From Clavelina lepadiformis (lineage: Eukaryota > Chordata > Ascidiacea > Aplousobranchia > Clavelinidae): DNA of 64,000 nucleotides. Location of the stretch: positions 13,933,856-13,997,855 of the forward strand of contig NC_135246.1 of NCBI RefSeq assembly GCF_947623445.1, given 5' to 3'. Shown here piece by piece: positions 1-64,000 of this stretch. The position numbers were made by a program, and so were the translations under genes. The notes under the pieces are model-generated. The model was not told the DNA's origin. It did no database searches and worked only from the letters and a program-made list of their open reading frames with translations. Position 1 is the first letter of the stretch. Each line of letters begins with the position of its first letter.

Positions 1-3000
1 ACAAAACCAATTTCCTGAAACGTTTTTAAAAAATTTTGATCTATAAAAATGTAATGAGCATTAATAAAAACGAACAAGTAAGCTACACTAATTAGGCTAT
101 ACCACAAACTACAACGGTATATTGAACCCCTATTTGCGTTTTTGGGTCTGCAGTCTACACTATACTCGGGTGGGCAAAACCTTTGACAAAAGCAAACGCT
201 TTGGCTTTGCATGCTGGGTTTTGGCCACCCACCTGAGCTTTTAAGCCAACATATTTAATTGCTACTTTGTATTGACATTTTTCCCAACGCTGGTTTTCAA
301 ACCTGCAAAAAGTTATAATCAGAGAATTTAACTTTCGCAAAACAACTTTTTGATGGGTGTGTTCGTTTTAAGTTGAAGAATTAAATACGTAATGTTTTAG
401 TTTTAAACGGTAGGCTATATCGGTATGTAGCAAATAATATGTTGTATTAACAGTAGAATGTTGAAGGTTTTTATTTACGCTGCATTTCTGCCTTTTGTGG
501 AAAGCTGGGGAATCATTTCTAAATCTTCTTTGTTCATCAATTTGAACTATTGTTAATTTGATCGATTTTTTTATCCCCGGACTAAAAATTGTCTATAATA
601 GAGATCTAATCATAGCAAAGACTTTTTACCATTTGAGCGGTGCCAAATTTCTATGGTAGCAAAAGTCGCATATGGGCATATACTGTATGCACAGGCTCCG
701 CTCTGAAGATGTCTTCTTGTAAATCAGCCCATTCGTAAAGGATTAGCCCATAGGAAAGGGAAAAAGGAATGCACGGATTTAGCCATTCGTATGGGCTGAA
801 AGGAATAATTCCATCTTTTAAAGTAATTGTTGTAAGGCTAATCGTGTTGGAATGAGTAATCCATTTTGTCGCATACGGCTATTCTAATGCCTACAAGCCT
901 TATATAGATAGCCTGTAAGAAGTCTATGACGCAGTATCCGTTAATACTTTGTGCAAGGCCATTCCAACGGTTGTAACTGCAGTACCAATGCCATTTGCAC
1001 AGATAAACCTATGCTATATGCTAAACTAACCAGTAATCACACTGTACTATGCTGTAGTTCGTATCAACACAACAGCCTATAGATCTCAATAATGTACAGC
1101 AGTTATAGCCTTCACCGTACAATGACCAGCCATAGCTGTTGAAAATGGATTACTCCTTTCACATAAAATAGATTACTCATTCGAACACGATTAGCCTTTC
1201 AACAATTACTTTAAAAGATGGAATTATTCCTTTCAGTCCATACGAATGGCTAATCCGTGCATTCCTTTTTTCCTTTCCTATGGGCTAATCCTTTACGAAT
1301 GGGTTGTAAATAGAAAAAAACAAAACATTAAACGAAATAGGCTTTAAGCGAGGAAAGTATGGTAGCATTCACTGTAGAAGTGAATAAGAATAGAGCAGTA
1401 GCTCCTAACCTGAGGTTTGCTATAAGGCCAAAATGCCGTTTCACATCGTATAACTTATTCTTAACAAATCAGATATTTCACTTTATTGGTAGTCTATTCT
1501 ATTATAGGTAAGGAGAACGGGTAGGTTATGCGAAAAGTTAATTTAGGCTATGCTGGCTTGTTGAAGTAAAATTTAGTTTACTTTTTTAGATTTAAAATTT
1601 AAATTAAGGTAAATTTAGTTTAATGGTTCTTCGTCCTTTTTGATCAAGTTTAGCACTAATTCACAGAAATTTGCACTCATGTATATATTTGCGCAGTTTC
1701 ATTTCATGTAACTTATAGTAACTTGCTAAACAAGTATGATTTCTGAAGTAGAGTTTTGTAAAGATCAAATATGGAGAGGTTAATGTTTAAATCAATACTC
1801 ATCATTTTTTGCACCGAATAGCCAGCAAAGATCTTGTTTAAGGGTGGTAGTCATTTTGAAGGAAACATCGATGAATTGGATATTGTCCAAGGGAGTCATA
1901 TTTTAATGTTTAACGGCATTTTGACATTTAATTGTGACGCTCACCAGGATCAAAAGTGTTGACCCAGTATATAATAACATAAAAAGCAGAATAAATGGTG
2001 GTGTTATATAGGAGTTAACTTTTATTTACTCGGCACAAACTTTCAAGTGTATTTTGACATATGAGATGGCAAAAACATTTTTGATTGTCATTTTTTCTTA
2101 TCAAGATGTATGACAAGTATGACGTCAGATTTTCTAAATTTTACATAAAAGCAATGACTTACAAGACCGTTTTTCGATCATCCAACAAAATAAATGTGAT
2201 ACTAGCTTTTGATCTATAACATTACAGACGCAATCTGCTCCCTTCTCTCCTTTACAAGCCTCTAGCAAAGCAACTGAGATCAGAACAAAGCCATCGTCTA
2301 GTCTAAAACGATGAAAACGACGAACAACGTACAAACATGAGGCGGTCTATATATGACTGCAGGATTATGGAATGTTGTAGATAGTTTCGTTTAGTCGTTT
2401 TCATTTTGGGGAAAAATGGAGGCTGAACCTATAATTTACTGGGTTATTGAAGAGCTCAGCAAAGGGGCTATGCAGGCTATCTATAGTCATAAATGAATAC
2501 ACTGCAACGCATAAATTTCCGAAAATGCAGTACTTTTCTTGATAATAAAGTCTTCAATAACAAAATCCTGACTTAATTGATTCACCTTGGTTTTATAAGA
2601 AAAAAGTTTCGTAGAAAAACATATAGGAAGTTAGTTTAGCCATTATAGGCGCCGAAGGAAGTCCGCTCAATACATCTTCCACTTGACGGGAGGAAGTTCT
2701 GCATTGATATTGCTAAAACTAAATTAATTGTGGGAGCTCCTGCTGACGTCAATGAAGACAATCATCGATTTATGAACCCGCTACAGAATACTATGTTTGT
2801 GAAAAAGGAAACCTTTTAATGAAGTTTTAACAGGATAATATTTTAGGTAACTTATAACATTAAACACATTTGACTCTGTATGACAAAATACTTCTCGAAA
2901 ATGTCAAGATATCGTGTTCCGGCGAGCAGACACAGGAATACGTAACGTTGCCGCTTTGTAGTTTAGGCTATATACTGCTTTACACCGCAGGCGGTGATAG

Positions 3001-4847
3001 GACCCTTCGCTCAACATCACTTTGTGACAATTTGAGATTTCGTTCTGTGTGAAAGCTTACGAGTGGGCTTAGGGAAAAAGTTTGACACAGTAATAATTTT
3101 TGTAAGTAACCTCGAAATCAGTTTTGAAGAAAATCTCATTGGATTATGGATTAAATCCATGAAGTGACATACTTGAAATAAATTATTTATATCCTGTTGC
3201 GCGTAACACAACCAACAGCAGACAGGATGACTTAAGTTAACGTGATAAGAAGTAAAAATTTTTGCATGAATATGGAATGTAATGACAATTCACGTTGTTG
3301 GCTGTGTTATTTACATGTAAACCGTCAAACAAAATATTTTGAATTTAGATACGTTTTACGTTATGTATGACTATAAATAGTTCCGAGTAATTTTTATAAA
3401 TTAGGCATTTTATATCAACTTTCCTAACTCTATTAATAAAAACATTTTTTATAAAACTGGGTATAAACGAAACACGAATATCGTACCATCAACAAACTTC
3501 ATAGGTAAAAAGCATATAACATTCCGTATACATTCAATTTGTATATCGCATTTAAAATTTCAAACAGATTTTTGAAAATTATAAAACATCGTCAAATTTA
3601 AAAAGCTTGTGTGCAGAATGGAACTTACAACCTTGATCTGTGCTGAGTTAAATTTACTCAAAACGACGAAAGATCTCATGTGCTACCTTTCAACGTTATT
3701 CGAATGAGCTTTGCTTTAGCAATTGTAGATATAGGACATGGTTACATAACCACATGCAGTGAATCGGTACAGTAGCACCATAAGCTTTTTGCTATTATCA
3801 CAGTTGACAACAAAGCATAGGGGCTCAACCATGCGATATTTTTACCGGCGTACGCACAATATTTATGTTTTCACAAGTGGTTAACTATGCGAATTTGTCT
3901 CTAGTCAAGCGAAAATTGCAGGTAACTCGTTAGTTATACCTTCGAGATATTCAAAAAAAAGGTTTTAGATGTAGCTGAAGTATATAGTTCCAAACAAGGC
4001 AGTAGCTAATAGGTTTAATTTAGATTTTTTATCTCATGATTATCACGAATGTCATCGACCAAGTTATAGAGATAAAATATCACTGAAGATCCAATGTTAT
4101 TTAGTGTCATTGTTTTAAGTCTTTATTTGGTTATTATATAAACAGAGCATATACCCGTCGGTTACTAATACTAAAGCGGTGCAAAAATAGATGTGTTGCT
4201 TATTTGTCATTTATCAACACTGCGTCGATCGGAAAAGTGCTCACCAAACGTGATGTCCCGGCTACTATTATCGTTTTGAACTGACTCACATAATAAGGAA
4301 GCGTTACTGTTACGTACATCTCGATTTTCGAACTTCTTCTCCGATCGAAGCCCCGCGTCATATTAAAATTAATCGCTCGTTTCTTGCTCGCAGTTTGATG
4401 AACGACACGAAGTCGGACGGAGTAACTTCTCTCTTGCACAAGGAGGCAAGCGCATAGGATATGACGCAGCTTAGTGCAAGTCACTTGTTCGTAGCAATAC
4501 TAAATAGAAGGAAATATTATTTAGCATTTAAGAGGTGCAAAAGGTGAGCTACACGGCTTAATCCGGATGCTTAGTTAGTTATGTGCAACGGCACGTCGTT
4601 TTTAATTTCTGCATTTGAAAAATGTTTCACATTCGTGTAACAACATGTGTAACTTTGAACTTGATGAATAAATGTAGAAATGAGCGTTAAATGTTCATAT
4701 ATAGGTAGGTAAATAATATCACACCTTTTTAGTGTTTTTTATTTGTCTTTGATTATGAGTTTTTTTTACGTTAGAATAAGATTACTAACAAACGATTTTT
4801 AATTTTAACAAGCTCTTGTTTAAGCTTTTTGGCAGATATAAATTTTC
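1..4847. other. Gene-free stretch, apart from the MITE at 725-1306
   Basis: No frame here shows a recognisable domain or a chain of exons with matching splice phases. The longest open frames are under 100 codons and look random. A small imperfect inverted repeat lies at about 167-238, with gggtggg...caaaacc facing ggttttggccaccc, and could be a remnant of a short foldback element. The rest is AT-rich sequence in which I see nothing, although the distal part may hold regulatory DNA for the GPCR that follows. Confidence 0.5.
725..1306. mobile_element. Foldback MITE with about 145-bp terminal inverted repeats
   Basis: The left arm (725 to about 869) starts cagcccattcgtaaagg. It is matched, inverted and almost base for base, by the right arm (about 1162-1306), which ends cctttacgaatgggttg. 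The arms look about 95% identical by eye. The five bases TAAAT flank both ends (720-724 and 1307-1311) and are probably the target-site duplication. The centre has no coding frame, so this is a non-autonomous DNA element. The CAG-type terminus resembles hAT-like elements, but a 5-bp duplication would be unusual for hAT, so I leave the superfamily open. The well-preserved arms suggest a fairly young insertion. Confidence 0.85.
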
Positions 4848-4886
4848 ATGTCAAGGTTGTTTACTGAAATCTTCTTAACCGCTGAA

Positions 4887-7800
4887 ATGGAGCTTACAGT
4901 AAATCCGACCATAGATGGTATTATCGCCGCAACCGATAGCTTGGAAAGTAATCTTGTCACCAACGCCACGCCAGTGAATGGTCCAAACCCTGAGATCGTT
5001 TCTTTTCGGTGGGTTTAAAATCCATGTACATGTTCAACTTATTTATTTATTTTTACTGTTTTAAACTTATTCAAATGATTTTATACTATAGACTGGCAGA
5101 ATTTTGCTTTGTTAACGTTTATAACATGAATTTAGGACAAATTCGTGTCGTGGTTCGTAAATGTTGGTTATGATGGTGCTCTTACACGATGATATATAGT
5201 TTCACGTATATTTGAAATCAACACACAGCACCATTACGCACGTCACCTTGACTATCATCATGATGCTATCTTTTTAACGACTTGCTCAGAATTTTGTTTT
5301 GAAATTCGGTCTCAATGACTACCGACATTGATGGATATGTACATATGGTTATTTAAAAAGACACTTTATGTGCCGCACAACACACAGAACACAAGCGCGT
5401 TCACGGTAACTTGATCCAATCAAAGATAGGGAACATTTTCTTCAATTGGTAATTACACTCATAAGTAGACTGCTTGCGTTCGTCTCCTAAAAAAGCGATA
5501 AACAACATTTTTAAGCACAAACTCCTTGTGACGTAAACCTTAATCGTGTTGTTGTCAAGGGTCGATCACCTTTAGATTTTTGTTAAAGTCTCTTTATACA
5601 TGGCAAATAATTTGTTTTATTATTTCAGCTATTTTGGAATCGTTGTGGCCGTTTATGCTATTGTTGTTGGCAGTATCGGAAACTTGTTGACAATTCTTGC
5701 TTTTTTTTCCAATCGTAAACTGAGAACCACATTCAACGTTTTCGTCGTCAATCTCAGTGTGGTTGATTTCTTGACCGCATCTGCTATGCTTCCATTCAAT
5801 TTGGCTGGTTACGTACAAATGCAGTGGTAAGTGTAATAGAGCAACCTTGAATACCTTATAGCTGTATACCTGTATAGCTATATGAAACTGAGGGGAAATC
5901 AGTAAATAAAAACTCTTTCCTGCTGCCATAGAAACCCAGCGGTTAAAAACTAGTAGGTAAAACCGGCTTACGGTGCCAGTGCGACACAATGGGTTTAATA
6001 TAGAATGTGCTATGCGTATCAGTAGCTAGTAGCTACACTAAATACGCAAGGTTTGCATTACGAATAATGCAGACGGACTTTCATGTATCTCTATGTATCA
6101 CCGAACAACAATCGCTCTTAAGCTTTCCATTCGAACTACTGTATATAGCCGGAAGTTTTGATGCAATATCTCCCTCCATAATACCTCGTCGCTATACCTT
6201 CTTCGGGATTTCAATATACCTAGTGTATAGCCGATCGCTATTTTTGGTCCGCAATAACATTTTGCTTAACATTATAGAAGTTTCCTCATACCTATATTGT
6301 AATCACCGCCTACACATGACATGAGCTTTAAATCAATTAGTTAGATTGTTCGTTGTTTCTAAGCACGGAAACTGTTTTATGCTTCGTTTTCAATTTTGGT
6401 GTTTTGTTTTATTTCCAAGAACACGCTTTACGAGTTTACGTTCTTTATCAAGACATATCATACGAAACTTAAATATCATTTCCGTTTTCTTTTTCGTTTT
6501 TTTTATCAACATACACTTCAGAAGAGGTTATCTAAATTCTGAAGTGTAAGAAAGCAACACCATAACTGTTAAGCATATTTAAAGTTTATATTGAATCCAA
6601 AAAACATCTTAAAACTTGATTCTGTACTTAAATAATTAAGGATTTATGATCGATTTGGCAATTTAAGATTTAGACCTTCTTGCCCTTTTGACAAAACTTA
6701 TTGATTTTCAATGAGGCCTTTGTCTTCGCTTCTTACTTCATTTCTCATTTTCCCGAGGGAATATAGTTCATGGGGTATATAAGTCACTAATTTTATCATC
6801 ATCGACTGGTTAGCTGAATTAGTAATGTAATGGCGCCACCACGAAATTAAAATGGAAAGTTGTTGTAATTGTCCTGTCATTTTCGTTATACAGTATGTAC
6901 GACAACGTACGGATGTATACTGTGTTCATAAGATCCCCTTTAATGATCTATGAGTATATACCATGCTATTATATCGGGTATTGACGTATTAAATTTAAAC
7001 CCGCAAAGAAGTAGGTAATATATATGTTTTAATTAGACTCCTGGTTGCGTTGCGCATTAATATTTCAATTGTTCGATAAATATTTATGTTTTCAGGCCGT
7101 TTGGAAACAGCTCGTTCACAACCAGACTGCAGGCTTTTTTCTATTTCTGCTGTGGTTACACTTCTGTCGTTTTCTTGGTGGCAATTACAATAAACAGATT
7201 CATTGGCGTTTTCCAACCAACACGCTACGAGGAACTGTTTAAGCAGGAAAGGTAACCTTTTTGAAACTGCTTTGCAGTCAAATATTATCAGCAACACACT
7301 TTTAAGATGGACATTTCGACTTTGCTGTTTGTTCTACTTCTTACTTCTTCCCATTTCTCTAATTGTTATATCAAAAGGAGTTTGCTATTCGCTTGAATGT
7401 TTCTGTTAACCTATAGCCCAAGCCTAATATTAAGTATAGGATTTCACATGGTATTGAACAAGCAGGGCATTCTCTGTGTAGATTGGTGCTTACGATGGTG
7501 GTTTGTTGGACTTTTGCTCCAATCTGCCTCTTACCGTTTCTTGTTGGGACTGATTCCTCATGCTCGAGCCCAGGTCAAGCGCTGACAGGGTATCACGCCG
7601 GCCAATTTCTTTGCACCTTTGTTTGCTTGCCTAAAATAGGCTGGTACCCTTACATGCAGGTGAGGGGATTTGGGCTTATTTTGTTGAAAATAAGTTATCA
7701 TTTAGTTAACAAACTTTGTTTAAACACAACAAATTTTGTGTTACAGTTTACCCGGGTTGTATTTCAATTTCTACCGCTTGGTGTCATGATACTCGCGTAT

Positions 7801-9544
7801 GGATCGATTTTCTACAAGCTGCGCAATAAAGCCGAGCAGCTAATTAGGACCCGTACGATGAGCCTACAATCCACTCAAAGCACTTCACTATCTGTCAACG
7901 GTGAACTTAACCCAGCCCTGATAAAGGTGAGTAAAGCACAATACCGTACGTTGCAGGTTGCGGGCTTTGTTTATATGTGAATGCGGATCAGTAGCCATGT
8001 TGTTCAAAAATATTCAGAAAAATATTTTAGCCCCAACTAAACGAAGCAACAAAGCTCCATAAAAATATCAGTAAAACAGGGAAAATAATAATACCGTTGG
8101 TAACGTTGTTGCAGAAAGACAAACCTGGAAGTGTCAAGATGCGTGCCATGATGCAAAGAAGAGCGAGCAACACAGACATGAAGTAAGAAATGCAATTGCT
8201 TTGTCATAGCAGGTCTTATTGTTTTGGCATTTAGAGTAGAAATAGTCAACAATGTCTCGTAATCTACGGCTAAACATATAAGGAAAGTTGCGTGCATTAA
8301 GCTGTAAACATGTGTGTTGAGTATTCTTAGAATAACCTCTCACTACACAAATAATTAATTGCATAAGATTTTGCTTGAGGTCACGATTTAAGCTCATGTT
8401 AGCAGGTGTAAGTAATTTTAATAGCAAAAAAAAAAAAAACACAAAGCAAGATCACACTTTGAAAAGTGTATGTAGGGCCACGTCTGTATATTATGTTTTT
8501 CTATAGTGTAATATAGACCTACGTTTCTTGTTATTTGGTTGTGGCACCCGAACCCTTGCTGTATTTGTTGATACGGTAACGCCTTTATACGGGGCGGGAA
8601 GAGTTTTGACTTAGTTTTTGCTGACATGATTCTATACAAATTTTTTCCGGACATTGTAAAAACGGTATTTCCTGATTAATGACTCACGGTTATAGTGAGT
8701 TGAACAATAATCGGAAGTGACTGGTGTGCCCCAGAATCATGCAATGCCTTAATTGATCCTTTGCTATGAAAAATTATGTCACAGTACTTGTTTCCGTCAG
8801 CATCAAGCTTTAATTTTTACGTGAAATATACTCTTTACAAGTCTTTGTGCAAAGTATGTTCATAAATTTACCAATTTACTGGTTTTTGCAGGAGAAACAA
8901 AGAAAACAAAAGAATGCTACTGATTAGCGTAGCCATTTGTGTGGGATTTATGGTCACCTTCTTGCCGAGTGTCATCATTAACTTAATCCCCGGAAGGTAA
9001 GTTAATTATTGTGAGGGAAAAGGGAAACAGTGCAGTTTATCTTCTTCATATAACATGACGCTAGAACATTACCGTTTACGACTTGACATGTAGCCTTTTG
9101 GCGGAAGCTGTAATCGTTATTTGAGTCCCCTCACATTGCAAAACTTCCCCAAAAGCAAGTTTTTGCAAGTAACCAAGATTTTTTCCTGAAAAAGGCGTTG
9201 TTTACGATGCATCACTAAATGACTTTTTCTTTTGCGTTAGCGGTAAATTCGATCCCCGTTTGCATATGATGGCTTCCAATCTTTCATGGTTCAACAGCTC
9301 GATAAACCCGGTTATCTATGTCATCTTAAACCGTCGCTTCCGAAAAGAGTATATCCGTCTGATTAAGATGGGTTTTGGCAGAGTTAAAGGATCGTTTGTA
9401 CACGAAAGTACTTCAGCAGTTCATCAACGCCAAGTCAGCAACGGGAAGAGTCCAAAGAAAGAAAAATCCTGCAGCAACTACAGTTCTTCCGTTGCTGTGA
9501 ATGAAAACCTGATGATCCAGGACAAAGAGCCCACTTGTGTTTAA
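4887..9544 (+). CDS. Rhodopsin-class (class A) GPCR, melatonin/moody-Tre1/GPR84-like
   Basis: This is a seven-transmembrane receptor expected at the plasma membrane; its ligand is unknown. Eight exons join in phase: 4887-5008, 5629-5826, 7096-7251, 7482-7659, 7747-7926, 8115-8182, 8892-8996 and 9241-9544, giving 436 residues. The extracellular N-terminus has an NAT glycosylation site. TM1 and TM2 (about 42-66 and 79-105) contain GSIGNLL and LSVVDFLTASAMLP. TM3 ends INRF (139-142) where most receptors have DRY. TM4 follows at about 163-180, TM5 at 225-245, TM6 at 312-333, and TM7 ends NPVIY (358-362). An in-frame ATG at 4848 would add 13 residues. The usual TM3 cysteine is absent: residues 111-118 contain none. 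The NRF/NRY-type motif and NPxIY place it near melatonin, moody/Tre1 or GPR84-like receptors; finer assignment is not possible by eye. Confidence 0.88.
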
Positions 9545-12156
9545 GTTTCTGTCTTGTAAATAATCATATCATCCCATTCAATGCCCTTATCTTACTGACC
9601 AGTGACATTTACCGTTGTTATATGTGGAAGCATCTGCTGTATTTATGAGGCACATATCACTTTCTTCGACGCCATGTTCTAATTAGCATGTTTTTGTTGT
9701 GAAACTCTAAGCCATGAAGAAAACGTATTATCGGTAAATGTCTTGTATTTTTTAGATTTTTTTCTCTTTAAGATCGATTTTGTCTACAGACTGTATTGAA
9801 AAAATAACAGTGTTTTTGTTTATTTTTATTTTGTCAATTTAAGCTGTTTGAATGAAATGTTCCTTTTTTGTTTGTATAGAAGCCTAACAACTTTTCTTCT
9901 ACCGTATCTGCTCTGAAACGCCGTGGGTGTCTGCATTGTAGGCACACAAGCAAAGTTTCATGTTTTCAATTTTATTGTTTGCATATAGAAGCCAGTAGTT
10001 CTGAATTATGTGCAAAAAGATGGCAATGAATTTTGTCCAATTGAAATTGTCATTAAAATTGAAATTTGAATGTGCTATTGCTATCTCAGTCTCACATGTA
10101 GAGTCCAGTCGTTTATGTAGAGCCGCCCACTGCTTCCATACACATTACACTTCGCACTGAACCGAAGGTGCTCTGTTTATGGAGCGGAGAGTCGACTTAC
10201 CAAGGTTTGTCAACAACTTGCATCAGTTTGTAGCGAGTAAATAGGTCGGACAACCAATTTAAGCAGGTTATTGCAATCTTGCTTTTCCTGCAGTATCTAT
10301 AAAGAAACAACGTTATTTTTTATCACATTTTTGTTTGAAATATTTTAAATAGATAATTTAACAAGCGGCGTTTAAGAATTTAACGTGGTTTAATTTTGAA
10401 ATTAAATTGATTGATGGTTAACTGATATTGTGTTACAGCAGCTACAATGTACAAGTATTACTGCCTAATCTTTGATCAAAACTTGTATCTTTCACTAAAT
10501 AGGACAATGCAATATCATATTATTGACCCGTATAAATTAAATACATAAATAAATAAAATAAAAAAATAAGCGCAGACTGTATATGTTTTAACTGAAGGTC
10601 CACTTACTACTGACATCACTCACATGTAACTTTTTACGCAAAACAAATGATAGAAAAATATCTTAGGGCATCATTTTGAGGTACATTGTACTGATTTTAC
10701 CTTTGCGGAAAACTCGAAACGCTGCAGTTTTCTTTAACTTTTGGGGTTTGGGCGACTTCCCTTTGCACTTTCCATCTTCTTTATCGTTCCTTTATTGAAA
10801 CAGTACTTACTCTGCGATACACCATGAACAGCGACCGATCCGAGTTTAAAACAACGACATTCGATTACGACTTTTATAAGCTGCTTTCGGGTCTCTACAC
10901 GTGTCCCGATTCAGAACGAGGCACAAGTGTTACTTTTTCCACAAGAACTGATATAATGATGCAAGTCAACAAGGGCTCCATGTAAGGTTATTAAAATGAG
11001 AGGTTGCGATTAAGAATAGGGACGAATATTGACATATGCTTACCTTAACGCCCATTTTGTTGATCTTTGGCAAACGCTTTTGGCGAAATAAGTAGAAAAG
11101 CGTAGTCATGGGAGAGGTATTGTGTTGGTATATGCCGCCTTGCCCTCATCTGTCGGGCTCACAAGGTTAGGTCAAAATGTTTGTTTAGTGATAGAGTTAA
11201 TAATCAAGCTGAAGCAGCCCTATCCTTTTATCAGCACTGCGTTCATTATGAACATTTGCCGAGGCGACCACGATTCCCCAAGCAACGTCTTGAAATATGA
11301 CATAGACGGAAAGCTCGTGAAACCATCAACGCTTAATAGCCAATTTGCTGGGTCGATGTTTGAAGTTAATATTCTGCCCGTTTTGTAACCTTAACATTAA
11401 CTTGATGTTAATACGGGTCATGACATCCGTCGTAAGTTGCTCGTGATAGATGGCACAGAGCAATTGTCATTAATTCTAATCATAATTTGACGAGAGATCT
11501 ACGATGCCTCAGGGTAAACGTATTCGCTGGCGTCACAATGCAAAGATGACAAATTGATTACAGATACCGTATAATGAAGAAGTGCGGGAGATGACGATTA
11601 TCCTGTCTGGCGATGGACTCGTGACGTTATGACAACAGAGTAAACATTAAGGAAGAAATTTTCACTCGACACTTTGATGGATTTCCTCAGGAAAATCCGT
11701 ATTTTGACTGACGTGCCACCTTCCGCGTTAGTCAGGTTTAAACACAAGGACTTTCTCATTCTTAAATTGACATGCTTTTCCAAAAACATAACCGTTCGGA
11801 TAATCAGGCACGCTGTCAATTAAACGGCATATGTTCAAAAAATTGCGGAACACCTGTGACATCATGCTAATTTCACACATTACAGCACACATGGCACTCT
11901 AATATTAGCCTGCCTATCAAATGCACACACTTTATACAGAGAGCTTTATTATCAAGGAGTCAAAAATAGAAGACTCTACATGCACCAGAAGCATAGATAC
12001 ACAGGACGGCACGAGTTAGTCTATGTACACAGTGACAGGCGCAGAAGTGCAATAATTAACTCATGTCAAAATAAGAATGAAGAAATATCGATACGGTTGC
12101 TATCAAGAACACGAATTTAACACAAAAGAGCGCGAAAAAGTTTTCGAAAATCAAAT
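9545..12156. other. Intergenic stretch between the GPCR and CCDC83
   Basis: It begins with the 3' flank of the GPCR, where I saw no convincing polyadenylation signal. The only coding-like pieces are the candidate exon at 10824-10981 and a second frame at about 11216-11388 that reads SNVLKYDIDGKLVKPS, somewhat like a beta-propeller strand. I could not join these into a gene or recognise a family. The remainder, including 11400-12150, shows nothing clear. Confidence 0.4.
10824..10981 (+). CDS. Unidentified candidate first exon
   Basis: An ATG in the context acaccATGaac opens a frame of 52 codons. It runs MNSDRSEFKTTTFDYD and on to VNKGSM, then meets a good splice donor (gtaagg) at 10982. The peptide is polar, rich in Thr, Asp and Tyr, and has one Cys. 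It has no signal peptide and no domain I recognise. Downstream frames near 11216-11388 could belong to the same gene, but I could not establish a phase-matched acceptor. It may be a real 5' exon, a relic or chance. Confidence 0.25.
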
Positions 12157-15100
12157 TCATTGTTCAACCTTAACAGTTGTAACCACATTTGCCTGTGAAG
12201 AGCTCGCGTCCAAAGCCGCCTTGATCATTGGCGTCTGTACAGGCCATCGCGGTCTTGTAACAGTGATGTCGGGCTTGGTGCCATCCACTATCTGCTGTCT
12301 GGCGTCCATCGGGTGTACCTGTTTCTTCTCCCCATGCACACAGAGAAGTTTAATTTCCAATGGACCGAGGTGAAGGAATTCCTGCAAATATCGATAAGTA
12401 CAAATCACTGCTTTTTTAAACAAGGATACGGAAATTGCATTGGCCAAATCATGAGAACGTGGTGATCGTAATCTGGAGTCAAAGTTTTAAGGCATTCAGA
12501 CGGTTCCATGCTCGGGTTGGCAATTGGCAGGATAGAAATCGTTAAATTTTATGCTGGCAATATAAATTAGTGGAAACTTTGGCTGTGAATGATTTTGCTA
12601 TGATCATGGACTAAGTCGATATCGTCTTGTATAACTAACAGTTTGCTTTAAGTCAATATAGACACTTTTTGAATAACGATATTGCGCAAACAACGAGCGC
12701 CGTTAAACCTTACAAAAAGGAGTCCAAATGCCATTTCAAGAAGACCCTTAATACCAGCGTGCAATTGGTTTTATGGTAGTGGTATTTTTTTAATGTGAGT
12801 AACTTACACGTTATTCATATGATGGTTATAATTACGCAATTGCAGCAGTTCAAATTTAGCATTGTTATATTGCCCAATCGATCAGGCACTTTATCAACGG
12901 TAACGCAAGTAAACGCGGAAGTATGCATACCTGGGCAAAAATAAAATGTATGCATAGTAACACACCTTGTCTTCATACACGTTGATGTATTCATCCTGAT
13001 GAGCAATCATATCAGCTTCCAAATTGTGTTCTTCTTCCTCCTCCTCTTCCTCTTCTTGGATGCTCATTATTGAGAACACCTTGTCCTCCACTGCCTTTTG
13101 CATTGCGCTTCTCGGTCGATCTTCTATGGCTGAATAGGAACAGTATAGACAGTTAAGACAAGTTTAGCTTAATGACGAAATTCAAAAGTTTTGCTATTAA
13201 TACTTCCTTTGTCTTCCAAAGTAAAGGGTTATGCATTTTGTGACAAGTGAAGAACGAAGTATGTTGGCTTACCTTTTTGCTGAGGTGTGGAGCAGGAAGG
13301 GCTGTCATAACCTTTTTGATAAACTGACATTTGCTTCATGTCCATGTCCAGCATGTTGCTATCATCAAGAATTTCATTTTCAGTAAATTGTGTCAGGTAA
13401 AAATTTCTAAAAAATATAAACGGGTTATTTACAGCTGATAAACAAAACCAAGTTAATGAATATCAGAGAGTAGATCTTATAGGACGCATTCTAAAAATTA
13501 GACAATGTTTGGCACAAAACCATGACACATTGTGCAGACAGGAAGAGTTTAGTCCAAGTACAGTGAGAATAACTCATGTCACCTGGATATTTTCAAGTCT
13601 TCTTGACGACAGTCCAACAAGTTACTAATAATTTCTAAATTTTCACGTTCCAGCACTTCCAATGCAGCTCGCAGGTTTTTCTCTTCTGCCCTGCATAGTG
13701 AATTCGTACAACATTATGTACCAGCTTGTGTTTTCAAAAGAATGATTTCCGTACAAAAACTGTAACTATGGTAGTCAATCAACTATAACTATGAAAATAC
13801 TCTAAATCAGTTATACTTGTACTTTCGTAGGAGTGTGTCGAGTTCAAAATAAGCACAGACCTATGAACTTCGGCTTCGTTTTTGAGCCAATCATTTTCAT
13901 GTACTTCTTGTACACTAGATGCGTCAAGATGCTCCATTGCCTTTTCAGAAGCGAGATGTTTCTGTTCAGCCATACATTGATCCATATGCGCTTTAACTTC
14001 TGATTTTGCTGCATCCAACTGCCGCTTCAAATGCGCTAAAATGATAAGTATTTATTTGTTTTAGGATCATTCGACCTCAACAATCCTAGACTGGAGGAGC
14101 GTCCACATTAATTTCATTAAACGAACAAGATTATCACAAAAAAAAATCAAAAACATAAAAATAAAATCATTATTGAATGGAATACGACCAGTAATGAAGT
14201 AAGTTAAAATAAGTATGGAAAAGAAAGGCGGACCTATTGTTTTGATGGAATTATTCAAGCCATTTTGAACTTATTCTGGTGATAATTTTATTAAAGAACA
14301 GTGGTATAAAAACGCATCCTCCTCTTGAAAACTAACTTCTTTGAAAGTTTTTTATATTTTACTGAATTTTTACATCAGTGAGACAAGTAAATATGTTTAA
14401 AATTGAGATAATGAAATAGGTGGCTTTCAAAATAATAATTGCCAAAGTTATCAAACACTTGGAGTCTAGATGCTGTCCTCTGGCATGTTGGGCTCACAAA
14501 ACATCTCTATTTTTTTGCTGAGTCAAAAAGATCATTTTTAGTGAAACAATTGTCATGAAACTTGCCACAACATTTTTTTACAGATATACATCATGAGAAG
14601 ATATTATTAGAAGTGAGAAAACTAGTCATCTTTTGGTGACGCCATAGCAACACCAATCACACTCTCTCCGAATTCTGACATTAATTAAAAAAGGTGAATT
14701 TGTTCGAAAAATTCTCTTATTCTCATCTTCTTGGAACTTCGCAGGGAGAAAGAAGAAGTAACAATTTTTCAATAAAATTTTGGATTACAAACCTCCTACT
14801 TTGATATCGCAAAAAGTTTTTCAAAGATTTAACGGAGGTTGATAAATTAAATCATTGTCTAAGATCATGTGTATTTTTGATGCATATGGAATTTTGCAAG
14901 TGAAGCTTTGTCGGCAGAGAATTATTTTATTTATTTAATTGAATTATACGAATTATTTTGATATGAATTTTTAGTATCTAGCATGCCGGAATGCCATGTT
15001 TGAACTCCACATCTTTAAGAACTTTGGCAACTTTTGTCTTGGAAAGTATTTCAAGAATCATCCAAAATTTTTAAATATTTATTTTTCTTATTCATGTCAA

Positions 15101-17173
15101 CATTGTGTTAATAAAAAATCAGGTGTCATGAAGGCAAACTAATACTAATATCGATACCAGAACAACTTTTACCATCTACATTATGAGGATGAGTGAAGCT
15201 AGAAAAAGAAAGGCTTACCGCACATTTCATCAAAATTATGCTGCAAGTCATCAAGTTCATCATTTAGTAGACGAATCTTTAAAATAAGAAAAAAGCAAAT
15301 TGATGTAAAACCATATTGAATTTTTCACCTTCTTCACTTTAAAGAAAGTAAGACAAATAACGTTTAAATAAATGACTGTTATATATCATGAAAGACAACC
15401 TGTGTTTTATGTTCATCAGAACCATGATCTCGATAGCTGGACCAATACTCCACTTCAGCACTGACTTCTGTGTATTCTTTATCTGTCTCCTCAATTTTCA
15501 GACGCAACTCTGTAATTACATTTTATTTAAAGCAGGAGTGTGCAACTTCTTGTGGCAAGTAGTCTCAGCATATAAATATATGGCTTAGTAGGCTACTATT
15601 AGCATTAAATGTATGGTGGTTTGAATCAAAGTAATGAACGAAAGATTAACTAGCATCAAGAATCTTTACAGTTTGGTAGGCAATGTACCGTGCATCATTT
15701 TGAGAATTGAAAGTAATCACAAATTATATTTACAGACTTATTAGTTCTTAAAAGTACTTCTGTTGTTGACAAATATAACGAGCTTTTGTCATCGTGGAAA
15801 AAAATTTATTGGTGTCCAAAACACAAACTGAAGGTTTTTTTTTCAACAAAGTCAGGAGGTTCCAAATGCATAAATTTATTTTGTTGATAACCTATCTTTG
15901 AATTAATTAATAAAAATAGAATACTAAAATCAAAATATCCTACTCACACATTACACAACTTTATCAACTATAACGAATCGATGTCAAATTTGACTGGAAT
16001 TGGAAAATGTTGTAAAACATCCTATCACAAATTGTAAGACTAAACTTAAATAATAACAAAATTCTGGGAATGCAAAGTGCTTGTAACTTTCCGTTATCTG
16101 TTTTCATCTAGCAAGTCGACATCTCTCATGTCCCTCATTTCATCTCTCATGTCACAGCACAGTAGTAGTGCTGTAGTCAGGTGTATATTGCTTTACAATT
16201 TTTCAAAAAGCTTCAAAATCAATTAAACGATACATACAGGAATAACAATTAGTGTTCCAAAATGTTTTTTTTGCAACCAAATGCAAATTGGGAATTATAA
16301 AAAACGTCCTAAAGCCGGCGGACAAAATTTATTGCTGAAGTCACGTTGTTTTTGCCATGCAGACACAACCAATTTATGGATAATAAAATAGCAATTTCAT
16401 GCTTTCTTATCATTAGAATGCAGAAATAGGAGTCTGATGTTACACTACAAAATGAAAAACTAGAAACATCAGTAAAATTATAGACCTATGATATGAAAAA
16501 TACAGCCATAACTATAGAACCTTTAACCTGATGATGAATATATAAACATCAATAGTTGTAGGAGCTTTTTAGGATAAACCACATCACCAAGTTTCGAGTA
16601 ATCGGTGTGCTACAATTTTCTTTTATCCAAACAATAATTATTGTTTTATAATTATATATATATTTATAATAATTATAATTAGAGACAGGGTGGCCTATAA
16701 CCCCCTTTTAAAAATAGGGTTCAGTAAGATATTTCGACAAGTCAAATGTGATGCAATTGATATTTCCACACAAAACTTCTTACCATCAAGCTGTCCCTCT
16801 GCAACACGAGCTGCCTCCCATTTCTCTTTTAATGCTTGTTCTACATGCTCGCTGTTGTACACCTCCCTTTGTTCGAGCTCATGTTCTTGTTCCTTTGCTT
16901 GCCTTAGCAGTGTCTTGATGTGAATCAGTTGCTCCTCCTTCAGTCTAGCATTCTACATTACAGTAGATGTTTTATAACGCTTGGTCATATGTTTAGAGTT
17001 TTGGAATTTTCATGCATGGATAAAATATTAATTGTAAATAAATGTGAGTGTGTACCCTTTCTTGGTAACGCTTGTTCTTTTCTTTTAAACCTCTGATTTC
17101 AAATTGCAGCTCTTCAGATGCCTTTTCTTTCACTTGAATTCTGAATGAGATAATCTGTTAGACATTATGTGAA

Positions 17174-17204
<31 letters not shown>

Positions 17205-17467
17205 CAGTATATATAAATATACCATATATATACTATACATATAATATACGCTTATATATACATTATAAATTGACTGTGATAACCATGTTAAGATAAAAAA
17301 ACTATCAGTAGAAAATAGATCACAATTCTTCACCATTAATACGAGATACCACAGACTTACTGAAATGCCAACATAGCTTCTTTTAGCGTCATTTCATCTT
17401 CACGTTTTTCTCCTTTCTTCTTTCTGTTTCCCTTTCCCCCTTTTTTCTTACCACCCTTTTTAGCCAT
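12157..17467 (-). CDS. CCDC83: Coiled-coil domain-containing protein 83
   Basis: This is a long coiled-coil protein of unknown biochemical role; the family is reported mainly from testis and ciliated tissue. Ten exons join in phase on the minus strand: 17361-17467, 17056-17140, 16784-16952, 15400-15509, 15219-15276, 13861-14035, 13583-13690, 13273-13406, 12966-13129 and 12157-12381. They encode 444 residues. The match to vertebrate CCDC83 is clear: a Lys/Gly-rich start (MAKKGGKKKGGK), then the block NKRYQERNARLKEEQ, EYWSSYRDHGS, ENDWLKNEAEVHR, and a C-terminal LGPLEIKLLCV. Exon 9 carries a run of nine glutamates broken by nothing but Glu codons, read from CCT/TTC-rich DNA on the plus strand. 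The exon 4 donor (gttgtc) is weak. Intron 1 holds a long AT microsatellite. RBM48 lies just upstream on the same strand. Confidence 0.93.
17174..17262. repeat. AT-dinucleotide microsatellite
   Basis: A (TA)n tract of about 12 perfect units is followed by imperfect atatac/tatata units. It lies in intron 1 of CCDC83. Similar, shorter AT tracts occur at 16651-16680, around 26602-26650 and at 53438-53456. Confidence 0.8.
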
Positions 17468-17481
17468 GCAGTGTTTTAAAA

Positions 17482-17495
17482 AACTTAACTAGAAA
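17482..17495 (-). promoter_or_regulatory. Possible trans-splice (or 5'UTR intron) acceptor of CCDC83
   Basis: Read on the minus strand, the sequence tattttctag lies with its AG at 17489-17490, about 21 bases before the CCDC83 start codon at 17467. A pyrimidine-rich AG this close to a start codon, just downstream of another gene's 3' end, is what a spliced-leader acceptor in a tunicate operon looks like. A 5'UTR intron acceptor would look the same. Confidence 0.35.
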
Positions 17496-17661
17496 ATAGC
17501 CTTAAAAAGAACAAATACACAAAAATTTAAATAGTCCAGTCGATGGCTGTTTTCATTGAACAAACTATTGATGCCAAATTATGATAAAAAGTAAGAGTAT
17601 GAGAAAACATTTGAATAAACAAACAAACAAAGTATCAAATTTTCTGCAACTATATTTCTAT

Positions 17662-17667
17662 TTTATT
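17662..17667 (-). terminator. Polyadenylation signal of RBM48
   Basis: Minus-strand AATAAA lies 29 bases after the RBM48 stop codon and about 195 bases before the CCDC83 start codon. Spacing to the stop is short but workable for a compact genome. Confidence 0.5.
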
Positions 17668-17695
17668 ACAATGATTTATATTAATTCGTTGCAGC

Positions 17696-18865
17696 TTAAG
17701 ATGATGTTGTTCGTGGGCATTTTTCAAGAACAAATGAACCTAACAGTGGAATATTTCCATCGGCATCAGTTTCAAGTTTATTTATTTGTTCTATCTGCTT
17801 CAGTTCAATGTGCCTCGGTAGAAATGAAGGAGTTTCAACTGGAGGCAACTTTCTCTTCCTTGAGTTTGCTATGGTAGATGAGCAGGTACTTCCATTTTTT
17901 ATCTCTGTATTTGTCGTCTGAGGTACACTCAAGGCATGCATAACTTTTTGATAAAAGTATCCACTTTTTGCCTTCAATTTTGGTTTAGAATTTAATGCAG
18001 TGCTTTGTTTTGCAGCACTTCGTAAGGGCACAGCAAGTGAATCACTTCTATTTGTTGAACATTTGTGTTTAATTGCACCATGCACATTATGTATTTTATT
18101 CTTGAACCTTGGCTGATGCAGTGTTTGTGGTGTACGGTAAAAGTACAATTGAGGTGGTGGAGGCGGGGGTAAAAATAATGGTACACCAAGGGCGTTAGTT
18201 GGAATTGAGCCAATGTTACAGGAATGTGTAGGAGGATAATGTGAATTTATTGAACGAGAATTGTTGTTTAGTGTGTTTTTAGTCTGTATTTCAGATGCAG
18301 GTTTGCTTGTTGTAATCTTTGCCCTGTCATGGGCTGTTATATTATTTTTTGTTTTTGTGCTGGCTGACTGACGTTTGCCTGATTGTTTTGAATTTTTTTC
18401 AGCTACCTGCCGCTTAAGAAATTTAACTCTAGAAATAACTGATTGTCTTCGGTGGAGAATTTTCTCACGAGTGTCGTCAACTGTCTCATATTCAGGAGCA
18501 TAAAAGACGTGGAGCATGGCACCAAAAAAATAACGTTCATCAATTTTCTTTTTAGCACATTTTGCTGCTTGTATTTCTTTGAACTGTAGCAAATAAACTT
18601 GAGTGAATTCTTCTTTAGGGTAGTCTTTTATTTCACTGCACTGCACCACTGTACCAAATGTATTAAAGAGATTGATCAATTCTTTCTGAAGACCAGTAGC
18701 AGGAAGTCCATTCACCACTAAGTATTTGGATTCAAGGTTTACTGTGAACACTCTTACTGAAGTCTTCTTTTTCCCTCTACGATACCTGGGTCTTGTTTCG
18801 CAATAATCATATTTGATGTGATGAAGGGGTAGGTCTACAACATTATCGGTCTCCTCATCCATCAT
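17696..18865 (-). CDS. RBM48: RNA-binding protein 48 (minor spliceosome factor)
   Basis: The vertebrate homologue works with ARMC7 in the U12-dependent spliceosome, contacting the capped U6atac snRNA. This is a single uninterrupted exon of 389 codons. The N-terminal third is typical of the family: RPRYRRGKKK, VFTVNLESKYLVVNGLPATG (RRM strand 1 region, about residues 39-58), then FTQVYLLQF, a strand holding RRM core aromatics, and FFGAMLHVFYAPEYETVDDT. The last of these is close to FFGGLLHVCYAPEFETVEET of the human protein. The C-terminal half is low-complexity, with a run of six prolines near residue 235 and many Lys/Ser. Two Met codons stand in tandem at the start. CCDC83 follows on the same strand after about 230 bp. 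An intronless gene could be an old retrocopy, but the frame is intact. Confidence 0.93.
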   Translation of the reverse strand: MMDEETDNVVDLPLHHIKYDYCETRPRYRRGKKKTSVRVFTVNLESKYLVVNGLPATGLQKELINLFNTFGTVVQCSEIKDYPKEEFTQVYLLQFKEIQAAKCAKKKIDERYFFGAMLHVFYAPEYETVDDTREKILHRRQSVISRVKFLKRQVAEKNSKQSGKRQSASTKTKNNITAHDRAKITTSKPASEIQTKNTLNNNSRSINSHYPPTHSCNIGSIPTNALGVPLFLPPPPPPQLYFYRTPQTLHQPRFKNKIHNVHGAIKHKCSTNRSDSLAVPLRSAAKQSTALNSKPKLKAKSGYFYQKVMHALSVPQTTNTEIKNGSTCSSTIANSRKRKLPPVETPSFLPRHIELKQIEQINKLETDADGNIPLLGSFVLEKCPRTTSS

Positions 18866-18875
18866 CTATACTGCA

Positions 18876-18890
18876 TCATACTAGAATTAA
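18876..18890 (-). promoter_or_regulatory. Possible trans-splice (or 5'UTR intron) acceptor of RBM48
   Basis: Minus-strand ttttaattctag has its AG at 18881-18882, 16 bases upstream of the RBM48 start codon. A second AG (gatgcag) lies closer to the start. As with CCDC83, this fits a spliced-leader acceptor, but the sequence alone cannot separate that from a 5'UTR intron. Confidence 0.3.
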
Positions 18891-18950
18891 AACAATATTA
18901 GACACCAAAAAAGATATCAAGTATTATCAAAACAGATATCAAGTGCTAGT

Positions 18951-19025
18951 ACTGCATTAGGTTATACTGCATTAGGTTATACTGTATTAGGTTATACTGT
19001 ATTAGGTTATACTGTATTAGGTTAT
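18951..19025. repeat. Tandem repeat, five 15-bp units
   Basis: Five head-to-tail copies of actgtattaggttat occur. The first two carry C instead of T at the fifth base; the last three are identical. The array ends about 85 bp upstream of the RBM48 start codon, so it lies in or beside that gene's promoter or 5' leader. Confidence 0.95.
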
Positions 19026-19096
19026 GCTGTACAGCATATTTACACCAAAATTAACATGCATGAGACATAAAGTAGTATAACACTAATATGATATTG

Positions 19097-19352
19097 CCAG
19101 ATTGCAGATTATAGCCATTTTCAGCAAGATCCTGCATGCACCAACCAACCAAAAATAACCAGTGTAAGTTCATACTTAGGTGCGCAGTTACACAGCAATG
19201 AACGCAGTTTGAATAATTCAATCTCTAAATCCATTAAAAATTGAAAGCGCAGAAGATATGTCATAAAGTGCAAAACTACGCCCCTAATATGCGCCGCTGA
19301 AGCTCATAGAACACATTTATTGAGTGCACCTATGCCAAACTCTGCAGTCTGG
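19097..19352. mobile_element. MITE family A, copy 1
   Basis: The element starts ccagattgcagatta and ends ctctgcagtctgg, so the ends form an imperfect inverted repeat. Most of it reappears at 19581-19813 in the same orientation, for example atgccaaactctgcagtctgg and ttcagcaagatc. It has no coding frame. The divergence between copies suggests age. Confidence 0.6.
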
Positions 19353-19477
19353 TAATCGGTCAGATTGGAAAGTTTTTTGGAGAGAAATCTCCCGTGCAAC
19401 AAGATGAGAAACAATAGCCAACATACAAGCAATAAATGGGTCTAGTGCACAAGTGATCAACCACAGAATAAATCTGT

Positions 19478-19580
19478 GGGTTCTAGTATACAAATGCACA
19501 ACCAGATGACATCACAATTCGAGTAGCTGGGGTCTACTATACAAAGGCATTCTGTGGTTGTGCACTTGTATATTAGACCC
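19478..19580. mobile_element. Short palindromic MITE family B, copy 1
   Basis: About 103 bp that is itself an imperfect inverted repeat: ggttctagtatacaaatgcacaacc at the left mirrors ggttgtgcacttgtatattagaccc at the right. A second full copy lies 14 kb away at 33963-34064. A partial inverted copy follows at about 19818-19885 (tgtatactagacccta...caaattgtgacgtca). It lies between the two copies of family A, which suggests insertion into or beside that unit. Confidence 0.7.
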
Positions 19581-19813
19581 CCAAATTGCAGACTCTGGCC
19601 TTCTTCAGCAAGATCTTGGGTGTGCCAAACAACCATGACAGGTCCGGTGCGAAAAATGCTCAGACTCAATGAAAGTGCGTGCTTATAGGTGCGCAATTCC
19701 ACAATAATGTGCACAGTTTGATTTATTCAATATTTAAATCAATTGAAAATTGTGTGCACAGAATTTCTTGAAAAGCAATATTGAGTGTGCCTATGCCAAA
19801 CTCTGCAGTCTGG
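19581..19813. mobile_element. MITE family A, copy 2
   Basis: A diverged direct copy of 19097-19352. It starts ccaaattgcagactctgg, shares ttcagcaagatcttg and the region ttattcaatatttaaatcaa, and ends with the same ccaaactctgcagtctgg. A further remnant of the right end lies near 19930-19945. Confidence 0.6.
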
Positions 19814-20680
19814 CTATAGGGCCCATTTGTGTATACTAGACCCTAGTTACTCAAATTGTGACGTCATATATAGTTATGTACTTCACAAGACTCCAAGAAA
19901 TTTTAATTTCCTGCACACTTATAGCAAACTTTTCAATCTGGACTGTACATAAATAGCAAGTAGCAACCTTGTTCTATTTTATTAGGCTCGTTATTGCCTA
20001 CAGACTAGACCGCAGAGTATGGCAAGAGCACAACCGAGATTTTTTTTCTAAAATTCCAATGCATACCAGGGCAAACCGGTGTCTCCAAAAAAGGAGACAT
20101 TAACTTTTTCTCCGATTTATACTGCAAAATTACTGTTTAAAATCGATATCTCTGAAGAAAAAAAGGGAAACACCGGTTTTACCCCGATTTCTACCGTATA
20201 GTGCCGTACCTTGCCTGCACCAACACCAGGCAGCCTTGGGCCACAAGTCGCAGTGCAGACCAGAATTTTGGTTCTGCCCATCCGAGATTTCGGCGAAAAC
20301 TGCCATAGCTTACTCTTAGTCTTGCCTACAAGTTCTGAGGTATCAAGTAATGTTAATGAAAAGAACTTACATTTACCCGACACTACCAAGTCCGCAAAAC
20401 TAGCCGCATATCAAATTTTGCAAAGAAAATTTAAGCTAAAGACAGCAGCTATCGCTATCAGGGCCCTGGCTAACAAATGTGCAGGTTGCACGCTTTTTAA
20501 GGACAAAATCATGAAGAACGTTTGGCCGTGCTCCAAACTGTAGGTGTGGTGCAGCCGAAATCAGGCATTGCAAACTTTCCGTTATTTCATACACTTATTG
20601 CAAACACTACTGTTAAATAATTGGCTATCTTAAACACTACCAAATCCTTGAATAAAATAAAGATTGTCTATACTCTATAT

Positions 20681-20866
20681 CAGGCGTCACCAAACGACGG
20701 CCCGCGGGTCAGATCCAGCCTGCAAGATTAATTTGTCCAGCCCATCTCACTGAATCACAAATGAACTTGTTGTATGGTAGCCTATTGATCAAAGTGGGAA
20801 TTCGGCCCGCGATCGTCAGTATTCATGATTATTTGGCCATTTGCGAAAAAAAATTGGTAACGCCTG
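20681..20866. mobile_element. Short non-autonomous hAT element (186 bp)
   Basis: The left end reads caggcgtcaccaaacgacgg and the right end ttggtaacgcctg, giving terminal inverted repeats CAGGCGT/ACGCCTG. The flanks ctctatat (20673-20680) and ctctacat (20867-20874) form an 8-bp target duplication with one mismatch, as expected for hAT. The inner sequence cggcccgcggg is the kind seen near the ends of hAT families in many animals. It has no coding capacity. Confidence 0.85.
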
Positions 20867-22401
20867 CTCTACATAACTGTATGAAAACTTACTGCAATAA
20901 TTTCAGCTGTTACTATGACAAGGGGAAAACACCAAACTTGGACAAGAAAGTTAGTGGAATAGATATCTAAGAAATGCAATGTTACAAGGTAGTCGTAGAT
21001 GGCATAGTCGTAGACTTGTACGCGTAATTAATTGAAAACGTAGGCTACGCTTTTTGTACTAATGAATAAATAATAATTGAACTGAAATTAATAAACTCGT
21101 TTATAAAACCAAAAATATATTAAAAGTGATGCACGTGTTACTTAAAATAGACCTTTTTACATATTGCTAACTTTTTGCACTTTTTCTAATTTCAGCAAAA
21201 GTTACCGGACAGATTTTCGTTCCTTTGCAACTATTATAACTCTGCAAAATGAAATTTATAGTCGGAGTTGAAATAGAAGCAGTGTATCGAATTTCATTAA
21301 AAACTATATATATTTACAAAAGTAATCCAAAGTCTCAGAAGTATTTAATTACATACCGCTGATATCGACAACTTCTAATTTTTGGATTGCTATCTCCAGC
21401 GAAGTGGCATATTCCGATATATGAACATAGTCCACTAACTGATAAAAGTAGCATAAGATGGAACTGCACTCAAGAAAAACAGTGTAATATTTTTATTTGG
21501 AAATAGGTGTCGCGAAAGCAATTTTTTGTTGAAAGCATGTGGTCATCTCCTACTTACCGGCATTGCGTCAAGTCACAGTGTCGTGTGCTAGTGTGAATTA
21601 TTTTAAGCTAAACGATTTTTGCCACTTAGCGCTGATTTTTGAATTTAAACCTTAATCTAAAAAGTCATGCTTCAATGAACTTGCTTCAACTTTTGATTTG
21701 AAATATTTGAACAAATATCAAACTTCCAGATTGAAAAAAAGTTTAAGCCTAACTTTCAATCTGCTGAGTAATATTTATGAAACTATAGCAGGCGGTTGTC
21801 CATGATGCGACCTATATACCTACAGTATAGTTAGTTAGTTACCTTATATACCTATATAATTTAATTTTGTGCGCTTATGCTTGTCCAGTAAAAATGTACG
21901 CTTTATGCAAAGTACGGTAGATGTTTGTATCTAGTTTATTACAATTATTATATTTCTACATATATGCTTAAAGTTTAGAAATTTGAGTTTCTTTACTACA
22001 TGAAATTGTGCCAATTTTCGCTATAGCCTACTCTGTGGGTGCAAACCGAAAATTTTACAGTCTTCGACAGAATGAAACTTGAGGGAAGCTGTAAATCGTG
22101 TCCGCTAAGTAACGAGAGTACATAAAGTGTACATTTTGAAAGAAGTATTTTAATCTGCTATGATTTAAAAACTTAATTTTAAATTATTGTGTTTTTATTA
22201 ATGATCTACCCAAGACATTTTAAACACTTGCATGATACTGTAGCCTTCTAATAAAAATGGAAACATTTTAACGTAAAATGGAAATTATATATGCACGAAA
22301 ACAAGTTACAAGACCCATAACAACAGTAACATTGCTGCCTACTCAACAAAAGGAACTTTTTACAGGCAAATCAAAGTATGTCTGCATTGGTTTTGAAACG
22401 G
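20867..22401. other. Gene-free stretch downstream of the Rx-like gene
   Basis: This AT-rich sequence lies 3' of the homeobox gene. It contains frequent AATAAA-like strings, for example minus-strand signals around 22190-22255, one of which may end the homeobox transcript. I see no coding exon or structured repeat. Confidence 0.4.
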
Positions 22402-25400
22402 TCACCTTCCTGCTGCATTTTTAGGAGACAAATTTATTACTTTACTTTCCTTTGTATCTTGTGGTGGGCTCGAACTTTTAGCGGAAAAATCTGAAGGCAA
22501 GAGCTCATGTGGCCAATTTGCGGCACCGAACATAAAATTTAGTGGAAGGCCAGCGAAGGGCTGCATTTGAAAAGATTCCATGTGATTTTGATAGTTGTTA
22601 TATGACGTCGAACTGGCCGGATTTTTCAGATCGCTGGACGACGAATTCAACGCAGACTCTGCGTGAACAGAACTGGGACCGGGAAGCAGAGATTCTTGCG
22701 CGTTGGAGAGAATGCCAGAGAAAAACGGCAGCGCAAATGTACCAGCTTGATTCACTGAAGGTTTGGTTGGTTGGTACTGAAGAACAGAAGAATTCACGTG
22801 ACTACGTCCGTTGCAGGACGTTTTGTCAACGTCATGGAAAATTTGCTGTCGCGTGAAGCCACTTCGTCCATCACTTGCCGATTTGAAGCAAATGTTTGGC
22901 CCTGTTATAAATTACTTAATTTATTAACAAATAGTTGTTGGCAGAAGTTTGCCCAAAAAGCGCTTTGTTTAAAAATGCAACTTGCGTAAATTTGTTGACG
23001 GGATGAGAGGATGAAAATGTTCTTCGTTGTCGGATGCTTTAGATTTTTCTTCGCGTCTGTACTTAGCTCGGCGATTTTGAAACCATACCTATCAAAGCAA
23101 CGTTCACGTTTGTTAAATTTACAACGAATTACCCTCTTTTGACGATTAACAATACGAATGAAGAGGTGTCAGGTGCAGCGACTTTACGGTAATAAATTTT
23201 ATAGCAGGATCTTAATTCTATAGTTTTGACTTCGGTCAGAAAAGCGTGTCCTTCCCAGGTAGCATTGCTTGTAGATATCTCGACTTTACTGATGAGAAAA
23301 CAGTAATTGATATAATGCAATGCGATTTGAGACTTCACTTAATTCCTTTGAACGGGAAAAATAACCATCGCACGTGACAATGTAAAAGCTAGAATGTGAA
23401 TTTTAGGTTCGGTGGTCAGTGACTTTTAGCTGGATTTCTTTGAAGGTGGCTAAGTACAATATGCAAAAAATGACGTAACAATTGCAATAAAAATTGTAGT
23501 TACGCTTTATAATTCTGTTTTTGGTGGGGCGTAGCGCCAACTAACGCCACAGAGTGATTATTCAATTAACGACGGAAAGTAAATATGAATTAATTATAAG
23601 GTGATAAAATAGCCTTCCGGCTTAGGAACTGAAAAAACGCCTCTGGATTGAAACGGTAAAATTTAATTACGTACTTTCGATTCAAGATGTTTAGACAGGT
23701 CATGTATTATGCATATGGGTGTATATGCAACCTTGGGTATGAGAGTTAGAAAACAATAAAAGCGTAACAAAAAGGAAATTATGACAATTTGTTCCTCTGC
23801 AGCTGATAAGAGATTTAATAAAAGGCGACTTGCCTTTGTGTTTATCTTAATAGCTTATTCTAATGCGAAGAAAGCGTTAATTATGTATTGTTTATGATGC
23901 CGGAACAGCAGGAGCAGACCTTAATTGCATAGATTTGTTTTTCATACGGGAGATACAGTGATAATTTTAAACACAGTATTTAAAATAGAGTGAGCGTCAT
24001 TGTCAGAGTGGTTTAATCTTTAAACAATACCAATGTTGAAAACGTTTTCTGATTGCAACAATAGAAGACGTCACGCTGGCTACACCAAGCTTTCTGAAAA
24101 ACGTCGAATAAATGCAGGAAAACATAGAAACTTAATTTCCACCTGTACGCGAACTTCCTGTAAATTGATTTTTACGGCCAATTCCTCTCTGCTAAAGACA
24201 TCTGGGTAATGTGAGCGTGCAAAGGCTTGCTCCAGCTCGTGAAGTTGAAGTGTGGTAAAGGTCGTTCGATTTCGACGATGGCGCTTGTTTGGATCGGTGT
24301 CTCCACCTGTTGGCAAGTACGTTGCGTACATATAGCTCATAGTTATACACATGGAAGCATATCAAAGTAATTAAACATATATTGAACTTTTGCATCACCA
24401 TTACTTTGCACAACTTGCATTTTAACTTTTTTTACCCGAATCATGTGCGGATTCGTGTAGACTATCACGTCTCTCCTGCTTTTGATAGTCAGACTTATTG
24501 CACCAGCGCGACTTGACTGAACATACAAAAAATAACAACATTTTTAAAAAATTAATGTAAAATAACAAGCTTTTTCGTGGATTAATTTAGGGACGAAAGC
24601 ATTACCTCTCTTATTTTTTGTATGTTGCTTTGGCAACACCTCCATTGTGTTGGCTGTTTGTGAATGGAAGCGGTAGGCCTGAAGAATTCTCTCTGTTTTC
24701 TTTTGAATCTTTGAAGTTTCTTGTTCCTTCTTTTTTGTTTCTTCCCAATTGGAAGTAGCTTGCCTGTATTTTTCAAGTTCTCTGTATATGTTGGCCTCCT
24801 TGTTTAAGTTGCTTTCACACCTGGGTTGTTGTTGGTCATCTCCGTTTTCCCTCGTTTCATTTTGATTATCGTTTTGTGCTTTTTTGAAGTTACTTTTGCC
24901 GCTTACATCCACACGTTGTCCGATCGATGCTTTCTTTTCCGAATGCAAATGCGTTAACTCTTTTCCCTGGAGTTCCTCCAGTTCACCAACATCAGATATC
25001 ACGTCACTTGCATCGCTTTTGCTGCTGTCAAGGTAACGTTCTTCTGGAGTTTGAGGTCTTTCTGCGAGACGACGTTGCTGCAACATCAACATGGCGGAGG
25101 GGAGCATCCAACTGTTTTCAGGTATTTGTTGTGTAGAACACCCTGCGGATGCATACATCTGATGCATGAGCAAAAGAGTTGCGGGATCACATCCGGACTG
25201 AGCTGAGAGTAAACGCTCTTTCTGCTCCAACAGTATTCTTAGTAAATATTCTTCAGAAGGATCACTGGAGCATGATTTTTCACTCATGCCAGTTGCTTTT
25301 CTTGGATACTGCTGACAATTGTCTTCGGACAAAGGTTTCGGGGTGCGTGCGTTCTCAGAATGTTGTTCTGTGTCTTTAGAGCCAAGTTCAAAAAAATTTG

Positions 25401-26502
25401 ACTCCAAGGCGGAGACGTTGTTTGGATGAGATAACGGTTGATTGACTTTGCCATCATCAACTTTGCTGCTTGAGATTTTTTTGCTTTTCTCATCACTATC
25501 AGTATAAGTATTAACACCGAAAGACAAAATACTTTCAGCTTTGCTGAAGTCGACATTACTTGCGGCTAAAGTAAAAGGGGAAACCTCGTAAGACTGGTGT
25601 GCGAAAAGTTTTCGGTTTGCTTTATCTGGGTCACAAAATCTGGAATAATCCGGCAGAACTGGAGCAGGAAACCGATTGCGGATGGACAGATCTTGTTTGT
25701 TAGATGGCGATCCTTGGCTTACATCATGATGTAATTTCTTTTTAGGAGATGGCTCAGTGCACTCATGTGTAGTATTTGCAGGTACGAATGTTTTGCGGTC
25801 AATTACTGCCTGGTCGCTGTAATGTTCCATCAATTCGAAAACTTTTTTATTTTGATTTTCCCCAGAGCCCTCTCGTTTAATTTTTATCTGTTTTCTATCG
25901 ATGACATTTTTCTTTTCCTCAGTTAAACTGGAAGCCACTGGAACTTGCCTGAGAGTGTTCTCAACCATCTCAGAACTAGTGGTCGACAAATCGTCGAAAT
26001 GTTTCAAATGAAGAGATGATTTTTGACCTGGTGGTAACATCCACTCCTGGCGAAAGAGAAGTTTTTCTTTTTCCGAATTGGCGTTATTTTCTTCCTTTTG
26101 CGGCATGTTCGTAGCGTTTTTCGGATCATTAACATAGGGCTGCATCTTCTCAATGTAATTATTCAGCCACCCCTGTAACAATCCTGGTCTAGAATAGGGA
26201 TTCAGGAAACTGTAACCGGGGTCCCATGAAACATTCTGCATTGTGGCATCCTGACACGACTTCAAAACTCCTGGTTGGTGGTCAAATTCCTGCTTCCCGC
26301 TTCCCGCTTCCACTTCCTGCTTGCGGTTCTCTGTGTGGCTAGGATGAATTGGATTCTCGCAAACTTTCTTCGGAACTGGTTGTAGAAGTGCTGCTCTTTC
26401 GCAATGGGTCGTGTTATTGCTGCGATTGGGTGATTCATCACCTTCAACGCGATGTGAAATTTTTTGCGGTTCACAATTGATCGACCGTTTAACAAGGTCC
26501 AT
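22402..26502 (-). CDS. Rx: Rx-like paired-class homeobox transcription factor
   Basis: This is a DNA-binding nuclear regulator; Rx genes specify eye and anterior brain fates, including ascidian photoreceptors. Exons are 24606-26502, 24143-24306, 22982-23088 and about 22402-22873, giving some 879 residues. The homeodomain is at about 642-701: [41 protein letters not shown], then [13 protein letters not shown], with Gln at position 50. SHYPDVxSREELA with NLxEVRVQ is the Rx signature. The intron between VRVQ and VWFQ is common in paired-class genes. The 630-residue N-terminus is polar and lacks known domains, but [11 protein letters not shown] (near residue 315) resembles the Rx octapeptide. I find no OAR motif at the C-terminus. 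The acceptor of the last exon is uncertain: AG before 22873 keeps the frame, while a better-looking site at about 22905 does not. Confidence 0.88.
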
Positions 26503-29500
26503 ATTGCTTGTAACAGTGGTCGATTAAGTTCTGTAATGCAACAATATTTTTTAAAAGTTTTATTTAAATTCTAACTTAGGAGATGAAAACCTATATAAAC
26601 TTGATATATATATAACTTGATATTGATATATATGTTGAACTTGATATAGATGTTGTACCAAGAACCTTCCATAAAACTTCGAAAACAAAAGTTTCAAATC
26701 TATCACCAGATCATAAATTTGGTTCTCAAAACTGGCTTCATAACCGAGATTTACAGTAATATTTTTAAAATGCTCTTTATTGTAAAACGCATTCAAGACT
26801 TCCCTGTGATACGCTTTTCATGATCTCAGCGTATTTTCCGTCAAAAACCTTTCTTTCTTGTATAGTTAATAAACTATAAATTTTTAATTTTCGTCATGTC
26901 ATGAGCGAAAAAAGTCGGTTTGTTTTGAATTCTGCGAATTTTGGAGATGCACTGAGTTTGACTTCTATAATTTGATCTATGTTTTACAGCATTTAAATAA
27001 AAATATTAGCGCGCATTTTTTATATTTTACTCACCGTTAAATTCACAAAGTTATAACTCTAATGTCGAGCAATTCAAAACAATTCAAATTCTAATTCAAA
27101 CAATTCGCAAAATACATAACGCCTCAATGAATCTTTGCGGTTTCCAAATCAACTGTAACTGTAACTGTACAGTTCAGCGCCTTTTCTGTTGTATAATGGT
27201 TCCTTAATCGCCTTGTCACTGTCATGATTCGCAAACCAAATCAATAAACAAATTGGTCAATGCTGTTTGAAAAGTCCATTGCAAAGTATATACAAGACGG
27301 CGGCATTATGCAACGTCCATTTTTTAATTTCTTAATGCAGATTTCTGCTTTACTATTCAGCGATACGGAAAATTTTCTTTAAGCTGACCTGGTCCGACAC
27401 TCAGTTGTTTTAATTCTGCAAATTACCAAATTAGTGCATTCAAGCTTGGCGCAATTACACGGAATGAGCGTATGGATATAATATTCAAGCATGCTAATGA
27501 TGTGAGGGAAAGAAAAACGGCCTTTCAACGCCATATGCACGTTCGACGTAGAGCTCTAGCTGCACAGTGACAGCTACCTTATTGACCCATATATGCAATT
27601 TAATTGATAAAAAATAATTACTTATTATATCGATTAAACATTTTGATTGATCTGCTGCATCATATGAGCTTGTTTTTAGTATGCGGAAATGCGGTCTATG
27701 TAAAACCATAGAAAAATTTTAAAAAGCAATTTCAACAAACCGTTACTGGCTTACTTCTCACATGTTATGATAATTACTGGTCTAAGAAACCGAAGTTAAA
27801 TATTTTATGGCAAGCAATGTTTTTAAGCCAAAAGGCAACAGGAGATCACAACTTAATTGGCGATTACAGGTTGTTTATTTTAAGCCAAATAAAATAAAGT
27901 TATTTAACCAAAGAGAATGAAGAGATCAGAAAATATAACACGCAGAACTAAGAAACAGAAAATGAACATATAATCGTATTAACTACTGCTTTCATATGGG
28001 CAAATGTTATTCCCTAAATTTCGATCGATAAAAGACATAATTAGTCGCTTACAAATTGAGTAATTTAATTGAGCGCTATTACTTTTTGCAACTTCCTTGA
28101 TTATAGAATTGATTAATTTTTGTTAGGAGCGATTGTTAGAACCCATAAGCTTCTACTCAACATTTGTATGTTGCTAATGCAGCAACAACTGCATGCTTAA
28201 TCATAAATTTTGCATGGAAACTTTCTTGGACTATTACATTTGCTTTATCATTGGATCCTACCGATCATCAGCTAAAGGGATATCGTGTAGCAGACATAAG
28301 TGTCAGAAAGTTTAGTTTCCGTCGTATATCCAAAGATTTTAGATGAGTTTTCTGTTTTTATCGACGTCACGTTTTGCACTTTAGTGTTTGCCTTTAACTG
28401 ACGAACTTTAAACACTAAAAACATATTGTTGGTGTTTTCTTACGGCTAGCATACTAACCCTACCTGTTTTTGACTATAAGCAAACTAAATCAAGTGATCA
28501 CAAACAAACCTACACATGTCATATTGTTTCATAATACCTTTAAAAACGGCAACCAGAGTGGTGGCAATGTAGACAGTTTTATGATTTCTCTTAAAGTCTA
28601 CTCCACATAACGCAAGTAGCCTAGTGGCAATTCACACCAAACATCTTTACGTATATACAGATAACAGACCTAATTGTAATAAAAAATTGGAAAAGGGAAG
28701 AAAGAAAGCGCATTATTTTTTCAAGTTTAAGTAAATTTCCCAACGGCTTAATCCGTTGCATTACATTTTAATGCTACAAGGCGAATCCAATGACACATAC
28801 GAGAGAGTGCATTTTAGCCGAAATTAACAAATTACATTTTCATCAACGATTATGAAAGATCAATTTTTATGTTGTAAACGCAAGCAGATGATGCCGCTTT
28901 TAGATAAATTAACAAATGGGCCGGGCGATCATTGCATTATAAAAAAGCGGCAAAACGCTTTATATTTTTAACTCATAACAATAAACGACATATTTGTGAG
29001 AGGACGCGTCACCTTAAAGCGTAATCCTTCGGTCATATCTGAAATTAAATGACGGTTGTGTCAAGTCGAATTAAGAATTAATGCCATGAAATCGCATTAC
29101 CAAAATTAATTTCAAGGACATTCAAGACTTCTCATCACACTTCACTTGCTTTCTACGTGCCGCCACCTGCCAAATTATCACTGGACCGTGGACTTTACTT
29201 TCTCAAGGTTGACTTTTTAACTCTCACGTTTACCAACACTATCCTGTTTGGTTGCACTCAACTTCTACAGAAATAACTTGAAACGATACAAGTTTAAAAC
29301 CCCACAAACGCTTCAGGGTTGCGAATACTACTTATATACAGAATCCTAAACTAAAACCCGAGAGAATCAATTGCTTCTCGAACGCTACTTAAAACGAAAA
29401 AATTAATTTTAATTTGGAGCCAAGTTATTCTTTCTTTGATCAATTCTAGTCGGTGTGTGGCAAATCTCTTTAATCTCATGAAACATGAACAGCAAGGGGG

Positions 29501-30383
29501 TCCTGGCATACGACGAAGTCATCATGCTTTTGCCACCAGCACTACTGGCGTCTGCCTATAATCTATTTCAACCCACCTTCACGTAATTACGCGAGCGCTG
29601 TCCCCGACCAGGTATTGTATCACGCTTAACTCAATGGATTCGAACAATTTCGCTCTGTGGGGACATTTCGACGGCTTAAGCCCATACACATCAAAGTCGT
29701 TGATAGTAAGGAAACATGAATTGAAATTCAATAAAGTTTCACCTCGAAGTCATAAGATTTTTTGTAGTCTGGCGACATTTCAACGTCATATCTTTTGGGG
29801 TTTAAAGGCGACCGTTTGTCATTCGGAAAAAACGTCGTTTCATTGTAAGCCGGACCTCGATTCTATTTACTTTCGACGTACAAAAAGGATCTTCCATCGA
29901 TTCACTTCTTTTACATTTTACTTCTTTACACTTTCAATTTATTTCAATTTCAAGCACCAAGTCTATTAACCTACTGACTGGGCAACATTTTTGTTAAAAA
30001 GTAAAACATGGCATTAGATATGCAGTTGGTTTAATGCAAAATCAAATATTAGTTTGGATGAGATGAAGCAACCATATACCAAATGCTGGTCAAAAGATGG
30101 CGGATTTTAAACAGACAATACAAAAATTGAATATAATTTTTAAGAGAACGCATGCGTGCCTTCTTCGTTATGCCAAACGATTTGACGTGACATGATTTAA
30201 TTCCCAACGTTACCGATAAAGTCGTATCTCTTGCAGAATAAATGTTTCTACACAGTGCATGGAACCGAACAGCTGAACAACTACCTTCATGCCATTTCCG
30301 TAAGCTACTCCACTAATACCGAAGGGGGCACAGAACAAGACTAAAAGAATTTCGCTGTCGAAATTGGTATATATGGTTATGTA
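26503..30383. other. Intergenic DNA between the Rx-like gene and AKAP7
   Basis: This 3.9-kb stretch is the 5' flank of the homeobox gene and the 3' flank of AKAP7. It has no exon I can support. One open frame of 111 codons (29634-29969) is rich in Phe, Lys and His and looks random. Because it lies upstream of a developmental regulator, it is the natural place for enhancers, but I recognise no specific cluster of sites. Confidence 0.4.
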
Positions 30384-33356
30384 TTATTTGGTTTTTGAAG
30401 TCATTCCTTCCTGGATGTGTTTGATGACATCATCGTTCCGTAACGTTTGCTTGAGTTTATTCAGCCTCGACTTGGAAGAGAAATTTGAGTCTTGAGTCTT
30501 AATTGAGCGACCTGAAATAGTTTATTAAAGGCAGGTAAGCAGTGATTTGACAGAGAAGAATCAATCTCTTTTTTCTGGGGAAAAGACTAGTTATCCTTTA
30601 CTACAAGACAACATACTCTCTTGATGAAAGTGTAAATGTTGTCTATAGAAAGCGGCAGTAAAATTGAACTGTGAACCCGTTACAAAGCAGCAGCCTAGAG
30701 TAATAATATTAAGACGCTTTGTACAACTCCTAGTTGTCAAATTCAGAAGCATCTTGGAGGACTGAATATGTCAGTCTTTCTCGGCGCAAGCTCTTCCGAT
30801 GTTCAAGTATACAACACATCCGACAAGTCATGGTCCGATCAATAAAGAAGTAATGATCACACTTGATTATCACTAGTGAAACAATTTTACAAGGAAAGTT
30901 AACTCACATGCGTCTTGCATAATGGAGTTGGCCAAACCATGGCAGTAGAAAGCAACTGTGTCTTTTGGCAATGTGTACAAGGCCCAAGTAATGCAACAGA
31001 ATGAGACTTCCTCTGCCCATTTTTCCAACGCCCAACCTGTATTACTGAGTTTTTCCTCAGAGCCATCTATGCATGCTTAGAGTTTAATAATAAATATTTC
31101 AAGGACGCAGATGGTGCTGTGTAAATGTAATCATGTAACCGACCATTGATTGACTCACTGATATTTATTTCACATTCACTGTGGTAATAACCATCGTTTT
31201 GCTTTTTTTTTAGCATTGCCAACAATTGTATGTTTTGGATTTCTTCTGCTCCGAACGACATGTTTGTAAATTCGTTGTACAAAGAAAGATCAATTTTCTT
31301 CAGCTGAATAAAAAAGCATCCCAATCTGCAAATGCCACTAGCAAACATATGTTTTCACAGAAATACCTTTAGACGGCGTAAGTTGTGCATCTTTGAAAGT
31401 TTCATAATGGTAGCATGTGGTTTAAATGTTTTTTGGCCTGAGCCAATGAACTCAGCAAGTTTTGAATCCAATTGTTCTGTAACAAATAGCATAATATCTA
31501 TTACTTTTAATGTTACAAGAAACTACGTCAACATCATTGCACTGTTTTTTATGCATGTTAAGTTTTACAGAAACTTTAGTTTAAGGCTATTAATTTGTTA
31601 AATTGCGAGACACTTTTCATAGTAAAAATTTTATTACAAAGTTCATTAAAGAGTTAATTGCTTTAAAACAAAGGTCAATGAAAAATCTTAGTCGATTCAA
31701 TTTCTTTTAGTGTAGAGTTCTTTCTGAGAAAAAGACTACAGTTTTTTTATTTTTCATAAAAGGTTTGCTATAAAAGTGTGTATGATATATTCCAATGAAT
31801 TGTTAAGAGCTTCTCACCTGCAATGAGTGAAATTTGACTTAATGCTTCCCCCGGCAAAATATTTGCAAACAGAACCTCTTTACGAAAATTACCTATTCCT
31901 TCTAGGGTTATAGAAAAATTTTTGCCATTGACAATATCAACAATCTTTGGAATACATTCCTTCATTAAGGCTTCTGCTCTAATGAAATAAGGTACAAATT
32001 TGTTAATATCAAGGTAATAGTATTTGTATTATTGTAAAATACATAAATCTTCAAGACAAAAGTCACTGTGTAACATACAAAGGAAGACAAGACAACTATT
32101 ATATTAGGTATTCAGATGCCGGTGTGACTAATGCAAAACAATATATGCTGCAAAACTCATTCAAGCAAGTAGGTACAACTATGGTATTGACATAATATAT
32201 ACACTATATAAAAAAATTTAGCCTACGCATATTTTTGGCAAAAATATAATTCTTTGTTGGCTCAGTGGTGGAGCTATCAAAGTTTCGGGCACGCAATAAG
32301 TCGACCCTGGTTTAATAACCAACGACATCATTATTGTAATACCCTTGAGCAAGGCATTAATGGAGCTTGTTCCTGTTCATTGATGCTGGTGAACAGCTCC
32401 AGTTTCGGCCAATAAACTATAAAAAATAAAAATACCATATAAAAGAGTGCGTTTTTCGAAACTTAGACAACAAAAGCTCAGTAACGGGCATTCACATGAT
32501 GAAGAATCATCGCCGAGTTATGTAAAGATTTTCATAAGTCCAAGGATAAAGATCTGCTACCATCTTCAAAGAGGTATCCCCTTACCTTACTACATCAGCT
32601 TCATCTTTAAGGTAAAAGACAGCCAATGTTATGTGTGAAGTGCATGTTGGAACAACTGCTTTGGTAAGACGCTTGTCCTGATGTTTTATCTGCTCCTGAA
32701 CAGCCCTGAATTTCCCTACCAGTACAATTACTAGTGTGAACAGTAAACTAAACTCTCAGCAAAACAAAGATAGATTTAATATTTTTTTTTTAATTCCGAA
32801 CATTTGAAAGGTTTTTATGTTTTGTGGCAACAACACAAGATCTACAGCCACAACCAAAATGCTAATTAATCTTTTCTAGAAAACGTTTTAGAAGGCTTAA
32901 AAAGCACCTAAAATAATTGGATTGGCAATGCGTATCCCCAAAAAGTAATTTGGACGAGGTTTTGGTCTACTTGATTCATTATCTGATTGCTTCCTTTTCT
33001 TTTCCTTTTGATTTTTACTTTTGTGTTGTTTTCTTTTTCCTGTATTTTGTGATTCTGCAAACAAACAAACATGGCCTCCGTGTTTGAAACATGTATATAA
33101 AGCAGACAAATAATTTTGTACAAACAATTTTTATCTGAGGCCAGTCATAGTTTTAAATTTGACATTTATACTGAAAATAGTTTGTAGCAATCACTGCTTA
33201 TACATTGGGATACGAGCTCATGCCAGAGTGTATGAAAATTTGAACAAATGCAATGAAAGAGCAAGGAAGTTACAAATCGTTGTCTATGTTCTATTGAGAA
33301 GAAATAAATGATACTAAACTTGATGCAGCATTAAGTTCCTGTTCTTCAGTTGACAT
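30384..33356 (-). CDS. AKAP7: AKAP7-like 2H-phosphoesterase / A-kinase anchoring protein
   Basis: In vertebrates AKAP7-gamma anchors protein kinase A and its central LigT-like domain cleaves 2',5'-oligoadenylates. Eight exons join in phase: 33320-33356 (start exon, tentative), 32908-33054, 32586-32715, 31818-31978, 31367-31476, 31159-31303, 30908-31036 and 30384-30511, giving 328 residues. Diagnostic parts are RPKPRPNYFLGIRIANP, the first catalytic HxT (SHITLAV, residues 89-91), LEGIGNFRKEVLFA, the second HxT (FKPHATIMKLSK, 179-181) and LLAMLKKKQNDGYYH. Both HxT motifs are intact, so the phosphoesterase should be active. A basic Lys-rich stretch precedes the domain. The last two exons (WALEKWAEEVSF... 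and ...HIQEGMTSKTK) do not resemble the vertebrate C-terminus. Reading on past the donor at 31158 gives an alternative stop at 31067. Confidence 0.9.
32256..32425 (+). repeat. tRNA-related SINE
   Basis: The 5' part reads ttggctcagtggtggagc, like a tRNA A box. About 50 bases on, ggtttaataacca resembles a B box (GGTTCRANNCC). The body contains acccttgagcaaggcatta, a motif shared by many chordate SINE central domains. It ends near an A-rich tail (ataaactataaaaaataaaaat). The element lies in the AKAP7 intron between exons at 31978 and 32586, in the opposite orientation to the gene. The B box is mutated, so this is an old copy. Confidence 0.65.
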
Positions 33357-36300
33357 AATGTTTAGTAATCCTATGCTTTTGGCTTGCAAGGCCTAACTGC
33401 TTAACTGAAGTTATGACCATAAGCTTTTATAGAAAAGAGATATTTATACATCCAAAACACTTCCTATAAATTAAATCTTATGTTATTTTTCTAGTTATTT
33501 TTCTGAAAAAGAATGTTGATTGCTAAATATTCTTACCCACACCACCTTGCACTATCATATATATAGTGAAGTAAGATTGTATCTCTCACAACTTGAGAGT
33601 TACACCATGTACAGTTACACCCACATGCAATTGCTCTATTCGTGAGTGCGTTCACCATCATTGCACTTGCATGCTTTCTGTTAGTTTTGCTTAGCCATTG
33701 TTTGTTAAAACCTGGCTTATATAGTTTTATAATAAAAATTATTTACAGGTCTTACTGTAACGACATAACTCACTTTAATCATACGAAGGTTCTCTGCATT
33801 ACAAGAATAAATATTGTGATACAATTACAAGTATGATTTATCATATGGTAGTTTTCAACAAGAAATTACAGGGCATGCTGAGAAACGTTTAGTGTTATGG
33901 TGTGCACTGGAAACTCAATTCTTTGTTTTTAGTAAATTCGGGGCAATGAATGGAATAATGTCGGGTCTAGTGCAGAAGCGCACAACCAAATGGCGTCACA
34001 ATTTCAGGAGCTGGTCCCTAGTATACATATGCATCTTCTGGTTGTGCACTTCTACACTACATCCAAAATTTCTGAGAACTAGGAGCATTTATGAAGCAAC
34101 CACCAAGCTGTCTATCTCAAGCAAAATCCTGAAATTCGCCTAATCTCCTACTGGCCACTGCCAGTTAAATGGCCGCTTGCTTTAATCACTATTTTGTAGT
34201 TTTGCTTAACTCGTAGGGGAATTACCAATTTGCAACGAGTTTAAATCATAGAAATCGAACAACAATAATCTAACTTCTTGTTACAGTATTAGTATTTCAT
34301 GGTCAAATAAAAATAAAAAATAAAAAACTTTTCTTTGTTATATAACTGGGTTAATTGTATAAACTTTAGATAACTATGCTCTCGGCGAACTAATTAACTC
34401 AAAAATATAACGTGACTAAAAGAAACATTGCCCTGATGAAACTAAGCCGAATGGACAAACGAAATGTTGACATAAATAAATTTCTGTATTTCACAAATTG
34501 TGCCTTGTATTTAATGTTAATATGCTTGGTAGTGGCCGCAGTATTTCTAAAAGAAATATAGTTGTATATTTTTAAAAGCAAGCCAGAAAAATGCAATAAA
34601 GACGAAAGTAAAACTATAGAAACATTTCGGTTTCTGGAGTTTAGATTCGGAAATTTATCAACAGGACTTTTACAGTGTCACAGTTTGCAATTCATTATGA
34701 AATATGTATTTTATTTTGGAGTAAAAAGACTGCTTAGTTCCAATTTGGGACAAATTACCGATTTTAGCAAAACGTATAGCCATTCATATGTCTAATAAAC
34801 AGATTATAAATCTTTTTATCTCAGGAACTTTTCCAAAGAGAAGCTTTATCAGTAATCTTTAAACATACAAAACCACATTATTTATCTTAATGTTTTACAA
34901 ACGAAAGAGGAATTTAAGCTTACAAGATATACTTTCACTCCTCTTTCAAAACATAAAATAATTCAAAACCACATCGTCTAATCCAGCTCGAACAACAGAA
35001 ACCTTAAAGATTTGTATTGAGGATACGTGACTTTATGCTCGACGCTTGTATTAGGTGTTTGGTAGTCTATTGACAGGTGTATGTTTGACTAAGTCTAAGA
35101 GTTTTTACACTTTTTAGGCTATGCTGAAGTCAGCTGAACGAACATAAACAGTTTTGGTATTAGTTGGTTTGTTTTTTATTTACAAAACCATAAGCTTGAA
35201 ATGCGCTAAGTATGCCACCAATAAATAAAAGTGGGGAAAACTAAAAATGAATTCAGCGCACTTTCATAAAGTTTCTTCATTAACGTAAGAATGCGGTTTT
35301 ATAAAGTTGATTTAAATTATGATACATGATGATGTAACAAAGGGTAAGCCAGAGCAACTCGATGTTTTTGGTGTTATGAACATTCCAAATGTAGCCCTTA
35401 TATGTCATTAAGAAATGTGGTAAGTGACACAGTAGAATAACAACGTGCACGCGGTACATGTTATTTTTAACAGCTTTCGCAATTCGTCACGTTTCCCGCT
35501 TTAATTTGTCGACCCTGTTTTCTAAAAAATGTCTTCTTCCTTGACCAATGAACTTTTATTAGACGATCTGTTCTTCGAAACCAAGCAGCCAATTTTAACA
35601 ATTAAACGACTTTTAATTATTATCGAACCAAATTATAGCAAATGTTTGAGAGTTGCGTGTGATAACGCAACGAAAAAAGACTTGAAGCCCGATCGTCGCT
35701 GCAAGCTTCAAATTTTTAATGCTCAAAATATTTTGCTCTTCTTTTGCTTAGATAAACTTTGAGAGTGGACATGAATGCGCCTGTCACATATGACAGATCT
35801 GATGATTTTGGTTTTATTATCTGCCAATTTCAAGGAAAGTATTAAACTGTTTTCCGTATGACGCAACGGATTTCATAGCTGATTTGACACGTGTTGTTCT
35901 TCCTTCTACGAAAAGCTTCATTTGTCAAAAAACGGTTTGTTAAAGATTTTAGAATTGCCAAAGAAAGTTTTATCACCTTTGGCAATTATTAGTTAATTAT
36001 AAGGTGAGGTAATGTTTCAGCAAAACACATTTTTTGTAAAATAAAAAGGATAAAACACAAAACTGTCAAGCGTTGTGGATGATTCGTCTAAATATGGGAT
36101 GGATAGAAGCAGCAAGAAATCTATTAATTATCGATAATTTTATTTTGTAAAACATCTTTAAAAAGTGAACAAAGCGAGGAAATAAACCCAAATAATAAAT
36201 GTAAACGTAAAAATAAATAAAAACAGAATAGAAAAATACATGCAAACAAAAGCCACTGTTAGAAAAGCATCAAATATCTGCAAACGGAAGCAAGAGTTGA

Positions 36301-36523
36301 TGTTTTGGTTTCCGCGATTGTATATACCAAGAAAAATGCATTTAGCACTGGGAGCAGATTGCCTCGCGGGCCAAGGAAAACGATCTATCACAACGGGAGG
36401 AATTTAGAAGTAACAAAATTTAGTTTTTACTGCAAACAAAGCAACGTTGTGCTGCATTCGCGGAACTAATCAGGAGTGATGGAACGTTATATATCAACGA
36501 CCATTAAAATGTAAGTGATGAGC
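33357..36523. other. Intergenic DNA between AKAP7 and the sulfotransferase-like gene
   Basis: Apart from the MITE at 33963-34064, I see no supported feature. A 77-codon frame at 35529-35759 begins MSSSLTNELLLDDLFF and ends at a normal stop, but it has no recognisable family and no flanking exons. Confidence 0.4.
33963..34064. mobile_element. Short palindromic MITE family B, copy 2
   Basis: It starts gggtctagtgcagaagcgca and ends gttgtgcacttctacactac plus atcc, an imperfect inverted repeat of about 102 bp. The middle (atggcgtcacaatttcagga) matches the copy at 19478-19580 (atgacatcacaattcgagta). Confidence 0.7.
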
Positions 36524-38113
36524 CTAGCAAAACATAAAAGAGGCCATCACAGCGTTATAAGCAATGTAACCGATCCCACACGCAACTGCACAAAGGGACA
36601 TAGTTATTTCACGCTTAATTTGTCTGGCGCCTGGCTTCTCATCCGGCAAACTGTTTTTGAGGATTTCACCTTTCTTGTTTTTGTGAGGAAATGGCTCTTC
36701 CGGAATTTGACAACCCAGGAACTCACATAGAGAAGGCCAACCTTGTGAGCATTTATACACCAGCAATTGGTTCTTTGGCGCAACCTGCAAGAATAATAAT
36801 AGTTTTGTTTACAAAAACTCAACTTAGCCAAGTTCAAATTTCTGCGGCATGTCTCAAGTAGAAATGGATATTACAGAAACCGCGAGTCTATTCAGCTAAG
36901 TTAATCCGACTTTTTTGGTAAGCACAAGGTCATGTCTATGTGAAACGATAAAATCTCCTACACTCAACTAGAGTAAAACTACGTTCTAATTTACGGTTTT
37001 AAATGGTGAGTCACTCTGTATTTAGAAGATTAAGTGCTCGTTTGTGCAACGTTATATTTTGTCAACACAGACGCTGCAAACTCTTGCCTTCATTTAAGCA
37101 TTTTTGTCGGAGTTCGCTGGAAAATGATTTCTAAGAAACGCCGCGAAAACCTCACAAGTTTTTAAAGTTTTATGAGATAAACTTTTACTTGTTTGTATAT
37201 CCAGCGATAATCGCTGCGGTGACGTAACGTGGAGCGAAAGAGGTTTGGTATAGAGCAGCAATCTGTGTAATTATCAAACAAAGAGTAATCTTGCTGGCAT
37301 CATACCTGAAGCACTCTGGCGTTGTGGTTTCTGTAAGCGATCTTCAGCGATTGTTCATTCGGGACGTAAGTATGCCAGGGCGAAATTGGGACCGAACCAA
37401 AGGCGATGCGAACTGTCAAAATATTTACCTTATATAACCAACTTGATCATAAGAGCGTTGTCATTATTTTTGGTAACAAGATAACTTATCAGGTCCGGTT
37501 GTGATTTAGATTACCAAGATGTTACTACGACAAGATCAGATGAAAAAACATGCAATAATTAATTGGTTACACGATCGAGGACTTACTTCCGTTATTTAAA
37601 AAGTTTTGCAGTCTGGTGCAATGTGGTGACAACCTGCTTATGGTGCTGTAAAGACCGCAGTTGGCCAACATCTGCAGTTGCCTATGCATGCTTGTACACC
37701 ATTCTTCCTCAGTATCACGAACCATGAGCAAAATCTGCGAACAAGAAAGCTGGTGTTTAATTTGTTTCGATGATTCTATCACAAACTTTTCTCGCCTTCA
37801 ATTGGTTCCTTAAACCTTAAGGGTATATTACTGCACGATAAAATATCGGTTAATATTATACCTTGGCGTTCGGAAAAGCTTTCAGCATTTCTTCCCAATA
37901 GTAGCAGGCCGGAACGTCACATGTTGCGTCTACATTCTCATACATCTTCTTGAAGTCTTCCGGCGTTCCTCCGACCGTCATTATCTTCATCCATTCGTCG
38001 TAGCAAAAATCAAAATTTTCCTCCGCATCATAAACGCTGTAGCCAAGGGTTCTGAGAGCAGCAGTGATGCTTTTGGTGCCTGTCTTGGGCATTCCGGCCA
38101 CAATTATCTTCAT
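36524..38113 (-). CDS. Sulfotransferase-like P-loop protein with C-terminal membrane segment
   Basis: It belongs to the small sulfotransferase-type family (Sulfotransfer_4-like) common in marine invertebrates; the substrate is unknown. Four exons join in phase: 37862-38113, 37587-37734, 37306-37412 and 36524-36784, giving 255 residues. AGMPKTGTKSITAALRTLGY (6-25) is the P-loop that holds the 5'-phosphosulfate of PAPS. LLMVRDTEEEWCTSMHR holds the Arg and Ser expected to contact the 3'-phosphate. RIAFGSVPISPW, a YRNHN motif and LCEFLGCQIPEEPFPHKN complete the family pattern. The last 25 residues (SLCAVACGIGYIAYNAV...) form one hydrophobic helix, so the protein is probably tail-anchored in a membrane with its catalytic domain in the cytosol. 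No signal peptide is seen. Confidence 0.9.
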
Positions 38114-41100
38114 CGTTCCAAGTTATGTAAAGTTTAGATGTTACAAGTTGAACGCTTAAGAGCTGAATACAAAAGAACGGTTTTCAGTTGACTATATAAA
38201 GCATCCAGCGGGGAGAAAAAATCCCGCCCAGTTTTACGTTTTTCTTCTAGGAAACTACGTCATACGTGTTGTCGTTCTCAATTAAATCGAATAGATTAGC
38301 GCGTGAAACTCGAACAGGATGCGCTTAATCACAATAGCATTCCCAAAACCACGCAACTGATATTAAATCCGACTAAACTTGTAATTTTTCTAAAACTTTT
38401 TCGAAAGTATATTGTTTTAATTTGTGCCAGAAACCGACCATTCACTCACACGTCAAAACATAAATTTTCTCTGCTAATAAGAATGATGGCCAGCACGTGC
38501 GCTGGTGTCGTCAGCATGATTGTTCTTTAAATAAAGTTCCAGTGAAGTGAATCAAAATTTGTGCCTTTTGTGTGTGCTTCCTTCTAAATGTCAAAACTTT
38601 AGATCTCGAGATTAGATCGAATCGTTTTTGTGCAGGTCTCGCTGAGGTTTTCAGGTCAAAGTTTATGACCATAATCCCACGGCTGTAGTTTCTCGAAAAT
38701 CGGGCTTGTGATAGATAAGTTTACGTCCTATTATGGTAAAGTTTTATCAGGTTGACTACCAAAACCGCACAAGTCATGTACATGGCTAGTCACTGATAGT
38801 GTAAATATATTTACTGGCCTCGAATCTTGTAACTTACGTAAAGTGTGTTGCATAAGCCATACGCGCATTACGCAAGCGCAGCTAGTTGCGAAACGGGCGT
38901 AACTATACCAATCAAAATCGCAGAAAAATTTCCATTGTGTTTTGAAGTTCTTTATTTAGAGCACTATGATGGCTTCGAGCAGAAAAGTTTTCCTCGGTGT
39001 CATGTACAGTACATGCTTAAGTGGATTCGTATTTAATTAATCGCTCTTAATATTTCGTTCTATCTACGACCTTTTGTTCCATAGCCCTTGGTTGGGCTTT
39101 ACGTTGTTTCTTACTCGTATGCTTTTCTTTTTATTGTTGATATCGCGAAATGGGCTAAGAGAAATGGTGTTTCCTTGGAGAAGTCTTCCAGGAAAGAATA
39201 TTTTGAAATATTCAGGTTATAATCTATTCTAAGTTAATGCTTACACGTACACTTGACGCGCGGTTTAATGGAACGTTCTATAAATACATTTCTCTAGGAA
39301 CTAAGCCAGAGGGCGAATGGTTATTTTGCGCAGAAGTTTGTTAAGATTAAATCGCGACACCTCGCGTACCTAACAGTCTTTACGGCAATGCGATGATCTT
39401 GCCAAGAGAGAGAAAACGTAGGCTATAATAAAGGAATACTTTTGTTTAACTTCTGGTTCATTTAAGTTCATGCACTGCCAATGCTGCGACCGCATATACT
39501 GTATCGGTACTAAGATTCCTGAAATATCTCCGGTGGGCCAACTGTGAACTCGTTTGTACCAGTGATAAGAAGATTCCTTTCTTCGCTGAAAGACCGCAAA
39601 GACCTCGAAACAAGAAAACTCTAAGAAGAGCAGTTGAAAAAGTTTTCGAAAAATTCAGGCGCCGTCATCCTATCTAGAGATCTTGGAATTGATGATTTTA
39701 TGCTTTCCGGTAAGCGGGTTCTGTGGTTGTTCTGACTTTTAGATGGAGAGAATGTCGCACACAAAAAAACAAACACGAAATACGAAAAACTAGTTTATCA
39801 AAACTTCGAGAAAATTTCTTCCAGACACCAACTTTAAGTTACAATTATGACGTCATTATTTCATTACCAAATATACATTACATAACCAAGGCGCTTTACC
39901 TCAATCGCAAACACTTGTTCCCCTTGTACCGTGCGCGTCGTATCAATCGAAACACGTCATGTAATGAGCGCAAAGCCAATATTGACGACAAAATTATGTT
40001 TTGCGCCTTCCGAGAAATGTTTGGCAGCTGTATGTATCTTCTTAATTATCACTGCTTTCAATACAGTTCAAGGCGGTGCGTTCGTGTTCCTAGACCACTC
40101 ACCATTTGTTTTGACAACAACAGCGCAGTGTAAAGTAATGCCAGCTTTATATAACTTTATTAAAAACGTTTAAGCGGTCTTTTTCTCGATCTAATAATTT
40201 TCAAAAACAAAAAAATCACGATCAGCGTTTATGAGCTTGTCAAGTTTCCCCGCCATTTTTGACTTCAGCTCGCATACCGATGAAGTGTTTGTGGCGCTTT
40301 CCGCTGCTGAAGCTGTAAAGCGTGCAACTTGAATGAGATTACCTGCTGCTGTACCACATTGCTTTGCATTAACTTACCGCAAGTACGTTTGCTGTTGGGT
40401 GTATTATGTATGTTCGTTAGAGGCTTTAGTTATACGCTTTAGGGAATATCGATCACTGCCGTCAAATCCTAAAACAAAAGTATTTTACGATATATCTTGG
40501 CAGTAATGACGACCCCAAATATTATTTCAATTTTATATTATGGTTGGAAATTTTGACGACTTTCTTTAGCCGTTACCTATTTGACATTAACCGTTAGTAC
40601 CGACTATAACACTATAGCTGCCTTATTAATTGTAAATTAATTATTAACTCAGGCAAAACCACTTCTTATTTTTAAGAATCGGGGTGAAAATTGTTGTGTT
40701 AGTAAAATACGTGATGCTATAGCATGCTGCGCAGACTCCAACGTTTGTCGTAGAAATAAAATATTCGAGTATTAATATGATATAATAAGAGCAGCGCATT
40801 TCCATTTGTCGTTGGGTGATGATTAAAATATTTAGTTCCAATCTTTTTATTACATGTACGGTTTTGGCTAATGGTTAACAATATTTTATTTGCTTAGTGC
40901 ATTTGCCGGTAAGTGTCTAATATAGCTGGATAAACTTTCCCTGCCCTATATAGCCAATGAATAGCATAGTATTACGCAATCGTACTCGCAATAAGTGGCA
41001 ATGGTCGATGAGTACAAAAATGAAGCCTAATTTAAAGTATATGACATGCATGGAAAATCGTGTTCGACCGAAATAGACCACGGCTGTGAAAGAAAGTACC

Positions 41101-44100
41101 TATATGAACTCACTTAACCGCACTACACTTGTATAATGATCGCAAGACTATGAAATTACTTTAATGAAGCACTACAACCTAAACAAGCATTTAATTTACG
41201 GGATGAAAAGCAGGAACACTTCATGAAAAGATGCAGCAGAAAGCCGTCGTGAGATAATAATGTTATTCGTAACTTGTAAATTTAAGGATCTTAAACATGA
41301 CTTGTTATTTATTAAAAACTTTGTAGCATTTTAGCTCATCACCAAATATACTACATTTCATTTTCTACATGCCAAATATGCCGGGTGTCTTGTCATGCCT
41401 CCACATAACGCATGTGTCATACATAATGACGTAACGTGATGAATATGCTCCGCTTATGATGAACCTTCGGGCGCAAACCGGAATTAAGTTAGAAATTTTG
41501 TCATAAAATGCTGAAAAGAAATGCGGACAAACAAACAAAATGGGATCACGTATTTCAAGGTTTATCTAAGGTCATTATGATGCTGTTCCTACTGCGTCAT
41601 CTTTACAATATCACGTCAGTATCGCGTGCTTTGTTTGGGCATTTTGAGTATATCGGTAAATATGCACCAACCACAAAAGTACCGTCTGCGTCAGTTTGAT
41701 AAATTGCTGGTCAAATCACGATTTACTGATTTGCTGTATAGGTTTGGGTGTCAATTTTCTCTCAAGGAAAAGACGATACCTGTTTAAAGCTTTATATCTC
41801 TTAAGAACGTGCGTAGATGCTAACGAAATCCACCAAGTGCATCGTGCTGCTGTTTCGACGCAAACAGCGAGAATGTTTGAGTAAATTCTTGTGACATAAC
41901 ATAAAAGAATCATCCGAAAAGAATCATCCTATACAGTCAAGGTATAGGATGATGCAAATTAATACCAGCATGAAGAATTTAAATGCTTCAGTATGAAACA
42001 ACAACGTTTGAAATTGGTTGTAGCCCATATATGCCGTAAAAATGGGTTCGGTATTTTCCACTACTTTGATGCATAAGCGTAGCTGCGTTGTTACAATATA
42101 ATTTGACACTAAGCTGAATTTAAGCAGCGTAATTTTCTTGTACAAGCTTAAGATTAATATCTACCAAGGTTCAAAAAAAATTAAAAAACGCCAGATGAAA
42201 AGATCTGCTTTGAGGAAAAGCCGTAAATATTCAGTTTATTTCTGAAAGATTTTACTCGTATAAAGATACCACAAAGATCTGGCTTAACGATACCTAACGT
42301 ACACTAAAAGAAATGTAAATACTATATTCTTTGAAAGATTTTGAAGCGTAATTGAATAATTACCTTATCTTCTACAACACGATAGGCATAAAATATTTGT
42401 AACACGTTACGTTTGGAGTGAAATACGTGTCTGCAAGTACTACCACGTAAAATGACCGTCTCTGAACCGACCTGATCGTGATAATACTGCCCACAGTACT
42501 GTCCTTTTCCGTTTTGCTTTGTTCTAATGCTGGCGAAATATTTGCTCACATGCCTTTTACTTTTATCAAAGTCGTTCAATCCTTACAGATCTTTTGGTTG
42601 CTATGCTCGTTATGATTAAAAACAAATATACTTAAAATGTCCTTACCCTTAACAAAATTCCAGCTAGTTAAATGTTAACCTTTGTTGAAATCGAAGAGCT
42701 GCAATTTACACAACTATATAGTATAGGCGACATTAAAGTCAACTAGGTTCATACTGAAAATATACTGCGTTATTTGCTGCTATTTCCGTTCTTTCGTGAC
42801 GTGCTGTGTATAGCATTTTATTTTCACTGACACTATGTCGACCATCAAAAAAATAAGAGGAGAAAATTTGAAAAACATATTTACATTTTCTGCATTATTT
42901 CTTGTGGTCGAAATTTCGTGACGGTGAAGGCAGCAAAATGCAAATTACAGTGATGCAGACCAAAACCGTTGCCAACTTTTTACGAATTACGTCGAGAAAC
43001 ACTGGATGAAAGTCCCATGTCATTGCTGGTATTTCCTCATGGCGTGCCCGGACTAACTATTTTTTACAGATTAAACACGTTTATCTGAGTCGAGACCGCA
43101 AGCTTGGAGAGGATATACGGGTTCATTCTTGCAAAAACATGGTATGATTTTCTTCAAGTCATAAGTGTTTGCGACGTGTCGCATTTTCGTTCCGGGGATA
43201 AACAATCTTTCAAGTTGAAGACGTTTTTTCATGATGCCACACTTAGAATCATAGCGTAACAACTGCCCAACAAACTGTTGAGTCAGATGTATGTGTTAAC
43301 TAAGATCATCGGACTGAATAACGTTGCAGAAACATAAATAAGTGCGGATTTAACTTGATTAATAGCCACATCATTAAACCGCAATAACCTTTCTTCCCGC
43401 CAGTTGTCTGCTTTTTTCTCAGTACTACTAAAACTATAACACGGTTCAGTAACCTGGTTAATTATTATTCACAATCTTTTGGCTGCCTACCTTTCACAGC
43501 ATGATGCTTTGCTCTGTCGTAAGAATATTAAACAGACGCATAACTATTCAAATTTCATAAAAGAGTTTCTTCAATTCTCAACCCTCGTGCCGTGAAAGTT
43601 TTCCAGGAGCGTGTTTTGTAAAACTTAAACGATATCGACATTTCTACTTTTTTAATCATGGTTACAAAATTCTTACCTGAAGGGATGTCGTAATAACGTA
43701 TACGAACCTTGTGACATATACTCAGCACACTCAGTTCATGCTTAGCAGCTTATGCTATAGTGGACCAGGGTGTTAAACGAATAGTTAACCTGAATCTTAC
43801 CAGTTTCAGCGCATTTTTTTTCCGAATTTGAACCGGAACTAGAACCCAACATACTAAATTTTTTCGAACCCAAAACAAACTTGAATTAATGAAGAAAAAA
43901 ACACTGGAACTGGAGTCGAGTTTTTTAAGTGTAATAACGTTTTTCAAAAAACTATTGACAACTTATTTATGATTGTTAAGAGAGATGGGGGTAAGCAGCT
44001 ATATTCTTAAGGGAAAGTTGTCATAAGCTCTACATCTTTGTAAAAATATCGTGCTTTTTTGTAAATGCTGGGCGGTTTATATGGCTATATTCATACAATG

Positions 44101-45597
44101 CTTATATTATTGTATAATCAGAACTAATTTCAATAAAAAATTCCTATTTTGCTGTAGGAAATTTTACAGAAAACAAACTTTGAGTGAAATGAATATTATT
44201 TGTAATTACAATTCCTTGACAGTTGCAGAATGTAATTTTAATTGTGAATCCCACAAATTTGAGGTGGAAAAAGAAATTGTACTTTTTATAGGGTATAGGT
44301 CACTACTTATGTTTCTATAATATTGAAATTTCTGTAACAATTTTTGTATTTTCGTTTCCTAAATGTGCATTGTGCGACAAACAAGCTTAGACTTTGCCTT
44401 TGGACCACGGGTTAAATCTTAAACGCGTTACGAATGGAAAAAATTGATCACCATGGTTTTAGGCTCACACGCGTTTTTAATAGACTTGCATTGGTTGCCC
44501 GAATACATCTTCTTTTTGAAGCAAGTAGCTCAACAAAAAAGGTCAGGCATGTTTTGATTCTGACTGATTTGCCAGCACTAACGACTAAACAAAGAAAGAG
44601 GTTTGGAGTAGTGTTTAACTCCAGAAGGCTGCCGCAATAAGTGATCCAACGCGATACGTTGCGATTGTATCTTATTTTAGGCTCTTTACCGCTTCAAGTG
44701 TTGTGCTCTAAATGAATGTTCGACCACTAAGCTCTTTCATATCAAACCAATCTAGACTTAACTCAGGGACTTTCCCTTCAACGTCATTCCGAGACGAGAT
44801 TTTCCGGTTGAAGGACTTGCCAGCAGTGTTCCGTGAAGCAAAGCCCATACCAGCATAGTCTATTCTATAAGGACAGAAAGAATTGAGCTACAGCAGCTAC
44901 CAGGAAAGCGTAAACAACTCGGTAGTTTAGAATATATTGGCAACGCATGTGCAAACGGGAATGTTACACGTATAGATTTTCTGTTACACTTGTGTTATTT
45001 TCCGTTCCAGTTACCTGACAGTTTACTTCGTAATTCTATAAATTGTTTTCGTGTGATTTGTAAAGTTAATGGTTAACTTGAGAGTACTGAAAGCAAATCA
45101 AGTTGGGAGATACATATAGCTATAAGAGTGTATTATCCTACTCTACTATATGGTCGTTTTCCAGTAAAATGTTTCTGCTACGTTTACTCTTTCAGTCGTT
45201 GATAAAAAGTTCAGAACCAAATAAAAAATTTTGTGCGTCACAGTCTAACAAAGTTTTGCAACTATCCACTTTGGAGGTCTGACCATTTAGGTATATTGCA
45301 GATTACCTTGGATTAATATAATTAAGAAATGAAAATTTGCCGCGAAGTTTGCTGTTGAAAAAGTAACATTTGGTTTGTTTTGCAGCGCTATAAAAGAATG
45401 TAGATAAATTCTGCCTTTAGTGTCTAAAAAGAGTCCAGCTTTTTTACTTTGATATTAAGCGATGATAAGTGTGCTATGTAGTGGTTACAGCAAACGTTTG
45501 CAAAATTCCTAAGTTTGAGTGTATTTACAGTATTTCAACACTGCTAGCCGCAGTTACGAATAGGTATTAAATAGCATTGATTAAGAAAATAAGAACG
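38114..45597. other. Long stretch with no firm gene
   Basis: This 7.5-kb stretch separates the sulfotransferase-like gene from the TIR-Kelch gene. Open frames of up to 136 codons (39723-40133) show no domain. The best coding-like pieces are the two minus-strand frames described at 42364-43274. A 33-codon frame at about 40230-40331 (MSLSSFPAIFDFSS...) has no relatives I can name. No structured repeat was recognised. Confidence 0.4.
42364..43274 (-). CDS. Unidentified pair of exon-like frames
   Basis: Two minus-strand frames look like exons of one secreted protein, but I cannot name it. The first (43071-43274) follows a good acceptor (actcaacag) and reads FVGQLLRYDSKCGIMKK, later IIPCFCKNEPVYPLQACGLD. 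The second (about 42364-42579) contains GQYCGQYYHDQVGS and NVLQIFYAYRVVEDK, directly followed by a consensus donor (gtaatt). Cysteine content and the PCxC...YxL...GxDSD pattern are loosely like netrin/TIMP (NTR) domains, and the second piece is loosely CUB-like. Both comparisons are weak. No start exon or terminal exon was found, so this may be a relic. Confidence 0.25.
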
Positions 45598-48500
45598 ATG
45601 AACGTGTGGATTACTTTCTTTAACGAGTAAGCCTTACATTTACTGTGGAGAATATTACAGTTGTTGTAATCATTTCTGTGAAACCTGAAATTTGTTGTTC
45701 AAGTAAAATTTCAAGTTCGTTGTTTGACTGTTTTCTGATTTTGCTACAGTGCTGCTGTACCTCTTGTAACCTTAGCTGTGGTGCTTATTACTTCTACTAT
45801 CTTTTTGAGAAAATGTCTCCGCAAAGGTAAGCCAACGCAGCAAAAACTTGCAACTTTTTTTTTGTGATGTTTCGATTTTGGCCTGGTGAGACATTCATTT
45901 ACACGGCGTATATGCATTATCCTGTTTTAGGAAAGAAAATGGAAGAATTCTCGAAGAAGCCTCAAAAGGTAAAGGAAAAAGGCGTATGTAGACAGCGTGA
46001 TCTGTTTTGCTCCTAAACAAACTAAATGTGCAATAAAATCATTCACTTTTTATAGGCGATACAGGCTGAGGAAGTTGATGGGCCAATTCGTTCAACAGAT
46101 AAGTCTCATATCATGATAAGTTATAACTGGCAGGCTTCTCACAGACTGGCAAAGAAGGTGACCAAATATAACATTTTTCTGAGAAAACCTTGCATGAACT
46201 GTTCGCTCCATTGGCGTACGCAACTAACTACAGTAGGCCTACTTTTTACAAGTGAAGTGCCAGAGGTGGGCAGTCGGTACTTTGAAAGTACCGTCGGTAA
46301 CGGTACCGGTACTTGGCAAAAACTGTACCGACGGTTCCGGTATTCGGTACTATTTTAAAAGAGTAGTTCGATACTTTGTCCGTACTCGGTACCGGTACTT
46401 TTTGTGTAAAAGATGCTGCTGCAAATGCAATGTTTGCAGCAATTATGTCCTCGGTAAAGGTTTTATGTAACGTTAATCGCTTGCAATTTTACTTGACATT
46501 TCTAGATTAAAAAAGATCAACAAATGGTAAATTTAGTATTAAGGATTAATTACCATGTATTTTTGAAAACATACTTGTTAAAAGTTTGAAATTATCACGT
46601 GAAAAGTACCGAGTACCGGGACCGATTGAAATTTCTTGAAAAAAGTAATTCTGTACAGAGAATCGGTACTTTTTTTGAAAAGTACCGACGGTACCGGTAT
46701 CGGTACTGAAAAAGTAACGCTGTACAGTAATTCGGTACTATAGCACCGCGGTACTGCCCACCTATGTTAAGTGCCAACGAAAAAAAGGAGTTTTTTTAAC
46801 CCCAAAACAGTCCCTTTTCGTACGCCAACTTTTACCTTCAATAGTGTTTTACTCATCAGCATCACTAACAAGTTTTAACGGATTTTGTAGGTGTACGACA
46901 GATTACAGGAAAAAGATTATAATGTTTGGTTTGACCAAGGAAACTTGAAAGGCGCTCTTTATGAAAAGATGCAGGAAGCTGTTGACAATGCCTTCGTTAT
47001 TTTAATGTTCGTGTCAAAAAATTATGAAAACAGTGCTAACTGCAGACGAGAAGCTTTTTATGCCGCCGATATCAAGAAACCTATCATACCAATCCATGAA
47101 GACTATGAGCCACAGGGGAAACCAAAAGGAGTCCGTAAGTGTCCTTGGTTTCATTCTACAGTGAAAATAAGCTTAAAGGAAGATATGTGATATTAAGAAA
47201 TAAACAAAAAGATGTATAAAGTAGTAGGATTTGGGCTCAAACAGTGATAACAGGAATGCTATATGTTTCTAGGCCTTATCACAGCAGGTGAAATATACTA
47301 CAAATTCAACAATGACAATTTTGACGAAAATTTTGAAGAACTATGCAAAGGAATAAGTAAGTGCTAGCTGTAGGTAATGCACTTTGGGCTTTACAAATCT
47401 TTTAGAACGAATGTAAACATCAGAGGATGCCAGTAAAACATTTATTTAATTTTAGACGAAAAGATGTCGAAAAAGGAAATTTCCCCAAAAGAAAAAGCGA
47501 GTATGGTCTGGGTTTTTATTTTACATTCATAGACGTTAATAGGATTTGTTATAGATAGGCAATATGGTGACTTACATCTAAACACCAGCAAAGTAAATCG
47601 TCTCGGGTTTTGCATATTTAAAATTCCACTTTATTTTGGGCGTTAAGCGAGAAATTTAAATAAATTTGTGTATTAGCAAAGATTGCCTGGGTAAAACTTT
47701 ACAGTACAGTAAAATGTAGCGCATACTACTGTGTAGCTTTAGGTTTAGGCCAGCTCTGTCATTTTATACTGGATTGTTTATTATTTGTCATTGCTTGTGG
47801 GTAAACGAAAAATAAAATGCTAACCATTATAGCGTGATAAAATGACAAGTCCACCATTTTCTCTACCAGTCTATCGTGATCTGTGCTCAAGAGAGCAGAG
47901 TTAGACGATTGTTGTCACATACATTTGCAATCGCATAAAACTTTTGTCTAAATTATATTGACAGTGCGCGATTGGAGAATATTAATGCTTGGCGGACAAC
48001 CGAATGCTAGGAATGTTGTAGAAATATTCAACCTTAACGAAACTGAAACTGCAACTTATAAGGTAAAGTCATTTATACTTGCTTCCGCAAAACGGATTTA
48101 TGATTTATAGTTTGTAATACGGCGATAAAAAACAAATTCAAGTAACCATAAAATCGTTGTTTTTTGTCTGCAGAGTATACCCGAGAACCAAGGTATGAAA
48201 GCGGCTTGTTCAATTTTACTGAATCGTTGTGTTTACTTCATCGGCGGCTGCGAAATCAACAAGTTTGTAATGAAATCAAGCAAAGGCGTCCGTGTTCTTA
48301 ACTTGAAAGAAAAGAAGCCTGATTGGGCGAATGCTGAGAGCATGAACGAGGAACGGTGCTTCATGGGAGCTGCTGTGTTAAGAGGTGAGTCACGTAAGAA
48401 ATTAAAAGTTATAATTAACCGCACCAGCATCAGTATATTGTACAGTAAATTGTCAACGCAACGCGCGGCAAGGTCGGTATTAAAGGTATAACCACCAAAT

Positions 48501-49664
48501 TCTTTGAAAGGTAAGATATACGTTGTTGGTGGATCAAACGGTAAAAAGGTGCTTTCATCTGGGGAAAGTTTTGATCCAGACGACGAAAAATGGACCAACA
48601 TGCCAGACATGAAACAACCAAGAAGAGAACATCAGATAGTTGCTTGTAAAGGTGTGATGTGTTTATCGGGCAGTTATTACAGGGCAACTCTTAACTCGGT
48701 GTGCTTTGGTATCATTTCACCTGATAATGTTATCATACTTTTTCTATAAAAACGAAAGGAAATGGACTTAGCCAAACCTTGCATCAGAAAATGTGATTAT
48801 ACAGTTGTAACTGTCTTAAGAAATAACCGCATCTTAGTCTTTTTGCTATGTGTAGCTTCACATTTCACATAATCCAGAAGGAAAATAACAGACGTTTTTA
48901 TTAATGCGTATTATAGGTAATCTGTATGCATTGGGAGGTCGAACTGATTCTTATGAGGATCCAATTTCTACCGTTGAAAGACTAAATCTTTTCAACGAAA
49001 CTAACAAATGGGAAATGTTTGACTGCCCTGGCAATTTACCTCGAAATCTATTTGCAGCTGTTGGTGTTAACGACGAGATATATGTGATAGGTGGGCCGAC
49101 CGCAGTCATGCCTGACAGAGCATATGTTTACAAAACGTGTTATTTAACTTATAACACTGCTGTTCTAATTTTGCACTCCAAAGTTAACACAGTTTTGATG
49201 TATTATATATAGGAGGATACAGCACTAACGGCAAACTATTAAAATCGGTGAAAAAATGCAAAGTCTCTGAAGAGACACCTGCCTGGAAAGAAGTTGATTC
49301 CCTGGAAAAAGAACGGGGTGAATGCTCTGCATGTGTCATCGAAAACAAGATCTATGTCTTTGGAGGGTAGGTTGTCTCACTTTCAGTATCATGTTTTAAA
49401 AGATTGTTTTTAGCAAAATACATTTGAAATATTTTGAAGTTATGTCTGCATCATGCATTAATTAACGACGTGACGTCCGTAGCGGAAGTTTGCACATATA
49501 CTTTAATGCTTAATTCGTGTATAACAAGGCGAGACAGCAACGGCAAGACCGTGGATTCAATCGAGCGCTACAACACTGAGGATGAGAAACCGAGATGGCA
49601 GAAGGTTGGAAACATTCCTCAGGAAGCAATGCGTTCCCGATTGCATGCCGCTGTGGTGGTTTAA
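45598..49664 (+). CDS. Membrane-anchored TIR-Kelch protein
   Basis: Thirteen exons join in phase: 45598-45626, 45750-45826, 45931-45968, 46056-46157, 46891-47134, 47273-47356, 47456-47500, 47965-48062, 48174-48384, 48511-48651, 48917-49090, 49213-49366 and 49529-49664. They encode 510 residues. A nine-residue N-terminus precedes one hydrophobic helix (about 11-29, AAVPLVTLAVVLITSTIFL) and a Lys/Arg cluster, so the rest should face the cytosol. The TIR domain (about 64-192) starts HIMISYNW and has YNVWFDQ; SKNYENSANCRRE places Glu136 where SARM1-type NADases have their catalytic Glu. Residues 207-510 hold six Kelch blades (LMLGG, YFIGG, YVVGG, YALGG, YVIGG, YVFGG), a full propeller. TIR domains act in immune signalling or NAD cleavage and Kelch propellers bind proteins, so a sensor or adaptor is plausible. 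I know of no characterised protein with this order. Confidence 0.88.
46261..46766. mobile_element. hAT-type MITE inside the TIR-Kelch gene
   Basis: The element lies in the intron between exons 4 and 5 of the TIR-Kelch gene. It starts cagaggtgggcagtcggtac and ends gcggtactgcccacctatg, giving imperfect terminal inverted repeats. The flanks tgaagtgc (46253-46260) and ttaagtgc (46767-46774) are an 8-bp target duplication with one mismatch, typical of hAT. Both arms are built of many ggtaccggtact-like units in alternating orientation, so the RNA would fold strongly. It has no transposase. Confidence 0.85.
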
Positions 49665-51334
49665 TGCGTCGTTCTACTCTTCAACGATGAGCAATGAACA
49701 CGTCGTCATCTTGGCTGGGTCATTCATTCATTCAACCGTCTCGCACTTCAAACAACATTTTCTTTTTGATTTTATATAATCTCGATGCAGTGATACTTAA
49801 GATTCCAAAAAAGTTGTGAACCCCACTTTCATGTTGCAATGTGTACTAGCAGGTTCCTGTACACTGACACAGTATATCAATACGCTACCGTGAGTTTTAG
49901 TTAAGCATAGCAATACTGTCCAGAAGAAATTAATTGAAGCCTTTTTGAACAAATTTCGGTGACTTTTTTTATTGGTGTCAACGCTCGTTTCCACCAGTAC
50001 AAATTGTGTCTCTTGGCTGCGTTTAAACCGGCCTTCGCTCTCCTAAACTAGTAACTCAACTTTTGCTGGTTATCCGCATGTCAAGAAAACGTTTAACTGT
50101 ATTTGTGGACAAGACATCATTTCAGGCGCGGTAGCAGCTAAGGTACTACAAGACACAAACGACTATTGCACAAGATTTAAAGGACAGAACAAAAAATATA
50201 CTCAAAAAAACTTGGGGTAATTATAACAGACGTCCATGGGCTTACACTGAAACCACACAACCCAATTTACATGTCAGTAGCGTGACCACGAAATAAAACG
50301 TACAAGTGATGTTTCATAAAACCCTTATACTAATCTTGGTAGCTTGTAATAAACGAGGATTCGTCTAACTTTTACACGTTTTGCTGAATTAAGTCAAAGT
50401 TGCAAAGGTTAAAACCACAACTTTAATGATAGTTTGTTTTCAGTCTATAATAACATTATGGAAATAAAATATTCATGAGAAAAACACAACCTTGTTTCTC
50501 ACTTAGCAGTACAGCACCGGTACCGGAATGATCCTGGTTACTGTTAAAGGTCATGTTGGTTGTACGCGTAACAACGGTGAGGTATATGCGACAATAATTG
50601 CTACTTCTACGAAAATATAATGGCAGAAGATGCAAGTCAAAGTATAACGAGTTAAAAGTCTATCACTAGGAGCAAGAAGTTTAAACAATACCCAGTTTGT
50701 TCACAATAATTCGTTTCTTGGATAGGAGCGAGTAACATTGCTTGATGTAACTGCTACTGTTTGGTCGTACTGGTTTTAATCAATAAATCTGCCGCTGGAC
50801 ATGAGGAAAACCATTGTACAAACAGAAATAGATCTGGTCAAAAGAAATTTGATTAAATACGCAAGCCTGAGCCAATGACGTATATTGATAAGAGCAAATA
50901 CAATCAATAAACGCCACAACATATTCTTGGAAAGTCTGTTATTAGCTCCGCTGTTTCAGAAAGTTATGGTTGTGATTTACAACCAATATCTGAAACATTC
51001 AACAGAAGTACGCCAATATTGTATAAACGTGTCCCAACACAGAAGCCTACTGCATTATTCAAACCGTTAAAGATTGATTTTGTGTTAATGTAAGAACCTT
51101 GCCACAATGACATTTGGGCAGTCTATTTTTACATATCACATGAAAGAGGTTAGGGATTCAAAGCCATTTGGACCTGCCTAACAGACAGTGGAAAATATTT
51201 TTTACAAGAAATGTCTCTTAAACATGAATTCAAAATATTTGTAATGCAAATCTTAAAAGATAACTAACAGTGTGTAATTGTCAATAACACAAAGTGTTTT
51301 GTAACTTGCAAGAACATGGCTTCCCATAGCAAAA
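49665..51334. other. Intergenic DNA between the TIR-Kelch gene and VTI1A
   Basis: The two genes converge here, so this is shared 3' flank. No AATAAA lies close to the TIR-Kelch stop; a plus-strand AATAAA occurs only around 50463. I see no coding frame of note, repeat or RNA gene. Confidence 0.45.
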
Positions 51335-53172
51335 TCACGACTTATTATTAGTTACAGTGAAGTATATGGCAATGATAATAACGATGACCATAAAAGCAAT
51401 GATGGCAAACATAAGCAGGCGGTGTTGGATTATCCTGCAAAAATATAAAAGCAATTCAACCTAGTTGTAAATCAGCACACAAAGATTAAAAATGCAAATA
51501 TATCATCATACCTTCGAGTCATACTGGATAAAATCCGGGAACTTTTTCCGAGATTAGCGTCACCTTCTTTTAACTAAAATTATTTCTCAAATTTATTATT
51601 GATCTTAGCAATGTATAGTTAATACAATTGAGTAACACACATGTAACAAATACAGGCAAAATAAATTAGTCGATTGACACACAATACCAATGGTATGCAT
51701 AAAAGGTCAAACAAAGCAGAACGTTTCCATAATGTATGAAAAATCTCACTCACTCTTTGTCTGGTTCTTGTGATAGTTTCCCTGTCTTTATGCAGGTTAT
51801 CAAGAATGTCCTGACCAATTCTTTCTGTCTCTGTGGCCACCTTGTAGCCTACTTCCAGTCGGCGAGTACAGTTTTCCAGCTTTTCTGAGTTATCTAAAAG
51901 CCTAGCCCGCTACAAAACAAAAGTTGTTTAGATATCAGTAAAATTATTAATTAGCATTACAATCGGTGTGTGCAATAAACAAAAATATGACACCAGGAAA
52001 CACGGTTCCATGCAGTTAAACAATCTGCTCATTTAAGTCATTTAAACAGACAATATTATAATACAAATAATTATTTGCAAATGTTGTCCATGTGCATATG
52101 CAATGAGAAACTTTAACAGGTATAATTATGTCACAAGTAATGAGTAAAAGACAGGAAAGAGCACACAGATGACCTTACTTGATCATCAGTGTCTCCATCA
52201 TCTATTCCTAATAATTCTTCTCTCATCTTATTTGAATTGTTTATCGAAGCAGTCTTGGCTCTCCTCTATATAATTTAAGTTATGAAATAAAATTAATAAC
52301 ATATTAGAAGAAAAAATTATTGTTTTATGTAAAACAGTGTAAAAGCAATAAAGAAAAACACATGTTTAACTATATTATAAGCATTAAAATTTTTATTTTT
52401 GCAATAAAACAAGCTGGCAGAAAACTTTTACGCAGTAAACAAACATATAAAGTCACTGTATATGCTGTATCGTTATTTTCTACTCAACCTACACATACAA
52501 GCAGATAAAAATGTTTTTACTTACTATTTGTGATTCCAAGTTATTAAATTCAGTCTGGTAACTTTTCATCCTTCCCATGATTTTGCCTCTTTCTGAGATT
52601 GGTAATTCCCTTACTTCTAGATCCATTTGTTCAAGCTAAGTTTTGAAAAAGAGCAAAAATAGACAGGATGACACAGTGACACTTAAAAATGAATAAAATA
52701 TTACAAACAATCTCTAAGTAGAGCCAGTAACACAAATCAAGACCATCCATTTTAAGTACCAATAGGCAATTAGGTACCAAAAAAATGAAGTACCAGTTCT
52801 TGAGCTTCATCTAGTTGTCTTTCAACTGAACTAACAAAGGACTTTTTATCAGCTGCAAAATACGATGATGCTTCGTTATAACAATGTTACCATGGTGCTC
52901 ATGAGTTATGCATATGATTAAAGCTAATTTATTTGTCAGGAATAAGCTTGTAGTTAGATTTTTTACATTGTAACCGATTATAGGGTTATTTCTTTTGTCA
53001 CTAATTAATCAGAAAAAGATGGTATGCTCATTAATTGAAATATAAATAGTTAAGCAAACAATAATGAATATATCTCACCTCCATGGTGATTGGGAATTAA
53101 TCCCACCCGCTGTGTTATTTCAGCAGTCAATGATGAAAATTGCTGCTCATATGAGGTGAAAAGTGACGCCAT
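51335..53172 (-). CDS. VTI1A: VTI1A-type Qb-SNARE
   Basis: This is a tail-anchored SNARE of the trans-Golgi network and endosomes that pairs with syntaxins and R-SNAREs in vesicle fusion. Seven exons join in phase: 53079-53172, 52794-52852, 52525-52635, 52179-52265, 51754-51909, 51512-51573 and 51335-51434, giving 222 residues (human about 217). The N-terminal Habc region contains YEQQFSSLTAEI and VERQLDEAQELLEQMDLEVR. The linker has REELLGIDD. The SNARE helix runs from RARLLDNSEKLENCTRRLEV through ATETERIGQDILDNL to DANLGKSSRIL. A single C-terminal helix (LLMFAIIAFMVIVIIAIYF) follows. VTI1A fits better than VTI1B because of ETERIGQ, GDANLGKSSRIL and RRIIQHR. For the sixth exon I chose the acceptor at 51574 because it restores the family spacing RQRLKEGDANLG. 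Confidence 0.93.
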
Positions 53173-53364
53173 TTTATTATGTGGAAGAAATTACAGACAA
53201 ATACAATGATGATGAAAAAAACTCTTTCTTAACAAGGACTAAATATGATAACTTCCGTACTTCCAGTAAAATACATTAAATATAGGCTGCAATGTTTGTT
53301 TATTCGCCTAACAAAATTAAATCAAAACTGTATGTTTAATTAAAAAGTATGTAAGGTCTGTCAG

Positions 53365-53800
53365 CTTAATTGCAGGCTAGCTCTGTATGCAGACGATTGC
53401 AATTTATATATACATCCAAAACAATACATATAGTGCATATATATATATATATATATCATGAATTTTTGAACTGCATCAAAACAATGACCCTCTTGATCAA
53501 ACCTACAAATGTTCATACTTCTAGCTCAATTGAAATGCCAGTTATAACACTGCAAACAAACCCAGTTCAAAAAGTCATGTCCAACAGGGAAAACTGGGGC
53601 GAATCAATATGAAAACTTAATCACTGTTTGCCGAATTACCGTACACTGCCTCTCAAGAAACACTGCTCAGTGCTCACTGCGAGCGTACGGAGAAACATTG
53701 AAGCAGGTAGGAAAGTTAAGTATCTGGGAGTGCAACTCACAAATGATCGCAAGACAGAACATTGAATTTGACACCCGAATTGGAAAAGGTTACCACCAGG
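53365..53800 (+). pseudogene. Non-LTR (LINE) reverse transcriptase fragment
   Basis: Two pieces of a reverse transcriptase are visible. The first reads LALYADDCNLYIHPKQ (about 53381-53425) and carries the YADD catalytic motif. The second, about 53720-53770, reads KVKYLGVQLTNDRKTE, the conserved strand that follows the palm domain in LINE proteins, and goes on to FDTRIGKGY. Between them lie an AT tract and sequence out of frame; a stop follows RKTEH. The copy is truncated at both ends and old. The exact clade (Jockey, CR1 or R1-like) cannot be settled from this much. Confidence 0.7.
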
Positions 53801-56800
53801 TTACCACCGGAAGCGTTGGAAGCTATTTTAACAGTTCCTTGTTAACCTAACTCAAATGTTATAACATAGTAACCTAAACGTTCTGGTAATCAAACTGTGC
53901 ACATTACTACGTGATTCCTCACTTCAAGTGCATCCAAACATTTTTGCGCACTAGCAATTGTCAATTTTGGTTGCTTGGCGCACACAAGAGCATTGCTGAA
54001 AACAGCCAGTGGGTCATAGTGTAAATTGTGGCACCGACATGCACAAGATTCACCAACATGTACGCCGAATTTTTTATTTTCATGCCGATTTATAATAAAC
54101 AAAGAAAAGCTAGTTGTTTGAACACCAATTTATAATAAACAAAGAATTGAGGCTTTGGTACATGCCCTCACACCAAAATTTGCGTCTTTGAACACAAGAT
54201 TTCTCATAGAATACTGTCATACTTTCCAGTCAGGCCAGTGGGTTTCCAAAAAAGAGAAATGAACATCAATAGTTCACAAACAAGCTATGGCCTAGGATGG
54301 TCACAAATCGCAACAGAGAGATAATTCATTTCACTATTCAAATAAAACACTTCAGGGCACCATTTTTTCAACTTTTTTCATGGGTAGGTCACAAGGCATC
54401 CTAGGTATTAGATAAACCATTAAAATTCAGAAATAAATTGACGTTAAAGCCATCTTCAAATTTTCATGCAAAACTAAGTAAATTGTATATAATGAAACAA
54501 AAGTGGGGTCGCAGATTAGAAGCAGTAGGCTACAAGTTTGCATCAATTACAGCCTATACGTAGGCGTTTGAATCAGTGCAAGTGTCGGGTGTAAGCTTGC
54601 AAGTTTTTAGATTTGAAAATTGTCGCTGCTTCGGAGTATAGGTTTTCATCGTATGACGTGTCAGTGTCGCGCATGTAAGTACATAGAACACTCAGCCCTA
54701 TGTATCTATTTGGCTATGTCAGTGTTTAATGTATCAAAATGCAATATTTGATAGTTTTATTACTATTAACAATACAGTAGTAGTAGACTAGTAGTAGTAG
54801 TAGGCCTAGTTATAGTAGTAGTACAGCAGTACAGGCAACCGCCCTAAGTTCAACCCTTAACTATCATCGCCATAAGATGCTTTTGCTTGATAAATTTTTT
54901 GGATTATGGTCGGGAACATTTAATCCCAATCCTATTATACTAGAAAACAAAAAAGATTTTTCATGTTTTACGCAAATTTGATGTGTGTTTGGAGTAATGT
55001 GTACTTTAATGCTAATAAAATGAAAATTTAAAAAAATTAATTACGTGTTAATTGAAAAACTAAGGATGTAGCCTATTGTTAGGAATCTAATTGTGCAACA
55101 AAATATATCCAGTTTGGTTGAAATGTCCATGTTTCGGAAATAACAGCAGCAAAGGCTTAAAACTAAATTTACTCTGACAGGTTGGTAGCGCAAAGCAGCC
55201 AAAGTTTTTGTCCTAAAATCGTGAAAAAAATCACTTATTTATAGTAAAATATATAGAAATATAATGTATAAACATAAATCAAAACTAATAAATATTTTAT
55301 CATACCAGACAGGATTTACAATTTCCTACTTGAAAATAAGCAAAAAGACAACTAATCTTTTGATATAAATTTTGTTTGTTTAGGCTACATGCAGATAAAG
55401 GTTTATCACATATTGAGTATTCGATAAATTAAATGCTATTTTCAGGTTTATTATCACTTATTTTCTGATTACAATCGTATGGGAGCACGAAATTTGTTTT
55501 ATTGCTTAGGGCTTCTAGGAATTTTAATCCAGCCCAATGTGTTGCTAAACCTGTAGATAAGTGGTGATGATAGTGATGTATGTACGATATAGCAACGCTC
55601 ACTTCTTCGAATCTCCTTTGTTGATAATTAATTACAGATAATGTTTTCACACTTCCAAAAGACGCTTTTAGTACGGTAATCTAAAGATAGATATGTGGTG
55701 GTCAGTGCCAAACAAATATCCCACACCTAAAATTATTTGTTTTTTACAAGATATAATTCGACACCTACCTTTAATTTCTAGTTCAGTGTGACCTTTCGTG
55801 TTCTTAATTGCAATCGTTTTCATCAGTTAGTTTTCATGTGCACGTGTTACAGAGAAGGTCGTTTAATAGTTTCTGCTTTGCCGAACGTTGAAGTTACAGA
55901 TTTAGTTGGCCTGAATTCTATGTGCTTTCTGGGAAGGACAGTAAGCCTTCTCCAGGAATCAGAACTTTCAGTTAAGAAATTTTCAGTTTATGTTATGCGC
56001 CACATGTACATCAATATAATTAGATATATCGATATATTGAAGATGTACGATGAAATTTTTATGCTGTGTATCGCAATGACAAACTAGTGAATTTTAGGCA
56101 ACTGAGAATTCATTAGAAATATGTAAAATCGACATTTGAAGATCAATACTTTATAATTAAATAGACCATGCATGTCCAACACGTAATGCAATCACGCAAA
56201 GAAATGTGGTGTGTGGATAATAAAACTATTTCTAACCATTTAGACAAAGATCCATCGTTAAATATAGTTAGCCTGATATTAACGTTTAGAGGAGGTAATG
56301 GGGGAGACACAAAACGGCTGAGAAGAAAAATAATTTACATATTGAAGCGACCAATTTGATGTATAAAACCTTGAAGTGGCGGTAGGTCAAATTTCATCAG
56401 TGTAAAACAAAAACTGTTCAGAAAACTTATCACAGAACGATACACAGTAAAAGCTGTGCCTTAAATTAAGTAAGAAACTCCTAATTTTTGACAATATAGT
56501 AGTTGGCTATGTTCAAGGAATAAATTAAATTGAAGAGACGTGGCAGAAGCATAAGTAACATACAACACATTGTACATTTGTTCAACGTTAAAACTTGTCT
56601 ATACGACAACATCTTGTAATGCTACCGCATGTACTGTAAGACTTCGGCGTGGCAATGTGTAAAACAAAGCAAACCCACGTTAACGATTCATTGCACCTCA
56701 CACGACAGGCCATTACCTCATTACAACTATATAAAAAACACAATGAAGTTTGGAACAGGTTATTATGACAATTAGTAATTTGTAACAAAATTTAACTTGC

Positions 56801-57068
56801 TATTTAGGCTACAAACAGCACTAATTTGTAATTTAAACGCGCTGATGAGAAACAGTTCACCCAGCCAATCAAACGTTAACTTATTTTCATGACATTGAGA
56901 TTCAATTTATCAATATTTAAACAACAAATAATCTGAAAAACTATATACTCCAAGCCAAAACTCAAGAAATACGATAGTTTTGGCATCGTTTGAGTTTTGG
57001 TCGAAGAACTGCGTTTGGTTTAAACGACAAGCTCCTGGAACAGATGATGCAATTTTCTGCACTAGTTC
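53801..57068. other. Gene-free stretch between VTI1A and the PDE gene
   Basis: This stretch includes a degenerate TAG/TAGTAG trinucleotide tract at about 54776-54830 and a short near-repeat of ccaatttataataaacaaag (about 54086-54145). A frame at 55855-56085 (REGRLIVSALPNVEVTDLVG) has a plausible amino-acid mix but no family I recognise and no clear splice sites. Nothing else is supported. Confidence 0.4.
54776..54830. repeat. Degenerate TAG trinucleotide repeat
   Basis: A run of tag units is interrupted by act and gcc: tagtagtagactagtagtag, then tagtagtaggcc and tagtagtagtacagcag. It has no coding context. Confidence 0.7.
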
Positions 57069-60059
57069 TCAGAAGTTCTTTCCCGAGTTCGGATTTTGTG
57101 CTAAATCCTCCCAATTTCTCTTGTTGTCAAGGCAGCCGTCTAGCATCGGTTGAAGCCCTTTATTTACTTTGGTCAATGCCTGAAAAGTTAATAAGTTAGG
57201 ACTAATACGTAAAGAGTTAGCAAACTATAATCATAAACTATCAATAACATTTGAGGATGTCAGAAGTCCCAATCGACACCTTGTTGGAAATTGGAAATAC
57301 AGATTTTGCTGTTTTGTTTGTGTGAGCTTGGTTCAGTGTTTTCTATAAAGCTTAGGCCTCATCATATGCAACCTTAAAACATTTCCACGTACCTTATATA
57401 GTGGCAAGCAAATGCTGTCGATAAATCCAACCTGCATGTTAGGTAATTTGTGCTTCAACTTTCGATTCATCATGTCGACAGGTTCCTGGTGAAGACGATC
57501 CTTTTCTATGTCACCTTGTTCAAAAAATTCTTCCGCTACCTGTTGCGCAACCTACGACGCACAAGCTTGCATGTTAACTTGATCACAACGCGATAGGTCT
57601 AAAGATAAAGTAATTGGTGCATATACAAAGTACTTAAGCAATTTTGTTACGTTGTTTACGTTATTGAGTGAATGTTGCAGAAAAATTACAAAAAAAAAAA
57701 AAAAACATTAATCGCCAAGTGAGTAGTTGAGTATACCAGGGTGAACCTGGTATTAAGGCTTTACCAAAATTACAATAGTAATTACACTTTCTAACTTCTG
57801 TAATATGTCCTTCCGAATTGCTAGAATGGAAAATTTTAGTTTCAAATCAAAAAAATTTCAATTTGCTTGCTATAATTTTTATAATTTGTGCATTCAAGCG
57901 GAAAATTGCGACAACAAAGTACCAGTTAAGATTACATGGACATCAGGCAATGTCAGCGATAATAATCAAACTAACAAACAGATAAGTCAGATGCCACATG
58001 CAGCGCACACAGAATGTTTCAGCAAGAGAGTAGAAATGCTGTTAAACATATATGATTAATTAAGGTGATTGTCATGCACAAAATGAAAAATTAAAACTTT
58101 CTGCATTTTTAAAAAGGAAAAGAACATCTTTATTCACGTTTACTGATGTTGAAATGTTATGCGTAAATAGTAGACACTTTATAGTACTACAGTATTAGTA
58201 GTACAATATAGCACTAGGGTAGCTCATAGACTGCATTATTTGTTTGAAAAACTTAGCACAGCACTTTTTAAGGTGTTTTGAAGGACCGAAGTGGTTTCTT
58301 AAAATTCATGCTTTTGTCATTACAGCTTAGCACCAGTTTACCAACTAAGTCGTTTCCTTATAAGGCTTTGACCTAGTTAACCGTTTTGCGCTTTAACTGC
58401 ATTTTAGAATAAAGAGGACATTCGTGGCATATTAACGTTTTCAGGTTAGACTATATATATGTTAATACCTGTACGTTACCATAACCAAAGTATACAGTAA
58501 TTTTAAATAGCCTGGCTACCGTGCTACCAACCAAAGTGCTTATACAAGACACAAGTTGAAAAGTTTATGAATTCAAAATCAGTATACGCGAATAAAGTTT
58601 TTTCATTGCAAAAGTCCCATTATACCCAATTTTTACCAGCTGCCATATTTTAATTACAAGCAATACCTTGTATTCGATTTGCCAAGGCTTTGTGATGGCC
58701 GACACGTCGGTACCGGTCATAAGCATACCCCTGTGATCGCAAACAAGAAATTTGATCGTTACTCAAAAGCCAAAGAGGTAGAATGGTTCAAAATATAAAA
58801 ACACCACAAATGTTTCCAAATTTTATGTAGCCGGGACGCTAAGGCCACGATCGAGTATTGGCGGTATTTGTTTTGATTTAACGCTTTTTCTACAAATACA
58901 GAATATTTGCTTTCTATAAAAAAGCTACAGAAATTTTACGTCAGTTACTAACGTTGCTCTTCTTACAAAGGTATACATAATTTGGTCAATAAATATATGG
59001 AAATGAAATGCATGCATCGACAGGGTGTAATCTGGTTAAATCTACCAATGTCAATTGAGGATATAAACACCACAATTAGTTTGTTATCGAAAACATAACT
59101 CCGTATAAAGTCAGGTGACAGGAAAACTGCCCGGACTTTCAAAAAATCAGTTGTCAAATAATTTGCGGTTAAAAATTTTGCATCATGCAAAATCGCAACG
59201 CACACTAAACACTCAAGATGAAATGTTATCCATAAAAAACTAAAAAAAAAAATATAAAAGCCATGGAGATTTCTAAAGTCGAAAAAAACACACTTGGTCA
59301 AGGCTATTTTTTATAACATTAACTTTTATGCGATGGCAAATACCAGAAATTATACGTCTTTAATTAATACGATAAATACGCTACGCTGTATGCGTTGTAT
59401 ATATAGTTGTCCTATAATCGCGACCTTGCAAATATAGCAACAACTTCTCCATATTTTTTGTCAAGTTTTAACCATTGGCTCTTATATCTTTTCTTTCGTG
59501 ATGCTAAATTTTTAATGATATACATAAATGATGCTGATATGCGTGAAATGCCTGTGGGTGTTTCACATTCCGAAGTGCTACAGCCAACCACGTATGTCAG
59601 TACAGTCATGACACTAATAACACGGTGAAAATGCCAATCCAAGAGCCTTGAAACTACCTTGGTCTGTATGTTCCACGGCTTGGTGATGCCAGCTATGTCA
59701 CATCCGGTTATAACTACGCTCCTGGGTCCGAGATATTAGTATAAATTATCGGCTATTGCTATTATTATTATTATTGTTAGACAAGCCTTCCTTGTAAACA
59801 AACCCAATAGGGGAAAAACGGTCTAAACAAACAGAAGTATAGGCCTATTTTGTGAACGTATAGCCTGACATGCATCACCTTAGCAGTTCTTTGTGATGTT
59901 CATTATCGGACCAGTTTTGCTGCTGACGGTCAACGATGTCAAAGAATTCTTGCCTTTTCTGAAAATAAATGGCAAGGTCCGTGCTTATGATTGCGTGCTG
60001 AATCAGCTTAATAACATGGGCGTATTCTGCGGAGCTCAGCTGGGAGAGAATCTCACAAC
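57069..60059 (-). CDS. PDE5/6/11-type cyclic nucleotide phosphodiesterase, 3' part, with alternative catalytic exons
   Basis: The family hydrolyses cGMP (and cAMP for PDE11). Recognised exons are 59879-60059, then either 59658-59721 (A) or 58667-58730 (B), then 57393-57551 and 57069-57179. The first reads [26 protein letters not shown]. Exons A ([12 protein letters not shown]) and B ([12 protein letters not shown]) each encode the strand with the metal-binding Asp. The next reads [20 protein letters not shown] and [15 protein letters not shown], with the purine-binding Gln and the Phe clamp. The last is [13 protein letters not shown]...NKRNW, with a stop soon after. GAF domains and the HNWRH and HDLDHRG segments are not found within the window. 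The first exon starts in phase 1, so upstream exons must exist beyond MGAT5 (nested gene) or the locus is a truncated copy. Confidence 0.85.
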
Positions 60060-60602
60060 CTGTAAAAGAAATCAAGGTTTATGAGTAAGGCAAACTACAA
60101 AGATATAAACTCCTACAGCGGGCACATACACAGGGTAAGGGTTGATAAAACCCTTTAACAATTAATACACATTCCCCTATAGATAAAAGTGGACAATCCC
60201 ATCATCTTATTCCCCATAACTGGTTACAAAAGCGACGCGACAACTTCTCAGTTAAAGCCCCCGAGGCGGTGATAAATAACACTAATAAGTCAGTCTATAA
60301 TATGTCAAGTATTTGTCGTTTGACGGTGCACTTCGTTCAGCTCGGCTTTTGTTCTTTGGTCAACAAAAAACCGTTCTGAGACGTCACTGCAAGTCAGCGC
60401 TTGTCCGTAAACGGTTTATTTAATTAAAAAAATAGTAGCAGATATTCTTTTAATATACAAAAGCAGTCAGGCGTAGGGTCAGTATTTCAGTACCCTAGTA
60501 AAGCATTTCGCGTTGTAGTGGCCGCAGTATTGTATGTATTAAGTACCTGGCAGAACTTACTACCCAACGAAAAAGCTGCAAAGTGAGAAGTTATGAGCTA
60601 GC
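60060..60602. other. Short gap between PDE and MGAT5
   Basis: These 543 bp lie between the first recognised PDE exon and the MGAT5 start codon, which are transcribed in opposite directions. No further PDE exon, TATA box or repeat is evident. Confidence 0.45.
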
Positions 60603-63600
60603 ATGTATCTGTCCTTTTATGCACTGAAAAGATCTGTTGCATTGATCGCAATATGTTGGAGTCTCGTATTATTCGCAATGCATCGTCGCTTGCTGACGCA
60701 ACACAATGAGAGGGAGCAGTTGGAGGTAAGTCATTGGCAGCTGTTTCCAGGTTTTGCATTTAGTGGAAACGCAGACATTGGACAGGCACTTCAGTGACTA
60801 AAAGATATGCACGTAGTCCATGTGCTATTGAATACATAAATATACTATTGTACCAAAGCTATCCAAGAGCCGTTCTGAAATCAAAATCGACTAATCAATG
60901 CTTTGATAGGTACGCTCCTTAGCTGGAGGCCTCATGCACATTTCCTGTGGAAAAAACGAGATTATCTTGAGAGACCGGCATTGCATCAAGCGAGTAAAGT
61001 GGGTGGCAGAAAATTGGCAATCCCACGGATGCTTTTCCTTCTACGGTGTTAATTCCACAGAAACAGGTAATCACTGCAACACAACATTTTGGCAAGTAAT
61101 TCATGACACCTTTAGCATTGCGACGGTACAACCTTAACTCAAAATAATGCAATGACTTTTAGCAATCCATCGCGAGCCACCATGAACGGTACGATGGATT
61201 TTATCACTGAAATTACCCCGGGATAAGAATGTATTCCCAGTTTAGGCTAGTTTTAGTTTTAAACAATTTACTTTGTTTAGATCTCGTTTGCTCGGTTTAC
61301 CGCTACTTGGTCTACGTTGAACGTGCATGTCCAAGTCCTAACGAACCGGACACTTTCTTTTCCAATGTTTTACCGTCGCCAAAGGCCGCAAAACAGCATC
61401 TTCAACTGGCTGAAGTCAGAAACGACCTGACGTCGTTGATAAGCAAGCTGGAGGAATGCGGATCGGTATACATGGTGTTAGCTAATGGTACTGTATGAGG
61501 TTAAATATGCTTGGTGTTTACATTGGTGAAGATAATTTCATAATTTAGGTTTGCAAGTGGATTGGCGATAGAGTGAAAGCAATGGTACCAAGTTGGACAG
61601 ACACCAGCAAAACTGTCTCTAAAATGATGTCCTTGGGAGCAACGGAGCAGAACATAAGAGAAGATTTAATAACAAACAAAACTGACTGGTTTAACCCTAA
61701 CGAAGCCAAAGATTTTATCGGGGTCGGTACCCCCAGGATAAAACTCACAATACTTCTGCATATGGGGCTTTTAACAAAAGCCTATGGATTAAACTTCGGT
61801 GAAGCGGCATGGGTCGGGGGTCCGTTAGGGGAGCTTGTTCAGTGGTCTGATTTGATGGCGGCTCTACATATTCTGGGGCATGACATCATACTTTCGTGGT
61901 CTCCTGAAAGATTAAAAGAGATCGTTTCTCCCCATAGGAACAGATTTGATACTTGCAAACCATCGAAAGCAGTTGATTTGATCTTTACAGACATTACCGG
62001 CATTGAACAGGTAAGCGCCTAGCTAAATGATTAAGCTGTGATACGAGTGTAATCAGGTCGATTTGAGAACTAATTCCCTCACTTTTTACAAGCCAATGCC
62101 ATGTTCATATTGCCAGAGAAATAGTGATGTGTTTAGATTCGTGAAGCGCTTGGGACACTATTCCACTACAGATGTCTTCTCAGAGTATTAGACGTTTATG
62201 GCACCGATCCGGAGTACAACCACCCAAAATTTAATCCTGATAAAGCGAATCCTGCTGCTCGAACGTGGGGAAGTAAGTCGTTACGACAAATGTATTAGAA
62301 AACAGCATTTCTCCTTCGCTGTACTTCGAGAGTTACTCCAAAGTTTCCTTTTCAAAGGTAAAGGTTTAAACCCTGCTCAGTTCTTCACTCACTTTCCACA
62401 TTCGCCCGATAACTCGTTCATGGGATTCGTTGTGAACGCAGATAACGATGGTCCATCTGTCTCAGTAGAAACCGACAGGTATCTACTGTCGTCAAGATAT
62501 TTATAAAAATCATTTGAAGTGTTCAAGTTTGTTGTATAGATGAGAAGCAAAATCGTACTCTTGTTTTCTAGCAAATCTATCGCACTTCTTTACGGAAAAC
62601 GCACAGAGATTCTAGATGGAGGAGCGAAACTGAAATACATCGACAAAATCTACAAATATTTCGATGAGATGCACGCCACCATGTGGAGGAAAGATAAAGG
62701 GGCAAGTAAAAGACGTTGAACCAACATTAAACATCTCCCAAAACAGATATCTATAATTACTGTGTACTTAAAGGATGAATATGACGTCATTCCTAATTAC
62801 GTCATCAACCACAAAAACATGGAACAGTCGGCATTTCTAGACCTGCTCGATAAAGCGTCGGTCTATGTTGGCGTTGGTACCCCAGTGGAAGGTCCCGCAG
62901 CTCTGGAGGCGATCGCTAAAGGTGTCGTCTTCCTAAACCCTAAGTTTAACCCTCCTCGACATGTGACCCAAGGAAAGCCCACAGCTCGTACCTTGACCTC
63001 TCAAAACCCATATGCTGAGAACCGTATAGGTGTGTAGATTACATCACAACATTGATTGTGTACATCGCGGTATTGTGTGAGACTTTAACATTTATAATTA
63101 ACTTTTATATATAAATTTGGAAATACCCGTATCTTATCAAAGCACTTCACAATTATTAAGCAAAAATAAACAGCAATTATCTTACGTTAACAGGCAAGCC
63201 ACACGTATACACGATTAACATTCGCAACCTCACAGACATTGAGGTGGCACTTAAAAAGATAAAAGAATCTCCTCGGCCTAAGCCATACGTGCCCCATGAA
63301 TTTACAAGACTGGGATTTCTAGAAGTAAGCTAAACATGCATTACATACTAGGAAGAAAGTTGTGACAAATGTTTCCGCTCAATTTTAAATTAGTACACTT
63401 ATGAAAATAGTCACTTGTTTCTGCAGAGAGTAAATGCTTACATAGAAAACCAAGACTTTTGCAGTGAAACACTCAGGACCCACTCGCAAAACGCAAAAGT
63501 TATATGGATAGCAGAAAAGAAACGATGGCCGCCAAAATCATCACTACAGGTAAATACTTTAACATATAAAATTCCAAACCTGGTGTTATACTAAGCTGGC

Positions 63601-64000
63601 GTCAAACAAACTCAAATTTTTTTTAAACTGTTTAAATTAGTATATTTTTTACAGATACGACTATCAAATCCTGGTGAGTCGTGTACCGCAGCTTGCACTC
63701 GCCACGACTTAATTTGCGAGAGAAATTTTTTCCAAGACATAAATTCTACTCTCGGCTTCCGCCTGAGGAGGCAGCCCTGTCCAAGCGAACGGACTATTTT
63801 TCCGCTTCAGGAATATCACCAAATAAGAAAGAGAATTTTCAGCAGTGAATTTGCGATACCTTGTCACGCACCGAGCTACGACGCAAGAGAGGAAGAGTGT
63901 CTTTTGCAAAGCGACGAGTTACTCTATTCATGCGCTTGTACGCCTCCTATCGCCGTAAGTAGGTTATGCCCGTGCAGGGAAGTAAACCCCAGACAAACGG
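60603..64000 (+). CDS. MGAT5: Alpha-1,6-mannosylglycoprotein 6-beta-N-acetylglucosaminyltransferase V (3' end cut)
   Basis: This Golgi type II membrane enzyme adds the beta-1,6 GlcNAc branch to N-glycans, using UDP-GlcNAc. Eleven exons join in phase: 60603-60725, 60910-61066, 61281-61492, 61549-62010, 62137-62272, 62358-62478, 62572-62701, 62774-63029, 63194-63324, 63427-63549 and 63655 to the window end, giving about 732 residues (human 741). A short cytosolic tail and one helix (VALIAICWSLVLFAM) open the protein. Family blocks follow: GGPLGELVQWSDLMAALH, ILGHDI, LRVLDVYGTDPEYNHP, FTHFPHSPDNSFMGFVV, VGTPVEGPAALEAIAKG, FLNPKFNPP, YIENQDFC and CACTPP...CPCREVNPRQ. The exon 2-3 stem region is diverged. 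The intron at 62702-62773 uses a GC donor. Only about ten codons to the usual end are missing. Confidence 0.93.
62702..62773 (+). other. 72-nt GC-AG intron in MGAT5
   Basis: The exon ends AAAGGG, followed by gcaagt, the standard form of a rare GC donor. The acceptor is ttaaag just before GATGAATATGAC. Both sides are phase 0 and restore an alignable protein (HATMWRKDKG to DEYDVIPNYVINH). The GT-only alternatives tried all cause a stop or break phase. An AG at about 62755 would add seven codons in frame and cannot be fully excluded. Confidence 0.6.

Follow-up and report, generated by a model that had tools for sequence, protein, structure and literature searches.

A TIR-Kelch gene of Clavelina lepadiformis and its tandem relatives as candidate recognition proteins with a TIR output

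TIR domains and Kelch propellers each belong to well-known protein families, so what kind of protein results when the two are joined, and what might it recognise and do? The question is raised by a gene in the window, a stretch of 64,000 nucleotides from the ascidian Clavelina lepadiformis, and among the results listed by searches of the available literature there was no TIR-Kelch protein. The reading favoured here, with a probability of about 0.6, is that the gene descends from a KLHL-type ancestor and that it couples a diversified recognition propeller to a TIR output that is probably NAD-cleaving.

One gene model for a TIR domain and a six-bladed propeller

The coding span (45598..49664, forward strand) consists of 13 exons that encode a product of 510 residues (Table 1). 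Independent splice-site reading of the DNA gave the same model as the initial annotation, a single frame with all 12 introns in phase: each of the 12 introns is GT-AG and the frame stays open up to the TAA at 49664. Homologues back the TIR and the Kelch exons, and exons 1-3 were placed from splice signals alone. Two other boundaries were dropped, an exon 10 end at 48708, which breaks a Kelch repeat that 48651 restores, and the intron-7 donor GTCTGG, after which the frame stops; GTATGG keeps phase 1. The Pfam search of the product returns TIR_2 at residues 67-188 (E 6.7e-19) and Kelch_1 (E 3e-41) and there are six GG motifs, at residues 216, 263, 316, 363, 415 and 465, in agreement with the proposed TIR domain and six Kelch blades; Glu136 lies in the NCRRE motif. 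The evidence for one gene model that encodes both parts is convincing, and the observation is confirmed.

Table 1. Positions of the exons and selected features of the TIR-Kelch gene within the window
Feature	Position	Strand	Remarks
Exon 1	45598-45626	+	ATG, putative start; splice signals only
Exon 2	45750-45826	+	Single hydrophobic helix, then basic residues; hydropathy 2.35; tentative
Exon 3	45931-45968	+	Juxtamembrane; in-frame ATG (Met39)
Exon 4	46056-46157	+	TIR cassette, first exon
Exon 5	46891-47134	+	TIR cassette, second exon
Glu136 codon	47050-47052	+	NCRRE, CxxE position; presumed catalytic Glu
Exon 6	47273-47356	+	TIR cassette, third exon
Exon 7	47456-47500	+	Linker; followed by phase-1 intron
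Intron 7	47501..47964	+	Phase 1, between TIR and Kelch
Exon 8	47965-48062	+	Kelch
Exon 9	48174-48384	+	Kelch
Exon 10	48511-48651	+	Kelch
Exon 11	48917-49090	+	Kelch
Exon 12	49213-49366	+	Kelch
Exon 13	49529-49664	+	Kelch; ends with TAA

Could these exons instead belong to two adjoining genes, the first coding for TIR alone and terminating within intron 7, the second a separate Kelch gene? Reading through from exon 7 meets a stop at 47532, and AATAAA/ATTAAA-type signals at 47659 and 47811 could give rise to a TIR-only transcript. However, frame and phase run on across intron 7, identical pairing and order are found at independent loci, and the first in-frame ATG of exon 8 lies inside blade I, so that a Kelch-only product would be short of part of that blade unless it drew on other exons. 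Two separate genes are accordingly judged highly improbable.

The propeller, as read from its sequence, is complete and six-bladed, having six double-glycine repeats and a C-terminal closing strand. Its first strand is bB-like (RILMLGG) and its last bA-like (LHAAVVV), the pattern by which the Keap1 propeller closes (PMC4668279). Designed propellers aside, the best solved matches are KLHL12 for the window propeller and KLHL20 for an array-type query. Pfam finds neither BTB nor BACK in the 510 residues, which sets the protein apart from KLHL (BTB-BACK-Kelch) proteins; it lists no LRR or death domain, the partners that with a PF01582-type TIR define Toll-like receptors and MyD88, and no NACHT or NB-ARC, as in NLR and TNL proteins.

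The membrane anchor that had been proposed fares less evenly. A helix is present in the exon 2 model, and the charge pattern of exons 1-2, with basic residues after the helix, is of the N-out/C-in type, but exons 1-3 are placed by splice signals and the helix has no counterpart at paralogous loci. A scan for hydrophobic exons with splice signals recovers the exon 2 helix and finds no such exon at 14 paralogous loci, in the 1.1-3.0 kb upstream of each TIR, while 2 of 28 control pieces also yield a candidate; a looser scan gives five weak candidates at four loci. Residues 6-40 have no homologue in the genome other than the gene itself. The array introns are conserved too, so an all-against-all search upstream of the TIRs could not single out conserved hydrophobic exons. 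In the window copy the helix may tether the protein to the membrane with both domains cytosolic, and a start at Met39 would yield a soluble form.

A family with a tandem array

The pairing is no one-off fusion. The same genome holds a TIR-Kelch / BTB-BACK-Kelch family with a large tandem array on C5, and the window gene is one of its dispersed members. The TIR-then-Kelch order recurs, in full or partial spliced models, at L033 on C4, at L045 on C7 and in the C5 array, and because these loci are independent the pairing is more than chance. Within C5:22.48-24.33 Mb each of the 18 TIR exons is followed, 3-13 kb downstream and on the same strand, by a Kelch exon; when positions were drawn at random 5000 times, the number so paired averaged 5.3 and never exceeded 14. 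The 49 Kelch copies of the array are preceded by BACK in 27 cases, by TIR in 18 and by neither in 4, and with these last four left out the two partners alternate more than expected by chance (33 runs versus 22.6, P 0.0008). The array also contains near-identical duplicates and occasional stops.

The TIR part travels as a cassette of three exons. Of 17 spliced models 16 share the same breaks, and that of L048 lacks a recovered first exon. Elsewhere in the genome it is joined to NACHT, in a TIR-NACHT array on C4, and to fibrinogen_C and Ras-like domains; L046 and L052 have LRR-like partners that were named by eye and have no Pfam match. Amphioxus likewise joins TIR to many domains (PMC2575513), and TIR-NACHT is common to both animals; the word Kelch has a count of 0 in the part of that paper available. 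Searches of the present genome for Glyco_hydro_6 and COX1, intended as tests of a tunicate origin, had no hits; the former, silent in the control genomes as well, carries no information, and the latter says no more than that COX1 was not detected in the assembly.

How might such a cassette have met a propeller? In the Kelch tree the window propeller belongs to a second lineage, divergent from the array-type Kelch, and groups (99) with those of L033 and of L051, a BTB-BACK-Kelch gene on C9. The phase-1 introns before Kelch in the window gene and L051 lie two codons apart, and none of the 135 BACK matches listed, from a scoring of 150 of the 227 candidates, falls near C7:13.98 Mb. The proposed origin is that the BTB-BACK part of a KLHL-type gene was swapped for the TIR cassette at the phase-1 intron before the propeller. 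The window TIR does not group with the other Kelch-linked TIRs in the TIR tree, which may mean that the fusion arose repeatedly. The six-bladed Kelch is shared with the Cul3 adaptors of the KLHL family (Keap1, KLHL20, KLHL12), which have intron-bearing BTB-BACK-Kelch relatives such as L051 in this genome; the differences are the TIR domain in place of BTB-BACK and the hypervariable ligand face of the array copies.

Variability at the ligand face

In Keap1 the substrate face is built by the BC and DA loops, and the BC loop follows the double glycine because the latter ends bB (PMC4668279). In the Kelch exon sampled from the array, hypervariability falls on the loop that follows the double glycine and on the residues after a conserved Arg, which correspond to the Keap1 ligand face. 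For one Kelch exon of array-type paralogs, a sample distinct from the window gene, dN/dS is 1.86 in the face columns (half-sample 5-95% 1.53-2.32) and 0.33 in the rest of the exon, figures obtained outside codon models and with face columns fixed after the alignment had been seen. The face value is 1.70 for BACK-linked (n=19) and 2.07 for TIR-linked copies (n=8). Since dS is also higher in the face columns (0.44 versus 0.17), the face ratio may be overstated through gene conversion or faulty alignment of the loop; the three indel-free columns at and just after the conserved Arg still reach 2.86.

Might the hypervariability then be spurious, produced by gene conversion and by relaxed constraint as the tandem array decays, a possibility that the duplicates, the stops and the raised dS could suggest? 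Change is nevertheless concentrated on the ligand face within an otherwise constrained exon, and none of 20000 random column sets reaches the face pN, a descriptive comparison given that the face set was chosen after looking; an artefact is quite improbable. The hypervariable ligand face lends support, at the level of the family, to the suggestion that recognition is the task of the propeller. Variability at the sites through which Kelch propellers usually bind their partners suggests an innate immune receptor of a kind not yet characterised.

A further possibility is that propeller diversity serves ubiquitin-dependent substrate turnover, with fast-evolving KLHL adaptors directed against invaders and the TIR-Kelch proteins as decoys or regulators that share the propellers and have no output of their own. 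BACK-linked copies outnumber TIR-linked ones (37 versus 19 of 61) and are hypervariable too, and a TAG lies inside 2 of the 18 array TIR exons. Against this, the array TIR exon has a dN/dS of 0.32 (n=9), indicating purifying constraint, and its Glu is retained at each locus read, which makes the decoy reading unlikely.

The TIR domain and its possible output

If the TIR domain has an output, what is it? The Glu at the CxxE position is kept at 20 of the 20 TIR loci read, and Glu136, the presumed catalytic residue, aligns with the Glu of the RPS4 VRE, a position that is catalytic in RPS4. The domain has the sequence hallmark of the NAD-cleaving type, a TIR whose helix C carries a Glu where the catalytic residue sits. 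Among solved chains the TIR profile best matches Cat1 (8.6e-6), followed among TIRs by RPS4 (1.2e-4) and SARM1 (8.5e-4), with TLR1 at 0.076; a bacterial Sefir domain ranks ahead of SARM1 in the PDB profile matches, and the TLR TIRs are weaker than both. In a PADLOC scan the best match is bSEFIR (1.4e-9), with Aga and ThsB-like matches besides, to be treated as a lead only. Given the bSEFIR match and the rank of Sefir the assignment as an NADase is provisional, with NAD cleavage probable on the sequence evidence. Queried with the TIR exon alignment, bacterial and archaeal genome contigs yielded 34 pattern matches, with no relative among them, and for the exon-5 fragment by itself (81 aa, 13 sequences) AlphaFold reached a pLDDT of 64.5.

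The TIR domains of TLRs and MyD88 recruit by TIR-TIR contact, and the present one could likewise be a non-enzymatic signalling adaptor, its propeller still recognising a target. The window TIR scores only just under the PF01582 cut-off (19.8 versus 21.3 bits), and the SEFIR-type matches also fit an adaptor. But its Pfam class is TIR_2, the closest solved TIRs are the Cat1, RPS4 and SARM1 chains rather than those of TLRs, and the Glu is invariant at the loci read, so a purely adaptor role is fairly unlikely. In profile similarity and the CxxE Glu the domain resembles SARM1, plant TIRs (RPS4), CRISPR-associated Cat1, bacterial AbTIR and Thoeris ThsB, and differs in lacking ARM/SAM, NB-ARC/LRR and bacterial partner domains and in being fused to Kelch.

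On the favoured reading, that of a KLHL-derived receptor with a TIR output, the propeller would recognise its partner through the BC and DA loops, and the C5 array, with variable loops on a conserved scaffold and TIR, would resemble a recognition-receptor repertoire. Once a propeller had bound a protein of a pathogen, or one that is allogeneic or modified self, the TIR domains would be brought together and would probably cleave NAD and then signal or kill; the BTB-BACK neighbours, whose propellers are variable in the same way, would pass their targets to Cul3 ubiquitin ligases. Plant TIR-NB-LRR receptors also join a TIR output to a fast-diversifying recognition part, whereas TIR-Kelch proteins have no nucleotide-binding domain and it is the Kelch itself that is diversified. 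In nematodes, MATH-BTB and F-box adaptors of the ubiquitin system are likewise encoded by tandem genes and evolve adaptively, with selection acting where they bind substrate, the differences here being the Kelch and the alternating TIR version. In plants, Kelch_1 is among the NLR-fused domains of four species (PMC4759884).

A wider proposal, put forward tentatively and at somewhat less than even odds, is that this is an undescribed animal immune repertoire of dozens of genes in tandem, with a Kelch face that is hypervariable in the manner of a CDR, two alternate outputs (ubiquitin ligase recruitment through BTB-BACK or a TIR enzyme) and dispersed, possibly membrane-tethered singletons like the window gene. 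Animals without antibodies diversify recognition by leucine-rich repeats, immunoglobulin or fibrinogen domains. If true, a Kelch propeller whose diversity lies on the ligand face, with TIR and BTB-BACK as alternating partners within one array, would be an additional recognition scaffold, in which one binding module is wired to two distinct responses. The trigger of the TIR domain would also become testable: the propeller could be used to fish out the ligand, and the Glu would indicate whether NAD is cleaved.

Gene model, family and cassette partners

The window lies at C7:13933856-13997855 of a 209-Mb assembly (C and L numbers denote contigs of this genome and loci read on them), and within it splice-site reading yields 13 exons, 12 GT-AG introns and a single 510-aa open frame, so that the exon map, the product length and Glu136 of the initial annotation are all correct. 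That annotation also proposed a TIR domain joined to six Kelch blades, and both parts hold: Pfam places TIR_2 at aa 67-188 of the product (6.7e-19) and Kelch-type matches across aa 211-509 (Kelch_1, 3e-41), with six double-Gly motifs marking the blades. As read from the sequence, the first strand of the propeller is bB-like and the last is one able to close it, and closure of the same type is described for Keap1 (PMC4668279). A spliced aligner given the 510-aa protein returns the same exons, minus the three-base stop on the last, a check on the script that adds no independent evidence. The gene stands among ordinary-looking neighbours, and the GTACCG-type stretch in its fourth intron is perhaps a mobile or satellite element.

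Features of the window
Feature	Position	Strand	Remark
Weak rhodopsin-type receptor	7417-9544	+	below cut-off; ordinary-looking neighbour
RRM protein	17696-18865	-	ordinary-looking neighbour
TIR-Kelch gene	45598-49664	+	subject of this analysis
GTACCG-type repeats	46270-46760	both	intron 4; abundant, by eye
Similar motif	near 50510		by eye
V-SNARE C-terminal domain	51619-51909	-	ordinary-looking neighbour
Glycosyltransferase family 18	61549-62022	+	ordinary-looking neighbour

Is this gene a solitary fusion? Genome searches give at least 74 matches with the TIR half and at least 98 with the Kelch half, counts in which the exons of the window are included, as are ordinary KLHL (BTB-BACK-Kelch) genes in the Kelch total. 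In spliced alignments Kelch comes after TIR at L033 (C4:20.91 Mb), reaching the protein end, at L045 (C7:9.01 Mb), reaching into blade VI, and in seven stretches of a tandem Kelch array at C5:22.48-24.33 Mb, where one reaches blade VI, one reaches blade V and the remainder end sooner, near the limit of the DNA examined or of the exons found. Within this array a same-strand Kelch exon lies 3.0-12.9 kb downstream of all 18 TIR exons; with TIR exons placed at random (5000 trials) the number averages 5.3 and does not exceed 14. TIR-Kelch is a family and not a single fusion. At C6:1.2-3.8 Mb and C8:17.66 Mb Kelch open frames contained in a single exon, each about 560 aa long, are clustered; they match BACK where listed, and some copies are near-identical.

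The TIR domain is carried as a three-exon cassette whose breaks are identical in 16 of the 17 models, L048 lacking a recovered first exon, and this cassette also precedes other domains, including NACHT at L048 (PF05729, 2.1e-19), fibrinogen_C at L049 (1.4e-9, 1.2e-9 and 1.1e-12) and, by similarity to L049, at L050, a Ras-like domain at L044 (3.8e-7), and, by eye only, LRR-like exons at L046 and L052. At C6:19.12-19.14 Mb (L049, L050) three genes have the cassette followed by fibrinogen_C exons; fibrinogen_C is usually extracellular, which makes their topology puzzling. At L044 (C3:23.15 Mb) the small-GTPase Ras-like exons come after TIR, separated from it by long open frames of a different kind. 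Several TIR matches (L003-L008 and others) sit within open frames of about 1000 aa, and at L004 the order is LRR, hydrophobic stretch, TIR, so that Toll-like receptors may also be expanded, as single-exon genes. A large TIR-NACHT array occupies C4:0.7-3.5 Mb (L046-L048), and below 4 Mb on this contig 29 TIR exons and 53 NACHT exons are counted; there a same-strand NACHT exon lies 1.5-5.9 kb downstream of 26 of the 29 TIR exons. TIR-NACHT, as in this array, is reported from amphioxus, and a Ciona intestinalis table row in that source reads 4 and 49, taken as TIR and NACHT proteins (PMC2575513). Kelch is listed among the domains fused to plant NLRs (PMC4759884), and in sponges Kelch genes and immunoglobulin-TIR receptors are named apart (PMC6208332). 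No TIR-Kelch protein is described in the listed titles and abstract starts of papers concerning TIR-Kelch, tunicate or ascidian TIR or Kelch families, hypervariable Kelch and fast-evolving adaptor genes, with most subscription journals and bioRxiv outside coverage.

Alternating N-termini and the probable origin of the fusion

The homologue of Kelch exon 9 has 61 genome matches, 49 of them inside the C5 array. Upstream of these 49 lies TIR in 18, BACK in at least 27 and neither in at most 4 (genome-wide 19, at least 37 and at most 5), where one copy with both within 15 kb is counted with the nearer TIR and, since 150 of 227 BACK candidates were scored, 'neither' may contain missed BACK exons. 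The array thus mixes TIR-Kelch genes with BTB-BACK-Kelch genes, the latter of the Cul3-adaptor type; BTB together with BACK-linked Kelch was read at L051 only. Their order alternates beyond chance, with 33 runs among 45 labelled copies where 22.6 are expected; 15 of 20000 shuffles attain as many. A short nucleotide tree of exon 9 intermixes the BACK-linked and TIR-linked kinds, with modest support.

L051, on C9, is a BTB-BACK-Kelch gene with introns (BTB 1e-8 and 1.3e-9, BACK 1.2e-9 and 4.1e-8), and by hand reading its BACK/Kelch intron is in phase 1, two codons from the phase-1 TIR/Kelch intron of the window gene. In the propeller tree it groups with L033 (99), and this pair joins the window propeller (99) to the exclusion of the array type and of six single-exon KLHL genes. 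Counted by hand, the last four propeller introns of the window gene, L033 and L045 have phases 1, 1, 1 and 2; the one before is in phase 0 in the first two and 2 in L045. Intron place and phase, propeller grouping and shared phases all fit a replacement of the BTB-BACK part by the TIR cassette, and it is probably in this way that the fusion arose. In the TIR tree the window TIR does not group with those of the other TIR-Kelch genes, so that more than one fusion event, or a later exchange of TIR, is possible.

Variability on the propeller ligand face

Exon 9 is the only Kelch exon sampled widely for variability, in 27 array-type copies (28 read, the divergent L045 excluded). Its scaffold hardly changes, while variation is found in the loop that follows the double Gly, in length as well as sequence, and in the residues that come after the conserved Arg. 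At these 10 face columns dN/dS is 1.86 (1.53-2.32 in 60 half-samples), as against 0.33 across the other 51, and 2.86 in the three indel-free columns at and just after the Arg; by partner the face value is 1.70 for BACK-linked (n=19) and 2.07 for TIR-linked copies (n=8). The TIR exon gives 0.32 (nine array genes, one with a stop). The face pN is matched by none of 20000 random column sets, a descriptive figure only because the columns were chosen after viewing the alignment, and dS too is higher at the face (0.44 against 0.17 elsewhere in the exon), so that part of the signal comes from misalignment of the loop or from conversion. Exon 8, read in seven array copies, gives a weaker sign of the same variability: the pair of columns that follows its double Gly has 3 and 5 residue kinds, the other columns 1 to 4.

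The DA and BC loops form the substrate face of Keap1, and the BC loop comes after the double Gly, which ends the bB strand (PMC4668279); contact residues include Ser363/Arg380, Ser508/Tyr525 and Ser555/Tyr572 (PMC6891428, PMC4668279). Each pair is spaced by 17, and in the L034 model 17 also separates the first variable post-Arg residue from the next post-Gly-Gly residue. The Keap1 contacts are likewise post-Arg and post-Gly-Gly residues, and the variable positions coincide with the predicted ligand face.

Probable TIR activity, a possible membrane tether and a proposed mechanism

A profile built from ten spliced TIRs matches Cat1 (8.6e-6), RPS4 (1.2e-4), a bacterial Sefir domain (2.0e-4) and SARM1 (8.5e-4), followed by a bacterial TIR protein (1.3e-3) and then TLR1 (0.076); the best PADLOC match of the TIR is bSEFIR (1.4e-9). 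The CxxE Glu (Glu136 in the window gene) is present in all 20 TIR loci read, with the Cys kept in 19, and lines up with the catalytic Glu in the VRE stretch of RPS4. The TIR likely cleaves NAD.

Exons 1-3 of the window gene encode a hydrophobic stretch of 19 residues (mean hydropathy 2.35), and basic residues come right after it, an arrangement that would leave TIR and Kelch cytosolic. A search for hydrophobic exons with splice signals recovers this helix, finds none at 14 paralogous loci (1.1-3.0 kb upstream scanned) and flags a candidate in 2 of 28 controls, each a 3-kb piece; a less strict scan that ignores splice signals gives weak candidates at four loci, five in all (two at L045, one each at L036, L047 and L046). 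Residues 6-40 have no match at any other place in the genome. A membrane tether is possible for the window gene, and a start at Met39 would yield a soluble form.

In the proposed mechanism a ligand would dock on the propeller face, its binding would gather TIR domains to act on NAD, and the cell would respond by signalling or death, while the sister proteins with BTB-BACK would mark the bound target with ubiquitin. The window gene is a singleton among ordinary genes and may be a relative whose ligand is fixed.
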